From Planctomycetota bacterium (GTDB lineage Bacteria; Planctomycetota; Planctomycetia; Pirellulales; Lacipirellulaceae): a stretch of DNA of 64,000 nucleotides. Numbering within the stretch: the first letter of the stretch is position 1; each line of letters starts with the position of its first letter. Both the position numbers and the translations under genes were made by a program. This document shows, in pieces, positions 1 to 64,000 of this stretch. The stretch is from the NCBI GenBank assembly GCA_029259915.1, contig JAJDED010000020.1:62001-126000 (forward strand). Reading direction: 5' to 3'. The notes below the pieces were generated by a model that saw only the letters and a program-made list of their open reading frames with translations, searched no databases and was not told the origin of the DNA.

Positions 1-73
1 CGTGTTCCATTCCTGCTTTCAGCATGAAAAGCTTTTTGGCTGCAGCTTACGGACGCGACGGGAATTCCACAAC

Positions 74-2074
74 TCAAGGCGCGGGGAATTCCTGTACCGA
101 CTCATAAAAGAGCCCTTGGGGTCGGACTTCGAGCCGGTCGACGGAAACTCCCATCAATCCTTGGGATTCTTCTTCACTGGGAAGCAACGCGCGGAGTAAT
201 TCCCATGGCTGCGACTTTGTAGACGCTTCCTCTTCTTCTGTCTCCTCTTCATCATCATGCGCAGAGGTGTCGAGCATTTGATCTAACCGTTGATCGCCCC
301 AGTTGCGTAAGACTTTTGCGTAACGATTTCCATCGGCTACGCGGGTTGCCCAACAGGGCTCATGTGGTAGGAGCTCGTTCGCCTGTTGATAGACACTGCC
401 TCCGCGGAATCCGGAAGCATTGAGTGCAGGATTGTTGAGCGACGAAAGGACCTTTTCAACAACTTGTGCCCCGTAGCCCAGAACCAAGGTACCTTTGCCC
501 AAGAAAAGTCCGCCCTCTACGGGACCGGTTTTGAATCGAAATCCCCGGAAGCCCTGTTCTTCGGTAAACTTGCCGCCAGGCATCGAACTGACAAAAGGCA
601 CCAGCGATTGAAACAATTGCGACCACACTTGCTCATCTTCCAGTTGCCAAACCATCGCATTACGTTCAGGTTGCTCCCAATCGGCATCAATTTCTGGGTC
701 CCACTCGGGTTCAAATTTCAAAATGATGTGTCGCGTGCCTACGGAACCCAGTAAATCTTCCAAACTACATTTCGCAAAACCTACAACCTGAGCTTCGGCC
801 ATCGCAATCCACTGCCCGGCACGATCAGGAAATTCGAGAAGCAAAATCTCTTTGAGAGTTAAATAAGCTTCGCGCAGGTCAAACGAGATCTGGGAATACT
901 CAAGAACCGTGGCGGGAACCCAGTCGGGAGGATCAACGGAAATCGGTTTTTGATCCAACCACTTCATCAGTCCTTGCCGGGGCTGCGCAGTGGCCAGCGA
1001 ATACCGACTATGTAATTGAAAGCCCTGCAGCGTCGCCTTCCAGGCAAAGGGACCGAGTCCGTGAGCGCCACTGATTCGCATTAACTTTTCAAATTTCTCG
1101 TTATCCTTCGACGACACTTGGGCTAAGCGGAGCAGGGGAGTGGGGTTGCCCAGTGCCTCGAACATGCCGATGCCGTCGAGATTCAAAACCTCTGCAGTAC
1201 CGGAATCGTCGGCCAGCTGCTGTAAGAATCCACCTTCTCCCTCAGACAACGAACCAATCAACCGAGCAAAAACATCTGCGAGAAGCTCGGCATCGGGGTG
1301 TTCGTCGGCCGTGGGCGAATTGTGGTAAGTGTGGGCCACCAGCAATCGATTGTCCACGGCGCTTACCAGAACCATCGCATACGTTGCCTTGAGCTTGGCA
1401 CTATTACGCCATTTTTCGTAGGCCTGCTCCCACTGCACCTGTTGGTCTTCTTCTGAAAGCTCGGAATAGTTTTCGGGCAGATCATAATCTTCGTCGTATT
1501 TCCATTCAAATTCGGGGACCATCAATTGCATGACGGGGCGATCGGCCAATTCCAGGTCGATACGTGTGGCGGGATGCTCTTGGTCTTCCTGACGTTCGAC
1601 TACTTTGCCGAGAATTTCAAAAGTTCGACCAGCCAGTTCCGCGCCCGGCTCGCACCAGGCCAATCCCAGCGGACGTGGAATATGATTTTCGTCGTCGACA
1701 ATCACGAGGGCGTAGCCTGTTTCGCCGACCAATAGTTGCCACAAATCGTCGACCGTGAATCCCAACTCGGACATCTCTTTTTGGATTTTCAGCCAATCCT
1801 CAGATTCGGCCTCCTCCATTGCTTTGGCGATTGCGGAAATGCGTCGCTCGCTAAACATCACCGTCCCAAGCTTGGTGTTTTCCCTAAACGCATCGGCAAA
1901 CGCCTTGCCATCAGCAATGCGCACCGCCACTGCCGTTTCTTCAGGAAGCGACTGCCAAACAGTGGGTTGCTGCGCGTATAACTGCGAATCTAAGCTGACT
2001 GGCAACAGTAAGACAAAGAACAAAAACCCCATGGCGCTTGGCATTGAAAAAGTTCGGACGCTAAAAGAAAGCAT
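74..2074 (-). CDS. Secreted protein of unknown function (666 aa)
   Basis: The product begins with a hydrophobic stretch at about residues 14-34 that looks like a signal peptide (cleavage perhaps after LYAQ), so it is probably exported. I recognise no catalytic motif. Residues about 40-130 recall large planctomycete secreted proteins that estimate protein or substrate load, but I cannot name the family. An acidic low-complexity patch (DDEEETEEEEAS) lies near the C-terminus. It is the last gene of a minus-strand unit, with its start only 2 nt after the stop of the protease gene, so co-transcription with the protease and the FG-GAP protein is likely. Reading frame and co-linearity are secure; function is unknown. 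A downstream in-frame ATG at residue 11 is an alternative start. Confidence 0.8.
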   Translation of the reverse strand: MLSFSVRTFSMPSAMGFLFFVLLLPVSLDSQLYAQQPTVWQSLPEETAVAVRIADGKAFADAFRENTKLGTVMFSERRISAIAKAMEEAESEDWLKIQKEMSELGFTVDDLWQLLVGETGYALVIVDDENHIPRPLGLAWCEPGAELAGRTFEILGKVVERQEDQEHPATRIDLELADRPVMQLMVPEFEWKYDEDYDLPENYSELSEEDQQVQWEQAYEKWRNSAKLKATYAMVLVSAVDNRLLVAHTYHNSPTADEHPDAELLADVFARLIGSLSEGEGGFLQQLADDSGTAEVLNLDGIGMFEALGNPTPLLRLAQVSSKDNEKFEKLMRISGAHGLGPFAWKATLQGFQLHSRYSLATAQPRQGLMKWLDQKPISVDPPDWVPATVLEYSQISFDLREAYLTLKEILLLEFPDRAGQWIAMAEAQVVGFAKCSLEDLLGSVGTRHIILKFEPEWDPEIDADWEQPERNAMVWQLEDEQVWSQLFQSLVPFVSSMPGGKFTEEQGFRGFRFKTGPVEGGLFLGKGTLVLGYGAQVVEKVLSSLNNPALNASGFRGGSVYQQANELLPHEPCWATRVADGNRYAKVLRNWGDQRLDQMLDTSAHDDEEETEEEEASTKSQPWELLRALLPSEEESQGLMGVSVDRLEVRPQGLFYESVQEFPAP

Positions 2075-2076
2075 GT

Positions 2077-3057
2077 CTACTCCTTGACGGTAGCTTGTTC
2101 GGCTAGTGATTCGTTTGGTTCTTGGTCCGGCTTACGGAATGGTGGTTCAAAGTATTTTACGCCGTTTTGAGGTTGCGTGGGGTCGAACAAGTAAGCGTCG
2201 CGGTGCTTGAGAAAATCTACCAAATCGGTCGCTGGAATTCCAAACGCCAGGCCGTCGAAAAAACTGTAGCCCGCGCAAACCACGCCCACCACCTCGCCGC
2301 GGGAATTGAAGAGGGGCCCGCCGCTATTGCCTGGGTTGATCGAGGCGTCGGTCTGGATGAATCGCAAATGGCCCATCGTGCGGGTCGTGGAACTGACAAT
2401 CCCCTGTGTCACCGAGCGCTCCAAACCAAGGGGATTGCCAATTGCAAACACAAGATCGCCCACGCGAGCCGTCGATTTCTCGGCGATCACCACGTGCTTG
2501 ATGTCGAGGTTGGCTATCTCATCCTTGTCGATCTGCAGCAGTGCCAAATCGCGCAGCGGGTTCATCGCAAGAATCTTTACCTGCTTAAGCTGACGTTTTT
2601 CGTACCCTTGTTTCTTGCGTTGAAAAACGGTCACCTTCACTTTCAGGCTTTCTTCCACCACGTGGTAGTTCGTGATCAAATGCCCCTGATTGCTGATGAT
2701 GAATCCGCTCCCCATGCCGACTGGCGTGGTGACGGTCACGACCGCATCGCCAAAACGTTTGACCAATTCGGGAACCGGTGCTTCGTCGAGCCGACCCAGC
2801 GTGTAATAGTCTTGCTCGCGGGTTTGGCCTTCCGGCTGGTGTTCGGGACCGCCGATCGACAAAACTCGCTTCGCGTCGACCGTGACCACTTCGTGGCCCA
2901 AATCCAAGACCACCCGGTCGTCGTTCCGCTGTAGCAGCGTGGCAGTCACTTGTGCGCCGCCGGCAAGCTTGACCGTGACCACCTCATCGGCGTGGGTACG
3001 GGTTTCAGAAAGCGTAGCAAAAGACAAAAACAAGATGGCGGGAACTATTTTATTCAT
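2077..3057 (-). CDS. Secreted trypsin-like serine protease (S1C), no PDZ
   Basis: This is a chymotrypsin-fold protease of the HtrA-like S1C group. Counting from the chosen start, the triad is His132 (TNYHVV), Asp170 (LRDLALL) and Ser245 (GNSGGPL). The protein has a short signal peptide and a roughly 80-residue N-terminal extension before the protease domain. It ends soon after the protease domain, so the PDZ domains of classical HtrA are missing. The frame remains open for eight more codons upstream (to 3081). I chose the inner ATG because it overlaps the stop of the upstream FG-GAP gene by only 8 nt and starts the signal peptide cleanly. It lies in a three-gene unit of exported proteins, so periplasmic or surface processing is likely; the substrate is unknown. 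Confidence 0.87.
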   Translation of the reverse strand: MNKIVPAILFLSFATLSETRTHADEVVTVKLAGGAQVTATLLQRNDDRVVLDLGHEVVTVDAKRVLSIGGPEHQPEGQTREQDYYTLGRLDEAPVPELVKRFGDAVVTVTTPVGMGSGFIISNQGHLITNYHVVEESLKVKVTVFQRKKQGYEKRQLKQVKILAMNPLRDLALLQIDKDEIANLDIKHVVIAEKSTARVGDLVFAIGNPLGLERSVTQGIVSSTTRTMGHLRFIQTDASINPGNSGGPLFNSRGEVVGVVCAGYSFFDGLAFGIPATDLVDFLKHRDAYLFDPTQPQNGVKYFEPPFRKPDQEPNESLAEQATVKE

Positions 3058-5233
3058 GTTCTTCACGTTCTTCGCGAGCAAGGTAAAGGATCAAACGGTC
3101 GTGGCACAACAGGGCCAAATCTTGGTGTTGATCGCCGTCGAGGTCCAGCCCCGCAATGGCGCGGGGTTCGTGTACCAGGTTCTCATAGTCGGAGCCGTAG
3201 GGATACACTTTGTCGTCGAATACAGGCCAAGATATTTTTGGTTTGAGTGTTCCCCCATCATCCGCCATGACGGTGATGCGATGTTCCATGTCGTCATACA
3301 CCACCAAATCGAGAACTCCGTCGCCATCGACATCCGTCGAATCGAGCCGATGGAATTTGGTTTCGCGCACACCACCCGATCGGCCTACGCGTTTGTCCAC
3401 CGCGTCGATCAATTTCAGCTCATGGGGTCGACCTTCGCTCAAGTGGATGATCCGATTGTGGTCCACCAGCACAACGCCCAGCACGGGCTCGTTGACTAAG
3501 GCTGAGCCTTCAATCACCTTCACACTTTCTGACACTTGGCTGAGTCCGGAAGGCTCGATTGTGATTTTCTGAATAAACGGGCTCCCTTTCTGCAGGGCCC
3601 AACCTCCGGAATCGCCTGCTGCAATGTAGTCGGCCAGTTGCTGCCCCGGCGGAAGCATCACTTGCTCTTCCGATCGAAGATCGTCGCCAATCCATTGGAG
3701 TACCCCTTCCGTAAGCCTGCCAAGCCGCACGCCATCTGCCACGGCTATCAGTTTGTATTCATCCAGATCGGCTTTCTTGAGATGCGTTGGCGAGGAGACC
3801 ACAGTTTTGTCGTCGCTGTGCACCGCAAGTTTTATGCCTCGGGAATGAGTATCTTTTACCAGCAATCGATCGCCACCGATCCAAAGCACCTCGTCTGCTT
3901 TGGAACTGACATCTTCAAATCGCGTAAGCTCCGGATTAGTTTGACCTTTTTCCCAACGGTAAAGATCCAGATGTTTGTCCACTTTTTGGACCCACCAAGT
4001 TACCGAACCCACGGTGCCAAGGGCCAGAATTTTTCTTCCTTCCACATCGTCCGATTGTGGCATCGACCGCGGATAAGAGAGACGCTGAGAATCCCAACGG
4101 CTTGTGAGCAAGTCGGCAGCGTCTTTCGCCCAAATCAGTAGCAATCCAGGTTCTGCTGCAGGTGCCGCTACCGATTGAATATCGGAAACGGCCGGGTATC
4201 CCTGCTGCTCTCCCCAGCCGGTTTCGCCCAACGCGTAGCAGCGGAGGCGGGGTCCGTCGGGGTCGGCGGTGACGAGCACGCGGTTGGAACCTTGCCACAT
4301 GCCACACCAGGCGGTTTTTGCGCTATCGTCAAACGCTAGTGGTCGCTGCAAGCCGAAAGGACTCGGTTGGCCAACTTCCAGGTGGTAGCGCTTCAGTAGT
4401 TCGCGCACCGATCCATCCAGCAGCATAAGTTGTGTGGTGGTGTCGTCGCTCAGCACTTCAACATCGTGGACCGATCGATCGTGCAGAACTGCGGCCGGGG
4501 CGAGTGATTGCGTTGCCGACCCGCGATACCAGCGGATTGCTTCGGAGGATTTTTGCGATTGCTCGACAAGATCGTCAAACCCATCGCCGTCCAAATCGGC
4601 AAGCCACCAGTTTTTCCGATCGCGTTGCTCGCGCGGCGTGAGCCACACTGCCCGGCCACCCGGCTGTAGGGCGACCTGTTGGATTCCGTTTTTCATGCTC
4701 ACCATCAACTCCAGTTGGTCTTCACGACCGCGGCGAACAAGCAATGAACGATGTCGTGAGGAAACTTCCCCATCCAACAAGTCAATGTGGAAATTTTTCT
4801 GCCAGGTCCCCGATTCCTCCTGACAGTAGACCTGAATCTGGTTGGGCGGAGATACCAGCACAATCAATTCGAGCTGACCGTCGCCGTCGATATCTCGAAT
4901 GACAACGTCTTGCGGTACTCGTTCACATTGCAACTCTCGATGACGCAAGTCTGGCGCCATCGGTAACTCGTTGGGGTGGTTCTTCGAGGGGGTCTCGGGC
5001 GCATCGCGCGAAGCCTCGTCCAGCCAACTGTAAATGTCCAGCCGAGACGATCGACCGTTGACCACAATAAGTTCCTGACGCCCGTCTGCGTCGAGGTCGG
5101 CACAGCGCAGAATTCGTGGATTCCCTTCTTGACGAATCACGCGCATCGATTGCCAGCCGGAGTAATCGGCGTGAGTCGGTTGGCAAAAAATCTGGACACA
5201 GATGAACAGCGCAGAGAGTGAAATAACCCGCAT
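3050..5233 (-). CDS. Secreted FG-GAP/VCBS repeat protein
   Basis: The 727-residue product has a signal peptide (residues 1-22, ending THA). It also has at least five Asp-rich calcium-binding-type blades such as ADLDADGRQELIVV, DIDGDGQLELIVL, DLDGDGFDDLVE and DVDGDGVLDLVVYDD. These are hallmarks of FG-GAP/VCBS beta-propellers, which act outside the cytoplasm in adhesion, binding or as scaffolds. There is no obvious catalytic domain or C-terminal anchor. It is the first gene of a tight minus-strand unit and overlaps the protease gene by 8 nt. The start codon is the first ATG before the signal peptide. The ligand is unknown. Confidence 0.85.
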   Translation of the reverse strand: MRVISLSALFICVQIFCQPTHADYSGWQSMRVIRQEGNPRILRCADLDADGRQELIVVNGRSSRLDIYSWLDEASRDAPETPSKNHPNELPMAPDLRHRELQCERVPQDVVIRDIDGDGQLELIVLVSPPNQIQVYCQEESGTWQKNFHIDLLDGEVSSRHRSLLVRRGREDQLELMVSMKNGIQQVALQPGGRAVWLTPREQRDRKNWWLADLDGDGFDDLVEQSQKSSEAIRWYRGSATQSLAPAAVLHDRSVHDVEVLSDDTTTQLMLLDGSVRELLKRYHLEVGQPSPFGLQRPLAFDDSAKTAWCGMWQGSNRVLVTADPDGPRLRCYALGETGWGEQQGYPAVSDIQSVAAPAAEPGLLLIWAKDAADLLTSRWDSQRLSYPRSMPQSDDVEGRKILALGTVGSVTWWVQKVDKHLDLYRWEKGQTNPELTRFEDVSSKADEVLWIGGDRLLVKDTHSRGIKLAVHSDDKTVVSSPTHLKKADLDEYKLIAVADGVRLGRLTEGVLQWIGDDLRSEEQVMLPPGQQLADYIAAGDSGGWALQKGSPFIQKITIEPSGLSQVSESVKVIEGSALVNEPVLGVVLVDHNRIIHLSEGRPHELKLIDAVDKRVGRSGGVRETKFHRLDSTDVDGDGVLDLVVYDDMEHRITVMADDGGTLKPKISWPVFDDKVYPYGSDYENLVHEPRAIAGLDLDGDQHQDLALLCHDRLILYLAREEREEHE

Positions 5234-5461
5234 GGAAAAGAGCCTCTCGATTTGTTCCGATTCATAATGGAGGAAGATTTATCAGTTTTTGCCTGTACGT
5301 CTTCTATGGGCGATTTTGGGGTTGGGGCAAAAAGGCTATTTGGGCCTTCCATCTTACCAGCACAGAAAACCGGAGTGGCAGCCGATTTTCCCAATAAATA
5401 GTAGATTAGAAAAAGAGCTACCGCCTATTATCTTCTGGGAATACTCTCTTGCGTACGATCC

Positions 5462-5633
5462 ATCCCGGGCGTAGAATCGTAGCAACTCGGGATTTGTGGC
5501 CGCTTGCAGCCGACACTGCTAAAGAGCCAAAAAGTGAACGCCGCCTAGATGACAACCGTGGCAGCGGGAAACAACAATTTGACAAGCTTGCCAGCAACAA
5601 GCCGCATTTGCCGAGAGTGAATGCGGTTTTTTT
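5462..5633 (+). ncRNA. Candidate structured leader or small RNA
   Basis: The segment contains a pairing ATCCCG (5462-5467) with CGGGAT (5488-5493), a possible CACT/AGTG stem, and CCGC with GCGG around 5541-5567. It then ends in a terminator hairpin with a T run about 60 nt before the transsulfuration gene. The layout is that of a terminator-controlled leader or of a short independent RNA. The sequence does not match the SAM-I, SAH, cobalamin, TPP or FMN consensus motifs that I know. Identity is not established. Confidence 0.3.
5602..5633 (+). terminator. Intrinsic terminator upstream of transsulfuration gene
   Basis: CCGCATT (5602-5608) pairs perfectly with AATGCGG (5620-5626) across an 11-nt loop and is followed by seven T residues (5627-5633). 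It lies upstream of the gene it precedes rather than downstream of a gene on the same strand. It therefore ends either an attenuated leader or a small RNA. Confidence 0.75.
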
Positions 5634-5692
5634 GTGCGCCGAACCAGTATTCTGTAGGAATGTGGTAAGGGGTCACTTCATTTTTCACTTGC

Positions 5693-6946
5693 ATGAGCTG
5701 TGTTGAAATGTCGAATCCAACTCGAACGATTGAGCCAATTGTGTCTGAAGAAAACTCGGGTGAAAAGAGCCCCAATTTTTCGGAAAACGTATCCACCCAG
5801 TCGGTCCACGCTGGCGAGAGTCGCCAGAAACCGGGCGACTCGATTACCGACCCGATTTTCTGTGCCTCGACTTTTACGTTTAAGGATACGCAATCCGTCA
5901 TCGATTTTATCGAGCAGAAACAGCCCCGCGAGGAATATGGTCGATACGGCAACCCGGGCGAACGCGTTGCCGAGCGCAAGCTGGCAGTGCTGGAAGGGGG
6001 CGAGGATGCTGTACTGTTTTCCAGCGGCATGTCGGCGATTGTCGGGCTACTGATGTCGAAACTCAGCGCTTGCGACGAAGTGATTTTCTTCGACGAATGT
6101 TATCACCGCAGCCGCGAGTTCTGCACAAAACACCTGTCGCGATTCGGCGTGACCACTCGGCAAGTGCCCGCGTGCGACTACGAAGCGATGGAAGCTGCCA
6201 TCACTCCGCACACCAAGCTGTTGGTCAGCGAATCGCCCACCAATCCACACTTGAGCTGTGTCGACTTGGATCGCTTCGCCGGGATTGGCAAGCAGAACGG
6301 GATCGAAACGCTAATCGATGCCACACTGGCCACGCCTTACAATTTGCGCCCAATTGACGCAGGGATCGACTACGTTTTGCATTCCGTGACCAAATATCTC
6401 GGCGGGCATAACGATTTGCTGGCGGGTGTGGTTGTCGGCACCAAGGAAAAAATGGAGTCGGTCCGCAATCTGCGCGGTATCATGGGCGCCGTGAATTCGC
6501 CGCAAAATGTTTACTTGCTCTCCCGTGGTCTCAAAACGTTCGAATTGCGCATGCAGCGCCATAACGACAACGGCCAGCGCGTCGCAGAGTTCCTGGACGC
6601 GCATCCACGCGTCGAGCGCGTGTACTACCCGGGTCTCGAATCGCATCCCTACCATGAGGTGGCAAAAAAGACGATGCGAGGCTACGGTGGGTTGGTAACA
6701 TTTCTTATAAAAGATGCCGATTGGCGGCAGACGGCCGACGTGGTCGATGCGGTAAAGATTCCGCGAATTGCTCCTAGTTTGGGTGGTGTCGAATCGCTTA
6801 TCGAACAACCGTTGGTGATGAGCTATTATGAGTGCACACCCGAGCAGCGCATAGAATACGGCATCCCCGACAACATGATCCGCCTGTCCTGCGGCATTGA
6901 GAACGCCGACGACCTGATTGCCGATCTGCAACAAGCGCTCGCCTAA
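5693..6946 (+). CDS. PLP-dependent transsulfuration enzyme (cystathionine synthase/lyase type), copy 1
   Basis: This cytoplasmic PLP enzyme belongs to the Cys/Met metabolism family (cystathionine gamma-synthase, gamma-lyase, O-acyl-homoserine sulfhydrylase). The Schiff-base lysine is K234 in HSVTKYLGGHND. The cofactor-binding segments YGRYGNPGERVAERKLA and FSSGMSAI and the C-terminal SLGGVESLIEQP signature are all present. An extra stretch of about 35 residues precedes the usual N-terminus; a second ATG at codon 6 (5708) is an alternative start. The substrate, and thus synthase, lyase or sulfhydrylase activity, cannot be decided from sequence alone. A paralogue follows 15 bp downstream, which suggests two steps of one sulfur amino acid pathway. 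Confidence 0.88.
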   Translation: MSCVEMSNPTRTIEPIVSEENSGEKSPNFSENVSTQSVHAGESRQKPGDSITDPIFCASTFTFKDTQSVIDFIEQKQPREEYGRYGNPGERVAERKLAVLEGGEDAVLFSSGMSAIVGLLMSKLSACDEVIFFDECYHRSREFCTKHLSRFGVTTRQVPACDYEAMEAAITPHTKLLVSESPTNPHLSCVDLDRFAGIGKQNGIETLIDATLATPYNLRPIDAGIDYVLHSVTKYLGGHNDLLAGVVVGTKEKMESVRNLRGIMGAVNSPQNVYLLSRGLKTFELRMQRHNDNGQRVAEFLDAHPRVERVYYPGLESHPYHEVAKKTMRGYGGLVTFLIKDADWRQTADVVDAVKIPRIAPSLGGVESLIEQPLVMSYYECTPEQRIEYGIPDNMIRLSCGIENADDLIADLQQALA

Positions 6947-6961
6947 CCCTCTATTTTTTCC

Positions 6962-8107
6962 ATGCACTTCCGAACGCGCGCGATCCACGTAGGCAACGAA
7001 AAATGCTCCGAAACCGGTGCGGTGGTGCGGCCGTTGCACTTGGCTTCGACCTTCGTGCAACCTGGCGCTGGCGAGTGGGGCGAGTACGACTATTCCCGCA
7101 GCGGCAACCCCACGCGCAAGGCACTGGAAACCACACTGGCTTCGCTGGAAGGGGGTTGCGGCGCACTGGCATTTGCCAGCGGAATGGCCGCCACGCATTG
7201 CGTCACTTCGATGCTAAGCGCAGGGGATCACATCGTTGCCGGGTCCGACATCTATGGCGGCACTTATCGGTTACTACATAAAGTCACCCAACGCGCAGGA
7301 ATCAGTGTCACACTGGTCGACACGACGAATCCCGGCAGCCTGACGGAGGCAATCACCCCAGCGACTAAACTCGTTTGGATCGAAAGCCCAGGAAACCCGC
7401 GACTTTCGATTACCGACATTGCCGCGTGTGCCGAGATTGCTCATCGGCAGGGCGCACTTGTGGGCGTCGACAGCACATTTGCTACACCGGTACTCACCCA
7501 GCCTTTGGAATTGGGCGCCGACATCGTGATGCACTCGGCCACCAAGTATTTGGGTGGCCACAGCGACTTGGTCGGTGGAGCCCTGGTTGTACGCGAACAA
7601 TCGGTATTCGACGAGTTGTACTTCGTACAAAACGCCTCGGGTGCAATCATGGGGCCATTGGAAGCCTTCTTGTGTTCGCGGGGAATCAAGACTCTCGAAC
7701 TCAGGGTCCGCGAGCAATCGCGCACCGCCCAGAAGTTGGCCGAGTGGCTCGCGGGGCATCAGCAAGTCGAGCGTGTGCTCTACCCGGGCTTGCCCGATCA
7801 TCCGGGGCATGACATCGCTAGTCGTCAAATGCAGGGTGCGTTTGGGGCAATGTTGTCGTTCGAATTGCGGGGCAATTTCGCTGCGACGAAACGTTTTGTA
7901 GAATCGACGCAATTGTTCCAATTGGCGGTCAGCCTGGGAGCGGTCGAATCGCTCATTGAGCAACCTGCCGCGATGTCCCACGCCAGCTACGACGCCGCCG
8001 ATCGAGAAAAACACGGCATCGGCGACGGCCTCATCCGGCTCTCAGTCGGCCTAGAAGCCTACGAAGACCTCCAAGCCGATTTACAATCAGCATTTAATAT
8101 CGTCTAA
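6962..8107 (+). CDS. PLP-dependent transsulfuration enzyme (cystathionine synthase/lyase type), copy 2
   Basis: This is a second Cys/Met metabolism PLP enzyme of 381 residues, a normal family length. The PLP lysine is K195 in HSATKYLGGHSD, with YDYSRSGNPTRKALE and FASGMAA in the cofactor site and SLGAVESLIEQPAAMSH near the C-terminus. The STFATPVL and SLGAVESLIEQP segments are close to characterised cystathionine gamma-synthases and lyases. It starts 15 bp after its paralogue and is probably in the same transcript. The two copies are clearly diverged, so this is not a recent duplication. No ribosome-binding site is visible in the pyrimidine-rich upstream spacer. Confidence 0.9.
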   Translation: MHFRTRAIHVGNEKCSETGAVVRPLHLASTFVQPGAGEWGEYDYSRSGNPTRKALETTLASLEGGCGALAFASGMAATHCVTSMLSAGDHIVAGSDIYGGTYRLLHKVTQRAGISVTLVDTTNPGSLTEAITPATKLVWIESPGNPRLSITDIAACAEIAHRQGALVGVDSTFATPVLTQPLELGADIVMHSATKYLGGHSDLVGGALVVREQSVFDELYFVQNASGAIMGPLEAFLCSRGIKTLELRVREQSRTAQKLAEWLAGHQQVERVLYPGLPDHPGHDIASRQMQGAFGAMLSFELRGNFAATKRFVESTQLFQLAVSLGAVESLIEQPAAMSHASYDAADREKHGIGDGLIRLSVGLEAYEDLQADLQSAFNIV

Positions 8108-8114
8108 TCATCCT

Positions 8115-8135
8115 CCTGACCCCTGACCTCCGACT
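8115..8135 (+). repeat. Three tandem CCTGACC-like heptamers
   Basis: The short gap between the second transsulfuration gene and the isomerase-like gene contains CCTGACC twice in register and then TCCGACT. It is a single arm of the heptamer type of intergenic repeat seen elsewhere in this window; no inverted partner is visible nearby. Confidence 0.5.
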
Positions 8136-8150
8136 TCTCTCCACTTCCTC

Positions 8151-9062
8151 ATGCAACTCGGTTTTGTCAGCGCGATTTTCGGTGATTTGTCGTTCGAGGA
8201 AGTTCTGCGCCATGCCGCGGAAATTGGTTACGACTGCGTAGAAGTGATGTGTTGGCCGCCCGGCGGACCAGATAGAAAATTTGGCGGTGTGATGCACTTG
8301 GACGTCACCGAGTTTTCGCAATCACGTGCCGAAGATACCCTGGCACTGTGCGACAAATACGGCATTGTGATTTCTGCGCTGGCGTACTATTCGATTCCCC
8401 TTTCCGCCGACCCTGAGCAAGCAGAGGCGGCCTGTGCACATTTGCCAAAGGTGATCGACGCGGCTGCCCTGTTGGGATTGTCGACGGTGAATTCCTTTGT
8501 CGGGGCGAATCACACGCTTTCGTTGGAAGATAACTTTCGTCGGTTTGAACAAGTGTGGCCCGATTTTGTTCGGCATGCCGAGGAGCGAAATATCCGCATC
8601 GGCATCGAAAACTGTCCGATGCTGTTTCCCGACACTTGGCCATTCGGATTGAACCTTGCTCGGACGCCTGCCATTTGGCGGCGGATGTTCGAGGCCATTC
8701 CTTCCGACCATTTTGGACTGAATTACGATCCGTCCCATTTGCGAATGCAATTGATGGACCCAATCCAACCGATTTACGAATTCGGTCCGCGCATTTTTCA
8801 CACCCATGCCAAAGACATGCGAATCGATCCGCAAAAGCTTAACGACGTCGGATCGTTAGTGCTCCCCATGGAACGCAGCACGGCAAAGATCCCAGGCTTG
8901 GGAGACATCGATTGGGGCAAATGGATCGGAGCGCTTTCGGATGTCGGATACGATGGCCCCGTGTGCGTCGAGGTTGAAGACGAAGCATTCGAAGGCTCTG
9001 TTGAGCGACGTCGCCAATCGCTAGAAATCAGCTACCAAGTCTTGCGCCCGCTGATCGCATAG
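8151..9062 (+). CDS. Sugar phosphate isomerase/epimerase-like TIM-barrel protein
   Basis: The 303-residue product fits the xylose isomerase-like / AP endonuclease family 2 TIM barrel. It has the N-terminal LGFVSAIFGDLSFEEVLRHAAEIGYDCVEV, the metal-ligand type segments GIENCPM, LNYDPSHL, HTHAKDMR, and a C-terminal Glu in VCVEVEDE. Such proteins usually isomerise or epimerise sugars or inositols with a divalent metal; the substrate here is unknown. The start is the first ATG. It is 43 bp downstream of the transsulfuration pair and could be co-transcribed with it, although a functional link is not obvious. Confidence 0.85.
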   Translation: MQLGFVSAIFGDLSFEEVLRHAAEIGYDCVEVMCWPPGGPDRKFGGVMHLDVTEFSQSRAEDTLALCDKYGIVISALAYYSIPLSADPEQAEAACAHLPKVIDAAALLGLSTVNSFVGANHTLSLEDNFRRFEQVWPDFVRHAEERNIRIGIENCPMLFPDTWPFGLNLARTPAIWRRMFEAIPSDHFGLNYDPSHLRMQLMDPIQPIYEFGPRIFHTHAKDMRIDPQKLNDVGSLVLPMERSTAKIPGLGDIDWGKWIGALSDVGYDGPVCVEVEDEAFEGSVERRRQSLEISYQVLRPLIA

Positions 9063-9081
9063 GAAGCAGTTTCGATAATTT

Positions 9082-9213
9082 ACCACGGAGACACAGAGGA
9101 CACGGAGATGAGAACACTCATCTTCACTTATCTACGCTGATCTGAGGCAATTAGCGAAAAAAAAGTGCAGATAAGTGTTTCAAAGTTTTCTTCTCGGTGT
9201 CCTCCGTGGTGAA
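9082..9213. repeat. Palindromic intergenic repeat with 9-mer arms (CACAGAG class)
   Basis: The left arm (9082-9108) is three in-register 9-mers of the form ACACRGAGN. The right arm (about 9192-9213) is the reverse complement of a shortened copy. The interior has its own inverted pair, CACTTATCT near 9126 and AGATAAGTG near 9170. The whole unit sits in the convergent gap between the isomerase-like gene and aat. There is no coding content. Confidence 0.7.
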
Positions 9214-9255
9214 TCCGAAATCGGAAAGCTATTCTTTAGCCTTGCCTAAGCTTTT

Positions 9256-9927
9256 TTAGAGATCACTCTTCAGCTCTTTGCCGAATGTGATTGGCATGTC
9301 GACAACTTCGGCAAGTCGGCGAATGTATTCCGCGCGTGGAATTTCAATCACTCCCAAAGTTCCCGTGTGGGGAGTCCACTGTTGGACATCCAGTAGTTGA
9401 TAGCCTTGTGCATTAAGGTGTTGAACCAAACAGGCCAGGGCCACTTTCGAAGCATCGCGTCGGCGATGGAACATGCTTTCCGCCGCAAACAGTCCTCCGA
9501 TAGCCACGCCATACGTGCCGCCGACAAGTTGGTCCTCATGCCAGACCTCGACGCTGTGGGCATGCCCCTGCCGGTGCAGTTTGCAATAGCCGTCAATCAT
9601 CTCCTCGGTGAGCCAGGTGCCTCCCTCGCGTCCCAAGCCAGTAGCACATGCTCGGATCACTGACTCGAATGAATCGTTGCACCCGATCTGAAATTCATCG
9701 GTGCGCATTCTCCGCTTCACGCGTTGCGAAACATGGGCTGCGTCGAGTGGCAGGATAGCGCGCGGATCGGGAGACCACCACAAAATCGGATCGTCGGGAT
9801 CCGCGGGCCAGGGGAAAATCCCATGGCGGTAAGCGTCGAGCAATCGTACACAACTCAGCTCGCCGCCGATGCACACGAGTCCATCTGGCGTAGATTTGAT
9901 CGGCGACGGGAAGAACTGCGAAGACAT
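9256..9927 (-). CDS. aat: Leucyl/phenylalanyl-tRNA--protein transferase
   Basis: This enzyme transfers Leu or Phe from aminoacyl-tRNA to proteins with N-terminal Arg or Lys, which marks them for ClpS/ClpAP degradation under the N-degron rule. The family signatures are present: GLVCIGGELS near the N-terminus, HGIFPWP, ILWWSPDPRAILPL, the GGTYGVAIGGLFAAESMFHRRRDASKVAL core, and a C-terminal VQQWTPHTGTLG. The length (223 aa) is normal. The ATG at 9927 is chosen; the frame extends two codons to a TTG. The gene stands alone here, with no clpS or clpA nearby. Confidence 0.93.
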   Translation of the reverse strand: MSSQFFPSPIKSTPDGLVCIGGELSCVRLLDAYRHGIFPWPADPDDPILWWSPDPRAILPLDAAHVSQRVKRRMRTDEFQIGCNDSFESVIRACATGLGREGGTWLTEEMIDGYCKLHRQGHAHSVEVWHEDQLVGGTYGVAIGGLFAAESMFHRRRDASKVALACLVQHLNAQGYQLLDVQQWTPHTGTLGVIEIPRAEYIRRLAEVVDMPITFGKELKSDL

Positions 9928-10226
9928 ACCCAATTTGCTATAGAAACGTTGAATTCCAGCAGAAGAAAAAATCGATCCGTTGACTTCGGCAGATTACGGA
10001 CAAATATAGTATAATCGTTTTTATGGATTTGCATGCAAGATTTGCACTTTTGGGGGATTCGTACTCCCGAAGAGATTTGGCCCCGTTGCCGCTCCAGGAA
10101 CTTTTATTGACTCTTGCGCTACTAATGAGCACAGGGCGCCCTACGGAAACCCGAATTTAGAGAGTGAAATGCTAGCGGCGGGATTCATTCGTCGCGCAAC
10201 CATCAATAGAATAGATCAGTAATAAA
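9928..10226. promoter_or_regulatory. Divergent aat / htrA promoter region
   Basis: This 299-bp divergent gap contains TTGACT (9980-9985) and, downstream, TATAGT (10005-10010) overlapping TATAAT (10010-10015) on the plus strand. The spacing is 19 or 24 nt, longer than ideal for a sigma-70 promoter. A perfect palindrome TTGCATGCAA follows at about 10029-10038 and could be an operator. The assignment to htrA is an inference from direction. Confidence 0.35.
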
Positions 10227-11435
10227 ATGGATCAGCATCCTATCTCCCCCTTGAATGTGGATTCTCCCGAGCGGATCGAAACCGTTCCTGCCGAGTCTGC
10301 GGCTGAAGATTCTCGAAACCTTGACGACCCTAAGGAAACGCAGCGACTCTCTCGTTTACTCTGGGTGTTTGGTTTGCTGTTTGCTGTTTTGGTGGTGCCG
10401 TCGGTGGCAGGCCGAGTGCAATACGCGATCACCGCTGCAAAAGAGCGCGCCGAGTACGACGTGGCGCGCGAGAATCATCAAGATCTGAACTTGAACCAAA
10501 TCTCTACCTCTTCAAGATTACTTGCCCAATATGTGGGCCCCAGTGTGGTCAACGTACGAGCACGTCACGGTCATGCCCAGGGGCAAGGGTCTGGCGTGAT
10601 TATCGATACCGAGGGATATATCCTGACCAACGCGCATGTGGTTCGGGGAGCGAACATGGTCGAGGTACAGCTTAGCGATGGACGGCGTGGGCCGGCAAGT
10701 GTCGTGGGACGCGATCCGCTGGTAGATATGGCGGTTTTGAAAACCGAGCTGAGAGATCTCGTCGCGGCCGACTGGGGCGATAGCGATGAACTGGCCGTTG
10801 GAGAGATGGTCTGGGCGATCGGAAGTCCCTTCGGATTGCAGAAGAGTATCACGTTTGGAATTCTAAGTGCAAAAGAACGGCGAGGTATCGCTCCTCAAGA
10901 TCCCAGTTATGATCCAACGTACCAGGAATTTTTACAGACCGACGCTGCAGTCAATCCCGGCAACAGTGGCGGTCCACTGGTCAATTCCGAAGGCAAAGTG
11001 GTAGGAATTAACACCGCAATCATTGGTGAATCTTACCGAGGGATCAGCTTCTCGATTCCCAGTACGATTGCCCGAGAAAGTTACGAGCTATTACGCAAGG
11101 AAGGTTTTGTGCATCGTGGCATGTTGGGCGTGCAGCCAAGCAAAGTGCCCGACTCGGTTTCGCGCCGCTATGAGTTGGAGCGTGACGAGGGCGTGTTTGT
11201 CGCACAAGTCTACAATAATACGCCAGCCGAAGATGCCGGGATGCAACGTGGAGACGTGATTCTCTCTTGGAATGGGGCCGCGTATTCCGATCCAACGCTG
11301 ATGAGCCGTGCCATCGCCGCCACGCCGATAGGTTCAGAAGTATCCGTGGAGGTCGTACGCAAAGGTTCTGATGGTCCTAAGCACCTGACATTGAACGTGA
11401 CGGTTGCCGCCAGACCTCGAACCGATTCGCTCTAG
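10227..11435 (+). CDS. HtrA/Deg-type membrane-anchored serine protease with PDZ
   Basis: The product is a 402-residue S1C protease for envelope protein quality control. A cytoplasmic N-terminus of about 43 residues is followed by one membrane segment (about 44-63), then the protease domain with triad His137 (TNAHVV), Asp167 (DPLVDMAVL) and Ser247 (NPGNSGGPL). A single PDZ domain follows (about 297-395, RGMLGV to NTPAEDAGMQRGDVILSWNG). One PDZ rather than two matches DegS/HhoA-like architecture. It is followed by a terminator-like hairpin, so it is probably transcribed alone. Confidence 0.92.
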   Translation: MDQHPISPLNVDSPERIETVPAESAAEDSRNLDDPKETQRLSRLLWVFGLLFAVLVVPSVAGRVQYAITAAKERAEYDVARENHQDLNLNQISTSSRLLAQYVGPSVVNVRARHGHAQGQGSGVIIDTEGYILTNAHVVRGANMVEVQLSDGRRGPASVVGRDPLVDMAVLKTELRDLVAADWGDSDELAVGEMVWAIGSPFGLQKSITFGILSAKERRGIAPQDPSYDPTYQEFLQTDAAVNPGNSGGPLVNSEGKVVGINTAIIGESYRGISFSIPSTIARESYELLRKEGFVHRGMLGVQPSKVPDSVSRRYELERDEGVFVAQVYNNTPAEDAGMQRGDVILSWNGAAYSDPTLMSRAIAATPIGSEVSVEVVRKGSDGPKHLTLNVTVAARPRTDSL

Positions 11436-11460
11436 TCGGAATATGTGGCAGGGTGCCGAT

Positions 11461-11501
11461 CCCGGCAATCTGTAAGATTGCGGCTAGTCACGGGTTTTTT
11501 T
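11461..11501 (+). terminator. Terminator-like hairpin after htrA containing a dispersed repeat
   Basis: GCAATCT (11465-11471) pairs with AGATTGC (11475-11481) around a 3-nt loop. A flanking CCCG/CGGG pair closes the base, and a run of seven T residues follows (11495-11501). About 20 nt of this hairpin, beginning ATCTGTAAGATTG, recur at 28163-28213 with one or two changes, so the terminator is built from a dispersed element. Confidence 0.6.
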
Positions 11502-11531
11502 ATTCCATCAGTTTTCAATTTTGCTACGCCC

Positions 11532-12572
11532 ATGTTTTTTTCTTCACGGATTCACTTGAAGCCGCTCGCGCAGTTGTGCCATCGTTTGGCAATGGCTACC
11601 AATGCGGGTTTGGAAGATCGTAGAATCTGGCGGGACGAGGCGGAGCGTGGCTCTTCGGCCCAGCGACGTGCCGCCGCAGTGATCCGCGACGAATTGGCCC
11701 AAGGAAACGGACTGAGTGATGCCCTCCCGGCGACGGGCAAATTTTTTCCGCCGCTGTTTCGCAATCTGATCGAAGTCGGCGAAAAGACCGGACAGCTTGG
11801 CCACACTTATCAACAATTGACAAAGCATTACGAAAAAACGCTGTCCGCGCGACGTGCGTTTTTTGGACGTTTGGCCTGGCCCGCAATGCAATTAGGTCTG
11901 GCCCTGTTTGTGATTGGATTGTTGATTTGGATCATGGGGATCCTGCCGGTGAACAACTCAAGCGCTGGTCCTCAAGTAGATATGCTCGGCTTCGGTTGGA
12001 TCGGTACGTCGGGCTTGATCAAGTATCTCAATCTGCTGGTGTTTATTGCGATTGTCGGGTTGCTGTGCTTTGAGGCACTACGTCGTGGCGTTGGTTGGAC
12101 GCGAAGATTGCAGCGCGTGGCATTGAAGATTCCAATAATTGGCGGTGCGTTAAAAACCTTGGCGATCGCTCGTTTGACTTGGGCTTTGCAACTGGTGCTC
12201 GATTCGTCGATGGACCTGCGGCGGGCGCTGCCGCTTGCGCTCGACTCCACGGGGAACGACTACTTTGCCAGGCACGGCCCCACGGTAGCCAGACGGATTG
12301 AGCAGGGACAAGATATTCACACAGCCCTGCAGGCTACCGGAACTTTGCCCACCGATTTGCTCGATCACATCGCCGTGGGCGAGCAAAGCGGTCGGCTGGT
12401 GGAAACCATGGAGCAGCAGTCGACCGAGTATCAAGAACGGGCCGGTCTGGCGATTGCCATCTTAGCCCAATTTGCCGGCTACGCGGTTTGGTTGCTCGTG
12501 GCAATGTTTATTATCACGATGATCTTCCGCCTGTTTTCGTTCTACACCGATCAACTGAATAGTCTGATGTAA
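11532..12572 (+). CDS. Type II secretion / type IV pilus inner-membrane protein, GspF family
   Basis: The protein has two GspF-type cytoplasmic helical domains. The first (about 10-110) includes IRDELAQGNGLSDALPATGKFFPPLFRNLIEVGEKTGQL. The second (about 205-310) includes IARLTWALQLVLDSSMDLRRALPLALDSTGN. Between and after them are membrane segments (about 122-142, 168-188, 315-340). GspF proteins sit in the inner membrane and couple the assembly ATPase to pseudopilus building. The frame is open 29 codons further upstream, but the family N-terminus and the preceding terminator support the ATG at 11532. No other secretion genes are adjacent. Confidence 0.87.
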   Translation: MFFSSRIHLKPLAQLCHRLAMATNAGLEDRRIWRDEAERGSSAQRRAAAVIRDELAQGNGLSDALPATGKFFPPLFRNLIEVGEKTGQLGHTYQQLTKHYEKTLSARRAFFGRLAWPAMQLGLALFVIGLLIWIMGILPVNNSSAGPQVDMLGFGWIGTSGLIKYLNLLVFIAIVGLLCFEALRRGVGWTRRLQRVALKIPIIGGALKTLAIARLTWALQLVLDSSMDLRRALPLALDSTGNDYFARHGPTVARRIEQGQDIHTALQATGTLPTDLLDHIAVGEQSGRLVETMEQQSTEYQERAGLAIAILAQFAGYAVWLLVAMFIITMIFRLFSFYTDQLNSLM

Positions 12573-12597
12573 ACCGTGACGTTAGCGGTTGTGGCCC

Positions 12598-13401
12598 TCA
12601 CTGGGAATCGCGCAATGCAGCGATGTGTTCGAGCAACGCAAGTTCCGGGCCTGCCAATCTTTTGTCGATTCGCATTTTGAGCGTCGCCCCGGTTGCCCCT
12701 TGTCGCAAGTCGGCTAAGTAATCCGTCAGTAGGTCGGTTTTGTCGTCATCGGAGCTCAATAAAAAGTGGACCCATGCCCACGACTCCGCATAATCGGTTT
12801 GCGTCATGTCCGCAGCCGACCGGAGCTGTTCTAAGCGCGCAAGATCCGGTTGCCAATCGTCAGAAGCGACCCGCTCTGCGAGCAGGGTGATGTGGGCGTC
12901 GTTCATCCCGCCCCGCGCTTTGCCAACCTCGAAATACTCCGCCAGGCCTTCGTCCAGCCAAAGTGGCAAATGGGGCACCGCGGCATGGAGATAGCCGTGA
13001 GAAACTTCATGTCGCAAATCATCGGCAACATATTCCCCCCAATAAGCGTAAACGGAAAGTTCGACGTCGGTTTCGACAAAAATTGCTCGCCGTGGCGGAA
13101 AGCCCGGATAATGCGAATCGAGAAATTCGTAGTACGCTGCCTCGTCGGCAAAGAGATAAACGTGGATCGGCACATCGGTCGTTGCCAGCCGCAACGTGGT
13201 TGCCAACCAATCGCGCTGGGCAGAGAGTTCCGCAATGAGCCGTTGTTTTTCTGTGAGCGGAAAATCGCTGTGCAGCACCAACTGCTCGCTTACAAGCCGA
13301 TGCTGGAAGGGGCCTTGCAGTGCCGGAGACCGCAGCGACAAACACCCCGCTGATAGCAAGCTCAGCGAAAGGATGATCCCAAGATAGTTTTGCCGCCGCA
13401 T
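12598..13401 (-). CDS. Putative lipoprotein metallopeptidase (peptidase MA-like)
   Basis: The 267-residue product starts with a lipoprotein-type signal (LSLLSAGCLSL; lipidated Cys at about residue 20). It carries an HExxH zinc motif in LRHEVSHGYLH followed by the downstream glutamate in LDEGLAEYFE. This is the gluzincin arrangement of peptidase MA-like proteins (DUF1570 type). It is probably an outer-envelope zinc protease of unknown target. It is convergent with the GspF-like gene, with a 25-bp gap. The region between its start and the next plus-strand gene (13402-13633) shows nothing recognisable. Confidence 0.78.
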   Translation of the reverse strand: MRRQNYLGIILSLSLLSAGCLSLRSPALQGPFQHRLVSEQLVLHSDFPLTEKQRLIAELSAQRDWLATTLRLATTDVPIHVYLFADEAAYYEFLDSHYPGFPPRRAIFVETDVELSVYAYWGEYVADDLRHEVSHGYLHAAVPHLPLWLDEGLAEYFEVGKARGGMNDAHITLLAERVASDDWQPDLARLEQLRSAADMTQTDYAESWAWVHFLLSSDDDKTDLLTDYLADLRQGATGATLKMRIDKRLAGPELALLEHIAALRDSQ

Positions 13402-13633
13402 CAGCGATTTCTGCCGGGGTGGGCTCTCGAATTTGTGGCACCCATCAATTCAGGTCTGATGGTCAACCAGTGCATGAGCCGGCAATTGTAGCGAGACGCT
13501 GCCATTTGCCGAACAGCAATGGCCCACGCTAGCACCTCCGTGATAGTCCAGTTCGCTCTTGACCCGAAAGGACATGGCTGAGACGATTCCCGCCCCGTAA
13601 TTCTTAGCCCCTCCCAATCCCCCTGGCGTTGCC

Positions 13634-14266
13634 ATGACTGGCTCCTTTCTTCGTGCATGGACTCGTACCAGAGTTTTACTTTTTGCCGCGATCTGCTTGA
13701 TGACGAGCGGCTGTCGATCACCCTATTACGCCGACCGGGGCGCTGGCGTCGGCGCATTGGCTGGCGCTGGAGCCGGGGCCATCATTGGCGATGCCACCGG
13801 CGGAAATGCAGGAACCGGAGCACTAATCGGCGCCGGGCTCGGCGCGCTGACCGGTGCAACAGTCGGCGATGCGATGGACGAAATGCAAGCGCAAAACCGC
13901 GCCGCGATTGCCACCCAAATGGGCAGACAGGTGCAAGCCGGCGCTGCCACCATCGACGAAGTGGTCACCATGAGCCGCTCGGGCGTCGACCCACGACTCA
14001 TTTCAAACTACGTTCGCACCTCAGGCGTGGCCCGTCCCTTAGCAGCAACAGACGTGATCTATCTTCACAACCAGGGAGTCGCTACCGAGGTAATCGAGAT
14101 CATGCAAAATCCGCCGCCACCCCCGGCTCTGGCAGGCCGTCCCCCGGTAATTGTCGAAGAGCACTACTACGGCCAACCATACTGCCGAGGCCCGCATTAC
14201 GGCTATTACCACGGGCACCATCGCCGCGGGCCACGCGTCGGTTGGGGCATCACAATCGCCAAGTAA
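13634..14266 (+). CDS. Glycine-zipper lipoprotein
   Basis: The product has a lipoprotein signal ending LMTSGC (Cys at about residue 27). A glycine-zipper membrane motif follows (about 37-78), with repeated GAxxGA and GxxxG patterns such as GVGALAGAGAGAIIG and GALIGAGLGALTG. The middle region (TIDEVVTMSRSGVDPRLISNYVRTSG) is a repeat-like helical segment, and the C-terminus is rich in Pro, Tyr, His and Gly (GHHRRGPRVGWG). It is probably an outer-membrane-associated stress or structural lipoprotein. No enzymatic function is implied. The start follows from the signal peptide. Confidence 0.78.
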   Translation: MTGSFLRAWTRTRVLLFAAICLMTSGCRSPYYADRGAGVGALAGAGAGAIIGDATGGNAGTGALIGAGLGALTGATVGDAMDEMQAQNRAAIATQMGRQVQAGAATIDEVVTMSRSGVDPRLISNYVRTSGVARPLAATDVIYLHNQGVATEVIEIMQNPPPPPALAGRPPVIVEEHYYGQPYCRGPHYGYYHGHHRRGPRVGWGITIAK

Positions 14267-14285
14267 CGTTTTTTGCCGCACACGC

Positions 14286-16148
14286 TTAATCGAGTGCATC
14301 GAACGTACTCAAGGCGAGTTCAATCGCAAGAAGTTCATCGGCCGGTGTGCGCGAGACAACGATGTCGCCAAAGTCATCTTCATGCACCGCGCGTATGTCG
14401 GTCGTAGATCGATTCGGCGATGCGGTGGGTGTCATTGCCAGGTCGACCACTTCCGCACGCAATACTCCCGGTTCGTCATCGTCGCCAGCGGTTTCGACAG
14501 TTAACGACGTGACAACACCCACAGACGGGGCATCAGTGGCGTTTGCGGCCAAAGGCTGTGCAGCAAGAGGAAACGGAGGAGGCAGCGCCCCGAACGCATT
14601 TTCCCAAGCAGCCAAATCGTCGGCGTCGACATCCGTGTCGCCGTCCGCATCGCCATCGGCTTTTACAGCATTCGGTGCCGGAATGCCGTGGCCGCGTTGC
14701 CAGGCGAGAAAATCAAAACCGTCGACGTCGCCATCGGTGTCGAAGTCGGCATGTTGTGGCTGCGTTTCGAACGCCCCGATATCAATCCGCCCGCCATACA
14801 CCCGCGTGTAAAGCCCGCCGCGCTGATCGGCAACCGGCACCCCACCAACCCCCGCCGCCGCAGCGGGATCGCCCATGTCGATTGCTGGACTACCGGGCAA
14901 AAGGGCATGGGAGAACGTCGGCCCGCCGTTGTTTTGCAACGGGCCGAGTTGGGGGTCTTGAATGATGTTATTGTTTCCAGTGATTGTTCCGACAATGGCC
15001 TCAATGAGACTCCAGTCGGCCGTCACTGAGCCACCTATATCGTTGTCGATTGGTGGACCGAGGTCCAACGCATGTTGGTTATTGGCAACAATCGTGTGAG
15101 TGAGTACTGGTGCCAAGATACCAGACGTATTGATCCCGCCACCGCCTCGGGTTGCCGAATTCCAAACAATGGTACTATGGCTGATCGTCAACATCGCTGG
15201 GGAGGTGCTATTGCCAGCAATCGCGCCGCCATGGCGGGCTGAATTATCAGAGAACGTACTATTGTTAACCGACAGGACGGCTTGCCCCTCGATCAAGATC
15301 GCCCCGCCTCGTCCACCACCGGCTCGCAGTGGAGAGGTCGCCTGATTTGCGATAAATGTCGATTCATTGACGGACATCGTCGAAGCGGAGCCGTTGATCG
15401 CGCCGCCCCAATCATTGGTCGATACGTTTCCATCGAAAGTCGTGCGCTCAATCGTCACCGTGTTGTTAACTACTCGCAGTGCGCCAGCTCTACCATAGGA
15501 CGTATTTCCCACAAAGGCACTGTCACTAATTGAGACGGTTCCTCCACGAGCAAAAACCCCGCCGCCGTCGGAAAAGAATGTGAAGTCCAACGTGTTGTTG
15601 CCACTGATAGTACTGTCGACAATCGTCAAATCGGCACCTCTGGAGTAGACGCCGCCGCCGTCCTCGCCCGCGGCATTGCCACTGATGGTGCTGCTGGTGA
15701 GCGTCAGATTCTCGCGAGTAAAGATCGCGCCGCCTGCATCTGATACGTCGCCACCAGTGAGCGTCAGCCCGCTGATTGCCGCGCTGATGTCAATTCCATT
15801 ATCGCCGTTGTCGATGTTGAAGATACGACTCCCATCGCCAAGTTGATCAACAGGTGTGGGATCATTCCCGCTTGCGTCGATTGTCAGAGAATTCGCACCC
15901 AGCCCATTGATCGTCAAATCATCGGTGATTTGAAATTCGCCCTGAGTGAGCAGAATCGTCTTGCCGACAAGCGTTGGATCGAATTCGATCGTGTCGGAGC
16001 CGAGGAGTGTGTTGGTGGCGAAGATCGCTTCGCGCAGCGAAGTGACGCCGTCGGTGAAATCGACGATATCGAGTTCCGTGTCGACGGTGGCCACGGCTAG
16101 CATCCGGCGGTCTTCGAGCGGCTCGACGTGCAGGCGGCGTTTGTTCAT
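14286..16148 (-). CDS. LEPR-XLL-type surface protein with beta-helix and dockerin-like repeat
   Basis: The N-terminus MNKRRLHVEPLEDRRMLA is the planctomycete LEPR-XLL-type signature that precedes exported giant proteins. A CSLREAI-like segment (TSLREAIFATNTL) follows, then a right-handed parallel beta-helix built of repeated T-xSTISGN and SxFxGN turns (about 120-430). A dockerin-like pair of calcium-loop repeats comes next (DTDGDVDGFDFLAWQRG and DGDTDVDADDLAAWENAFG, about 490-555), with an acidic tail. It is probably surface or extracellular, binding carbohydrate or acting as an adhesin. The frame extends 27 codons upstream; the ATG at 16148 places the signature at the N-terminus as in relatives. 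Confidence 0.83.
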   Translation of the reverse strand: MNKRRLHVEPLEDRRMLAVATVDTELDIVDFTDGVTSLREAIFATNTLLGSDTIEFDPTLVGKTILLTQGEFQITDDLTINGLGANSLTIDASGNDPTPVDQLGDGSRIFNIDNGDNGIDISAAISGLTLTGGDVSDAGGAIFTRENLTLTSSTISGNAAGEDGGGVYSRGADLTIVDSTISGNNTLDFTFFSDGGGVFARGGTVSISDSAFVGNTSYGRAGALRVVNNTVTIERTTFDGNVSTNDWGGAINGSASTMSVNESTFIANQATSPLRAGGGRGGAILIEGQAVLSVNNSTFSDNSARHGGAIAGNSTSPAMLTISHSTIVWNSATRGGGGINTSGILAPVLTHTIVANNQHALDLGPPIDNDIGGSVTADWSLIEAIVGTITGNNNIIQDPQLGPLQNNGGPTFSHALLPGSPAIDMGDPAAAAGVGGVPVADQRGGLYTRVYGGRIDIGAFETQPQHADFDTDGDVDGFDFLAWQRGHGIPAPNAVKADGDADGDTDVDADDLAAWENAFGALPPPFPLAAQPLAANATDAPSVGVVTSLTVETAGDDDEPGVLRAEVVDLAMTPTASPNRSTTDIRAVHEDDFGDIVVSRTPADELLAIELALSTFDALD

Positions 16149-16290
16149 GGGTGAGAAGTTCCAGAGCAGAAAAGCAAAAACTAGCCGCTGGTCCGCGTTG
16201 CGATTATAGCTGTAGTGTACGAGAACCACAACGAAAAAATGGAATAGAGGGAAGTGAAGTCAATTGAAGAAAGGGGCGATATTTAGAGGT

Positions 16291-16320
16291 TACTCAGTGT
16301 TCTCTGTGTCCTCTGTGGTT
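16291..16320 (-). repeat. Single 9-mer repeat arm (CACAGAG class)
   Basis: Read on the minus strand, the segment is three in-register 9-mers ACCACAGAG, GACACAGAG and AACACTGAG. It lies in the divergent gap between the beta-helix gene and nadE. The unit matches the arms at 9082 and around 53.7-54.0 kb, but no inverted partner is seen here. Confidence 0.6.
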
Positions 16321-16390
16321 CAATCAGATGGTGTTCTGAGAAATCGTCGAACACTTCCGCTGTCGTCACGACCGCGGTAGGATTATTCGC

Positions 16391-18409
16391 ATGATTCCAC
16401 TTCGTCTTGCCGCTGCCGCTCTCAATCAAACGCCACTCGACTGGGACGGGAACCGGCGGAACATTCTCGCTTCCATCGAGGCTGCCAAACAGGCGGAAGC
16501 GAGTCTGCTTTGCCTGCCGGAAATGTGCATCAGCGGTTACGGTTGCGAGGACCAGCTGTTTTCTTCGAGCTTGCACCGGACTTCACTCGAGTTGTTGGCT
16601 GAAGTTTTGCCTCACACCTCGGGATTGCTTGTCACGTTGGGGTTGGCGCTCGAGTTTGATCGGGCTGTTTTCAATGCGGTTGCCGTGGCCTGCGATGGGC
16701 AGCTGTTGGGATTTGTTGCCAAGCAGTTTTTGGCCGGCGATGGCATTCACTACGAGCGCCGCTGGTTCCAACCCTGGCCGACGGGAGAGGTTCGCGAAAT
16801 ATCGATCGACGGACGCCCTTTGCCGATTGGGGATTTGTTGTTCGACTGTGGTGGGGTGAAAATTGGCGTCGAAATCTGCCGCGATGCCTGGGTGCCCAAT
16901 CGTCCAGGGCGTCAACTGGCGGCCCGGGGTGCGGATATTCTATTGAATCCCAGCGCGAGTCATTTCGCCTTTGCGAAACAGGAAATTCGCCGCCAGATTG
17001 TCTTGGAAGCAGCGCAGGAATTCCACGTAAGCGTTGCCTACAGCAACCTCTTGGGAAATGAGGCGGGCCGGGCCATTTATGATGGGGGAACGCTGATTGC
17101 CAGCCGCGGAAAGATGTTGGCCGCTGGACCTCGATTTTCGTTTGCCGATTTTCAGTTGACTATCGCCGACATCGACGTGGATACCACACGGCGTGCGCGA
17201 TTGGCAAAGAAAAAAGCGCCGCGTTTTGCCGGTTCGTTGGCTGGCGCGACGGTCGAATCCGACTCCGCGCTTCCAACGCCCAGCAAAATTCGCGCCTCGA
17301 CCCAAGCGCCGCCTTGGGACACTTCGCCGCCACCCAAGCAGGAAGAGTTCGCCCGCGCCATCCCTTTGGGCCTGTTCGACTATTTACGAAAAAGTCGCGT
17401 AAAAGGTTTTGTGGTTTCGCTCAGCGGCGGGGCCGACTCCTCGGCGGTGACGACTTTGATTTGGCTGATGGCAAAGTTCGGCATTGCAGACATCGGTCTT
17501 GAGAAATTGCGCGAAAAGCTCAACTATTTCGAGCTTCCCACTGCGGCTTTTTCCACCGACGATGAGGCGAAGCAATTGGTCGCTCAGTTGCTCACTTGTG
17601 TTTACCAAGCCACGCGCAACAGTAGCGACACCACATTCAACGCCGCCCAATCCGTCGCGGATGCCGTAGGGGCGAAGTTTCTCCAATGGAATGTTGATGC
17701 GCTGGTCGACGGTTATGTTGGACTTGTTTCGCTGGCTGCGGATCGCGAGATCACTTGGCAGCAAGACGATGTCGCCATGCAAAACATCCAAGCCCGCGCC
17801 CGAGGGCCCGGGGCTTGGTTGTTGGCCAATCTGCGTGGGGCTCTGCTGTTGGCAACGAGCAACCGTAGCGAAGCTGCCGTCGGCTACGCGACCATGGATG
17901 GCGACACTTGCGGAGGCTTGGCCCCGATTGCGGGGATCGACAAAGCCTTTTTGCTGGATTGGCTGAACTGGATGGAATCAACGGGCCCCGAAGGTATTGG
18001 GGCCTTGCCGGCGCTGGCGGCTGTGAACAGTCAAGCGCCGACCGCGGAACTCCGCCCGCCCGACCAAGAGCAAACCGACGAAGGCGACTTGATGCCGTAT
18101 CGAATTCTCGACGGTATTGAGCGCGCGGCGGTGCGAGACAAGCTGAGTCCTGTCGAAGTGTTTGAAACCATCCGCAAGCAGTTTCCCGATGATTGTGCGA
18201 AGCAACTTGGCGGTTGGGTCGAACGGTTTTTCCAATTATGGTGCCGCAACCAATGGAAGCGCGAACGGTACGCACCGTCGTTTCATTGCGACGAAGAAAA
18301 CCTCGATCCGAAAACCTGGTGTCGATTCCCGATCCTCTCCGGAGGCTTCGAGCGGGAATTGGGAGAACTGCGAGAAGTCGTTCGCAATCTTTCTGGAAGT
18401 GGACCATAG
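16391..18409 (+). CDS. nadE: Glutamine-dependent NAD+ synthetase
   Basis: This enzyme makes NAD+ from nicotinic acid adenine dinucleotide, ATP and glutamine. The N-terminal nitrilase domain carries the triad Glu44 (LPEMCISGYG), Lys111 (AKQFLAGDG) and Cys163 (GVEICRDAW) for glutamine hydrolysis. The synthetase domain carries the ATP-pyrophosphatase P-loop SGGADS (345-350), plus NRSEAAVGYATMDGDTCGG for NAD binding. Length (672 aa) is in the usual range for the two-domain bacterial and eukaryotic form. The last codons and the TAG stop fall inside a short palindromic repeat, so the extreme C-terminus may have been altered by it. Confidence 0.95.
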   Translation: MIPLRLAAAALNQTPLDWDGNRRNILASIEAAKQAEASLLCLPEMCISGYGCEDQLFSSSLHRTSLELLAEVLPHTSGLLVTLGLALEFDRAVFNAVAVACDGQLLGFVAKQFLAGDGIHYERRWFQPWPTGEVREISIDGRPLPIGDLLFDCGGVKIGVEICRDAWVPNRPGRQLAARGADILLNPSASHFAFAKQEIRRQIVLEAAQEFHVSVAYSNLLGNEAGRAIYDGGTLIASRGKMLAAGPRFSFADFQLTIADIDVDTTRRARLAKKKAPRFAGSLAGATVESDSALPTPSKIRASTQAPPWDTSPPPKQEEFARAIPLGLFDYLRKSRVKGFVVSLSGGADSSAVTTLIWLMAKFGIADIGLEKLREKLNYFELPTAAFSTDDEAKQLVAQLLTCVYQATRNSSDTTFNAAQSVADAVGAKFLQWNVDALVDGYVGLVSLAADREITWQQDDVAMQNIQARARGPGAWLLANLRGALLLATSNRSEAAVGYATMDGDTCGGLAPIAGIDKAFLLDWLNWMESTGPEGIGALPALAAVNSQAPTAELRPPDQEQTDEGDLMPYRILDGIERAAVRDKLSPVEVFETIRKQFPDDCAKQLGGWVERFFQLWCRNQWKRERYAPSFHCDEENLDPKTWCRFPILSGGFERELGELREVVRNLSGSGP

Positions 18410-18443
18410 GACCATTGTCCTATGATCCCATAGTCCTATATTG
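18401..18443 (+). repeat. Palindromic element overlapping the nadE stop codon
   Basis: ATAGGAC (18405-18411) pairs perfectly with GTCCTAT across the loop CATT, and further ATAG/CTAT pieces follow. The element contains the TAG stop of nadE. There is no T run, so it is better read as an inserted palindrome than as a terminator. Confidence 0.55.
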
Positions 18444-18481
18444 AATAGGAACCATTCAACCCTCGTAGGAAGCAGAGGATA

Positions 18482-19738
18482 ATGATGCACCGCACTTCTA
18501 AATTTGTTCTCGCAGTTTTTCTCGCGTTGGCTTTTGTTTCAACTTCGCTAGTGGCCGATCAGGCCGATTGGCCGCAGTGGCGTGGGATGAATCGCGACGA
18601 TCTTTCCAGCGAATCGGGCCTTCTGCAGAGCTGGCCGGAGGAAGGGCCGCCGCGAGCATGGTTGTTCGAGAACTGCGGACTTGGCTACGCAGGTCCGGCC
18701 GTGGTGGGCGACCGGCTATACATTCTTGGTACGCGTGACGGGCAGGAGCAACTCTTCTGTTTGAATGCAACGTCGGGAAACGAAGTGTGGTCGACGCCAA
18801 TCGGTCAGATTTATGAAAATAGTTGGGGCGACGGTCCGCGCTCGACGCCGACGGTAGTTGACGATTTGGTTTATGCAATGGGTGCGCAAGGCAATTTGGT
18901 TTGCGTGCATCGCGGAGATGGATCGGTTGTCTGGAAGAAGTCGATGCAAGACTTGAGCGGCGAAATTCCGACTTGGGGTTATGCCGAGTCGCCATTGGTG
19001 TGGAATGAATTGGTTTTCTGTACCCCCGGTGGCACAAACGGGACGATCGCGGCGCTCGACAGAATGACCGGCAAAAAAGTTTGGCAAACATCCGAACTCA
19101 CCGACTTGGCACATTACTCGTCAATCGTGTTGATGGATCACTCAACCGGAAAGATTGGCGTGCAACTGCTGGAAAAACAAGTTGTCGGATTTCGGATTGA
19201 CGATGGGAAACTTCTCTGGTCCTCTCCCTGGCCCGGAAGTGTGGCTGTGATCCCCACACCAATTGTGCGCGGCAACCAGGTCTATATTACTTCAGGCTAT
19301 GGAGCAGGTTGCCAATTGTTGTCGGTTGCCGACGACTATTCTGTCACGTCAGAATATGACAACAAAGTGATGGGGAACCACCACGGAGGTGTGGTTCTCC
19401 TGGGCGACCATCTTTACGGACATTCCGACAAAAAAGGATGGACGTGCCAAGATTTCGCCACGGGCAAAAAAGTGTGGCAAGAACGCCAGGTGCTTGGCAA
19501 AGGCGCCATCGCGTATGCCGACAACCATTTTTTTTGCTTGAGCGAAGACGAAGGCGAAGTCGTATTGATCGCCGCCACGCCGGAGGCTTGGAAAGAGCAG
19601 GGCCGATTTACGCTCAGCCCGCAGACAGAACTACGCAAACCGCGCGGGAAAATCTGGGTCCATCCGGTGATTGCCGATGGGCGACTCTATTTGCGAGACC
19701 AAGAATACGTCTACTGCTACGACGTGCGTGCGAAGTAG
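18482..19738 (+). CDS. Exported PQQ-type beta-propeller protein
   Basis: The 418-residue product has a signal peptide (about 1-26, ending LVADQ). It has repeated propeller blades of the PQQ-enzyme-like type, for example GLYAGPAVVGDRLYILGT-like strands, DLVYAMGAQGNLVCVHRGDGSVVWKK, and TGKKVWQTSE. The N-terminal WPQWRGMNRDD is the common start of planctomycete outer-membrane-biogenesis-like PQQ propellers. No dehydrogenase active-site residues are evident, so it may be a binding or scaffold propeller and not an alcohol dehydrogenase. It stands alone between nadE and a convergent lipoprotein gene. Confidence 0.82.
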   Translation: MMHRTSKFVLAVFLALAFVSTSLVADQADWPQWRGMNRDDLSSESGLLQSWPEEGPPRAWLFENCGLGYAGPAVVGDRLYILGTRDGQEQLFCLNATSGNEVWSTPIGQIYENSWGDGPRSTPTVVDDLVYAMGAQGNLVCVHRGDGSVVWKKSMQDLSGEIPTWGYAESPLVWNELVFCTPGGTNGTIAALDRMTGKKVWQTSELTDLAHYSSIVLMDHSTGKIGVQLLEKQVVGFRIDDGKLLWSSPWPGSVAVIPTPIVRGNQVYITSGYGAGCQLLSVADDYSVTSEYDNKVMGNHHGGVVLLGDHLYGHSDKKGWTCQDFATGKKVWQERQVLGKGAIAYADNHFFCLSEDEGEVVLIAATPEAWKEQGRFTLSPQTELRKPRGKIWVHPVIADGRLYLRDQEYVYCYDVRAK

Positions 19739-19754
19739 AACATTTCAATAATTA

Positions 19755-19784
19755 GCCATAGAGTGCACAGAGATCTCTGTGGCT
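19755..19784. repeat. Compact palindrome of CACAGAG 9-mers
   Basis: GCCATAGAG and TGCACAGAG (19755-19772) are in-register 9-mers, and they are followed at once by the inverted TCTCTGTGGCT. This gives a short hairpin in the convergent gap between the propeller gene and the YdjY-like gene. Confidence 0.5.
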
Positions 19785-19797
19785 ACATAATTAGCGG

Positions 19798-20640
19798 TCA
19801 CTCCTGCTTCGGGAGTTTTGGCGTGAGCACCAGCCGCACGGGTGTACCCAGCGGCGGCACTTTCTCGGAGTTTGCTTCGAATAGCAGCCCCTCGTTCACC
19901 TGGCTACTTTCGGCAGGGATATCAAGCGTCGCGGTCGTGAAATTTGAAACGCAGATAAAGTCGCCTGCATCAGCCATATAGTATTCCTGCCCCGACTCTT
20001 CGTCTTTCCAAAAACCGCTGCCGGCAAATACCCATGGATGCGTCATCGGCGTGTCGGTTTTGATGTCTTTGACCCAATCTTGCGCACGGGTCGATTGCCA
20101 TTTTCCGTTCTGGTCAAGCCAACGAACAGAAATGTCGATCTCCGTACCTGTCGGAGGCTGGAAAGGTTCGAACTGCACCGGGGCACCAGTCTTGGCGCCA
20201 AGCGCCAGCAGTGCCGCGTGGGCCACTTGGGCCCGACAATAGACGGCCACCACCGACTCGTGTTCCTTGGTGCCCACGGGGCAGGCAAACATTTCCAGCA
20301 TTCCTTCCTGCAGCGAGACGTAGCCATCGATGAACACGATGCCCCGTTCAGCATCAATCCAAGCCCGATTCGGCTCGGATAATGCTTTCGCTCCCTCCGG
20401 AGGCGGTAGCTTCGGAGCTTCCGGAAGCCCATCTTGATCTTCAACTTGCTCGGAAGTACCGGAACCAGACTCGTCTGAGTTGGAAGAACCCTCTGGCGAG
20501 ACTTCGTCGACGACTTCAACGAAACCGTTCTCGCCGACCTCCGGTGCCCCCGAATCGGCGGGATTCCCGCAGCCAAGAATCGCTACCATGCAAAGCGCGA
20601 TGAGCAGCGCAAGCTGGCTCGAAATGGATATTCTAGACAT
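19798..20640 (-). CDS. YdjY-like domain lipoprotein
   Basis: The product has a lipoprotein signal (LLIALCMVAILGC; Cys at about residue 23) and a low-complexity Ser/Glu/Asp linker (GSSNSDESGSGTSEQ). A C-terminal domain of about 190 residues resembles the YdjY domain of planctomycetes: RGIVFIDGYVSLQEGMLEMFACPVGTKEHESVVAV, with WVFAGSGFWKDE and YMADAGDFICVSNF. The function is unknown; it probably lies in the outer membrane or periplasm. The frame is open 49 codons upstream, but that part covers palindromic repeat DNA and the lipoprotein signal begins at the ATG at 20640. Confidence 0.75.
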   Translation of the reverse strand: MSRISISSQLALLIALCMVAILGCGNPADSGAPEVGENGFVEVVDEVSPEGSSNSDESGSGTSEQVEDQDGLPEAPKLPPPEGAKALSEPNRAWIDAERGIVFIDGYVSLQEGMLEMFACPVGTKEHESVVAVYCRAQVAHAALLALGAKTGAPVQFEPFQPPTGTEIDISVRWLDQNGKWQSTRAQDWVKDIKTDTPMTHPWVFAGSGFWKDEESGQEYYMADAGDFICVSNFTTATLDIPAESSQVNEGLLFEANSEKVPPLGTPVRLVLTPKLPKQE

Positions 20641-20947
20641 GCTGCCTCCCACGGGCTCGTGTCCCAAAGATAACGCAGTAATAGCCGCTGGCGTGAGCCA
20701 GCGGTCCACCGGCTTCCGCCGGCGGCAAGAACGCACCAGGCCATTCAAACATGCTCTCATGGGACCAGGGTTATCCGTTTTTATCAAGTGGGTGCTCTGG
20801 GGCTGCTCGAGTGATAAAGATTTACAGGAAATCCGCCAGCACCCCTGTGATTTCCATAGGCAGAGTCCTTAGAATATCGGCTTGCATTATGCGTATCTTA
20901 CGAGCTAGTCGTTTGCGGAGCAGACGGGTTCTTATTGAAGGAAAAGT
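20641..20947. repeat. Divergent gap with two REP-like hairpins
   Basis: This 307-bp gap separates the YdjY-like gene from the heparinase-like gene. It contains CCGCTGGC (20685-20692) paired with GCCAGCGG (20697-20704) and, 4 nt on, CCGGC-TTCC-GCCGG (20709-20722). Together they form a double hairpin like REP elements. The rest should hold the two promoters; I see no clear consensus. Confidence 0.5.
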
Positions 20948-22789
20948 ATGACAACCACATTGACGTCACAGCCACGGGAACAATCGAGTTCAAGCTTGTT
21001 TAGCCAGGCTACGGAAGCTCGCTTTTGGCGTGGTTCGGCTCCCGAGAAAATAGCTTCAGAAGCCCAGTGGAAGACTTGGTCACGCCATTTGCTCAAGCGT
21101 CGCTCGCCGAAATCGTTGGCCCCTTTGTGCGATGCCAGTGAGTCACCGCTACGTTGGGGTTTGTCCCTGGAGCATTTTTCTCAGCAAGGCTTGCAGCTTT
21201 TAGATTTGCATGACCAAATCGGCGAGCCTCGAAAACAAAAAGCGTTGGTTTCTGACAAGACTGCTTTGCAGTTCCTCACGGCTTGGCAACAGGGGACAAA
21301 GGCTTTGCCACAGTCGCTTGATTTTGCATTGGAAAGTTTGGCAGTAGTTCACCTGTTGCCTTTGGTGGTTGGAGAGGTTTCTGAAGAAACCTGGTGGGAA
21401 TTGCTAGACGCGCTGCTGCGAATTGCCACGTCTGCCAGCGATTGGCAAGTTGACGCGGAATACCCACCCGAGCAGGCGCTGGCGCAGCAACTACTCTCTG
21501 GAGAGTTGCAGCTGACGCTGGCCTACTTGTTCCCGGAGATTCGCCCGCTTCACAAACTGCGTTCGGCGGCTCATGAAACACTCTCCGCGGGGTTGGTCGA
21601 ACTGACCAATGGCCAGGGTTTGCTCCGGGGCCATCATCTATCCGTTTGCCGTCCCTTGCTTGCGTGTTGGACGCGCTGTCGCGCCATGGGCGAACACCTG
21701 AAGCAAGGCAGCTGGAATAAAAAAGCAGAAAAGCAGTTTCAATGGCTGATGACGCAGTCACTCGCCCTCTCGGCATCCGACGGGAGTGCAATTCTGGGTG
21801 CGCCCAACAGCGAAAGCTGGACGGCGGACTTCTTAAAGACGGCTCTCGTGCTAGGCGGGTCAGCTGCCGACGAAACAGCCGCCCGGGCGATCTTTACGAA
21901 ATCACTTACGCGAAATTTATCTGGTAAAAAGGACGATTCTGTTCCCAAGACTTCCGACCACTGCGAGTGGGCTGGCGTGGCCGTGATGCGCACCGATTGG
22001 GACCGGAAGGCCCCGGCAATGGTAGTCGACTATTCCGCGCCAGACTTGCGGATGGAACTTTGGTCGGGAACACAGCGCATCGTCTCCGGGGCATGGGAGT
22101 GGGAAACATCGGTTGATGGAAAACAACTCGAGCCAGAGGGAGACTGGGAAGAAAGCTGCTGGTTTAGCGACGAAGATGTCGACTACTTGGAGTTGGTCAT
22201 GGAACTGGCTGGCGGCGCGCGGCTCGAACGGCAAATCCTGCTGGCCCGAGAAGAGCAGTTCCTGCTATTGGCAGATTATGTTCACGACACAGGCGGAGGG
22301 GACATCAAGCATTGCTTCCGTTTGCCGTTGGAGGACACGCTCCGATTTGCCCCGGAAAAAGAAACGCGAGAAGCGTTGTTGCTCTCCAAAAAACCAGTGG
22401 CCCGGATACTGCCGTTGGCGCTGCCCGAGTGGCGCACCGATCCCCGCATCGGCGAACTGACTTGTGACGAGGGACAATTGCAATTGAAACAGCAACGACA
22501 AGGAAACAACCTTGCCTGTCCGTTGCTGTTCGACTTGCATGCTTTACGCGCAAAGAAGCAGTGTACCTGGCGCCAGTTGACGGTTGCCCAGGCGCTCGAG
22601 ATTCAGCCGCATGATGTTGCCGTCGGATTCCGCGCGCAATGCGGCAAGCAGCAATGGCTATTTTACCGTTCGCTAGAGAAGGCAATGAACCGGACGGTTT
22701 TGGGACACAATCTGTCGATCGAATGCCTGGTAGCCCGTTTTCTCGCCCCTTCTGGGGAAATTGACGAGTTGCTGGAAATCGAAGGCTGA
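20948..22789 (+). CDS. Large protein of unknown function with heparinase II/III-like layout
   Basis: The 613-residue product has no signal peptide or membrane span. Residues 1 to about 330 are helical, rich in Leu, Trp and Gln, as in alpha/alpha toroids. The C-terminal part (about 340-590) is beta-rich, with VVDYSAPDLRMELWSG, GGARLERQILLAREEQFLLLADYVHDTGG and GDIKHCFRLPLED. A toroid followed by a beta-sandwich resembles heparinase II/III-like polysaccharide lyases. However, I cannot point to the catalytic Tyr/His with confidence, and a cytoplasmic location would be odd for a lyase. It is 73 bp before the RND adaptor gene. Call: conserved hypothetical. Confidence 0.65.
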   Translation: MTTTLTSQPREQSSSSLFSQATEARFWRGSAPEKIASEAQWKTWSRHLLKRRSPKSLAPLCDASESPLRWGLSLEHFSQQGLQLLDLHDQIGEPRKQKALVSDKTALQFLTAWQQGTKALPQSLDFALESLAVVHLLPLVVGEVSEETWWELLDALLRIATSASDWQVDAEYPPEQALAQQLLSGELQLTLAYLFPEIRPLHKLRSAAHETLSAGLVELTNGQGLLRGHHLSVCRPLLACWTRCRAMGEHLKQGSWNKKAEKQFQWLMTQSLALSASDGSAILGAPNSESWTADFLKTALVLGGSAADETAARAIFTKSLTRNLSGKKDDSVPKTSDHCEWAGVAVMRTDWDRKAPAMVVDYSAPDLRMELWSGTQRIVSGAWEWETSVDGKQLEPEGDWEESCWFSDEDVDYLELVMELAGGARLERQILLAREEQFLLLADYVHDTGGGDIKHCFRLPLEDTLRFAPEKETREALLLSKKPVARILPLALPEWRTDPRIGELTCDEGQLQLKQQRQGNNLACPLLFDLHALRAKKQCTWRQLTVAQALEIQPHDVAVGFRAQCGKQQWLFYRSLEKAMNRTVLGHNLSIECLVARFLAPSGEIDELLEIEG

Positions 22790-22862
22790 GCGAATTTGCC
22801 CCCACACGGCACCCTTGGCTAACCTACAATTGTAAGTACCGCTTCTGCGCAAAAAGTGCGGA

Positions 22863-24284
22863 GTGATCTTGGCCAAATTCGTTCAGCAGCCGGTTCTTGC
22901 CGTGAGTAGATTCTCGAAACTTTCATTACCAGGGGCACGCAACTGGCTTGCCATCTTTCCCGTGCTGTTGGGGATTGCTCTGTTCGTTTTGATGAAAGGA
23001 AGACGCGAAGAACCGGTCCCTCAAGAGATCGCAGAAGTTGCCCGTCCCCTGCGAGTCATCGAAGTTCCTGAAGTGGCACTGGTTCCACGAGTGCTCGGAT
23101 ATGGAACGGCACAAGCGGGCGATGTGTGGACGGCAGTTGCCGAAGTACGGGGGCGTGTGGTTTACATTCATCCCGAACTCAAACCAGGCGCGATTCTCCA
23201 ATCGGGCGAGCAAGTCCTGCAAATCGATCCCGCGGAGTACGAGCTTCAGATCGCCCAACTCCTAGCGGAGATCTCCGAAACACGATCTCAACAGGCGCAA
23301 CTCTCTGCCGAAGAGGACAACCTTCGTGCCTCGTTAAAGATCGAACAGGCGTCGCTGAAGTTGGCCGAAAGCGACTTGTCGCGGCTGGAATCATTGGCCA
23401 CTTCCAGCTCGGTGACCGAATCGGAAGTGGAGCGCCAACAGCGCGAAGTACTTTCGCAGCGGCAGGCGATTCAAACATTGTTGAACGCCTTGAACGTACT
23501 TCCCGCGCAGCGCGCGTCTTTGGCAGCGACTGTTAAAGCAAGAAATGCAAATCTTCAGCGTGCAGAACTTGATTTGGATCATACCTCGATCACCGCTCCG
23601 TTCGATTGCCGATTGAGTGAATTGTCGCTTGAGGTGGGCCAGTTTCTCTCTGCAGGCGAAGTTCTGTTTGAGGCACACGGAATCGATGTTACTGAGATTG
23701 AAGCTCAGGTGCCCATCAATCAGGCTCGGAATCTAATCAATTCCAATGGGCAGCCGCTTGGACACATGGATGACGCGATGAAAACGATGCGTCAGATCTT
23801 TAACGTGGATGTGACCGTCCGACTTAAGAGCGGCGATTTTCAGGTATCGTGGCCTGCGAGATTCGATCGTATTCGCGAACAACTCGATCTGGAAACGCGC
23901 ACGATCGGGATCGTAGTGGCTGTCGATAAACCGTACGAAGGCGTGATTCCCGGCCAACGTCCGCCGCTGGCTCCTGGCATGTTTTGCGAAGTCGAATTTC
24001 GAGGGCAACCCCGCACGGGGAAAATTGTGATCCCCCGCAGCGCGGTCCGCGATGGCTATGTTACTCTAGTCAATGCTGAGAACCGTTTAGAACGCCGGCA
24101 AGTCGAAATCGCCTTTTCTCAAGGGGATTTCACTTGCGTACGCTCAGGGCTTATCCCAGGAGAAACGCTCGTGGTTTCCGATCCGACTCCCGCGGTGGAA
24201 GGGATGTTGGTCGTCCCGACGAACGATGACGAAACGCTGCAGGAACTCATCGATGTGGCCACGGGGAAGGAACCGGTGCGATGA
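22863..24284 (+). CDS. RND efflux periplasmic adaptor (HlyD/AcrA type), pump 1
   Basis: The product has one N-terminal membrane segment (about 29-45). It then shows membrane fusion protein architecture: a lipoyl half-motif near VAEVRGRVVYIHPELKPGAILQSGEQVLQIDP, a long coiled-coil hairpin (about 120-235), a second lipoyl half (LDHTSITAPFDCRLSELSLEVGQFLSAGE) and a beta-barrel C-terminal part. It links the RND pump to an outer-membrane channel. It starts with GTG. Its stop overlaps the start of the pump gene by 4 nt (ATGA), so the two are translationally coupled. The substrate is unknown. Confidence 0.9.
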   Translation: MILAKFVQQPVLAVSRFSKLSLPGARNWLAIFPVLLGIALFVLMKGRREEPVPQEIAEVARPLRVIEVPEVALVPRVLGYGTAQAGDVWTAVAEVRGRVVYIHPELKPGAILQSGEQVLQIDPAEYELQIAQLLAEISETRSQQAQLSAEEDNLRASLKIEQASLKLAESDLSRLESLATSSSVTESEVERQQREVLSQRQAIQTLLNALNVLPAQRASLAATVKARNANLQRAELDLDHTSITAPFDCRLSELSLEVGQFLSAGEVLFEAHGIDVTEIEAQVPINQARNLINSNGQPLGHMDDAMKTMRQIFNVDVTVRLKSGDFQVSWPARFDRIREQLDLETRTIGIVVAVDKPYEGVIPGQRPPLAPGMFCEVEFRGQPRTGKIVIPRSAVRDGYVTLVNAENRLERRQVEIAFSQGDFTCVRSGLIPGETLVVSDPTPAVEGMLVVPTNDDETLQELIDVATGKEPVR

Positions 24285-27200
24285 TCCGCTTTTTTGGCGA
24301 GCATCCTACCGCCGCCAATCTGCTGATGGCCATCTTTCTTGTGTTGGGAGTGCTGAGCATTCCCAATTTGCGGCGTGAAACTTTTCCTGATACGACGCCC
24401 AGCGAGGTGGAAATTCGGATTGTTTACCCGGGCGCAACCGCTGAAGAAGTAGAAGAAACTGTGTGCCAGCGTGTGGAAGACGCGCTCGATAGTGTCAAGT
24501 TCGTTAATGAACTTCGCTGCGACGCACGTGAGAACATGGCTTTGATTGTCGCAGAAATGGAGGACGGCGGTAATTTTCTGATCTTCCTCAACGATATACA
24601 ATCGGCGGTCGATGCGATTGACGATTTTCCCAGGGATGTTGAGGATCCGGTCGTCACCCAACTGGGCACTACGGAACACGTTCTTACGGTTGTCGTCTCC
24701 GGGCCGATGCAGCCGAGCGATTTGAAGGCCTATTGCGAGACGCTCAAAGACCGGCTGCAGATGTTGCCGGAAGTTTCGTTGGTCCGAGTTCTCGGGTTTT
24801 CCGATCATCAGCTGCGGATCGAACTTTCGTCCGAGGCGCTGATGCGTTACCGCCTCAGCGCTGCCGACGTGGCTCAAATTGTCGAGCGCCAAAGCGTCAA
24901 CCTTCCCTCAGGTGTCCTCGAAACGAGGCAGGGAGATATCTTAGTTCGATTCGTCGAGGAAAGACAAACTCCTCATGCTCTCGAAGACTTGATCATTGTC
25001 GCTGACGCGAGCGGTGGGGAAATTCGCTTGGGAGACATCGCACGCGTGCGGGATGTTTTTGAAGCGGACGAGGAGAAGATTCTCCTTACCGGCCGTCGGG
25101 CGGGCATGTTGCAGGTAGAAAAAACGAAGAACCAAGATACGATTCGCGTTGCACGGATTGTGAAAGATTTTGTCGACACCGAGCGACAGCGTCATCCGCA
25201 AGTCGATCTTCTGGTAACGCAGGACATCTCGACGCTGGTGGTCGATCGGCTCGACATGCTCGTGAAAAACAGCCTGCAAGGAATTGTGCTGGTGTTTTTG
25301 ACGCTGTGGTTGTTTTTCAGCTTTCGGCTTTCGTTTTGGGTAGTGATGAGTTTGCCTGTTTCGGTGTTGGGGGCATTCTTTCTGATGCCCCAATTGGGTT
25401 TGACCATCAACATGCTCACGATGGTTGGTCTGCTGCTAGCGCTGGGTTTGCTGATGGACGATGGAATCGTCATTGCAGAAAATATCGCGTCGCATCTTTC
25501 ACGAGGAAAGTCGCCCCTCAGAGCAGCCATCGATGGTGTGAATGAAGTCAAAACAGGTGTTTTTTCTTCGTTTCTTACTACGGTCTGCGTGCTGGGGCCC
25601 TTGGCTACTATCGAAGGTGACATTGGCAAAGTGCTCAAAGTTGTGCCGATGGTCTTGATTTTGTTGCTGACCGTAAGTCTGGTTGAAGCGTTCATCATTC
25701 TGCCTGCGCATCTGGGACACTCGCTTCGCCGACCCGATCAAGATCGCCCCAACCGATTTCGCCGGTGGTTTGACAACCAAATCGAATGGCTTCGCAATCA
25801 AGTGGTGGGCCCTGCGGTGGATGTGGCTCTCCGGTGGCGATATATGTTTATGGGATCGGTTGTTAGTTTGTTTTTGGTGTCGCTCGGCCTGATGGCCGGG
25901 GGATTCGTCAAGTTTATTGCTTTTCCTGAACTGGATGGCGACGTAGTGCTTGCCCGCGTGCTGTTGCCTCCTGGTTCGCCTTTGTGGCGCACCGAAGCGG
26001 TGGTCGACGACATTTCTGACGCTCTTGAGCGCGTGAATCAAAAGTTCGCACCCCGCCAACCGGAAGGCAGGAACTTGGTGGAAGCGGTAGTCGTGCAATT
26101 CAATCAGAATCTCGACGCCTACGAAACGGGTCCCCACGTTGCGACAGTGACGGTGGACCTGCTGGATGCGGAAACGCGAGATGCGCGCATCGACGAGATA
26201 CTGCTTGCCTGGGGACAAGAGATTGGTGCGCTTCCTGATGTTGTGAATATCTCTTTTACGGAACCGTCGTTTGGCCCAGGTGGTAGACCGATTGAAATCC
26301 GCTTGCAGGGAACCGATTTTGCACCGCTGCAATTGGCAGCAAGCGAAATTCAAAACTGGTTCCGCGAATTCGATGGCGTGTTTAATCTGTCGGACGACCT
26401 GCGTCAGGGAAAACCCGAATTGCGGCTTCGTTTGCGCGAAGGAGCCTTTGGAATGGGACTCGATGCGGAGACGGTTGCGCGACAATTGCGAACGGCGTTG
26501 CAAGGAGCAACGGCCGATGAAATTCAGGTTGACGGAGAAGCCTACGAAATCGACGTGCAACTCCGCCAGCAGGATCAAGATACGATTACCGACTTGGAGT
26601 CGTTCTATTTCACGCGGCAAGGTGGCGGACAAGTCCCCTTGAGTAGTGTTGTCGAAGTGCATCAAGATACCGGCTGGTCGAGAATAGCGCGGATCGACGG
26701 GTTGCGAACCGTCACTGTCCGAGGGGATATTGATACACGGAGTGCCAATACGGCTAACCTATTGGGTCTGTTTCGCCGGACTCTTTTGCCAGAGCTTAGG
26801 CAGCGTTTCCCAGACGTGCAAATTTCATTTGAAGGGGAAGCCAAGGAAGCCGCAACCACGCAGCAATCGATGCTGCGCGCGATGCTGTTAGGATTGATCG
26901 GCGTATTTTGCTTGCTAAGCTTCCAGTTTCGTAGCTATCTGGAACCGTTGACAGTGATGCTGGCCATTCCGCTCGTGCTGATCGGAGTATTTTGGGGGCA
27001 CCTGTTGATGGGCGTAGATTTTAGCATGCCCAGCATGTTGGGGTTTGCGTCGTTAGCGGGGATTGTGGTTAACGATTCGATATTGCTGGTGTTGTTTCTA
27101 AAAATGCAGCGCGACGCGGGCCACGATGTTCTCGCCGCATGCAGTCAGGCGAGCCGATTGCGGTTCCGTGCGATACTACTCACCTCGCTCACCACAATCG

Positions 27201-27385
27201 CCGGCTTGTTGCCGCTGTTGGCCGAGCGAAGTTTGCAAGCCCAAGTGCTGATTCCGCTGGCGATTAGCATTGCGTTTGGGCTGTTGGCCTCAACGGTTCT
27301 TGTTTTGTTTGTCGTGCCCTGCATGTACGCGATCTTTTTCGACTTGGGTTGGACTACCACTCGTGGAGAGGTTGAGCATTCTTGA
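24281..27385 (+). CDS. RND efflux pump permease, pump 1
   Basis: This 1034-residue inner-membrane permease of the AcrB/HAE1 type uses the proton gradient to export hydrophobic compounds. The first membrane segment is at about 12-30. Two large periplasmic loops follow, with further membrane blocks at about 335-475 and 865-1010. The proton-relay acidic pair is visible as LLMDDGIVIAEN. Typical starts such as FGEHPTAANLLMAIFLVLGVLSIPNLRRETFPD and the late VMLAIPLVLIGVFWGHLLMG support the call. It is coupled to the adaptor by an ATGA overlap, with yggS 21 bp downstream. No TolC-like gene is in the window. Confidence 0.93.
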   Translation: MIRFFGEHPTAANLLMAIFLVLGVLSIPNLRRETFPDTTPSEVEIRIVYPGATAEEVEETVCQRVEDALDSVKFVNELRCDARENMALIVAEMEDGGNFLIFLNDIQSAVDAIDDFPRDVEDPVVTQLGTTEHVLTVVVSGPMQPSDLKAYCETLKDRLQMLPEVSLVRVLGFSDHQLRIELSSEALMRYRLSAADVAQIVERQSVNLPSGVLETRQGDILVRFVEERQTPHALEDLIIVADASGGEIRLGDIARVRDVFEADEEKILLTGRRAGMLQVEKTKNQDTIRVARIVKDFVDTERQRHPQVDLLVTQDISTLVVDRLDMLVKNSLQGIVLVFLTLWLFFSFRLSFWVVMSLPVSVLGAFFLMPQLGLTINMLTMVGLLLALGLLMDDGIVIAENIASHLSRGKSPLRAAIDGVNEVKTGVFSSFLTTVCVLGPLATIEGDIGKVLKVVPMVLILLLTVSLVEAFIILPAHLGHSLRRPDQDRPNRFRRWFDNQIEWLRNQVVGPAVDVALRWRYMFMGSVVSLFLVSLGLMAGGFVKFIAFPELDGDVVLARVLLPPGSPLWRTEAVVDDISDALERVNQKFAPRQPEGRNLVEAVVVQFNQNLDAYETGPHVATVTVDLLDAETRDARIDEILLAWGQEIGALPDVVNISFTEPSFGPGGRPIEIRLQGTDFAPLQLAASEIQNWFREFDGVFNLSDDLRQGKPELRLRLREGAFGMGLDAETVARQLRTALQGATADEIQVDGEAYEIDVQLRQQDQDTITDLESFYFTRQGGGQVPLSSVVEVHQDTGWSRIARIDGLRTVTVRGDIDTRSANTANLLGLFRRTLLPELRQRFPDVQISFEGEAKEAATTQQSMLRAMLLGLIGVFCLLSFQFRSYLEPLTVMLAIPLVLIGVFWGHLLMGVDFSMPSMLGFASLAGIVVNDSILLVLFLKMQRDAGHDVLAACSQASRLRFRAILLTSLTTIAGLLPLLAERSLQAQVLIPLAISIAFGLLASTVLVLFVVPCMYAIFFDLGWTTTRGEVEHS

Positions 27386-27406
27386 AATGTGTGGCATAAC
27401 GCCTGT

Positions 27407-28108
27407 ATGGCTGACACCGAAACCATAATTGCCGAAAACGCCGCACACATCCGCGAGCGTATCGCCAAGGCTGCTGCCGGCGCTGGGCGCTCGCCGGATG
27501 AAATCGAAGTGGTTGCGGTCACCAAGTATGTGGGAACGGCCGAAGCTGCGGCTGTGGTCAACGCTGGATTCGACGTACTGGGGGAAAGCCGACCGCAACA
27601 GCTCTGGGAGAAATCCCCGCTGGTGGAAAATGCCCGTTGGCATTTAATTGGCCATCTGCAGCGCAACAAAGTGCGCCGGACGTTGCCCCTGGTGGATTTG
27701 ATCCACAGCGTCGACAGTCCCCGTTTGCTGCAAGCCATCGACACCATAGGCGGCGAGCTTGGCATTTGTGCGAGCGTGCTGCTGGAAGTGAACTGTTCTG
27801 GCGAAGCGGAGAAGCATGGTTTCACGGCTGAAGGATTGCGTAGGTTCCTGCCCGAGTTGGCTACGTTCTCACACGTGGAAGTCCGTGGACTCATGACGAT
27901 GGCCGCCAGGGAGGGTGGAACGTCCTCCGCTGCTGAGAATTTCTCGATGTTGCGCGAGCTTCGCGAGACCGCACAAAATGAGGCGCCTCCCGAAGTCCAG
28001 TTCACGGAACTGTCGATGGGAATGAGCCACGATTTCGAAGTTGCCATCTCCATGGGTGCTACCATGGTCCGCATTGGCTCGCTCTTTTTCGAAGGTGTCG
28101 ATCGCTAG
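27407..28108 (+). CDS. YggS-type PLP homeostasis protein
   Basis: The product is a single-domain PLP-binding barrel of the YggS/PLPBP family, which buffers pyridoxal phosphate rather than catalysing a defined reaction. The PLP lysine is Lys40 in VVAVTKYVG. Other family segments are GESRPQQLWEK, WHLIGHLQRNK, HSVDSPRLLQAI, and the C-terminal ELSMGMSHDFEVAISMGATMVRIGS. The length of about 233 residues is normal. I chose the ATG at 27407 over one six codons upstream because it matches the family N-terminus. The gene sits between two RND pump operons, possibly in the first transcript. Confidence 0.92.
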   Translation: MADTETIIAENAAHIRERIAKAAAGAGRSPDEIEVVAVTKYVGTAEAAAVVNAGFDVLGESRPQQLWEKSPLVENARWHLIGHLQRNKVRRTLPLVDLIHSVDSPRLLQAIDTIGGELGICASVLLEVNCSGEAEKHGFTAEGLRRFLPELATFSHVEVRGLMTMAAREGGTSSAAENFSMLRELRETAQNEAPPEVQFTELSMGMSHDFEVAISMGATMVRIGSLFFEGVDR

Positions 28109-28162
28109 CGATTGCGGACATCCGCAACGGAATTCTCAAACATTCGATATTGTGCTTCGCAT

Positions 28163-28213
28163 TAGCCGCAATCTTACAGATCGCCGGAGCCAGCGATCTG
28201 TAAGATCGCGGCT
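28163..28213. repeat. 51-bp near-perfect palindrome, shared with the htrA terminator
   Basis: The left arm (28163-28184) and right arm (28192-28213) are complementary at 21 of 22 positions around a short GCCGGAGCCA-like centre. The arms carry the core ATCTGTAAGATYGCGGCTA (read rightward in the right arm), also present at 11464-11487. It lies in the gap between yggS and the second RND adaptor. There is no T run here. Confidence 0.75.
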
Positions 28214-28322
28214 AGAACCACATAGCAAGGTGTAAGAAGGTGCAGCGGCAGGTGCCCATTGCCGTCGATACATGTCACATTTATGATGGAGTGTTGGCAT
28301 ACGGATCTTGAGAAGAAGCACC

Positions 28323-29654
28323 ATGAAAGAGCTCACCGAAAGAATCATTCACTACGCCGTGCTGATCTGCGTCACCATTTTTGCTGTGGGGGTGATGTGG
28401 AAGCTTAGCGCCAAGAGGCAGCTGTCCGAGGAGCATCAGCGTGTTGCAGTCCGTGCGCTGCCCGAGGTCGCTGCTGCCAAGGCGCCGGTGGTCGTTGAAT
28501 CGCTTCATGTGCAAACATGCGAAATCTTTTCCACTTACGCGGGAAAGATTCGTCCCTGGGAAACTTTCCAAGTTGGTTTTGAAGTCTCTGGGCGAGTGAT
28601 TGCTTTAGGCGAAAACGACTCGGGCGAGTTCCTCGACGATGGCGACCGAGTCAGTGCCGGTCAGGTCCTTGCGGTGATCGACGATCGGGTCTTCCGCGCC
28701 CAAAAAAGCGAAGCCTCCGCACGCATTGAGCAGGCCACCTCCGATCTCCAGCGCGCCGAAACCGTACGCGAGAGAAACCCTGCGGCATTGTCCGAGTCGG
28801 AGCTACAGCGACTGGTGACCGATCTGGCACTAGCTCGCGCTCAATTTGAAGTGGCGGTAAAAAATCTGGAAGATGCCACGCTTCGCGCGCCGGTCGATGC
28901 CACTATTTCCCGGAGACTCGTCAATCCGGGCGAATCGGTATCCCAACATCAGATCACTTTTAAGTTGGTTCAGAAGGACGACGTGCTTCTGGTCGTCGAC
29001 GTTCCCGAATCGCACATTCGCGAACTTGAGGAGCGGATGCGGCTTGTTCAGCAAAACCTTTCAGACAATCGTCCGAATGTCGACGAGGAAGACCGAGTGG
29101 TCCGTGCCCATGTTCGGCTGGAAGGCCGCGATCGGTTTGGCAAATACTGGCCGGAGTTGGTGGGCGAGGTGTACCAGATTGCTGAAGTCTCCGATGCCCG
29201 AACCGGGCTGTTTGAGGTAGAAGTCCGTTTGTCGAACAGCGAACAATTGCTACGCCCAGGAATGGTTGCCACTGCCGACTTGGTGACCGCACGCATCCCC
29301 GGTTATAGAATCCCCGAAACCGCAATAATTTCTCGACAGCGCAAAGCACATTTGTTTACGGTGGATCGAGAACCGACCCAGATGGAGCTCTTGTATTGGA
29401 ACCTTGGTCCGACCGATCTATTTCGCGCCCGTCAAGTGAATCTCACCCAGTGGGTCGACCAGGGATCGCATGTTGTCGTACCCGTGGGCGATCTTCGACT
29501 TGATTCGGTGATTGTTCGCGGTCAGTTTCGACTGGCAGATTCGCAAGTGGTACGCGTGACCAATTTCCCCTGGCTATCCCCGGGAGAAATGCAAACAAAA
29601 GAATCCTCCCGAAGATTCGACCTGGCAACCATTCGTAGCGAAGATGAAAAGTAA
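28323..29654 (+). CDS. RND efflux periplasmic adaptor (HlyD/AcrA type), pump 2
   Basis: This is a membrane fusion protein with an N-terminal membrane segment (about 11-26). It has a lipoyl half (FEVSGRVIALGENDSGEFLDDGDRVSAGQVLAVID), a short coiled-coil hairpin (about 125-180), the second lipoyl half (ATLRAPVDATISRRLVNPGESVSQHQ) and a barrel domain. The pump gene follows after about 200 bp that are filled by a palindromic repeat, whereas adaptor and pump genes usually abut. The start at 28323 is preferred over an upstream ATG by position relative to the membrane segment. The substrate is unknown. Confidence 0.9.
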   Translation: MKELTERIIHYAVLICVTIFAVGVMWKLSAKRQLSEEHQRVAVRALPEVAAAKAPVVVESLHVQTCEIFSTYAGKIRPWETFQVGFEVSGRVIALGENDSGEFLDDGDRVSAGQVLAVIDDRVFRAQKSEASARIEQATSDLQRAETVRERNPAALSESELQRLVTDLALARAQFEVAVKNLEDATLRAPVDATISRRLVNPGESVSQHQITFKLVQKDDVLLVVDVPESHIRELEERMRLVQQNLSDNRPNVDEEDRVVRAHVRLEGRDRFGKYWPELVGEVYQIAEVSDARTGLFEVEVRLSNSEQLLRPGMVATADLVTARIPGYRIPETAIISRQRKAHLFTVDREPTQMELLYWNLGPTDLFRARQVNLTQWVDQGSHVVVPVGDLRLDSVIVRGQFRLADSQVVRVTNFPWLSPGEMQTKESSRRFDLATIRSEDEK

Positions 29655-29677
29655 TCAATCTAAGCTGAAATGTTGAA

Positions 29678-29820
29678 CCGCCAAGAGCGCCAAGTACGCC
29701 AAGGAATTCGGGAATAATTCATTGCTATGTAGCAGACCGCCTCCGATTAGTGACAGAAGTTTTAGTCTTAAGCATGTAAAGAACATTTCCTTGGCGCTCT
29801 TGGCGTCCTTGGCGGTTTTT
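29678..29820. repeat. Palindromic repeat with 9-mer arms (CGCCAAG class)
   Basis: The left arm (29678-29704) is three in-register 9-mers of the form NNCGCCAAG. The right arm (29789-29818) is the inverted equivalent with three to four units, ending in GGCGG and a T run. The interior of about 85 bp has no coding content. It sits between the adaptor and pump genes of RND system 2 and belongs to the same family as the element at 43197-43340. Confidence 0.8.
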
Positions 29821-29854
29821 ATTTTTTTGGATTCATGTTTCAGTTGTCTACGTT

Positions 29855-32800
29855 ATGAAACTTAGCTCCCAAGCGATCGACCATCCGCGTCTTGTGCTCA
29901 TTGCCACGTTGTTGGTGATGTTCATGGCGCTGTATGCCGCGACCTACACGCCCGTGCAGCGCACACCGGCAATTACCAAGGCCGTGGTGCTGGTGGCGAT
30001 TCCGTATCCCGATGCGCAGCCGAGCGAGGCGGAAAACGAAATCGCTCGCAAGGTGGAAGAAGCGCTCACGGAATTGCAAAGCGTCGACTTCCTCGCCTCG
30101 ACCAGCATGCGCGGAGCATCCATTACGCAAATTATCTTTCTCGACGGTGTCGATCCCGACGATGCCAAGCGTGAAGTGAAAGACCTGATCGATCGGATTC
30201 GCAACGAATTGCCTCTGGGGCGTGAAGTACAGCCGGAGGTAATGAAAATCGATTTCGAAAACGCGCCGCTGATGTTAGTCACGCTCGCTGGCCCACCAGG
30301 TTTCGACGAGCGGGCATTGAAACAAATTGCCGAGGACGTGGAAGAGCAGATTTCTGAGGTGGACGGGATTGCAAACACCCAGCTATTTGGCGGCAAAGAG
30401 CGCGAGATTCACGTCAACATCAATCCCGACCTGATGACGCAGTACGGGATTACCCTGCGTCAAATGCGGCAGGCATTGCACGATTTCAACGCCAAAATTC
30501 CCGCCGGGGCACTCGATACCAGCAAGATTGATCGCATGGTGCGCAACGAAGCAAAATTCCGCAACGTGAGCGACATTCGCCGAGCGATTGTCAGTAGCGC
30601 CGAAAGCCGCGTGATCCGAGTGAGCGACGTGGCGGAAGTGATCGACACCCACCGTCGCCAGAAAAATATGGCGCAGCTCGACGGCAATGACTGCGCAACG
30701 ATCGTTGTCAATAAGGAATCGAACATCAATACGCTTGGTGCCGCCAGGGCTGTGAACGCGCTTGTAGACGACCTTCGGCAACAGTATCCCGATATTACAT
30801 TCACCGCCACGCGTGATACTTCGCAGGAAATTTGGATCATGTTCCGCGTGCTCGGTTCGAGTGCACTGTTTGGGGCGATGTTGGTGCTGGTGATTTTGGC
30901 CTGGACGATGGGTTTACGAATTTCGATTCTGGTGCTGATCGCGATTCCGTTCAGCTCAGCCGTGGGACTCATGTTCTTGTATTTTGCCGAGATTCCGATC
31001 TCGAACATGGTGGTGTTCAGCTTTATTCTTGTTCTGGGGATGGTCGTCGACGGAGCGATTATCGTTGCCGAGAACATTCATCGGCATATCGAGCGGGGCG
31101 AAGACCCGATGACCGCCGCGAAGACGGGGATTGATGAAGTGGGGATGCCGGTGATCGCCGCCGACCTGACGACCATTGCCGCGTTTCTGCCGATGATCCT
31201 GGTGCCGGGGATCATGGGCGATTTTATGAGTGTGATGCCTAAAGTTGTCAGCGTTGCCCTGTTGGGTTCAGTGCTAGTCGACCACTTTGTCATTCCCACT
31301 CTTGCGGCGCGCTGGTATCGGCAGCGGGCGCCGGTTCGAGACGAGTCGGCCGTGTTTGCGTCGGTGGCCAGAGGAACTCTTCTGGCTGATGAAGGAAAAC
31401 AATTGTCCAGCCGGGTTCGACCGAATTTAGGCTTTTGGACGCGCCTCTATGCGGTGTTTTTACGCATGGCATTATCGAACCGGGCCACGGTTTTGATACT
31501 GTGTTGCTTGGCATTGATTGGAGCGGGCAAGTTGTTCGGCAAGCTGGGATTCGAGTTTTTCCCGCCGAGCGATCGCGGACAATTTGGCATCAAGTACGAA
31601 CTTCCGCTTGGCTATAGTATCGAAGAAACGCTTGCTGCATCCGAAGTGATTTTGGAACCGCTCAGAAAGTGGGAGAGGCGCGGCGTGTTGAAGCATTATG
31701 TCACCGCAGTCGGTTCGGCAGGAGGATTGGCCACGCGCATCGAGAACGATCCCGCGACTGGCCCAGAATTTGGCGAAGTGATGGTCGAATTGCTCGCACC
31801 GCTCGACCGCACAATCCACGAGCAGGAAATCATTGCCTCGCTGCGCCGAGAAATTAAACCCTTGCCGGGGATGAAGTTTTCAATCAAGGAAGTCGAAGAC
31901 GGTCCTCCCGGCGGTTCGGATGTGGCCGTGCGTCTGACCGGCAATAACTTGGATCGGCTCGGTAGATTGGGCCAAACTATCTCCGACCGCTTCGAAGCGA
32001 TTCGCGGGACCGTCGATGCCTCGACCGACTATCGCCCAGACAATCCAGAACTTGTCGTGGAACCCAAGCCGGAAATTGTTGGGCTCTACGGTTTGACCGA
32101 AGCACAGATCGCCCAGGCCGTGCAATTGGCAATTGCTGGCGATTCGCAGATCCAACTGACGATGGACGACGAAGATGTGACGCTCCGCGTGCAGTTGGCA
32201 CCGGAGTATCAACAGTATCCAACTAGTTTGAAACGGCTGATGATCACCGCCCCCGATGGTCGCAAGGCGCCAATTTCTGAATTGGCCGAGTTGCGCAATG
32301 ATGTCGGACTTTACAGCATCAATCGCTACGAGCGTGATCGGGCCGTCATGGCCAGGTGCGACGTCGTAAAACCGACGCTGCCCGACGACGTGTTTGATGT
32401 GTTGCGATCCGAAATTCTCCCCGGGCTTGGGTTTCGGCCGGTGAAAGGCAATTCGATGCTCTTTATGGGAACTCCCACCACACCGTCGGAAGGGGTAAAG
32501 GCCCAGTTCACAGGCGAAAACGAAGAACGCGACAAAAATTTCCGCTACCTGCTCTACAGCATGGTGATCGGCGTGATTTTGATTTTTGGAATTCTGGTCA
32601 CCCAATTCAATAGCTTCCGGCAAAGTGCCATCGTCATGGTCACCGTACCGCTGAGTTTTATTGGCGTGGTGTTGGGGATGTGGGCCTGTAGTTTTCCGTT
32701 CAGTCTGGCTTCGTTTATCGGTTTAGTGAGTCTGACAGGCATTGTTGTGAACGATGCGATTGTGCTGGTGGATTTCACCAATCAGGCCCGCAAACGGGGT

Positions 32801-33079
32801 TTGCCCGTGAGGGAAGCGGTCGTCGAAGCGGGGGTCAACCGATTGCGTCCCGTGCTGTTGACCACCGTAACCACGATCGGCGGTTTGTTGCCCCTGTTTT
32901 TGAATATCTCCGGCGGGGCCGAATTTTGGCAACCGCTAACCGCCGCGGTCGTTTTCGGTTTGGCGTTTGCAACCGTGCTCACGCTGGTGGTAATCCCGGT
33001 TTGTTACAGTGTGGCGTATAGCATCGGTCCTGGATTACGAACAGCGGTGGGGTGGGGCGGAACGGCTCACCATGGCTAG
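29855..33079 (+). CDS. RND efflux pump permease, pump 2
   Basis: This is a 1074-residue AcrB/MexB-like permease. An N-terminal membrane helix (about 11-30) is followed by a porter domain, membrane blocks at about 330-490 and 900-1060, and the proton-relay region in [16 protein letters not shown] (one Asp of the usual DD pair is followed by Gly). A long loop of about 60 residues ([21 protein letters not shown]) separates the two halves. Its TAG stop shares the palindrome CTAG with the convergent polX stop (33076-33079). It is strongly diverged from pump 1, so the two are not a recent duplicate. Confidence 0.93.
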
Positions 33080-34812
33080 TATTTTTGTTCCAGCAATCCT
33101 CGAAACTTCTCCCAACTCCGAGCGTTCGCCACGTCGGCAGGGGTGATTCCACCACGGCGGGCTTGCTGGACGCCGTGGCGCATGACTTCCAGGCCGGCTG
33201 GGCTGTGGGCGTCGGTGCTGATGACGATGGGTATGCCATGACGTTTGGCAGCGGCGCAGTGAATGTCGTGGAGATCAAGTCGCGCGGGATTGGCGTTGAG
33301 TTCCAAGAATTTCCCATGTTTAGATGCTGCGACGAAAACCTGATCGATGTCGACCGCGTATGGCTCGCGCCGATTGATCAGGCGACCAGTCGGGTGCGCA
33401 AGAATATCGACATGTGGATTTTCCAACGCTCCAAGAATCCGCTCCGTGATCTGTTCGCGACTTTGTCGCTGACCGTAATGCACACTGGCAATCACCCAAT
33501 CGGCTTCCGCCAAGACATCGTCCGGCAGATCCATGCCGCCCCGTTCCAGGATGTCGCATTCGATTCCCTTAAGAACAACGATGTCGTCAAACTCCTTGCG
33601 AATCCGATCGATTTCAGCCCATTGCGCACGTAGGCGGGCACCGTCCAGGCCGCCGGCCATCGACACGCGTTGCGAATGATCGGTGATGGCAATGTATTGC
33701 AGACCCCGCGCGCGGGCCGCCTCAATCATCTCGGTTAACGATGCTTTGCCATCGCTAGCGCTGGTGTGCATGTGTAAATCGCCACGGATGTCGGCCAATT
33801 CAACCAACTGCGGCAATGCGCCTTGGCTTGCCCAATCGAATTCCTCGCGTGCCTCACGCACTTCGGGTGGAAACCAGGGCAGGCCGAGCGCGGCGTATAC
33901 GTCTTCCTCGGTGCGACCAGCAAGATACGTTTCTGCTTCTTGTGCATCCTCGCGAAACACACCCCACTCGTTGACTTTTAGTCCCTGTTGCTTGGCCCGG
34001 CCTCGGACTACCACATTGTGATCCTTGGAGCCCGTGAAGTACTGTAACGCCGCGCCGAACGATTCGCTGGGCACGACGCGCAGATCGATTTGCAATCCAT
34101 GGGCGAGGCGGACCGACATTTTTGTGTCGCCACAGGCCAACACGTCGGCAATCTCCGGATAGTTGCCGAAATGATCCATCACCGCGCTGGCGTCCGCGGC
34201 TTCCACCAAAACATCCAAGTCGCCAACGGTTTCGCAACCACGCCGATAACTGCCGGCCATTTCCATTTGCTTAATGCCGGCGTGTTGACGTAGAAAATCG
34301 AGCAATTCCGTGACAACCGCATCGGCTTCGACCCACCGCATGCGCTCCAGCGCCGTTTCCGCGACGGCGAGACCCTTGAGAATCGTGGCTTCGGTTTTCG
34401 CACCAAAGCCCTTAAGTCCGCGCACTTGCTCGGCCTCGCAAACGTTGCGTAGATCCTCCAGCGAGTTGACGCCTAACTCTTGGTACAAAATGGCCGCCTT
34501 CTTCGGACCCAACCCCGGCACTCGCAATAGGGCCAGCACGGTGGACGGAATCCTTTCCAACAACTCGGCCAGCATCGGCAAACTGCCGGTGGCGAGCAGG
34601 GTGCCGATTTTCTCCGCCAAGTCTTTTCCGATGCCGTCGATATCGGTCAGTTGTCGCTGCTCGTCGTCGACAATGGCGGACAGCGGCTCGGGCAAATCAG
34701 AAATTTTTCGTGCCCCATTCCGATAAGCCCCCACACGAAAGGGATTGGCCCCCTCGAATTCCAACAGATCGGCCACCTGTTCAAAAACCTCGGCTATTTC
34801 ACGATTGGTCAT
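33076..34812 (-). CDS. polX: DNA polymerase X with PHP domain (PolX)
   Basis: This bacterial family X polymerase/3'-5' exonuclease acts in base excision repair. The domains are an N-terminal 8-kDa-like region with helix-hairpin-helix motifs ([24 protein letters not shown]), a palm with the nucleotidyltransferase signature [17 protein letters not shown], and a C-terminal PHP domain. The PHP metal ligands appear as [36 protein letters not shown] and STDAHS. The N-terminus [21 protein letters not shown] matches the family; ATGs 6 and 45 codons upstream are alternatives. The PHP residues look complete, so exonuclease activity is expected. Confidence 0.92.
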
Positions 34813-34951
34813 ATCCGTTAGTTTAGGCATTTCATAACCAGTGTAAAAGCAGTCAGCAAAACTCATCTTGCCTGAATTCTCATAAGTACGATAGTCTGAA
34901 GACCTATGAGGCTGTCCCGTGAGCTGTTTTTCTGAGTGAGGAGTCAATATT

Positions 34952-35851
34952 GTGTTGCGTTATTTCAGCTTGGTTACCGCGGCGTTGTTTATTGTCTGTC
35001 CTCTACATGCAGGAGTTGTCTTTGAAATCGAGACAAAAGACCACGACCAATCCCCCCCACGAACCTCTTCCACGCGTGTGACTGTCGAAGGTCGTAATCT
35101 TTCCATCGATATTGCACCGCAGCGTCAGGGCGAGCGGGGCGGGAACATGTTGTTTCGCGGCGGACGGCGGGAAATGGTAGTCGTCGATCATCAGGGACAA
35201 TCTTATTTTGTCATCGATGCACAAACATTTCGGAAAATGTCTGGGCAGATCAATCAGGCGCTGGGGCAATCTCAAACCCAGATTCAGCAAGCGATGCAAG
35301 GCGTTCCCCCAGAGCAACGGGCGATGATCGAGCAAATGATGAAAGAGCGCATGCCCGCGCAGCAAACACAGCAACAACCAAAAGTCGAGGTTCGACGAGC
35401 CAACCAAACCGCGGAAGTGTACGGTTATTCTTGTGAACTGTTCGAAGTGCGTCGCGGGGGGCGCAAGATTCGCGACATGTGGGTCACCGACTGGAACAAC
35501 ATCCCAGGAGGCCGAGAATTGGCACCCGCATTTGCCGGCATGGCCAGTTTCCATCAAGAAATGCTCGAAGCGGTTCCAAATTTTGGCGGCAACACGAAAC
35601 AGATGACCGACAATGTGTTTGCGACCATGAAAGAAATCAACGGTTTTCCCGTGGCAAGCCGCGATTATGCCGACGATGGTTCGGTGGAAAGCGAATCTGC
35701 GCTGCGTAGCGCAAATTCCCAACGGATCGACCCCGCCGCATTCGAACCGCCCACGGGTTACAAACGCCAACAGATGTTCAGTGGCAGCGAATCATTGGCG
35801 CCGCCGGCGAACACCGGTTTTCCCCCCAGACAGTCTCGCCCCCGACGTTAG
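34952..35851 (+). CDS. Exported protein with DUF4412-like domain
   Basis: The product has a signal peptide (MLRYFSLVTAALFIVCPLHAG). A beta-rich domain resembling DUF4412 follows (VVFEIETKDHDQ, LSIDIAPQRQGE, MLFRGGRREMVVVDHQGQSYFVID). A Gln/Met-rich linker (QTQIQQAMQGVPPEQRAMIEQMMKERMPAQ) comes next, then a second half with YGYSCELFEVRRGGRKIRDMWVTDW. The C-terminus is low-complexity Pro/Arg. It starts at a GTG preceded by GAGGAG about 10 nt upstream. It is probably periplasmic; the function is unknown. Confidence 0.75.
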   Translation: MLRYFSLVTAALFIVCPLHAGVVFEIETKDHDQSPPRTSSTRVTVEGRNLSIDIAPQRQGERGGNMLFRGGRREMVVVDHQGQSYFVIDAQTFRKMSGQINQALGQSQTQIQQAMQGVPPEQRAMIEQMMKERMPAQQTQQQPKVEVRRANQTAEVYGYSCELFEVRRGGRKIRDMWVTDWNNIPGGRELAPAFAGMASFHQEMLEAVPNFGGNTKQMTDNVFATMKEINGFPVASRDYADDGSVESESALRSANSQRIDPAAFEPPTGYKRQQMFSGSESLAPPANTGFPPRQSRPRR

Positions 35852-36118
35852 CAGCGCTGCAGTCACCGGCTAGGACGGAAGCCACCGCTTGGTTTGAGTT
35901 GCTCCCAAAGGCCGATACCTGGTGTCAGTGAAACTATTGCCGCTTCGCACCTGCGGTCAGGTTGCCCGGAGTAACTGGAAAAATCGGGCGAAAACCACAG
36001 GATTTCGTCGGCAAGTCGATGCCGCCCCCTGTTTTACTGGGCTATCTTTGCGATAATGGGGGATTCCCCTATCTGCATTCTAGCCATTCGTAGCACCCAT
36101 AAACGAGCCAGAAGAATC

Positions 36119-37102
36119 ATGTCGGAAACCGCACCCTGGATTACTTACCGTCCGGAGCTCAAAGTCCTCGATTGCACGATCCGCGATGGTGGGTTGATCA
36201 ACAATCATCTGTTTACCGACGAGGTAGTGCGCGCCGTCTACGAAACTTGTATTGAGGCGGGAATTGATTACATGGAGGTTGGCTACAAGAATTCGCCACG
36301 GTTGTTTTCTAACGACGAGTTTGGTCCCTGGCGGCATTGTGACGAAGCAGATCTCAACCGGCTATTCCCCGAGCACGATGCGCAAGAAACCGGTTTGAAG
36401 CTTTGTGCGATGGCAGACGCTGAGAAAAGCGACTTCCGCGAACAGATTGTTCCCCGCTCGGAAAGCGTGTTGGACATGATCCGTGTCGCCTTCTACGCGC
36501 ATCAGGTTTCCGATGCGGTCGAGATGATCGAGCATTGCCATTCACTAGGTTACGAAACGTGCGCGAATTTGATGGCGGTTTCGAACATCGAAGATGTCGA
36601 GATCGACACCGTACTCACGGCAATTGCGGATACGCCAGCCGAAGTAATGGTAATTGTCGACAGCTTTGGATATTTGTACCGTGAGCAGATCGATCGGCTT
36701 TATAAGAAATATGCCACCGCAATGGAGGGCACCGGCAAGGAGATCGGCATCCACGCACACAACAATCAGCAACTGGCGTTTGCCAACACGATCGAAGCAA
36801 TCATTCTGGGATCGAATCGTGCCGACGCAACGATGGCCGGCCTAGGCCGCGGAGCCGGCAATTGCCCCATGGAATTGCTCTTGGGATTCTTACGCAACCC
36901 GAAATTCCGCCTCCGACCGATTGTCAAACTCCTGGAAGACCACATCCTGCCGCTTCGTGAAACCGTCGATTGGGGACCGTCGATCCCGTACAACATCACG
37001 GGCCAGATGAATTTACATCCTCGCGCAGCAATGGAGTTCCGCGCCAGCGCAACTCCCGACAACCTTGTCGATTTCTACGACAAAATTTTCAGCGACATCT
37101 AA
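36119..37102 (+). CDS. HMGL-like aldolase family protein
   Basis: The 327-residue product is a DRE-TIM / HMG-CoA lyase-like metal-dependent barrel, as in 4-hydroxy-2-oxovalerate aldolase and isopropylmalate synthase. It carries the metal and substrate motif LDCTIRDGGLINNH near the N-terminus, GYKNSPR, and the metal-binding HAHNNQQLAFAN with GLGRGAGNCPME. The true substrate is unclear; aldolase or acyltransferase are both possible. The ATG at 36119 has AGAAG about 6 nt upstream and is preferred over one 21 codons earlier. It is convergent with the PEP-CTERM gene, with a gap of only 14 bp. Confidence 0.83.
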   Translation: MSETAPWITYRPELKVLDCTIRDGGLINNHLFTDEVVRAVYETCIEAGIDYMEVGYKNSPRLFSNDEFGPWRHCDEADLNRLFPEHDAQETGLKLCAMADAEKSDFREQIVPRSESVLDMIRVAFYAHQVSDAVEMIEHCHSLGYETCANLMAVSNIEDVEIDTVLTAIADTPAEVMVIVDSFGYLYREQIDRLYKKYATAMEGTGKEIGIHAHNNQQLAFANTIEAIILGSNRADATMAGLGRGAGNCPMELLLGFLRNPKFRLRPIVKLLEDHILPLRETVDWGPSIPYNITGQMNLHPRAAMEFRASATPDNLVDFYDKIFSDI

Positions 37103-37116
37103 TTCGCTACGATCTG

Positions 37117-37899
37117 CTATTGTTTTTTGTGTTCCAAGGGGAAGTAACCTGTAAGCGTCATTCCCAGCAGTCCGCAAAATGCCAACGCAAATACGCTTGG
37201 TTCTGGAATGTCGTTGCGAATCAATTCCTCGGTGTCGACGTCAATTTGAAAATCCTTCTTGTCGATAAACGATCGAGTGCCTGCCCCGGTCGTCGTGGAA
37301 AACAGATTGTTGTCTAGTGTGATGTTGACCTTGGTCACGTCCGGCGGCAAATCGATCATAGCCGAACCCGTCCACGCACTAGAAAACGACGGCCCCGTCG
37401 CATCGACTGAGTGAAGAAACTGGTTGGAAGGTAAGAAGCTGAAGAATTCGGTAATCACAGGAATATTCACCGGCAATCCCGCGACCTCGACAATGTTCAG
37501 CACCACAAACGCATTGACTCTGCTGAACGCATCTCCTCCAAACGGAGCATCCAACTCGGTGAGCCCTGTTTCGCTCAAAGAGAGCTTTGTCAGGGAAAAG
37601 CCTTGTTTGGCTTTTACCATCAAATTCAACTTGCCATCGGTCTGATCAGAGCCTGTCCCGTCAATCGACATGGCGGAGAAGTTTCCCGTTGTGGGAAAAT
37701 CGAGCGTGTTGCCTGCAACGGAAGGCGTGCCATAAAGGGGCAAGGGATCGCCGGTGGGGGAGCTTTCTTCGATTCCGCGGAACCATACTTCGGTTCCCAT
37801 CACGTCGGGATGCATCAGAGCAGCTTGAGCCGCGGATGCACCAAGCATAAACACTGCAAGCAGAATGATGTAGCCAATCTTTGTTGTTACTCGATCCAT
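37117..37899 (-). CDS. PEP-CTERM sorted exported protein
   Basis: The 260-residue product has a signal peptide (IGYIILLAVFMLGASAAQA) and a C-terminal PEP-CTERM sorting tail: IPEPSVFALAFCGLLGMTLTGYFPLEHKK, i.e. Pro-Glu-Pro, a hydrophobic helix and a short basic end. PEP-CTERM proteins are processed by exosortase and usually accompany exopolysaccharide production; no exosortase gene is in the window. The middle is beta-rich and Ser/Thr/Asp-rich, without enzyme motifs. The ATG at 37899 has GAAGAAC upstream and starts the signal peptide; a longer open frame upstream is not supported. Confidence 0.82.
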   Translation of the reverse strand: MDRVTTKIGYIILLAVFMLGASAAQAALMHPDVMGTEVWFRGIEESSPTGDPLPLYGTPSVAGNTLDFPTTGNFSAMSIDGTGSDQTDGKLNLMVKAKQGFSLTKLSLSETGLTELDAPFGGDAFSRVNAFVVLNIVEVAGLPVNIPVITEFFSFLPSNQFLHSVDATGPSFSSAWTGSAMIDLPPDVTKVNITLDNNLFSTTTGAGTRSFIDKKDFQIDVDTEELIRNDIPEPSVFALAFCGLLGMTLTGYFPLEHKKQ

Positions 37900-38481
37900 T
37901 AGTTCTTCTCCATCAAAAAGTGCTGCCCCAGCCTGTTTCAAAACTTCACTGCGCCATGTAAGTGCATAAAAAAACGACGCGCAGAAGCCTTCCAAAAATG
38001 GCTCATCAACAACTCGGGATGAACCGGGAAAGAATCTGTACGTCGTTTAATTAATTAGCGGTTTCCTAGATGCGCGATTCAAAGTTGCCCGCTTCCTGCG
38101 GTCACCACGATTTCTTACAGCCCAATCGCTCCCCTTCGGGAGGACACCCCACGTGGGCAATAAAAAAAAGCGGCTTCCAAAACCTTCTGAGTTCGCCTCC
38201 CATCCGTGGGAGCGTACTAAATAGAAGATTCAGGAAGTCGCTTTTGTATTAGCGTTTCTTTTGTAAAGGTTGGTTTTATGCTGAAACTATGAGTTCTGAC
38301 CTGAAATGTGCTTACAGGGAATCAAGCACCAATCGTGCCCGAACAACCGCATAGTACCGGTATCCTGAAATAAAGTCAAGCAAATTTGCCACTGCAAATC
38401 TAGGATTTCAAAATTGTTTCTCATTTTTCTCGAACAAAACCTTCCGGTCCCCATGGCTTTAGTGATATCGGTGGACAGATA
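37900..38481. other. Gap between GGDEF and PEP-CTERM genes
   Basis: This 582-bp gap lies downstream of the GGDEF gene and upstream of the PEP-CTERM gene (both minus). Apart from the hairpin at 38163-38245 and a CTCCCCTTCGGGAG mini-hairpin near 38129, I see only A/T-rich probable promoter sequence. No coding potential is visible. Confidence 0.4.
38163..38245 (-). terminator. Long-range hairpin downstream of GGDEF gene
   Basis: AAAAGCGGCTTCC (about 38164-38176) can pair with GGAAGTCGCTTTT (38233-38245), with one G-T pair, around a loop of 56 nt. The arms are A-rich outside, so on either strand the stem ends in a T run. The position, 240 bp after the GGDEF stop, suits a terminator or attenuator before the PEP-CTERM gene. 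The large loop makes this tentative. Confidence 0.4.
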
Positions 38482-39312
38482 TTATTGTTTCTTAGTTGCA
38501 TACATATCAATGTCCGCCGCTGCGATTGTCTGCGCCAGGTCGATAGTTGTGCCCTCTGCTAGCGCCATTCCAATCGTTACGGAAATCTTCAAAGTCTCCC
38601 CGCCAATTTCAATTGGGCTTTGGGTTGCTAGGGACAAACGCTTGACGATCGGCTCGACTTCGCGTCGGCTTGACACTTGCTTGACAAGCACGACAAACTC
38701 GTCTCCACCATAGCGCGCGATCAAATCTTCTTCACGAATACAGCCTTTCCAGCGTTTCGCAAGTTCTGCAAGCACTTGGTCGCCCGCAGCATGACCTAGC
38801 AGGTCGTTTACCTGTTTGAAATCATCGATATCCAGAAAAAGTACCGCATGAGGTGTCGGTTCCGTTGGCACACCAGACTGCCAAAGACGGCAAAAGTGCT
38901 CCAGGGCACGCCGGTCGGGAAGGCCTGTAACCGCGTCGGTAATCAATTCGCCGTCGATGTTGGTACCAACTGCCGAGATGATTACCAGCAAGATTTCGCT
39001 TGAATCGGTCAACAAGGGGATGACCCGAATCCGTGCCGGGAAACTGCCCTCACAGGACTCGGCAACAGTCGATTCAAACTCAAATTCCTGCCAGCGGCCG
39101 ATTTTCTGGAAAGCCTGCTTAGTTTTCTCGGAGAACGACGGGATTAGCGAAGAGATCTCTTGGCTGTCGTGAGAGCCATTGACCTTTTTCAGGGTATTGC
39201 GAATTGCGGCATCGGCCGCAAAGATCACCTTGGTATCCGGATCCACCAGGCAAGTGCCAAGATTATGCGATTCGGGCAGTCCTAAACCCAGGGTGTCAGT
39301 CGGTTTGGGCAT
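38482..39312 (-). CDS. GGDEF domain diguanylate cyclase
   Basis: The C-terminal half is a GGDEF domain with the intact catalytic motif ARYGGDEFVVLVKQ, preceded by DAVTGLPDRRALEHF and LFLDIDDFKQVND. It should make c-di-GMP. The N-terminal roughly 110 residues (LGTCLVDPDTKVIFAADAAIRNTL to VIISAVG) resemble a PAS-like sensor. I see no membrane span. Two upstream ATGs are possible; I chose 39312 because GGAGG lies 11 nt upstream. It lies next to the polysaccharide cluster, so it may control exopolysaccharide output (inference). An RxxD inhibitory site is not obvious. Confidence 0.82.
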   Translation of the reverse strand: MPKPTDTLGLGLPESHNLGTCLVDPDTKVIFAADAAIRNTLKKVNGSHDSQEISSLIPSFSEKTKQAFQKIGRWQEFEFESTVAESCEGSFPARIRVIPLLTDSSEILLVIISAVGTNIDGELITDAVTGLPDRRALEHFCRLWQSGVPTEPTPHAVLFLDIDDFKQVNDLLGHAAGDQVLAELAKRWKGCIREEDLIARYGGDEFVVLVKQVSSRREVEPIVKRLSLATQSPIEIGGETLKISVTIGMALAEGTTIDLAQTIAAADIDMYATKKQ

Positions 39313-39794
39313 GAAAGTCGCTTCCTCCAAGCTATGCGAGCCCTTGTTCCAATTTGTTGGCGCCATGGAGCTCAGTCCCTGTGAAAGAAACAAATGCGAC
39401 AATTACCGACTTCAAATCAGCACCTGGTAATCCAGCAAAGTCTCAATTTCGACTACCGCAACTTTTCGGGTTAGGAAATTTAGGAAAAATAGTTAAAATG
39501 CTTCGTCCCCACTGAGGGAGCTATTATAATCGGCCAATTGAGTTTCAGGGTCCATTTTCGGCGAGATTATCGCCTATCCGACTTCGGGCCCTACACGAAG
39601 ACGCCGTCGGTATTCGGCTGTCTCCGCGGGGGTTCTTACTTGCATTATGCAAGATGTCGAGGGTTTCTGAAATAACTCGAAACTTATGCGTGAAATTATT
39701 TTCCGATTACGTGGAAACGTGTTGTTTCTTAAAGCAAAAGATTGTCCTAGTCGATCTCCGCTGACGTTTGCACCTAGTGAAATAGAAACAGGAT
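39313..39794. promoter_or_regulatory. Upstream region of polysaccharide cluster
   Basis: The gap between the minus-strand GGDEF gene and the plus-strand sugar transferase is A/T-rich. It holds TATAAT at 39525-39530 on the plus strand, with a weak TTCGTC 17 nt before it. This could be the promoter of the cluster, leaving a leader of about 260 nt. No structured leader is evident to me. Confidence 0.3.
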
Positions 39795-40874
39795 ATGAAG
39801 ACAAGAAAATTGCATGCTCAAGTTCTGCGTCGTAGCGGAACTTCCGACCTAGACTTTTTTTTGGATGACGAAGAATTTCGATTTGCCGCTGAGTGCGAAA
39901 GGATGCGCGTCGACCGCAATGGGTCGATATTATCTCTGTTATTGATTCGGCTATCGGAGAGTCATTCGGCGGATAGCGATGTAGCTTTTCTTTCTCGCGT
40001 CCTGGAAGGCCGACTGCGGACGACCGATACGCCGGGCAGGCTCGACGATGGCCAGATAGCCGTGCTACTGCCCGACACCCCTGCCGAGGGCGCTTGGAAA
40101 TTGGCCACCGATATCAGCGAAGTGTATCCCCCGGGGCCTTCGCGTCCCGAGTGCGATGTGCTGGTTTATCCGCATCGGAGTCGTCCCCGTCAGGAAGAGT
40201 TTTCTCAAGAGGAACTTGAGCAAGAAACAACAGAAGTAGCTGGGGAGACTTCTGGCGAATTCTTCTTTGCCCAAGCGATGCCCCGGTGGAAGCGTGCCAT
40301 TGATGTTTTCGGCAGTGTCGTAGGATTGTTAATTAGTTCTCCGCTGATTCTGTGTTCCGCGGCTGCAGTTAAGTTCACGTCTTACGGCCCGGTGTTTTTC
40401 CGCCAGGAGCGCGAAGGATTGGGAGGAAAGCGGTTCTTGATTTGGAAACTGAGGACGATGGCAAACGGTGCGGAGCAAAAGCAACATGAGTTGCGAGCGC
40501 TGAGCCATCAGGATGGGCCTGCGTTCAAAATGAAGCGGGATCCTCGAATCACGAGAGTTGGTCGATTCCTACGCTGGAGCAGCATCGATGAACTTCCGCA
40601 GTTTTGGAATGTCTTGAAGGGCGATATGTCGCTCGTGGGGCCGCGGCCTCTGCCAACCGAGGAATCGCAAGCCTGTACCGGCTGGCAGCGAAGACGCTTG
40701 GAGGTGAACCCCGGGATTACTTGCATCTGGCAAGTCAATGGCAGGGGGCAAGTGCGATTCGACGATTGGGTTCGCATGGATCTTCACTACATCCATCGCT
40801 ATAGCTTTTGGGAGGACTTGCGGCTACTGCTTTCGACCCTTCCGGCACTGCTTCTGCACAAAGGGATCCGTTGA
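39795..40874 (+). CDS. Initiating sugar transferase with N-terminal degenerate GGDEF-like domain
   Basis: The C-terminal half (about 165-359) is a polyprenyl-phosphate hexose-1-phosphate transferase. It has the membrane-entry helix RAIDVFGSVVGLLISSPLILCSAAAV, then RQEREGLGGKRFLIWKLRTM, KRDPRITRVGRFLRWSSIDELPQFWNVLKGDMSLVGPRP and WQVNGRG. It should load the first sugar onto undecaprenyl phosphate. Residues about 20-125 resemble a GGDEF fold: LRTTDTPGRLDDGQIAVLLPDTPAEGAWKLA follows the pattern of R-GGDEF-AVLLP. The catalytic residues are replaced (GGDEF becomes DDGQI), so a sensory or structural role is likely. It opens the polysaccharide cluster. Confidence 0.9.
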   Translation: MKTRKLHAQVLRRSGTSDLDFFLDDEEFRFAAECERMRVDRNGSILSLLLIRLSESHSADSDVAFLSRVLEGRLRTTDTPGRLDDGQIAVLLPDTPAEGAWKLATDISEVYPPGPSRPECDVLVYPHRSRPRQEEFSQEELEQETTEVAGETSGEFFFAQAMPRWKRAIDVFGSVVGLLISSPLILCSAAAVKFTSYGPVFFRQEREGLGGKRFLIWKLRTMANGAEQKQHELRALSHQDGPAFKMKRDPRITRVGRFLRWSSIDELPQFWNVLKGDMSLVGPRPLPTEESQACTGWQRRRLEVNPGITCIWQVNGRGQVRFDDWVRMDLHYIHRYSFWEDLRLLLSTLPALLLHKGIR

Positions 40875-40922
40875 GAGGGACAACTTCGTTGCGAGAGCTT
40901 TGTTTCTTGCCCCGCCAGAAAA

Positions 40923-42266
40923 ATGAATTCACTCCGGAAAACCGATGGCGATCGACAAACACGTGTCCTGCTCTTGGCGTATCGAGTAGATCGTGAATTC
41001 TCCATGGAATCGCGGCTGGCGTGGTTTCGTGCATGCCAGTGTGCCGAGCAGTTCAATACGACCGTGATTTGTGCCCAGTCGAATCTTTCTTCCAAGTCGG
41101 ATTCCAAAGAGGATGTGTCTGCTTTTCGGATCGTCCAGATTCCTCACCGCTGGATAGAGAGATGTTTGACGAAGCTTCCCGGGGGCTTTTCATTGGCCTA
41201 TCGCTTATGGCACGGGCGAGTGTATCGGCAGGTGCAAAAATTGCATGCTGCGGATCCTTTTTCGCTGGTTCACCAAGTCAGTTATTGCGGATTTCGCGAA
41301 CCGGGAGACTGCTGGCGGTTGGGCGTGCCTTTTGTCTGGGGACCTGTTGGCGGCACGCAGAACTTCCCGACAAGATTCCTCGGCACGCTTGAATGGTCTG
41401 GGGCGATTAAAGAATTGTTTCGAAACATCGTGAATACTTGCCAAAAAAGATTGAGTCGACGAGTCCGGCGTGCGCTTTCGTTGGCAACGGTCTTTGCTGC
41501 GAATCAGGAAGTTCGAGACGAATTACATATAATGGGTGGAGAGTCGCCGAGAGTGCAACTCGAAACGGGCGTCACCGTCGGGGTTGAACCCACACCTGCC
41601 CAGCGCGATCCGACCAAGCCGTTACGAATTCTTTGGTCCGGCCGGCTGGAGAGTTGGAAGGGGCTTCCGCTGTTGTTCGACGCGCTGTCGGAATTGCCAA
41701 GACATGTAAATTTCGAGCTGCGGGTGGTTGGCGCGGGGCGTTGCGAACGCCGTTGGCGACGATTGGCAAATCGCCTGGGAATTGACGATCGCGTTCAGTG
41801 GGTCGGTTGGCCCGGCTATGAATTGCGGATGCCTCACTACCGTTGGGCCGACGTGTTTGTCTTTACCAGTTTGCGCGACACGTCAGGAACCGGCTTGCTG
41901 GAATCGCTTGCCTGCGGCGTGCCCATCGTGGGACTCAATCATCAGGGTGCCCGCGACATTATGACCAAGGATTGTGCGGTGCGGATTCCTGTGGGCTCTC
42001 CAAAGCAAGTGGTGCAAGACATTCGATGTGCAGTTGAATCACTTGCTGCGGATTCGAAGCGTTTGCACAGCATGAGTCAATCGGCGACAGAGCGAGCGAA
42101 ATTTTTTGATTGGAACCGCTTGGGGCATGTGATGAACGCGACGTACTTCGATTTGCTTGGAATGACGCCGTCTCCCCCAGACGTTGGGGAAGTGTTTTCC
42201 AACACGGATGCCCAACTTGTGAATAGAGCCGGTGGCGCTTGCAATCTCGTGGGTCAAAATTCATGA
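40923..42266 (+). CDS. Glycosyltransferase, GT4-like
   Basis: This two-domain GT-B transferase has the GT4 C-terminal nucleotide-sugar signature: PLRILWSGRLESWKGLPLLFDAL, then the DVFVFTSLRDTSGTGLLESLACGVPIVGL segment with the E-x7-E pattern. It is cytoplasmic and adds a sugar to the lipid-linked glycan. The donor sugar is unknown. It begins 48 bp after the sugar transferase. Its stop overlaps the next glycosyltransferase start by ATGA at 42263-42266. Confidence 0.88.
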   Translation: MNSLRKTDGDRQTRVLLLAYRVDREFSMESRLAWFRACQCAEQFNTTVICAQSNLSSKSDSKEDVSAFRIVQIPHRWIERCLTKLPGGFSLAYRLWHGRVYRQVQKLHAADPFSLVHQVSYCGFREPGDCWRLGVPFVWGPVGGTQNFPTRFLGTLEWSGAIKELFRNIVNTCQKRLSRRVRRALSLATVFAANQEVRDELHIMGGESPRVQLETGVTVGVEPTPAQRDPTKPLRILWSGRLESWKGLPLLFDALSELPRHVNFELRVVGAGRCERRWRRLANRLGIDDRVQWVGWPGYELRMPHYRWADVFVFTSLRDTSGTGLLESLACGVPIVGLNHQGARDIMTKDCAVRIPVGSPKQVVQDIRCAVESLAADSKRLHSMSQSATERAKFFDWNRLGHVMNATYFDLLGMTPSPPDVGEVFSNTDAQLVNRAGGACNLVGQNS

Positions 42267-43156
42267 ACAAGCAATTACCATCTTGTGAAATTGCGGTCTT
42301 GATGACGTGTCATAATCGTCGTGCGACAACTCTGCGCGGACTGCAAAATCTGTTTGCACAGGACTTGCCTGATGGTTGTGCGTTGAAAGTGTACTTAACG
42401 GACGACGGTTGCACGGATGGCACCGGCGATGCGGTTCGGCAGGAATTTCCGGAAGTGAAAGTTTTGTCAGGGGATGGCAATCTCTTCTGGACGGGCGGAA
42501 CGCAACTGGCTTGGGACGCCGCACGGCCCGCGGATTTCTATCTGTGGTTGAACGACGACGTCGCCCTTCGGCCCAACGCGTTCAAGGTGCTTCTTGAAAC
42601 GTACCGAGCGGCGGAAGACCCGATGGCAATCGTCGTCGGTTCCACGTGCGATCCACAACAAGGCAAGACTTGTACTGGTGGTATGCAGCGCAGAAGCTGG
42701 TACGACGTGCGGGTGATCGATCCCAGTGATGTTACTCAACCGTGCGACACGTTTAACGGAAACATTGTCCTGATTCCAGTCGTTGTGGAAGAACGCATCG
42801 GTGGTTTGGACGAGGCATATACCCACTTTTTTGCAGACGGCGACTATGGACTTCGTGCCCGAAAACAGGGGGTTGAATTATTGCTCGCACCGGGCCATCT
42901 CGGCGAGTGTTCTCTCAATCCGATTGCGAATTCGTCTTTCGACAGCAGCTTGAGTTTTTCCGAGCGGTGGAGACGGATGATGGGTCCCAAGGGATATCGC
43001 CCACCGCGCCAGTGGTGGGCATTTGTCCGCGCCCATGCGCCAAGACCGAAAGTCTTTTACTGGGCCGTTCCTTATCTGCTGTTTTTCCTGGAAAGTTTGA
43101 GTCACGGCAGATTGCGGCTTCGTCGAAACGTGCAACGCCCTATGAAAGTGTCTTGA
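42263..43156 (+). CDS. Glycosyltransferase, GT2 family
   Basis: A single GT-A domain of about 230 residues begins MNKQLPSCEIAVLMTCHNRRATTLRGL. It has the nucleotide-binding YLTDDGCTDGTGD and the DXD-like FYLWLNDDVAL, followed by ETYRAAEDP and GLDEAYTHFFADGDYGLRARKQG. The tail is a hydrophobic helix (about 255-275) that may associate with the membrane. The ATG at 42263 gives the ATGA overlap with the upstream GT4 gene; the frame extends 8 codons further but is not needed. Donor and acceptor are unknown. Confidence 0.88.
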   Translation: MNKQLPSCEIAVLMTCHNRRATTLRGLQNLFAQDLPDGCALKVYLTDDGCTDGTGDAVRQEFPEVKVLSGDGNLFWTGGTQLAWDAARPADFYLWLNDDVALRPNAFKVLLETYRAAEDPMAIVVGSTCDPQQGKTCTGGMQRRSWYDVRVIDPSDVTQPCDTFNGNIVLIPVVVEERIGGLDEAYTHFFADGDYGLRARKQGVELLLAPGHLGECSLNPIANSSFDSSLSFSERWRRMMGPKGYRPPRQWWAFVRAHAPRPKVFYWAVPYLLFFLESLSHGRLRLRRNVQRPMKVS

Positions 43157-43196
43157 ATCAAATACTATGTTGAATTCTTTAATACAAAAAGAGAAA

Positions 43197-43340
43197 ACCG
43201 CCAAGGACGCCAAGAGCGCCAAGGTACAGAGTTTTGTGATTTCTCAAGATTTGGCTCCAGCTCGTGTGATGGATGCATTTTCAATACTTGGAAAATCAAA
43301 TTCCTTGCTTTTCTTGGCGTCCTTGGCGCTCTTGGCGGTT
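43197..43340. repeat. Palindromic repeat with 9-mer arms (CGCCAAG class), copy 2
   Basis: The left arm (43197-43223) has three in-register 9-mers ACCGCCAAG, GACGCCAAG and AGCGCCAAG. The right arm (about 43312-43340) is their inverted equivalent. The arms are separated by about 90 bp of non-coding sequence that does not resemble the interior of copy 1 (29678-29820). It interrupts the polysaccharide cluster between two glycosyltransferase genes. Confidence 0.8.
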
Positions 43341-43408
43341 CATCTTTTCAGTTTGATTGTTTTACCAGGCACAATGCTAGAAGTAACTGTTGATCCGAGG
43401 GCCTTATC

Positions 43409-44650
43409 ATGAAGGTGCTCCTATGCCATAGCTACTACCAGCAGCGGGGCGGGGAAGATCAATCGTTCGAGGAAGAGCGTGCGCTGTTACGCGACTATGG
43501 ACATGAAGTTATCGAGCTAACGCGCCACAACCGCGAGCTTGCCGAGCAGGGGACACTTGCACAACTAATGATGACATTGTGGAATCGTCAGACCGCCAAC
43601 GAGTTGCGGCATCTCATCACGACCCACCGTCCTGACGTGTTGCATTGCACCAACACTTTCCCGCTCATTTCGCCGTCGGTGATCCACCAGGCGGCAAAGC
43701 AACGTGTGGCTGTTGTGCAATCGTTGCGAAATTATCGTTTGATCTGCCCCGGGACCTTCTTGATGCGCGACGACCAACCGTGCCAAGACTGTGTCGGCCG
43801 AGCGATACCGTGGCCAGCGGTGCGGCATGGCTGCTATCGCGACAGTCGTCCCGCTAGCGCGGCTGTGGTGGCGATGCTGGTTTTGCATCGGGCGTTGGGC
43901 ACGTGGCGCCGGAAAGTCGATGCGTTTTTCACACTGACAAACTTTGCCCGCAGCAAATTTATCGAAGCCGGGTTCCCCAAGGATCGCGTGCATGTGAAAA
44001 CCAATTCGGTCGCACCGGTAGAGGTAGCAGGTATTGAAAAATCGGACCACTTTGTGTTTGTCGGCCGTTTGTCCTCAGAAAAAGGTGTTTCCACGCTACT
44101 CGCAGCTTGGGCAGCCGACCCTGGATTGCCGCCGCTAAAGATACTCGGCGACGGACCGTTGGCCGATGAGGTACGCGCGGCGCAGAAAAATGATAGCCGG
44201 ATTCATTGGCTGGGTCGGCGCGATCACTCTGAAGTTCAGGAGATTCTAAGCCGATCGCAGGCATTGGTCATGCCATCGCTCTGGTACGAAACTTTTGGGC
44301 GAACGATTATCGAAGCCTATTCTGTCGGCACTCCTGTCATCGCTTCGCGCCTAGGTGCGATGGAAGAACTCGTGGAGGAAGGTCGCACGGGATTGTTTTT
44401 CGAGCCCGGCCAAGCAGATTCTCTGGCCGAGCAAGTGTGGCGTTTTGTTGCGCTTCCGCTAGCGGAACGACAAAACATGGCCGCAGTATCGAAGTCGCGT
44501 TACTTCGAGAAATATACTCCCGAGTCCAATTATCAACGATTGATCGAAATTTATGAAACGGCCCGGCAGCGTGCAAAGCGCCGTACTCTGTCGGCTACGA
44601 AGTGTTTTGAGCCTAAAGAAACCTTGATCCCTCACACCGAACGTCCATGA
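43409..44650 (+). CDS. Glycosyltransferase, GT4 family
   Basis: This is a GT-B glycosyltransferase. The N-terminal acceptor domain shows HSYYQQRGGEDQSFEEERALL, HCTNTFPLISP and YRLICPGTFLMRD. The C-terminal donor domain carries DHFVFVGRLSSEKGVSTLLAAW, then LGDGPLADEVR and VMPSLWYETFGRTIIEAYSVGTPVIASRLGAMEELVE, the GT4 E-x7-E hallmark. It transfers a sugar to the growing unit in the cytoplasm. The stop overlaps the next gene by ATGA (44647-44650). Confidence 0.9.
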   Translation: MKVLLCHSYYQQRGGEDQSFEEERALLRDYGHEVIELTRHNRELAEQGTLAQLMMTLWNRQTANELRHLITTHRPDVLHCTNTFPLISPSVIHQAAKQRVAVVQSLRNYRLICPGTFLMRDDQPCQDCVGRAIPWPAVRHGCYRDSRPASAAVVAMLVLHRALGTWRRKVDAFFTLTNFARSKFIEAGFPKDRVHVKTNSVAPVEVAGIEKSDHFVFVGRLSSEKGVSTLLAAWAADPGLPPLKILGDGPLADEVRAAQKNDSRIHWLGRRDHSEVQEILSRSQALVMPSLWYETFGRTIIEAYSVGTPVIASRLGAMEELVEEGRTGLFFEPGQADSLAEQVWRFVALPLAERQNMAAVSKSRYFEKYTPESNYQRLIEIYETARQRAKRRTLSATKCFEPKETLIPHTERP

Positions 44651-45453
44651 TGATCCGCCAATCCAGCACTACAGAATTATCGACATCCGTGCCCGCCGAA
44701 CTGCGGCGGGCAGTGGTTCCCGATCCGCGCGTGCAGCAAGTTAGCGTTGTGGTACCGCTGTTCAACGAGCGCGACTGCGTCACTGTGTTGCTGGAATCTT
44801 TGGTCGATCTTGATGTACAATTGAGCGAGCAATACCAGTTTGAATTTCTTCTGGTCGATGACGGTAGTAGCGACGGCACGCCGGACATGCTGGAAGAGGC
44901 GGTCGCCGGCAGAGAGAATTTCCAAGTTGTGCGGCATCAAGAAAATCTCGGCATAGCCGCAGCCATTCACACGGGCATACGCCAAGCACGCCACGAGGTG
45001 GTGGTGTCGATCGATGCCGACGGCTCCTACGAGCCGTCGCTGTTGGAAGAAATGGTTCCTCTGTTAACCGATGATGTCGATGTGGTGACTGCATCGCCTT
45101 ACCATCCGTTGGGAAAGGTCGAGGACGTTCCCCGTTGGCGAATTTGGCTATCAAAGATTGCGTCGGGACTCTATCGGCTAGCAATGCCGACAAAGCTTTA
45201 TTGCTACACCAGTTGTTTTCGCGTTTACCGCAAGCAGAAGGTCGTAGCGCTCGAGCCTGAAAATGCTGGATATGTGGGAGTTGCCGAGTTACTGTGGAAG
45301 GTCGATCGGCAGGGGGGCCAAATTGTAGAACACCCCGCGGTGTTGCGAATCAGGATCGCCGGATATTCAAAGATGCGAGTGTTTCGCTCGGCCCTGAGAC
45401 ATTTGCATCTCATCGTACACATTTTGGGAGATCGCCTAAAAATGCTGCGCTAA
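44647..45453 (+). CDS. Glycosyltransferase, GT2 family (dolichyl-phosphate mannosyltransferase-like)
   Basis: The GT-A domain starts at about residue 32 (VSVVVPLFNERDCVTVLLESL). It has FLLVDDGSSDGTPDMLEEA and the DXD-type VVSIDADGSYEPSLLEEMVPLL. Its resemblance to the DPM1/ArnC group suggests a polyprenyl-phosphate sugar transferase that would feed the membrane GT39 at the end of the cluster (inference). The ATG at 44647 gives the ATGA overlap; a second ATG follows directly. It is 268 residues, with no clear C-terminal membrane helices. Confidence 0.88.
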   Translation: MMIRQSSTTELSTSVPAELRRAVVPDPRVQQVSVVVPLFNERDCVTVLLESLVDLDVQLSEQYQFEFLLVDDGSSDGTPDMLEEAVAGRENFQVVRHQENLGIAAAIHTGIRQARHEVVVSIDADGSYEPSLLEEMVPLLTDDVDVVTASPYHPLGKVEDVPRWRIWLSKIASGLYRLAMPTKLYCYTSCFRVYRKQKVVALEPENAGYVGVAELLWKVDRQGGQIVEHPAVLRIRIAGYSKMRVFRSALRHLHLIVHILGDRLKMLR

Positions 45454-45462
45454 GAAAATTGA

Positions 45463-45489
45463 ACCACGACGACACTACGAGCACAACGT
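45463..45489 (+). repeat. Single arm of three 9-mers (CACNACG class)
   Basis: ACCACGACG, ACACTACGA and GCACAACGT follow in register directly after the GT2 gene. The motif resembles the other 9-mer arms in unit length and position but has a different core. No inverted partner is visible. The rest of the gap up to 45744 holds a 36-codon open frame (45550-45660) of doubtful reality and otherwise nothing recognisable. Confidence 0.45.
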
Positions 45490-45744
45490 GATAGCTGAAT
45501 TGAAGACCAAGGCAACGACAAGCGTGTCTCCAACAAGCCAATCAACTCCATGAAACAAGCTGTTGATTTCGATCAGGCTTCGAACAGCCAAGACCCTGTT
45601 AAGCACTTCCTCTTTCGTCGTGCCGTTGTGGTTAAACATAGCGCTGTTGCACTAAAATGACTTGCACCTAACCGAAACAGCTAAACTTAAAACCAAAATG
45701 AAATTTGAGTAGCCTCACCGGCTCAGCAGGGGAGAAGAAATTTC

Positions 45745-46986
45745 GTGGCTACCGATTTGACGAGAGAACAAGAAATAATCCAACTCCCTTCCGACCAGGA
45801 CGCGAGTGGTCGTGACATGGGAGATGACGAGATAGTAAAACTGGTTGAGGCAATCGAGAGCGGTACACTCACCAGCACCAAGGGTAAGTTTGTCCAAAAC
45901 CTGGAAAAGAAATTTGCGGAAATCCTTGGCGTTGGAAGTGTCTTTGCCTGCTCGTCGGGTACTGCCGCCTTGCACACGGCTCTTGCCGCCATTGATCCGG
46001 AGCCGGGTGATGAGGTCGTGACGACGTCGATCACCGACATGGGCGCCCTGACGCCGATTCTCTACCAGTCAGCCATCCCTGTATTTGCCGATGTCGATCC
46101 GCAAACCTACAACATTACTGCCGAGGCGATCGAGCGCGTACTCAGCGAAAAGACCAAGGCGATTATGGTCACCCATCTGTTCGGAAATCCGGCGAACATG
46201 GGCGAGATCATGGAACTGGCCCAATCACGCGAGATTCCCGTGATCGAAGATTGCGCGCAAGCATTTGGCGCGACGTATCGTGGTAAGCCTATCGGCACGT
46301 TTGGCGATATCGGCTGCTTCAGCCTACAGCAAGGCAAGCATATCACCACCGGCGAAGGCGGAATGGTAGCTACCAGCGATGCAAAACTCGCGCGGCGCAT
46401 GTTCTTGTTCATCAACAAGGCCTGGGGCTACGGCGACTCTCGACCAGATCATTACTTCTTGGCGTTGAATTATCGGATGAACGAGCTGACGGGCGCAGTG
46501 GCATGTGCGCAATTAGAAAAGCTTGCCGAATTCGTGGATCGACGACGCCAGATTGCAGCCAGGATGGACAAAGGACTCGCCGACCTGCCTGGGATTTCTA
46601 TTCCCCGTGTTGAGCCAGACGGTGTGCATACCTATTGGAAATACTGTTTGCATGTCGATTCGTTGGCATTCGATGGCGGGCTCGATGCGCTTGCCGGCCA
46701 GCTTCGAGAACGGAATATCTTCTGTGCACCGCGCTACATTCAAAAACCTGCCTTTGAATGTGAAGTGTTTACAAAACAGTGCACTTTCGGCAACAGTCGA
46801 TTCCCCTTCACGTTGGCCCGTGCCGAAGCGATAGATTACCGCAAAGAAAAATTCCCCGGCACGTACGCCGCCCTGGCGTCGGTGTTGGTACTTCCACTTA
46901 ACGAACGGTACACAGCGGAGCATGTCGATTACGTCGTCGACACGATCTGCAAAGTTGCAACCGATTTGCAGAAGGCTTCCTCATGA
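45745..46986 (+). CDS. DegT/DnrJ/EryC1/StrS-type sugar aminotransferase
   Basis: This PLP aminotransferase installs an amino group on a nucleotide keto-sugar. Family segments: SGTAALHTALAAIDPEPGDEVVTTSIT, VIEDCAQAFGATYRGKPIGTFGDIGCFSLQQGKHITTGEGGMV (PLP lysine in QGKHIT), and NYRMNELTGAVACAQLEKL. The GTG start follows GGGGAGAAG. It is coupled by ATGA to the Gfo/Idh dehydrogenase and stands with a hexapeptide acyltransferase. This is the trio that makes 3-acetamido or 2,3-diacetamido uronic acids in Wbp-type pathways (family knowledge); the exact sugar is not proven. Confidence 0.9.
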   Translation: MATDLTREQEIIQLPSDQDASGRDMGDDEIVKLVEAIESGTLTSTKGKFVQNLEKKFAEILGVGSVFACSSGTAALHTALAAIDPEPGDEVVTTSITDMGALTPILYQSAIPVFADVDPQTYNITAEAIERVLSEKTKAIMVTHLFGNPANMGEIMELAQSREIPVIEDCAQAFGATYRGKPIGTFGDIGCFSLQQGKHITTGEGGMVATSDAKLARRMFLFINKAWGYGDSRPDHYFLALNYRMNELTGAVACAQLEKLAEFVDRRRQIAARMDKGLADLPGISIPRVEPDGVHTYWKYCLHVDSLAFDGGLDALAGQLRERNIFCAPRYIQKPAFECEVFTKQCTFGNSRFPFTLARAEAIDYRKEKFPGTYAALASVLVLPLNERYTAEHVDYVVDTICKVATDLQKASS

Positions 46987-47987
46987 ACGAGCAATCCCCC
47001 ATCCGATTTGGCATGGTAGGCGCCGGTGCGATAGCGCAAGCGTATGCCCAGGCGTTTCAAAGGTCTCAAGATGCACAGCTCTACGCGGTGGCAGACTGTC
47101 GTAGCGAGGCCGCGGAGGCGTTCGGCGAAGCAAACGAATGTGCCGCCTTTGCTTCTGCTCAAGATATGGCCCAAGAAATGGATCTCGATGCGGTCGTAGT
47201 TTGCACTCCTCCGGTCACGCACCGCCAGGTCTGCTGCGAATTGCTGGATCGCGGTCTTCACGTACTTTGCGAAAAGCCACTGTCGATCGACGCGGCTTCG
47301 GCGCAGGAGATTCTCGATACGGCGGCAAGCAACGGTACTGTGTTCACGATGGCCTCGAAGTTCCGTTACGTTGCCGACGTGACGGTAGCAAAGGCAATCA
47401 TCGAGTCGGGATTGATCGGCGACATTGTGCTTTTTGAAAACGTATTTACCGGACGCGTCGATATGTCGCAACGTTGGAATTCCAATCCAAAGATCTCCGG
47501 CGGGGGAGTGCTGATCGACAACGGCACCCATTCGGTCGACATCACGCGATACTTTCTGGGCCAACTGTCGGAAGTGCAGGTAATGGAGGGCAACCGCGTA
47601 CAGGATTTGCCAGTGGAAGATACCGTGCGAATGTTTGTTCGTAACACGTCGGGAGTGTTAGGAAGTATCGATCTTTCCTGGAGTGTAAATAAAGAACAGC
47701 CCTATTTCATCGCGATTTACGGAAGCAGTGGCACGCTCCTGGTCGGTTGGCAGGAGTCGAAATACCGTCGCTCCGGTGACAGTGCATGGAACATTTTTGG
47801 CTCGGGCTACGACAAAACCGACGCGTTTGTCCGGCAGATCGAGAATTTCTCCGGTGCCATTCGTCAACGCGAACCGCTGGTCGTAACGCCGGAAGATGCG
47901 TTGGCATCGGTTGAAGTGATTGAGGCCGCATACCGCGCCATGCAGCAGGGCGACTGGGAACCGATTGTTCCAGTTGCAAGTTCGTAG
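46983..47987 (+). CDS. Gfo/Idh/MocA-family NAD(P)-dependent sugar dehydrogenase
   Basis: The N-terminal Rossmann fold shows VGAGAIAQAYAQAFQ and CEKPLSIDAASAQ, the EKP motif of this family. The C-terminal dimerisation/substrate domain has GGGVLIDNGTHSVDITRYFLG. In Wbp-type clusters such an enzyme (WbpB) oxidises C3 of UDP-N-acetylglucosaminuronate before transamination. Its start overlaps the aminotransferase stop by ATGA (46983-46986). Cytoplasmic; cofactor NAD(H) is likely. Confidence 0.9.
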   Translation: MNEQSPIRFGMVGAGAIAQAYAQAFQRSQDAQLYAVADCRSEAAEAFGEANECAAFASAQDMAQEMDLDAVVVCTPPVTHRQVCCELLDRGLHVLCEKPLSIDAASAQEILDTAASNGTVFTMASKFRYVADVTVAKAIIESGLIGDIVLFENVFTGRVDMSQRWNSNPKISGGGVLIDNGTHSVDITRYFLGQLSEVQVMEGNRVQDLPVEDTVRMFVRNTSGVLGSIDLSWSVNKEQPYFIAIYGSSGTLLVGWQESKYRRSGDSAWNIFGSGYDKTDAFVRQIENFSGAIRQREPLVVTPEDALASVEVIEAAYRAMQQGDWEPIVPVASS

Positions 47988-48043
47988 CTTCCTTGTAGCA
48001 GAGGAGCCAGGCACATCGGTTGGCACCGACTGTAGAAATGTTT

Positions 48044-48682
48044 ATGTCCGACAACGTTCGCATTCATCCCACGGCAATCATTGAAGAAGGCGTCGAACTG
48101 GGGCCTGGGACGGCGGTGTGGGACAATGTGCATATTCGTCACGGGGCAAGCGTCGGGGAGCAATGCCTTGTTGGTGAGAAGTCGTATATCGCGTACGATG
48201 TGCGGATTGGCAATCGAGTAAAGATCAACGCGATGGTTTACATTTGCTACGGTGTAACCATCGAAGATGGCGTGATGGTAAGTGCGGGGACAATTTTTAC
48301 CAACGACCAATTTCCTCGCGCAACGACTGCTGATCTGAAAACGTTGCGTTCTTCCGACCCCGATGAAGAGACAAGAGAAACCGTCGTAGGCGCCGGCGCG
48401 ACGATTGGCGCCGGTTGTGTGATCAGCAGCGGATTGCGCATCGGTCGGTTTGCCATGATTGGGATGGGCAGCGTGGTGACGCGCAGCGTGCCCGACTTTC
48501 ATCTGGTTGTTGGGAATCCAGCGCGGTCGATTGGTTGTGTCTGCCGATGTGGCAAACCGATTCGCAAATGGCCTGCCGGCGAGCGAGTGGCTCATGAATC
48601 GGTTGTCTGTTCCGCATGCCGTGCGCGTTATGTGATCGTCGATAGCCAAATTACCGAAGTCAGTCCAGGCACCAGCGCATGA
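48044..48682 (+). CDS. Left-handed beta-helix acyltransferase with C-terminal zinc-ribbon-like tail
   Basis: The hexapeptide repeat region (IHPTAIIEEGVELGPGTAVWDNVHI ... VGAGATIGAGCVISSGLRIGRFAMIGMGSVVTRSVPDFHLVVGNPARSIG) is that of WbpD/WlbB/PglD-like sugar N-acetyltransferases. It should acetylate the amino sugar made by the aminotransferase. The C-terminal roughly 45 residues hold paired cysteines (CRCGKPI and VVCSACRARYV), probably a zinc ribbon. ATGs at 48038 and 48044 are available and a TTG frame reaches 48020; I chose 48044. It ends with an ATGA overlap into the next gene. Confidence 0.86.
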   Translation: MSDNVRIHPTAIIEEGVELGPGTAVWDNVHIRHGASVGEQCLVGEKSYIAYDVRIGNRVKINAMVYICYGVTIEDGVMVSAGTIFTNDQFPRATTADLKTLRSSDPDEETRETVVGAGATIGAGCVISSGLRIGRFAMIGMGSVVTRSVPDFHLVVGNPARSIGCVCRCGKPIRKWPAGERVAHESVVCSACRARYVIVDSQITEVSPGTSA

Positions 48683-50100
48683 GCACTCCTGAAACCAACA
48701 CGGCACAGCGCGATTGGGCGGTGGTAGGCGGCGGAATGTTGGGGCTCACCCTTGCCTATCGGCTTGCGAAACAGGGCCAGCAGGTTACGGTTCTTGAAGC
48801 CGCGACAGAGATTGGCGGACTGGCTAGCGCGTGGCAGTTAGGCGACATTGTGTGGGACCGACACTACCACGTGACGCTGCTCTCCGACTTGCGTTTGCGC
48901 GAGCTACTTGGCGAATTGGGGCTCGAAGAGCAAATGCGCTGGGTGGAAACCAAAACAGGTTTCTATACCGACGGCAGCCTGGTTTCGATGTCGAATAGCA
49001 TTGAGTTTTTACGATTCCCGCCCCTGAACCTGCTTGAAAAACTACGGTTGGGGCTGACGATATTCCGCGCCTCGAAAATTCGCGATCCCAAACCTTTGGA
49101 AAAGATCTTCGTAGCCGACTGGCTCAAAAAATGGTCAGGCCAGGGGACGTTCCAAAAAATCTGGCTCCCGCTTTTGCAGGCCAAGTTGGGGAAAACCTAC
49201 CAGCGCGTCTCGGCCGCATTTATCTGGGCAACCATTGCCCGCATGTATCGGGCACGCCAAAGCGGATTGAAGAAAGAACTCTTCGGCTATGTTCCCGGGG
49301 GTTATGCGAACGTTCTCGAACAATTTTCCGATAAGCTCACCAAGCTCGGCGTCACGATCAAAACCGATTGTCCGGCGAACGAGGTTCGAAGTCTCGCAAA
49401 TGGTCGTGTGGAAGTGCAGTGCGGTGATGAAGGGGCTTCTGAGTTCGATCGCGTGGTGCTCACCACCCCTTCGTCCACTATCAGCCGAATCTGCCCGCAG
49501 CTCGACGACAATGAGCGCACCCGACACGAACAGGTAGAATACCTGGGGATTCTCTGCGCTTCGGTGGTTCTGAAAAAGGGGCTGAGCCCATACTACGTCA
49601 CCAATATCACGGACAGTTGGGTGCCCTTTACGGCAGTGATTGAAATGACAACGTTGGTCAATCCCGCCGAGATGGGCGATCGGCACCTTGTTTACTTGCC
49701 GCGATACGTTGCCGCGGACGACCCTGCCTGGCAATGGTCGGATGCAGAGATTGAGGAAAAGTTTTTGTCGGCTTTGGAAAAAATGTTCCCGTATTTTTCG
49801 CAGGACGACGTCGAAGCGTTTCGCGTCTCGCGGGTAAAGCAGGTGATGGCGTTGCCGACGCTCAATTATTCCGAAAACTTGCCGGCTATGCAAACATCTC
49901 TCGACGGCGTGTTTGCCGTCAATTCTGCCCACATTGTCAAAGGAACACTCAACGTTAACGAAGTTGTCGAACTCGCAGAACTCGCTTTCCGCGACCACTT
50001 GCTGCCCGCATGCTGCAAGACGGATTCTGAAACACATGCCTCAAAAGATGAAAATTCCCATGACGAAACCGCTGGCGAGCTTGTCGCTCGATCTGGATAA
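48679..50100 (+). CDS. FAD/NAD-dependent amine oxidase-like oxidoreductase
   Basis: The N-terminal dinucleotide fold WAVVGGGMLGLTLAYRLAKQGQQVTVLEAATEIGGLASAW is typical of flavin amine oxidases, UDP-galactopyranose mutases and desaturases. A second segment (RVEVQCGDEGASEFDRVVLTTPSSTISRI) resembles the substrate domain of HpnE/protoporphyrinogen oxidase-like enzymes. The C-terminus has AVNSAHIVKGTLNVNEVVELAE (flavin-binding end). The substrate is probably a sugar or lipid carrier in the cluster, which cannot be settled. It overlaps the upstream acyltransferase by ATGA (48679-48682) and the downstream deacetylase by 65 nt. Confidence 0.85.
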   Translation: MSTPETNTAQRDWAVVGGGMLGLTLAYRLAKQGQQVTVLEAATEIGGLASAWQLGDIVWDRHYHVTLLSDLRLRELLGELGLEEQMRWVETKTGFYTDGSLVSMSNSIEFLRFPPLNLLEKLRLGLTIFRASKIRDPKPLEKIFVADWLKKWSGQGTFQKIWLPLLQAKLGKTYQRVSAAFIWATIARMYRARQSGLKKELFGYVPGGYANVLEQFSDKLTKLGVTIKTDCPANEVRSLANGRVEVQCGDEGASEFDRVVLTTPSSTISRICPQLDDNERTRHEQVEYLGILCASVVLKKGLSPYYVTNITDSWVPFTAVIEMTTLVNPAEMGDRHLVYLPRYVAADDPAWQWSDAEIEEKFLSALEKMFPYFSQDDVEAFRVSRVKQVMALPTLNYSENLPAMQTSLDGVFAVNSAHIVKGTLNVNEVVELAELAFRDHLLPACCKTDSETHASKDENSHDETAGELVARSG

Positions 50101-51046
50101 CAAGTGGTCGTATCTCAAGACCCACGGCGATCGGGGTTGGGAATCGTTTCCCAGCTACCTCGATGTTGTTGTGCCGCGCGTACTGGAGTTGCTTGACGAG
50201 TGCGATCTGAAAATCACATTTTTTGTAGTCGGCCAAGATGCCGCATTGCCTGAGAATCACCAAGCACTACGTGCCCTGGCAGACGCGGGGCACGAAATTG
50301 GCAATCATTCGTTCCACCACGAACCTTGGCTCCACCTTTATTTGCCGGAGCAAATTTCTGAAGAACTCACCCAAGCGGAAAATGCGATTCATGACGCCAC
50401 AGGCAAACGCCCTATCGGCTTTCGCGGTCCGGGATTCAGCCACTCTCGTCCTTTGCTTGATGAGCTCGCCGCGCGCGGCTATCGTTACGACGCGTCGACA
50501 TTCCCAACATTCTTGGGGCCGTTGGCTCGGATGTATTATTTCCTTAGCACCCACCTGACGCGTGCCCAACGCGAAGAGCGCAAAGAGCTATTCGGCAAAT
50601 TCGTCGCTGGCTTTTCGCCGTTACGTCCGCACTTGTGGCAGGACATTTCGGAGAAAATACTGGAAATTCCCGTGACGACGATGCCGTTGTTAAAGATCCC
50701 GATCCACGTGAGTTATCTACTCTACTTGGCCCAATTCTCTCGCGTGTTAGCGCTCAGCTATTGGCGCATGGCTTTACTACTTTGCCGAGTAATGCGTGTG
50801 GAGCCTTCGCTTCTAATGCATCCCTTGGACTTTTTGGGAGCGGAAGACGATAGTGACCTGGCCTTTTTCCCGGCGATGAAATGCTCCGCGGACGAGAAAA
50901 TATCGCTCGTGCGGGAAGTTCTTGAATTGTTGGGGCGTCATCACCGCATTGTCCCCATGGGCGAACATGCCGAGGCCGTGTTGCATCGCCTTGAGCGTAG
51001 TGTACCGAGTGGGGAGTTAGCGCGTGCGAGAACAGAGGGATTTTAG
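50036..51046 (+). CDS. Polysaccharide deacetylase (NodB/CE4 family)
   Basis: The NodB domain has motif 1 SLSLDLDNKW (Asp pair), motif 2 HSFHHEPW (the H-S-x-x-H zinc site), and motif 3 RGPGFSHSRPLLDELAARGYRYDAS. The product is expected to remove acetyl groups from N-acetyl sugars, cytoplasmic or membrane-associated (no signal peptide). The start is uncertain: ATGs at 50036, 50048 and 50060 all lie inside the end of the upstream oxidoreductase gene. It is the modification enzyme next to a sulfotransferase; deacetylated amines may then be sulfated (inference). Confidence 0.88.
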   Translation: MPQKMKIPMTKPLASLSLDLDNKWSYLKTHGDRGWESFPSYLDVVVPRVLELLDECDLKITFFVVGQDAALPENHQALRALADAGHEIGNHSFHHEPWLHLYLPEQISEELTQAENAIHDATGKRPIGFRGPGFSHSRPLLDELAARGYRYDASTFPTFLGPLARMYYFLSTHLTRAQREERKELFGKFVAGFSPLRPHLWQDISEKILEIPVTTMPLLKIPIHVSYLLYLAQFSRVLALSYWRMALLLCRVMRVEPSLLMHPLDFLGAEDDSDLAFFPAMKCSADEKISLVREVLELLGRHHRIVPMGEHAEAVLHRLERSVPSGELARARTEGF

Positions 51047-51050
51047 TAGC

Positions 51051-52139
51051 ATGCCCAGCACTTTGAGACATCTGCTGCACCGGGTCGTGCCGAACCATTT
51101 TGACGACCCGTTAGGTCTTGCCAGTCGGCTGGTGAAAACGCGTGACCCGGCCGCGTTGTTTGCAATGTTTAACGCAGGTTTGGGTGTTGTGAGCGCACCG
51201 TGCGATTGGCTACTTTCGCCGCTGGAGAAAACGGCCATTCGTCAGGCACCCCCTCGACAGGGCCCGCTGGTGTTTGTCTGTGGGGGACCACGCACAGGAA
51301 CAACGCTCGCGGCACAACTGTTGTCCAACCATTTGCCTGTGTCCCGTTTTACCAATTTTACTTCTCTGTTTCCTCGCTCGCCCATCCTGGCCACGAGATT
51401 TTCCAAGCGTTGGTTTAGAGCACCCAAGCAGGATCAAAAAAGTTTCTATGGGCGGACGAGTCGACTGTCGGGAATGAGCGATGCGCTCGTGCTTTGGGAT
51501 CGCTGGTTGGGTAAGGATCGCCGCAGGCCCTCGCAGTCGGTAACGCCGGAAGTAGCAATCGCGATGCAACAGTTTTTTGCCGCCTGGGAAGCTGCGTTCA
51601 AACATCCCCTGCTGGCAAAGTGTAACAACCTTGATGCGGTTGCGCACATCGTGGCCGGAGTCCTGGAGAAATCGTACTTCGTTTGCCTCACCCGCGATCC
51701 CATTTACATGGCTCAATCGCTCTACTACGCCCGGCTGATGATTCACGGATCGCTGGAGATTCCCTACGGAACAGCAACGGACGAAGCAGAGAAAAACGAC
51801 GATCCGATCGCCTCGATTTGCGAGCAGGTGCGATATCATCTCGGGCAGGCACAGAAGCAGGAAAACAGAATTGGGGCAGACCGTTTTCTGCGGATCGCTT
51901 ATGAAGATGTTTGCCGCGACTCTGCAGCTTTGGTTCGACGCGTGGGACAAGATTTTCTGCAACTTGAAAACGCCGAGCTTGAGCAACTTTATCTTCCGCC
52001 AATACCATGCGCGAATCGACCGCGCCTGGAGAAATCGGTGCTCGACGAATTTCAAAAACAACTTGCCGACTACAGTGCCGATGGTTCGAAGACGCACTGC
52101 GATTCGCCAGATCGCCAGGAGTCGCAATTTTCTTCATGA
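51051..52139 (+). CDS. Sulfotransferase family protein
   Basis: The 5'-phosphosulfate-binding loop is visible as LVFVCGGPRTGTTLAAQLLSNHLPV (P-loop-like, about residues 70-95). The region KSYFVCLTRDPIYMAQSLYYARL fits the 3'-phosphate-binding Arg/Ser of PAPS sulfotransferases. It would transfer sulfate from PAPS to the glycan, or to a related acceptor. A GTG 9 codons upstream (51024) has GGGGAG before it and is an equally good start. It overlaps the following GT39 by ATGA (52136-52139). No APS kinase gene is in the window. Confidence 0.85.
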   Translation: MPSTLRHLLHRVVPNHFDDPLGLASRLVKTRDPAALFAMFNAGLGVVSAPCDWLLSPLEKTAIRQAPPRQGPLVFVCGGPRTGTTLAAQLLSNHLPVSRFTNFTSLFPRSPILATRFSKRWFRAPKQDQKSFYGRTSRLSGMSDALVLWDRWLGKDRRRPSQSVTPEVAIAMQQFFAAWEAAFKHPLLAKCNNLDAVAHIVAGVLEKSYFVCLTRDPIYMAQSLYYARLMIHGSLEIPYGTATDEAEKNDDPIASICEQVRYHLGQAQKQENRIGADRFLRIAYEDVCRDSAALVRRVGQDFLQLENAELEQLYLPPIPCANRPRLEKSVLDEFQKQLADYSADGSKTHCDSPDRQESQFSS

Positions 52140-53647
52140 CCGGCTCAGAACCAACGTCGATTGCAACCAAATCTCGTCTTGTACGTGATTCAGCGATCTT
52201 AAAATTCACGCTGTTTGGTATTGTGATCCTAGCTTACATGTTGCGCGGTTGGGGATTGCACGACCGAGGTTTTACGGCCGATGAAGTGTCGGAAGTACGA
52301 TCGGCCCATGCGCCATTGAGCAGTATCATTCTGGACGAAGACGACGACCGATTTCCACCCTTGTATCGAGTGGCGTTGGCAACCACGATTCGCTTGACGG
52401 GCACCGATTTGGCAGCGCGCTGGCTAAACGTGTTGTTCGGTGTCGTAGCGGTAGCGGTTGCGTGGCGCGCGGGGGTGGAACTTTTGGGACCGCGTGCTGG
52501 GATTTGGCCGGCGTTGCTATTGGCAACCTGCCCGCTGCATGTCCACTTCAGTCGGGAGGGCAGGGCGTACCCGATGTATTTTCTGTTATGTAGTTTGGCG
52601 ATTTGGGCCATGTTGCGTTTGCGCCGCACTGGGGATTTTGCCGATTGGCTTTTCCTCGGTGTGGCAAGTGTGTTGGCGATTTACACCCATTACTTTGCGC
52701 TGCCATTGTTAACGGTTCTCTGGATATCGGCACTGCTGGTGGCTTGGGGTCGAAAGGACTTCCGCTTGGGTTTGGCAGTGATGCTAGGGGCGGGAGTGGC
52801 ATGCCTGCCGACGGTGTTTCTCTATTGGCAAGCCTCGCAAGACTTGCCCGGCGAAAAACTGGTGGCGAGTTTTGATATCGAGGCTTGGGCCTACACATTC
52901 ATGTCGCTCGTGTCGGGTTTTACGTTAGGTCCTTCGATGCGAGAACTGCGCACCATGTCCGCTGCCGAGGGCATTCGGCAATTTCTCCCGTGGGTTGTGC
53001 CAATTGGCATCGTGCTGTTGACGTTATCCGTCCATGCTCTGGTTCAACTACGCAAGCCGGGATTGCTCGCTCTGTTTGCGGCATTGCTGATTGTTCTACC
53101 TCCCGTCATAGGTTGGGGCGGGGATTTTGCGGGGGTTGGGTTTGTGTATCGCTACGTAATCTGGCTTGCGCTGCCATTTGTACTATGGCTGGGAGCCGGC
53201 GCGGCGCGGTGCGGCGAAAGTAAAACCGCCTTGGTGGCGGTTGCTGTTTTGTTACTGATCCATGGTATCGCGCTGAAAAATCAGTTTTTCAATCCACGTT
53301 ACCAGGGAGAGGACTTCCGCGCAGTTGCGCAATATCTCGAAGCTTCCGAGACGCGCAGACCGATTCTTGTCGCTTCACCCTATATGGCCGCAGCGCTCGA
53401 TTACTATTTGGACGATGACTGGAAAGTATCCAGTTTCCCGATCTTTGCCGAGTTGGAAGAGCAACGTCAGAACGAAATCCGCAACTTTCGAGAATCGCTC
53501 TCCGAGGGGAGCGAGTATTGGTACGTGTCGCAATGGTTGCCAGACGATGACGTTCGTCGGACTGTGCGCGATCGGGCGAGTGAAACATTGGCAGTACAAT
53601 TCACAACCGAAGTGGCCATGATGGAAATCTCGACCGGCGTCAGATAG
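52136..53647 (+). CDS. Membrane glycosyltransferase, GT39/PMT-like
   Basis: This is an integral membrane GT-C protein with about 9-11 predicted hydrophobic segments. The N-terminal loop has ADEVSEVRSAHAPLSSIILDEDDDRFPPLYRVAL, the PMT/ArnT-type acidic catalytic loop. It transfers a sugar from a polyprenyl-phosphate donor on the outer face of the membrane. The donor may come from the DPM-like GT2 earlier in the cluster (inference). It ends the cluster. The ATG at 52136 gives the ATGA overlap; the frame extends further upstream but lies inside the sulfotransferase gene. Confidence 0.85.
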   Translation: MTGSEPTSIATKSRLVRDSAILKFTLFGIVILAYMLRGWGLHDRGFTADEVSEVRSAHAPLSSIILDEDDDRFPPLYRVALATTIRLTGTDLAARWLNVLFGVVAVAVAWRAGVELLGPRAGIWPALLLATCPLHVHFSREGRAYPMYFLLCSLAIWAMLRLRRTGDFADWLFLGVASVLAIYTHYFALPLLTVLWISALLVAWGRKDFRLGLAVMLGAGVACLPTVFLYWQASQDLPGEKLVASFDIEAWAYTFMSLVSGFTLGPSMRELRTMSAAEGIRQFLPWVVPIGIVLLTLSVHALVQLRKPGLLALFAALLIVLPPVIGWGGDFAGVGFVYRYVIWLALPFVLWLGAGAARCGESKTALVAVAVLLLIHGIALKNQFFNPRYQGEDFRAVAQYLEASETRRPILVASPYMAAALDYYLDDDWKVSSFPIFAELEEQRQNEIRNFRESLSEGSEYWYVSQWLPDDDVRRTVRDRASETLAVQFTTEVAMMEISTGVR

Positions 53648-53683
53648 TAAACTTCGCGATCGACTCGAGTGGATACTTCAGTT

Positions 53684-53990
53684 ATGTAGTCACAGAGACC
53701 ACAGTTCGAGTTTTGCACTTTTAACAAGCAGAATAGAACGCAGATGCACACGGATCATGCGGATTTCCGCAGATTTTTTGCAGGGTACTGAGAACCTTGT
53801 CCATGAGAACGAACCTCTCAATTATTTCGTAATCGGTGCCAATTCGTTTCATCCGCGTTTATCCGTGTTCTATTCTTTTTTTGACGAAATTGCGGTGGTT
53901 CCTGAGCCCCAAAATTGCAAAAAGTCGAACACAGAGAAAATTTCCATCAGCAACATTTTCTCCGCGATCTCTGTGTACTCTGTGGCTACA
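53684..53990. repeat. Composite of nested palindromic repeats (9-mer and 10-mer classes)
   Basis: The outer arms at 53684-53704 and about 53961-53990 are CACAGAG-class 9-mers in inverted orientation. Inside is an inverted pair with 10-nt units: AGAATAGAAC plus AACNCGGATN units at 53730-53763 and the reverse at 53850-53876. A further AACACAGAG near 53928 pairs with the right outer arm. The whole non-coding gap (53648-54007) is made of these elements, and no gene is visible. Confidence 0.65.
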
Positions 53991-54007
53991 ATTTTTTAGG
54001 GAATGCC

Positions 54008-54223
54008 CTACTCGGTGGTTTCGAGCGGTTCGCCCTGACATTCGGGCAACGGATTGCTGCACCCCTCGCAAAGCGTGTTTCCCTGAGAATCTCGCAGATT
54101 GGCCAACCCGCCGCAGCTTCCTCGCAGTCGTCGATTGCTAAGGATCACGCCAATCGCCATCCCCAGAATTGCGATTGCAAAAACCACAAATGTAATTGCA
54201 AAGGTAAACCACATTGCCTGCAA
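54008..54223 (-). CDS. nqrM: NqrM, maturation factor of Na+-NQR
   Basis: The 71-residue protein has one membrane segment (about 5-28) followed by the NqrM/DUF539 cysteine motif. It has GSCGGLANL (Cys37) and then Cys52, Cys55 and Cys62. NqrM is needed to assemble the Fe-S centre held between NqrD and NqrE (established in Vibrio). Its start is 2 nt after the apbE stop, so it is the last gene of the operon. It is short and easily missed, but the cysteine pattern and position support the call. Confidence 0.87.
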   Translation of the reverse strand: MQAMWFTFAITFVVFAIAILGMAIGVILSNRRLRGSCGGLANLRDSQGNTLCEGCSNPLPECQGEPLETTE

Positions 54224-54225
54224 TC

Positions 54226-55293
54226 CTATTTCTGACGATCAAGTAATTTCTGAAACTCAGGCGTTGCGTGTTCGACGATCTCCTGATCCCGACGTACTAA
54301 AAACAGCGCCGCAACCTCGTTTGCCACGCACCAATCATACCCCAACTCGTCTCCCATCACCAACAGGGCGGTCGCCCAGGCGTCGGCTTGCATGCACGTG
54401 TCGGCGATTACGGAAACGGCCGCCATATTGTGTAATACAGGCCGACCAGTATGCGGATCGATGGTATGCGAATAACGTACGCCTTCGTACTCAAAAAAAT
54501 TGCGGTAATCACCCGATGTGGCCAGCGCCGCGTCACGAAGCTCGATAACTTTCTGCAAAGATCGGCCCGCGGCGTTCGGTGTTTCCACGCCAATTTGCCA
54601 CAACTTATCACCGGGCTTCGTGCCGCGTGTGCGCACTTCACCGCCAATTTCAACCATCGAACTGGAATACCCACCTTTGTCGAGCAGTGCTGAAATTTCG
54701 TCGACCGCGTAACCCTTGGCGATCGCCGAGAGGTCGACATACAACCCCGGCACCGACTTCCGCAGCGCCGGCGGATCGCGTCGCACTTCGACCTTGTCAA
54801 AACCCACATCTGCTAACGTCATGGCGATATCTGCTTCAGCGGGCGGCAGCACTTGGTCCTTCTCAGGCCCAAATCCCCAAAGATTTACTGCTGGACCCAC
54901 CGTCGGATCGAACGCGCCGCCCGAGTCCACGGCGACTTTCAGTGCAAATTCAATCACAAGTACAGTCTCCGCCGAGACTGCAAACCAATCGTTCCCGGTG
55001 GTTTGATTGAACTTCGACAGCTCCGACTCGGCATCGTAGGTCGACATCTGCCGATTGATCTCGGCTAACCGCGTGTCGACTTGTTCTTGGATAGCAGTCA
55101 GAACAGACTGAGGGGATTTTGTGACGATGCTCACCGAGTACCGCGTGCCCATTGTCGGTCCAGCAAAGGACGACACCTCGAGCCGCGGAACATCAGACGC
55201 GGGACGACACGCACTCAAGCAAACGACGCTCAATAGCAGACCGGTCGACATCCAGAAACGGAATCGCGACGCATTACCCGCCGAAGTCGTCAT
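54226..55293 (-). CDS. apbE: FAD:protein FMN transferase (ApbE), lipoprotein
   Basis: This periplasmic enzyme attaches FMN to threonines of NqrB and NqrC by a phosphoester bond. It has a lipoprotein signal ([13 protein letters not shown]), the FAD-binding [11 protein letters not shown] near the N-terminus, [21 protein letters not shown] and the Mg-binding [11 protein letters not shown]. Its start overlaps the end of nqrF by about 20 nt; an inner ATG at 55251 begins the lipoprotein signal and is an alternative. Location in the nqr operon fits its role. Confidence 0.93.
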
Positions 55294-56494
55294 ACGCGAT
55301 GTTCTCTTTCTCGACTCCCAAATCGTCAAGCATTTTGAACACTGCCGCGTTCATCATCGGCGGGCCGCAGATGTAGTATTCGATATCTTCGGGGGCAGGA
55401 TGCTTTTTCAAGTAATTTTCGAGCAACACCTGATGGATGAACCCCGTGTAGCCGTCCCAATTGTCCTCGGGCTGCGGTTCGGAAAGAGCGATATTAAACT
55501 TAAAATTGGGAAATTCCTTTTCGATCTCGCGGAATTGATCAACATAGAACAACTCGCGCATACTCCGTCCGCCATACCAGTAAGAAACCTTGCGGTTTGT
55601 CTTGCGGTTCTTAAACAGCTCAAAAATATGGCTTCGCAGGGGTGCCATGCCCGCTCCGCCGCCGATGTAAACCATCTCAGAGTCGGTGTCTTTGATGAAG
55701 AACTCACCGTACGGGCCGGAGATTGTCACTTCGTCCCCAGGCTTCCGACTAAAGATGTAGGAAGACATTTTCCCCGGCGGCACGTTAGGCATTCTGGGCG
55801 GCGGGCTGGCCACGCGGATATTGAGCATGATGATGCCCTTTTCGCCGGGATAGTTCGCCATCGAGTAAGCGCGGGTCACCGGCTCGTCGACTTTCGAGAC
55901 ATATCGCCAAACGTCGTATTTGTCCCAATCAGATCGATATTCTTCCTCGATGTTGAAGTCCTTGTAAGTCGCCTCGTGCGGAGGACATTCGATCTGAATG
56001 TAGCCGCCGCTTTTGAAGCCGACTTCTTCGCCCTCGGGCAATTCGATGACAAATTCCTTGATGAACGTGGCGACGTTGTGGTTGGAGCGCACCTTGCAGA
56101 GCCACTTTTTGGTTTCAAACGCCTCGGGCGGCACTTCGATGCGCATGTCCTGCTTGACCGCCACCTGGCAGGAAAGCCGACAACCCTCGCGGGCTTCCCG
56201 ACGATTGATGTGCGTGCGCTCGGTCGGCAGGATATCGCCGCCACCTGCGAGCACTTTCACTTCGCATTGGGCGCAAGTCCCCCCGCCCCCGCAGGCAGAG
56301 GAAACCAAAATCCCAGCATCGGAGAGCGCCCCCAGCAACTTTCCGCCGACGGGTACCTCGATCGTTTTTTGCTCGTTGATCGATAGCGTAACATTGCCAC
56401 TGGGAACCAACCGCGCCTTGGCCGCCAGAATCAGCACAACCAACGCCAGCACAACCAGCGTAAACATCGCGACGCCTAAGAGTATTTCGAGCAT
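55274..56494 (-). CDS. nqrF: Na+-translocating NADH:quinone reductase subunit F
   Basis: This is the NADH-oxidising subunit. An N-terminal membrane anchor (about 4-25) precedes a 2Fe-2S ferredoxin domain with Cys68, Cys74, Cys77 and Cys109. An FAD domain with RAYSMANYP and a C-terminal NADH domain with [13 protein letters not shown] follow. Length (406) is normal. No Shine-Dalgarno site is visible before the ATG: the 12 nt upstream read GGCTCCCCCT-like, and directly beyond lies the repeat arm of the inserted four-helix-bundle element. Confidence 0.95.
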
Positions 56495-56505
56495 AGGGGG
56501 AGCCT

Positions 56506-56545
56506 TTAGCGGTTAGCAATTAGCTGTTAGCTTTTAGCTTTTAGG
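56506..56545 (+). repeat. Left inverted arm: five TTAGCNN heptamers
   Basis: TTAGC recurs at exactly 7-nt spacing at 56506, 56513, 56520, 56527 and 56534, followed by TTAGG. It is the inverted counterpart of the arm at 56901-56935. The first stop codon of the four-helix-bundle gene (TAA on the minus strand, 56534-56536) lies inside this arm, and the last residues Pro-Lys-Ser are encoded by it. Confidence 0.85.
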
Positions 56546-56896
56546 GGATCGCAAGCGTTTGCTTAATGAGCCAAGCATCTTTTTAATTTCATTGATTTTC
56601 ATGTCCAGCTCTTGGTATGTGTCTTTGTCTAGCAGCCCTAAGTCGTGCGCGAGCTGAAAATGGTATTCGACTTCACATGCCGACCCGCCGGCAATTTCGA
56701 CAAACCTCCGGAAATCGCCATCGGTTTCCCGTCCACCACCTTCGGCAATGTTTGCCGGTATCGAGGCAGCAGCGCGACGGAGTTGTGATGTAAGCCCAAA
56801 TTTCTCATTGTTCGGAAATTTTTCAGTCACCCGATAAACGGTCAACGTCAAAGCATGCGATTTCTTCCAAACTTCAAGATTACGAAAGTTTCTCAT
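56534..56896 (-). CDS. Four-helix-bundle protein (23S rRNA intervening-sequence protein family)
   Basis: The 120-residue product has the family signature RNLEVWKKSHALTLTVYRVTEKFPNNEKFGLTSQLRRAAASIPANIAEGGGR followed by the EVEYHFQLAHDLGLLD segment. This is a complete member of the four-helix-bundle/IVP family, first seen inside intervening sequences of 23S rRNA and also found as free genes of unknown function. Inverted heptamer arms flank it closely (right arm ends 5 nt before the ATG). It splits nqrE from nqrF. It lies in the same orientation as the operon, so it would be in the nqr mRNA. Confidence 0.88.
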   Translation of the reverse strand: MRNFRNLEVWKKSHALTLTVYRVTEKFPNNEKFGLTSQLRRAAASIPANIAEGGGRETDGDFRRFVEIAGGSACEVEYHFQLAHDLGLLDKDTYQELDMKINEIKKMLGSLSKRLRSPKS

Positions 56897-56900
56897 AGTA

Positions 56901-56935
56901 AAAAGCTAACAGCTAACAGCTAATAGCTAACAGCT
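56901..56935 (+). repeat. Right inverted arm: GCTAANN heptamers
   Basis: GCTAA recurs at 7-nt spacing at 56905, 56912, 56919 and 56926, with a degenerate fifth unit at 56933. It is the reverse complement of the left arm at 56506-56545 over about 35 nt with few mismatches, so the nqr mRNA could fold into a stem with the four-helix-bundle gene in its loop. Confidence 0.85.
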
Positions 56936-56938
56936 CTC

Positions 56939-57550
56939 TCACATTCCTCCAAACGACATAAAGGCCAGCGCCATCAAGCCGGCAGTCATAAATGTGATGC
57001 CGAGGCCTTTCAATCCGTCGGGAACGTCGCTGTACTTAAGCTTTTCGCGGATCCCGGCGAGTGCGGCAATGGCCAAAGCCCAACCGAAACCCGAACCAAA
57101 TCCAAAGACGCAACTTTCGGTGAAATTGTAATCGCGTTCCTGCATGAAGAGCGAACCGCCCAGGATGGCGCAGTTCACTGTGATCAACGGTAAGAAGATT
57201 CCGAGTTGGTTGAAGAGCGTTGGGAAAAACCGATCGAGCGCCATTTCCAGGATTTGCACCATCGCAGCAATCGTGCCGATGAACGTGATGAGCGTCAGAA
57301 AACTTAGGTCGACGTCTACCAGCGAGCTGCTGAGCCACGAAAGTGCACCCTTTTTCAGCAGGTGTTGGTAGAGCAAATTGTTGGCAGGAATTGTGATTGT
57401 TTGAATCACGATCACGGCGATGCCTAGGCCGACCGCGGTCTTTACGGTTTTCGATACGGCAAGAAACGTACACATGCCCAAGAAAAAGGCGAGCGCCAAG
57501 TTCTCGACAAACACCGACTTGAGAAAGATGCTCAGATATTCTTCCATCAA
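56939..57550 (-). CDS. nqrE: Na+-translocating NADH:quinone reductase subunit E
   Basis: This membrane subunit has about six hydrophobic helices. Conserved cysteines Cys27 (FLGMCTF) and Cys127 (TVNCAIL) match the residues that, with NqrD, hold the intramembrane 2Fe-2S centre. Length (203) is normal. The start is 1 nt after the nqrD stop, so the two are co-translated. The TGA stop is followed within a few nt by the repeat arm of the inserted element. Confidence 0.95.
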
Positions 57551-57551
57551 A

Positions 57552-58181
57552 CTAGCCCTCGTGTTCCACTTGGTCTGGCTTCCAGGTTCGGATTGCCCAG
57601 ATGAGCAGGCCGATCAGGAAGAACGCACTCGGCGGCAGTAGCAACAGGCCGTTGGGCACATACCACCCCCCCTCGCTTACCAGCGGAAGAATCGGTTGTC
57701 CCCACAGTTTGCCCGAGCCAAACAGTTCGCGCACAAATCCAACAGCAAGCAAAATAAAACTGTATCCCAGGCCGTTGCCGATGCCGTCGAAAAAGCTCAC
57801 CATCGGCGGGTTCTTCATCGCGAATGCTTCGGCACGCCCCATCACAATACAGTTGGTAATAATCAGTCCCACAAAAACAGACAGTTGTTTGCTGATTTCG
57901 TAGGAATAAGCCTTGAGGATTTGATCCACCAGAATCACCAGCGAAGAGATAATGGTCATCTGCACGATAATCCGGATGCTGCTGGGGATCTGCTTGCGGA
58001 TCAAGCTTACCGCAGCGTTAGAAAACGCTAGTACGAAGATCACCGACAGCGACATCACAACCGAAGTCTCAAGCTTGCTCGTCACCGCCAACGCGCTGCA
58101 AATCCCAAGCACCTGCAACGTAATCGGGTTGTTGTCGAAGATTGGCTTCGTGAGCACTTCTTTATTCTTTGATTTAGCCAC
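57552..58181 (-). CDS. nqrD: Na+-translocating NADH:quinone reductase subunit D
   Basis: This membrane subunit is the partner of NqrE in the Fe-S centre, with Cys28 (LGICSAL) and Cys111 (IITNCIVMG). The true start is the GTG at 58181 ([10 protein letters not shown]) with AGGAGG 5 nt upstream, the best Shine-Dalgarno in the operon. A longer open frame upstream overlaps nqrC and is not supported. It overlaps the nqrC end by 8 nt. Length is about 209 residues, normal for NqrD. Confidence 0.95.
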
Positions 58182-58983
58182 GAGAGCCTCCTGCCTCGTT
58201 CTGGCGAAGCTTTTCCAGGAAAGGCCCAAAACCATCGGGGCCGACCCAATACTGCACAAGTTGCTCGACGCCGTTGCTGGTAATCGTGGCACCCGACAGG
58301 CCGTCGATCTTGTGTGTGGCGTCTGTGGTAGTATCGACCACAGTCCCTTTGATCACTTCGATTTTGACGTCGCCATTTTCGTCAAACAGTTGTTTGCCTT
58401 GCCAAATCGATTTCCAGCGAGGGTTGTCGACTTCGCCACCCAGGCCGGGCGTTTCGCCATGTTGGTAGAATGTGATTCCACCCACGGTAGAAGCATCGTT
58501 GCCGACCGCAATAAAACCATAGAGGGTCGACCAAAGCCCTTTGCCGTAGATGGGCAGCACGACTCGCTCTATCTCGCCGGCATCGTTTTTCACTTCGTAG
58601 ATGAAAGCGTATTTCTCACGGCGTTTGATGCCGCCTAAGCCATCGCTTGGCGTGACCGCAGTGCTGAACTCTGGTTTTCGCGCTGCCTCGCGTTGATCGT
58701 AACTTGCGGGGTCGACTACGTCGGAATCGACCTGCTCGCCTGTCTCCAGATCGATCAGCACGCGCGTAATGGAGGCGTCGAAAATCGCGTCGACCTCATC
58801 GGCAGTTTGTTTTCCCTTTTCAAACAAGCCGGCCGCGATCAGCACGTTTTTCTTTTGGTCTTGCTCTTTATTAGCTTCTTGACGACTGCGCAGCCCCACC
58901 GCAGCACCGGCCACCAGCACGGAGCAAACGATACATAATATGGTTGCCACCAACAAAGTATGGCTAATGCTATCCCGTGCCAT
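58174..58983 (-). CDS. nqrC: Na+-translocating NADH:quinone reductase subunit C
   Basis: A short N-terminal membrane segment (about 11-30) precedes a periplasmic FMN-binding domain. The flavinylation motif is [10 protein letters not shown] with the acceptor Thr233, which ApbE modifies. Overlaps nqrB (ends 58970) by 14 nt and nqrD by 8 nt. Length (269) is normal. It holds a covalent FMN in the Na+-NQR electron path. Confidence 0.95.
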
Positions 58984-60193
58984 AACGGGCCATCCTCCGT
59001 TTGATGTTTGCTTGAATCACGTAATAGTCGATCAACGGGGCCATGGTGTTGCCGAACAAAATGGCGAGCATGATTCCCTCGGGAAACGCGGGATTGATTA
59101 CGCGAATCAGAACGGTCATCACGCCAATCAAAATTCCATACCACCAGCGGCCTGCCTCGGTCATCGCCGCGGAAACGGGATCGGTTGCCATAAATACCGC
59201 CCCAAATGCAAATCCCCCGACGACCAGATGCCAATGCGGCGGCAACTGCATCAAGGCGTTTGTGGTATCAGCACTACTAAAGAAGCAAAGTAGTCCGGAA
59301 CTGGCCAAGGCTCCCAAAGTGACGCCCACCATAATCCGCCAAGAGCCAACACCGGTGCCGATGAGAATCAACGCGCCAATCAAACACGCCAGCGTCGAAG
59401 TCTCGCCCATCGAACCTTGGATTGTGCCAATAAAACAGTCCCACCAACTGGTGCCGACAAGCGATTCGATCGACTGCCCAACAGGTCCCTCGGCGATTGC
59501 ACCCAGCGGGGTCGCCCCGCTAAAACCATCGGCGGCAGTCCAGACAGTCATTCCCGAGATTTCTGCCGGATAGGCAAAATATAAAAACGCGCGTGCTGTG
59601 AGCGCGGGATTCAAAAAGTTCTTCCCGATGCCGCCGAAGATTTCCTTGCCGATCACCACGCCAAACGAAATCCCTAGCGCCGCTTGCCAAAGCGGAATCG
59701 TGGGCGGCAGCGTCAGCGGGAACAGGGCACTGGTGACCAGAAAACCTTCGTTGATTTCATGCTTGCGGACCATTGCAAACAGGCCTTCCCATAACCCGCC
59801 AGCTGCAAGTGTAACGATGTAAACAGGGAAAAAGTACAATGCGCCGAGTAGAAAATTGTCAATAAAACTACCCGGATCATGCGTCCGACCCATCGATTGC
59901 ACGACCGCTTCGCGCCAACCGTCGCAGGGCGTTCCCTGTTCGGCAGAAATCGCCAGATTAGCCTGGTAGCCCGTGTTTTGCAGTGCCATAAAAAAGCACG
60001 GCGCTAGTGCTATCACGACGATCGACATCATCCGCTTGAGATTCATGCCGTCGCGCACATGCGAGGCACCTCGGGTCGTGTCGCTGGGAGTGTAGAGAAA
60101 CGTATCGATTGCTTCGTACAAGGGGAAAAGCTTTTCCAAGCTTCCTCCCTGGGCGAAGGTGGGATGCAATCGATCTAACAGTTTCCGTAACAC
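58970..60193 (-). CDS. nqrB: Na+-translocating NADH:quinone reductase subunit B
   Basis: This large membrane subunit (407 residues) carries covalent FMN and binds riboflavin and quinone. Flavinylation motif: [12 protein letters not shown] with the acceptor Thr228. About ten hydrophobic helices are visible, e.g. [17 protein letters not shown] and [13 protein letters not shown] near the end. It starts 18 nt after nqrA. It carries the Na+ and quinone functions with NqrA. Confidence 0.95.
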
Positions 60194-60211
60194 TTAAAAA
60201 TTTCTCCTCAG

Positions 60212-61579
60212 TTAGCCTTCCAGCTCGATGCGAGTCAAATTCTTCCGCAGCATGGGGCCATATTCGTGCTTTCCAGGACAAACAAACGTACACAGCGCGA
60301 CGTCTTCTTCGTCGAGTTCCAACACGCCAAGCTGCTGCGCGTATTCGGTATCGTCGGTAATCAGCGCCTTGAGCAGCGGCGTGGCGATAATATCCAAGGG
60401 CATCACTTGCTCGTACATCCCGATGGGAATCATCGCTCGGGGGCTGCCTTCGGTGCCGGTGTTAAAGGCGAAGCGATGTTTGGGATTGCCACTCCAGCCG
60501 GAAGTAAAAACGCGGCGGATCGAAAATTTTTCGTGGCCCGGTTTCAACCAGCCGAAAAACTCCCGTTCGCCTCCCTCGGCAAGCACGGAAACCTGCGTGT
60601 GGTATCGCCCTAAAAAGTCGATTGGGGCCTTGGCACGTCGTCCTGACAGGACGGATCCAGATATCACCCGAGCATCGCCACCCGAGGGACGCTGAACTTG
60701 GCCTTCGGTAAGTTCCGCAAGCGATGCTCCGACACGTGTTCGCACGAGCCGGGGCTTGCTGACGATCGGCCCGGCAAGCGCAACGATTCGATCGGTCTGC
60801 AGTTCGCCAGTAAGAAATAAATGTCCGATGGCTGCGACGTCTTGATAACCGACGTGCCAAACCGTGTGGTCCGCGCTCACCGGATGAAGTGTATGGATAT
60901 GGGTGCCCGCCAGACCGGCCGGGTGGGGCCCCTCGAAAGCGTGGAATACCGCCGGAGTTTTTCCCTCGCCCGGGATTTCCGAACCCGCCCTTCGGCAAAC
61001 GTAAACCGATCCTTCGGTCAAAGTGCTCAACACTTCCAGGCCAGCAATGAACTCCGCCTGCCAATTTGCCAGTACCACCGCCGGATCGGCGGCGAGCGGG
61101 TTGGTGTCGATCGCCGTGACAAATAAAGCCTGAGGTACCGCGTCGATTGCGGGTACTCGGCTGTAAGGTCGTGTTCGCAGCGACGTCCAAAGTCCGGAGG
61201 CAATCAATTGCTCGCAGACAGCCCGGCGGTCGAGTTGGGCCAAATTGTGATCGCGATAAGCTGTAAAAGTTTCCTTTTCGTCGCCATCGACTTCGATCAC
61301 CAGCGATTCAAACTTCCGCTTCGCCCCGCGATTGATTGCTGTGACCGTCCCCGCCGCAGGGGCCGTATATTGGACTCCGGGGGTTTTCTTGTCTGTGAAA
61401 ACCACCTGCCCGAGCCGAACGCGGTCGCCTTCGCCGACCGACATCGTTGGCTTCATGCCGATGTAATCGTCCCCCAGCAAAGCAACGTGGCGGACTGCGG
61501 GACGGTCAGAAATTGCTTGCTCCGGGGCACCCTGAATGGGTAGATCCAATCCCTTGGTAACACGACTGAGGTTGGTCAT
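60212..61579 (-). CDS. nqrA: Na+-translocating NADH:quinone reductase subunit A
   Basis: This peripheral cytoplasmic subunit helps form the quinone site. The N-terminus [13 protein letters not shown] and [35 protein letters not shown], and the later [13 protein letters not shown]-like region ([24 protein letters not shown]), identify NqrA. Length (455) is normal. First gene of the operon; a CRP/FNR-type palindrome lies about 65 nt upstream of the start. Confidence 0.95.
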
Positions 61580-61643
61580 AACAGTGTGATCGGGTGACGA
61601 AACGAAGTGGATTCAAATAGGGAATGCCCGGGCGATTTAGGGC

Positions 61644-61661
61644 TTGTGAATTTTTTCACAA
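61644..61661 (-). promoter_or_regulatory. CRP/FNR-family operator upstream of nqrA
   Basis: TTGTGAA (61644-61650) and TTCACAA (61655-61661) form a perfect inverted repeat with 4 nt between, which equals TGTGA-N6-TCACA. On the minus strand a weak -10 (TATTTG, 61614-61619) would put the transcription start near 61608, so the site would be centred about 44 nt upstream, close to a class II activator position. That the regulator is CRP-like is an inference from consensus. Confidence 0.5.
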
Positions 61662-61755
61662 ATGCAGGCTGAAGTCAATAACATACTGGCATCAAAGGGT
61701 TTGGGCAAGCCGGATAGGGGAGAAAAACGGTTCATTAATCCACTGTGGATTGATT

Positions 61756-61944
61756 TGGCCGAAGGCCTTGCTTCACCGTAGCCTGGGGTATCGCCCCAGG
61801 AATTAAGAGGCAAAGACATTTCTCTGGCCAAAGGCCATAATCACCCTGGACGCAAGTGAATACGGCTTTCAGCCAAACATCATTCAAGACTTTCAGACCT
61901 GGGGTGTTGCCCCAGGCTACGGTGACGATGGCCTTCGGCCAATG
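61756..61944. repeat. Inverted repeat element (GGCCGAAGGCC / CCTGGGG)
   Basis: The left half (61756-61800) carries TGGCCGAAGGCC, then ACCGTAGCCTGGGG-N4-5-CCCCAGG. The right half (61896-61944) is the inverted copy with small changes, about 95 bp away. A third partial TGGCCAAAGGCC lies between. Each half contains its own hairpins. It resembles REP-type elements, but no transposase is nearby. Confidence 0.7.
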
Positions 61945-62095
61945 AAGCAGTGTATATGACTTGCTTCCGTTTACCTTCGCCCGTTGACCCTGGTCTGTCA
62001 CACGCGCTATACTCCACGCCCGAAGCGAAAATTTGGGTGATTGCCCCACAAACTATTAAAACGACTAGCTGCAAACGACTTGCACGGATGAAGAC

Positions 62096-63280
62096 ATGAA
62101 GATTCACGAATTTCAGGCGAAACATCTTTTGCGCGATGCCCAGATCGCCGTTCCCGATAGCCACGTTGCCAGAACTGCCGAGGAGGCATCCGCGGCGTTC
62201 GGAAAATTGGGCGGCCCTTTTGCGGTGGTCAAAGCGCAAATCCACGCCGGCGGACGCGGCAAAGGAACCATCAAATCAAACCCCGAGCAGCATGGCGTGC
62301 AACTTGTGCGTAGCGCAGCCGAAGCAGCCGAGGTCGCGGGGAATCTATTGGGTAATCGTCTCGTGACGATTCAAACGGGTGCCGAGGGTCAAACGGTCAA
62401 TCAAGTTCTGGTAGAAGCCGGCTGCGAAATCGACCGCGAACTGTATCTCGGCATCGTGATCGACCGCTCCTGCGGGTTGCCCGTTTTGATGGTTTCGAGC
62501 GAAGGCGGCATGAACATCGAAGAAGTTGCCGCGAAGACGCCGGAATTGATTTTCAAAGAAAGTTTTGACCCTGACGCCGGGTTGAAGCCGTACCAAGTGC
62601 GCAAACTCTGCTATCGGTTGAATATCACCGGAAAAAGCGTACGGTCGGCCGACGCGTTCATGCGAGCAATGTGCCGAGTGTTTGTCGACCTCGATTGCAG
62701 CTTGGCAGAGATCAATCCCTTGGTTCTAACCAAGGCGGGTGACATGATCGCGTTGGACGCGAAGATCAACTTCGACGACAACGCCCTGTTCCGCCACCCG
62801 CAGATTGTTGAGCTTCGCGACGTGAACGAAGAAGACCCTGCCGAGGTCCGCGCCGCGGAGGCCGACTTGAGCTATGTCCAGCTCGAAGGCAACATCGGCT
62901 GCCTGGTCAACGGAGCAGGATTGGCGATGAGCACCATGGACCTGATCAAACTGCACGGCGGAGAGCCGGCGAATTTCCTGGACGTCGGCGGCAGTGCCCA
63001 AGTGGAACAGGTAACTGAAGCGTTTCGCATTTTGTTGGCCGACAAAAATGTAAAGGCCGTGTTGGTCAACATTTTCGGTGGCATCATGCGTTGCACAACA
63101 ATCGCCAACGCCTTGGTAGCCGCATATAAGCAAGTCGGTTTCAACGTGCCGTTGGTTGTTCGCTTGGAAGGAACCGAAGTAGAAGAAGGCCGCCGAATCC
63201 TCGCCGAGAGCGACGTCGACATCCTCGCAGCATCCGACCTAACCGATGCCGCGAACAAAGTGGTTGCCGCGTTGGGGTAG
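62096..63280 (+). CDS. sucC: Succinyl-CoA ligase [ADP-forming] beta subunit
   Basis: This TCA cycle enzyme makes succinate plus ATP from succinyl-CoA. The ATP-grasp domain starts at the N-terminus ([40 protein letters not shown]), and the Mg/nucleotide residues lie in [28 protein letters not shown]. The C-terminal CoA-ligase part has [19 protein letters not shown], which interacts with the alpha subunit's phosphohistidine. Length (394) is normal. The sucD gene follows but only after about 485 bp of repeats. Confidence 0.95.
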
Positions 63281-63287
63281 GGGCCTG

Positions 63288-63353
63288 ATGGGTGATGAGG
63301 TCTATCAAGAGTTAATTCGCCATGTGCAGGAAGAAGTTCTCAGGAAGGTTTGA
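63288..63353 (+). other. Short open frame after sucC, possible amphipathic peptide
   Basis: An ATG-to-TGA frame of 21 codons gives MGDEVYQELIRHVQEEVLRKV, an amphipathic helix pattern. It resembles the short N-terminal or C-terminal helices that target enzymes to bacterial microcompartments, or a gene remnant. There is no clear ribosome-binding site and it may be chance. Confidence 0.2.
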
Positions 63354-63390
63354 TGGTTGGTATTCAAAACAGAGTTGGCCCAAAGTGCAT

Positions 63391-63670
63391 TAGTCCCAAA
63401 GGGACGAAATATAATAGCCCAGGGCAAGGCCAGGCGAGCGTAGCGAGACAGGCCGCAGCCCAGGGTTTAGTGTGCATACAAATGGTTGGCCGAGCGAGAA
63501 GCTTTGCCAGCAATCGGCACTCCACCGAGGCCGAGATCAAACCGCGGCCGGATTTCGTCCTCGGTCGCGCTCCGTTATCTGGCAGCGTTAACTGCTCGGA
63601 CGATGGTGATTTCAAATTTCTAACCCAGGGCTCGCGCCCTGGGCTATTATATTTTGCCCCTTCAGGGCAA
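63391..63670. repeat. Inverted repeat element (AATATAATAGCCCAGGG)
   Basis: The left arm (63391-63469) and right arm (63621-63670) share, in inverted orientation, a GGGAC/GGGGC start, then AATATAATAGCCCAGGGC and a CCCAGGGTT end. The left arm has about 29 nt extra. About 150 nt of unrelated sequence lie between. Resembles REP-like palindromes. Confidence 0.7.
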
Positions 63671-63732
63671 TGTTGTGTCACACGTTATTTATTGACTCCA
63701 CGATATTCTTGAAGTTCAAAAAAACCTAAAAA

Positions 63733-63760
63733 AGCTGACTGCTGACCACTGAAAGCTAAA
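63733..63760 (+). repeat. Heptamer arm immediately before sucD
   Basis: Four in-register heptamers of the form NGCTGAC / AGCTAAA (units at 63733, 63740, 63747, 63754) end 5 nt before the sucD start codon. It is similar in core (AGCTAA) and period to the arms around the four-helix-bundle gene. No inverted partner is seen. Confidence 0.55.
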
Positions 63761-63765
63761 AACAC

Positions 63766-64000
63766 ATGAGCATTCTCATCAACAAATCGACACGAGTTGT
63801 TTGCCAGGGGATCACCGGTAAAGCGGGGGAATTTCATAGTAAGAATTGCCTCGAATACGGCACGCAACTGGTCGCGGGCGTCACGCCCGGCAAGGGAGGC
63901 CAGGAAGTGCTGGGGCTGCCGGTGTTTGACACCGTGGCCGAAGCGGTTGAAAAACAGGGCGTCGACGCAAGCATGATTTTTGTCCCGCCCGCGTTTACGG
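63766..64000 (+). CDS. sucD: Succinyl-CoA ligase alpha subunit (partial, runs off the window)
   Basis: The frame starts at ATG 63766 and stays open to the end of the window (78 codons). The N-terminus [60 protein letters not shown] is the CoA-binding Rossmann region of SucD. The active-site histidine lies beyond the window. It forms the alpha partner of SucC in the TCA cycle. The start codon lies just after a heptamer repeat arm and there is no clear ribosome-binding site. Confidence 0.93.

Follow-up and report, generated by a model that had tools for sequence, protein, structure and literature searches.

The feature at the nqrE–nqrF junction of the window, the whole 64,000-nt stretch of planctomycete DNA analysed here, is probably a small mobile element of ~430 bp that has heptamer arrays inverted at both ends and a single gene for a four-helix-bundle protein (IVP) inside, a reading to which we assign a probability of about 0.6. 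In this reading the copy represents a kind of small mobile element ended by arrays of recognition heptamers, which would have short gene-less relatives and would include the rRNA intervening sequences as a special case. In the comparisons presented below, arms and gene form a unit at many unrelated sites in many phyla; short gene-less versions are dispersed in the source genome; particular sites carry an insertion in some relatives and none in others; and the insertions occupy intergenic positions, for the most part behind the upstream gene and in sense to it. That the element moves is shown by these comparisons only.

The IVP gene and its arms in the nqr operon

The complete IVP gene that the first-pass annotation had placed between nqrE and nqrF is indeed there, in sense orientation within the minus-strand nqr operon (Table 1). 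Its 120-aa product passes the curated cut-offs of both PF05635 (140.5 bits, cut-off 33.8) and TIGR02436 (134.6 bits, cut-off 24), and its relatives in the PDB, by sequence, are 2gsc and 2rld. The inverted TTAGCNN-type arms described in the same annotation are also present: they extend over 35 nt with 91% complementarity, the left one encodes, as claimed, the C-terminal end of IVP together with its stop codon (plus-strand TTA, 56534–56536), and the right one is 7 nt apart from the IVP ATG. Inspection by eye revealed no SD sequence in front of the IVP gene. The earlier statement that nqrF lacks a visible ribosome-binding site was too strong, because a weak SD-like AAAGG (56503–56507), at the edge of the arm, stands 8 nt before the nqrF ATG.

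Table 1. Features of the IVP element and of its neighbours in the window.
Feature	Coordinates	Strand	Evidence
IVP (four-helix-bundle) gene, 120 aa	56534..56896	-	PF05635, TIGR02436; PDB relatives 2gsc, 2rld
Left arm, TTAGCNN type, 5.6 copies; 3' of the IVP gene on the gene strand	56506..56544	+	TRF, repeat search
Right arm, GCTAANN type, 4.6 copies; 5' of the IVP gene	56904..56935	+	TRF, repeat search, sequence
nqrE, upstream operon gene	56939..57550	-	TIGR01940, 330 bits
nqrF, downstream operon gene	55274..56494	-	TIGR01941, 679 bits

The element thus has the anatomy of the proposed heptamer-armed IVP element, period-7 inverted arms flanking an IVP gene. It shares complementary ends with the 23S rRNA intervening sequences and lies at the nqrE–nqrF junction, not inside a 23S rRNA helix. 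No rRNA family was found in the window, for which Rfam gives a single family, Acido-Lenti-1, with a 51.6-bit match near the window end (63624–63669, plus strand). There is no transposase ORF between the arms, the enclosed ORF being that of IVP with Pfam matches to PF05635 and, weakly, bAvd; the element is therefore not a classical insertion sequence, which would have such an ORF inside.

The nqrE–nqrF junction in related genomes

Comparison of the nqrF loci of 30 genomes, the source genome and the 29 best matches among 59 others searched, revealed an IVP gene at this junction in just two, the source, with a gap of 447 nt, and G004, with one of 440 nt, so that the gene is not fixed in all relatives. 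The G004 protein is 61% identical to that of the window and its gene has arms of its own heptamer; this nqr locus (L081) coincides with L127 from Bythopirellula polymerisocia Pla144, whose IVP is identical. When the junction palindromes were scored against 60 shuffles each, a short period-7 palindrome was found in five genomes (L076, L084, L088, L090 and L091), one of period 8 or 9 in two (L078 and L072) and other inverted repeats in L087 and L070, with L095 marginal; the gap is just 6–8 nt in three genomes, and in the remaining 17 junctions no inverted repeat above shuffles was found. Given an IVP gene in two of 30 junctions and other palindromes, repeats or short gaps in others, nqrE–nqrF is a frequently occupied place at which insertions are gained, lost or replaced, and the element is no fixed part of the operon. 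At the G009 junction (L070), a TTAGC arm remnant like that of the window adjoins a long inverted repeat that is not made of heptamers, as well as other repeats.

In the protein tree, one weakly supported group contains both nqr-site IVPs together with a further IVP from G004. The tree does not join the nqr-site pair as sisters, and the two may or may not share their descent at this site. No target-site duplication or exact empty site was resolved, the orthologous junctions of these distant relatives being too diverged.

Inverted arms around IVP genes in other genomes

The search for further arm-plus-gene units that the first-pass annotation had called for showed them to be abundant. Our sample comprised 142 IVP ORFs in 134 loci (the source, its relatives and the best 80 loci of a longer list from named genomes), of which 138 entered the arm test, four with less than 100 nt of flank being left out. 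An inverted-arm score of at least 12, our threshold, was reached by 107 of the 138 genes, versus 12 of 409 flank pairs taken from mismatched loci and three of 197 other ORFs of 95–180 aa; at a score of at least 15 the counts were 87/138, 5/409 and 3/197, respectively. The armed genes include one duplicate, as L127 and L081 represent a single IVP at a single nqr site; without it the count is 106 of 137. Arms were found for 52 of 59 genes in the relatives and for 55 of 79 in the named genomes; the latter span 19 phylum-level groups, as assigned from record titles, with arms in 14 of them and period-7 arms in 11. The arms were below the threshold in 31 of the 138 genes, and five of the 19 groups, represented by one gene each, had none.

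The preferred unit is the heptamer. Lag-7 scores of at least 10 were obtained for 65 of 138 upstream and 69 of 138 downstream flanks, versus three and four, respectively, of the 197 control ORFs; the other lags from 4 to 15, except 14, gave at most five upstream and 12 downstream, both maxima being at lag 8. The best period among the 107 armed genes was 7 in 94 cases and 8 in 10, with a median arm of 30 nt.

The sequence of the heptamer varies between loci, yet it tracks that of the IVP protein: the Mantel correlation was 0.30 (n = 93), and 0.26 (n = 44) and 0.40 (n = 49) for the named genomes and the relatives taken separately, with 0 of 999 permutations reaching the observed value in each case. 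Heptamer profiles had similarity above 0.85 in 60% of the 72 pairs with 60–75% protein identity versus 1.5% of the 2592 pairs with 40–50%. Among the matches listed, T[T/C]AGC arms surround IVP genes close to that of the window in loci of Acidobacteriota, Chloroflexota, Cyanobacteriota, Nitrospirota and Pseudomonadota. This correlation fits recognition of the array by the protein, and plain co-inheritance may also give it.

Some loci deserve separate mention. On Gemmatirosa plasmid 1 (L394) an IVP match is flanked by CTCCTGC-like 7-nt repeats that, judged by eye, are direct rather than inverted. Two of the matches listed, L158 and L201, are IVP relatives whose contigs bear the labels Methanophagales and Nanoarchaeota, possibly through contamination. 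Recent transposition of the element alone between two Calothrix plasmids was considered and rejected, as the neighbouring genes are common to both too.

Short palindromes without a gene in the source genome

The source genome encodes four PF05635 genes. The window copy is not the only one with heptamer arms, since L002 and L003 carry inverted arms of heptamers other than TTAGCNN; the arm score of L004 (10.5) is below the threshold. The search for copies with the same arms yielded short TTAGCNN-type palindromes. With at most one mismatch, TTAGCNNTTAGCNNTTAGC (the TTAGCNN triple) has 120 matches on both strands of the source genome, versus five for the reversed control, and the paired pattern has 28 per strand versus none for the control (overlapping matches, from 16 distinct places). 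We extracted 19 such IVP-less palindromes, with spacers of 17–37 nt and two to seven units per arm. The number of units per arm is therefore not fixed at five, and the idea that five units mirror a pentameric ring was dropped for this reason. The spacers resemble one another (mean local score 7.03 versus 5.86 for shuffled spacers; z = 11.9, 0 of 200), with a z-score that A/T runs inflate, the shuffles being mononucleotide ones. No IVP gene ends were seen in these spacers by eye, despite the common heptamer, and the short palindromes therefore do not look like plain internal deletions of the element. None of the 18 sites checked lies inside a called ORF. Further short palindromes of similar type (L237 and L231) and others of period 8–10 are found in the same genome, including two of period 10 (L239, 1643–1699; L240, 9586–9652).

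At three palindrome sites, all close behind a stop codon, the orthologous junctions of three of three, 11 of 11 and 10 of 10 relatives were judged by eye to lack the palindrome, counting only relatives with both flanking genes in view. These three palindromes look like lineage-specific insertions. One of the orthologous sites, L382, has a different heptamer-like stretch.

Ordinary intergenic regulatory palindromes, such as terminators or sites of global regulators, could mimic such a distribution if an IVP gene had been captured by chance and was then inherited within the operon. The paired tandem octa- and heptanucleotides of Geobacter metallireducens, which resemble the arrays described here in having 8- or 7-nt units on opposite strands at dispersed places, have been described as predicted binding sites of global regulators, and, unlike here, no linked gene appears in the passages concerned (PMC2700814); the window-like arm remnant at the same junction in G009 also fits this explanation. 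However, the proportion of IVP genes with arms, mostly of period 7 and with locus-specific heptamers, as well as the lineage-specific insertions, make it highly unlikely.

When facing units were compared in the 19 short palindromes and in the window element, their variable letters matched in 34 of 88 cases (0.386), versus 0.389 expected, and the two arms prefer the same unit and the same bases. As these letters are not complementary beyond what composition gives, the arms have not been kept as a perfect stem; this favours seeing them as inverted arrays of recognition sites.

GxxExxY genes and possible dependence on the encoded protein

Genes of another family, PF13366 (GxxExxY), have similar surroundings. 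In the relatives (L287–L316), 28 of the 29 GxxExxY genes in the test have inverted arms with scores of at least 12 (the thirtieth locus, L295, without a usable ORF, was left out), versus 145 of 812 mismatched-locus pairs, a control that is inflated as the arms share a consensus. The best period of these flanks is 8 in 13 cases, 9 in 13, 10 in two and 12 in one, and never 7; a tandem score of at least 10 is reached by at most seven of the 29 per side at any one period, and never at lag 7. We read GxxExxY as a likely second protein with its own unit length, 8–9 nt, in a design parallel to that of IVP.

Stretches of several genomes were scanned for tandem units of periods 7–10 with an inverted partner within 110 nt. 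Three genomes with both IVP and GxxExxY had 21 (G000), four (G006) and 15 (G023) palindromes per 400 kb, 40 in 1.2 Mb, with the G000 stretches being a non-random choice of contigs known through heptamer hits. Two genomes free of both families had none (G013, 176.5 kb; G051, 400 kb; together 576.5 kb), and G040, with four IVP genes and no GxxExxY, had a single one, of period 7, in 400 kb. This test of dependence is weak: the counts are small, TTAGCNN arrays mostly fall below the threshold of the scan, and one palindrome may be counted under two periods.

The same genomes bear on the possibility that HUH transposases of the host (Y1, REP-associated) move the hairpins, with IVP as a passenger or regulator. 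Y1_Tnp is encoded in 54 of 59 genomes, with 10 matches in the source genome and just one each in the IVP-free G013 and G051, and the palindromic intergenic copies resemble REPs. G040, however, has four IVP genes and no Y1_Tnp (PF01797) match, and the one locus of this genome that was read (L098) has arms; in addition, the two protein families go with different periods, and REPs are not known to have tandem 7-nt arrays. We therefore regard movement by Y1 transposases as improbable.

Insertion sites, orientation and the link to rRNA

Of the 142 IVP genes, 126 had a called ORF of 100 aa or more on either side, the neighbours being ORFs called by length rather than annotated genes. Among these 126, the IVP gene shares its strand with the upstream neighbour in 112 cases (p = 4e-12) and with the downstream neighbour in 96 (p = 3e-4). 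The baseline, 559/914, was drawn from just three Planctomycetota genomes, and other named genomes contribute 69 of the 126 genes. Four relatives (L102, L113, L115 and L118) have a common upstream gene end, which we take to be that of sucC, and three of them a sucD-like start downstream; on a Pseudanabaena plasmid the site is at cas6–cas4. The upstream neighbour is on the opposite strand in 14 of the 126 cases, and in two plasmid copies the IVP gene runs antisense to the genes on either side: in L321 (Nostoc plasmid pNe_5) it lies between subunits of ribonucleotide reductase and in L319 (a Calothrix plasmid) between secretion genes.

An IVP match of 38.8% identity on AZO_p2 of Azospirillum lipoferum, an open frame, lies inside a 23S rRNA gene (L322, 786–3984), between arms of 36 nt with 86% complementarity that consist of GAGGACG/GATGACA heptamers. 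A scan of L001–L004, L098–L226 and L317–L322 with eight 23S motifs found only this locus in rRNA. Gene junctions are thus the ordinary habitat of IVP genes in this sample, and the first-pass view of an rRNA element that settled in mRNA is not supported as to its direction; the kinship with the rRNA inserts, seen in a shared anatomy, and mobility on an evolutionary scale are supported.

These data also bear on an RNA-level selfish element, one whose arms would be kept as an RNase III stem, which would be tolerated since it is cut out of the transcript or splits it, and which would move via RNA by reverse transcription. The sense bias agrees with this, as do the arms of the same kind in the Azospirillum rRNA form, the RNase III cleavage of the Coxiella intervening sequence (PMC4990558) and the predicted RNA fold of the window element, in which, as the first-pass annotation had supposed, the arms pair (z = -3.4; none of 100 shuffles was equally stable). 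However, the lack of complementarity above composition in the variable letters speaks against such an element, as do the 14 opposite-strand neighbours and the two antisense plasmid copies, and the sense bias itself may reflect a need for read-through transcription. A reverse transcriptase as the mobilising agent was rejected, as the source genome, 93% complete, has no PF00078 (RVT_1) matches. Overall, an RNA-level element seems rather unlikely.

Relation to known systems

The closest counterparts of the window element are those intervening sequences of 23S rRNA that contain an IVP/S23p ORF, which have been described in Coxiella and Leptospira (PMC4990558) and which share with it a PF05635-type ORF, inverted ends and heptamer arrays, as read here in Azospirillum and as published for Coxiella. 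According to passages of that paper, the Coxiella sequence has tandem GACAGAT heptamers before S23p, their number differing among strains, and is excised by RNase III, which cuts at the first repeat; the function of S23p is given as unknown and the origin of the rRNA intervening sequences as unclear (PMC4990558). In contrast, the window element lies in a protein operon, has no rRNA helix, and its processing is only putative.

The GGGAATC heptamer repeats of Xanthomonas also form inverted heptamer pairs (70 and 75), yet according to the paper describing them they are in general not associated with mobile elements, and its text makes no mention of S23 or four-helix proteins (PMC4692102). Xanthomonas campestris is both the species of a solved IVP structure (2gsc, Xcc0516) and one with reported GGGAATC inverted pairs (PMC4692102).

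PF05635 has been noted to resemble Avd, the accessory protein of diversity-generating retroelements (PMC10053308), and the window IVP is distantly akin to it by sequence. Its scores are, however, below the cut-offs (bAvd, 27.5 of 40 bits; NF033474, 34.2 of 80 bits) and the source genome has no RVT_1 match, so that the element, by Avd score and reverse transcriptase, is no diversity-generating retroelement.

MITEs and REPINs are short dispersed inverted-repeat elements without genes, like the short palindromes described here. The palindromes differ from them in ending in arrays of tandem units and in having no known transposase.

Among the titles, abstracts and passages of the open PMC literature searched, we found no paper that connects genes of the PF05635 or GxxExxY family with arms of tandem units at gene junctions; the nearest reports are PMC2700814, PMC4692102, PMC4679880, PMC4990558 and PMC10053308.

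A possible mechanism and its implications

We know of no catalytic motif in IVP. In the mechanism that we propose for the small mobile element, the ring formed by IVP, which is homopentameric in the Xanthomonas relative of solved structure (PMC4990558), would recognise the heptamer array and would be needed for the spread or upkeep of both the long and the short forms. Transcription of the nqr operon would express the window IVP, and the transcribed arms could form an imperfect stem, possibly cut by RNase III as published for the rRNA forms.

More tentatively, and at somewhat less than even odds, these elements could represent a new class of mobile elements, each consisting of a small protein and inverted arrays of its recognition unit. 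Each protein family would determine the length of its unit, 7 nt in the case of the IVP pentamer and 8–9 nt in that of GxxExxY, a protein of nuclease fold, and the unit sequence would diverge along with the protein. The protein would read the array and, acting in trans, spread palindromes without a gene into gene junctions; the rRNA intervening sequences would be copies that landed in rRNA.

Such a scheme would join three separate literatures, those on rRNA intervening sequences, on bacterial heptamer repeats and on intergenic palindromes, and the parallel design around GxxExxY suggests a general principle. For the IVP family, the locus-specific heptamer arms found across phyla would give these genes a concrete and testable function, the recognition of the array.
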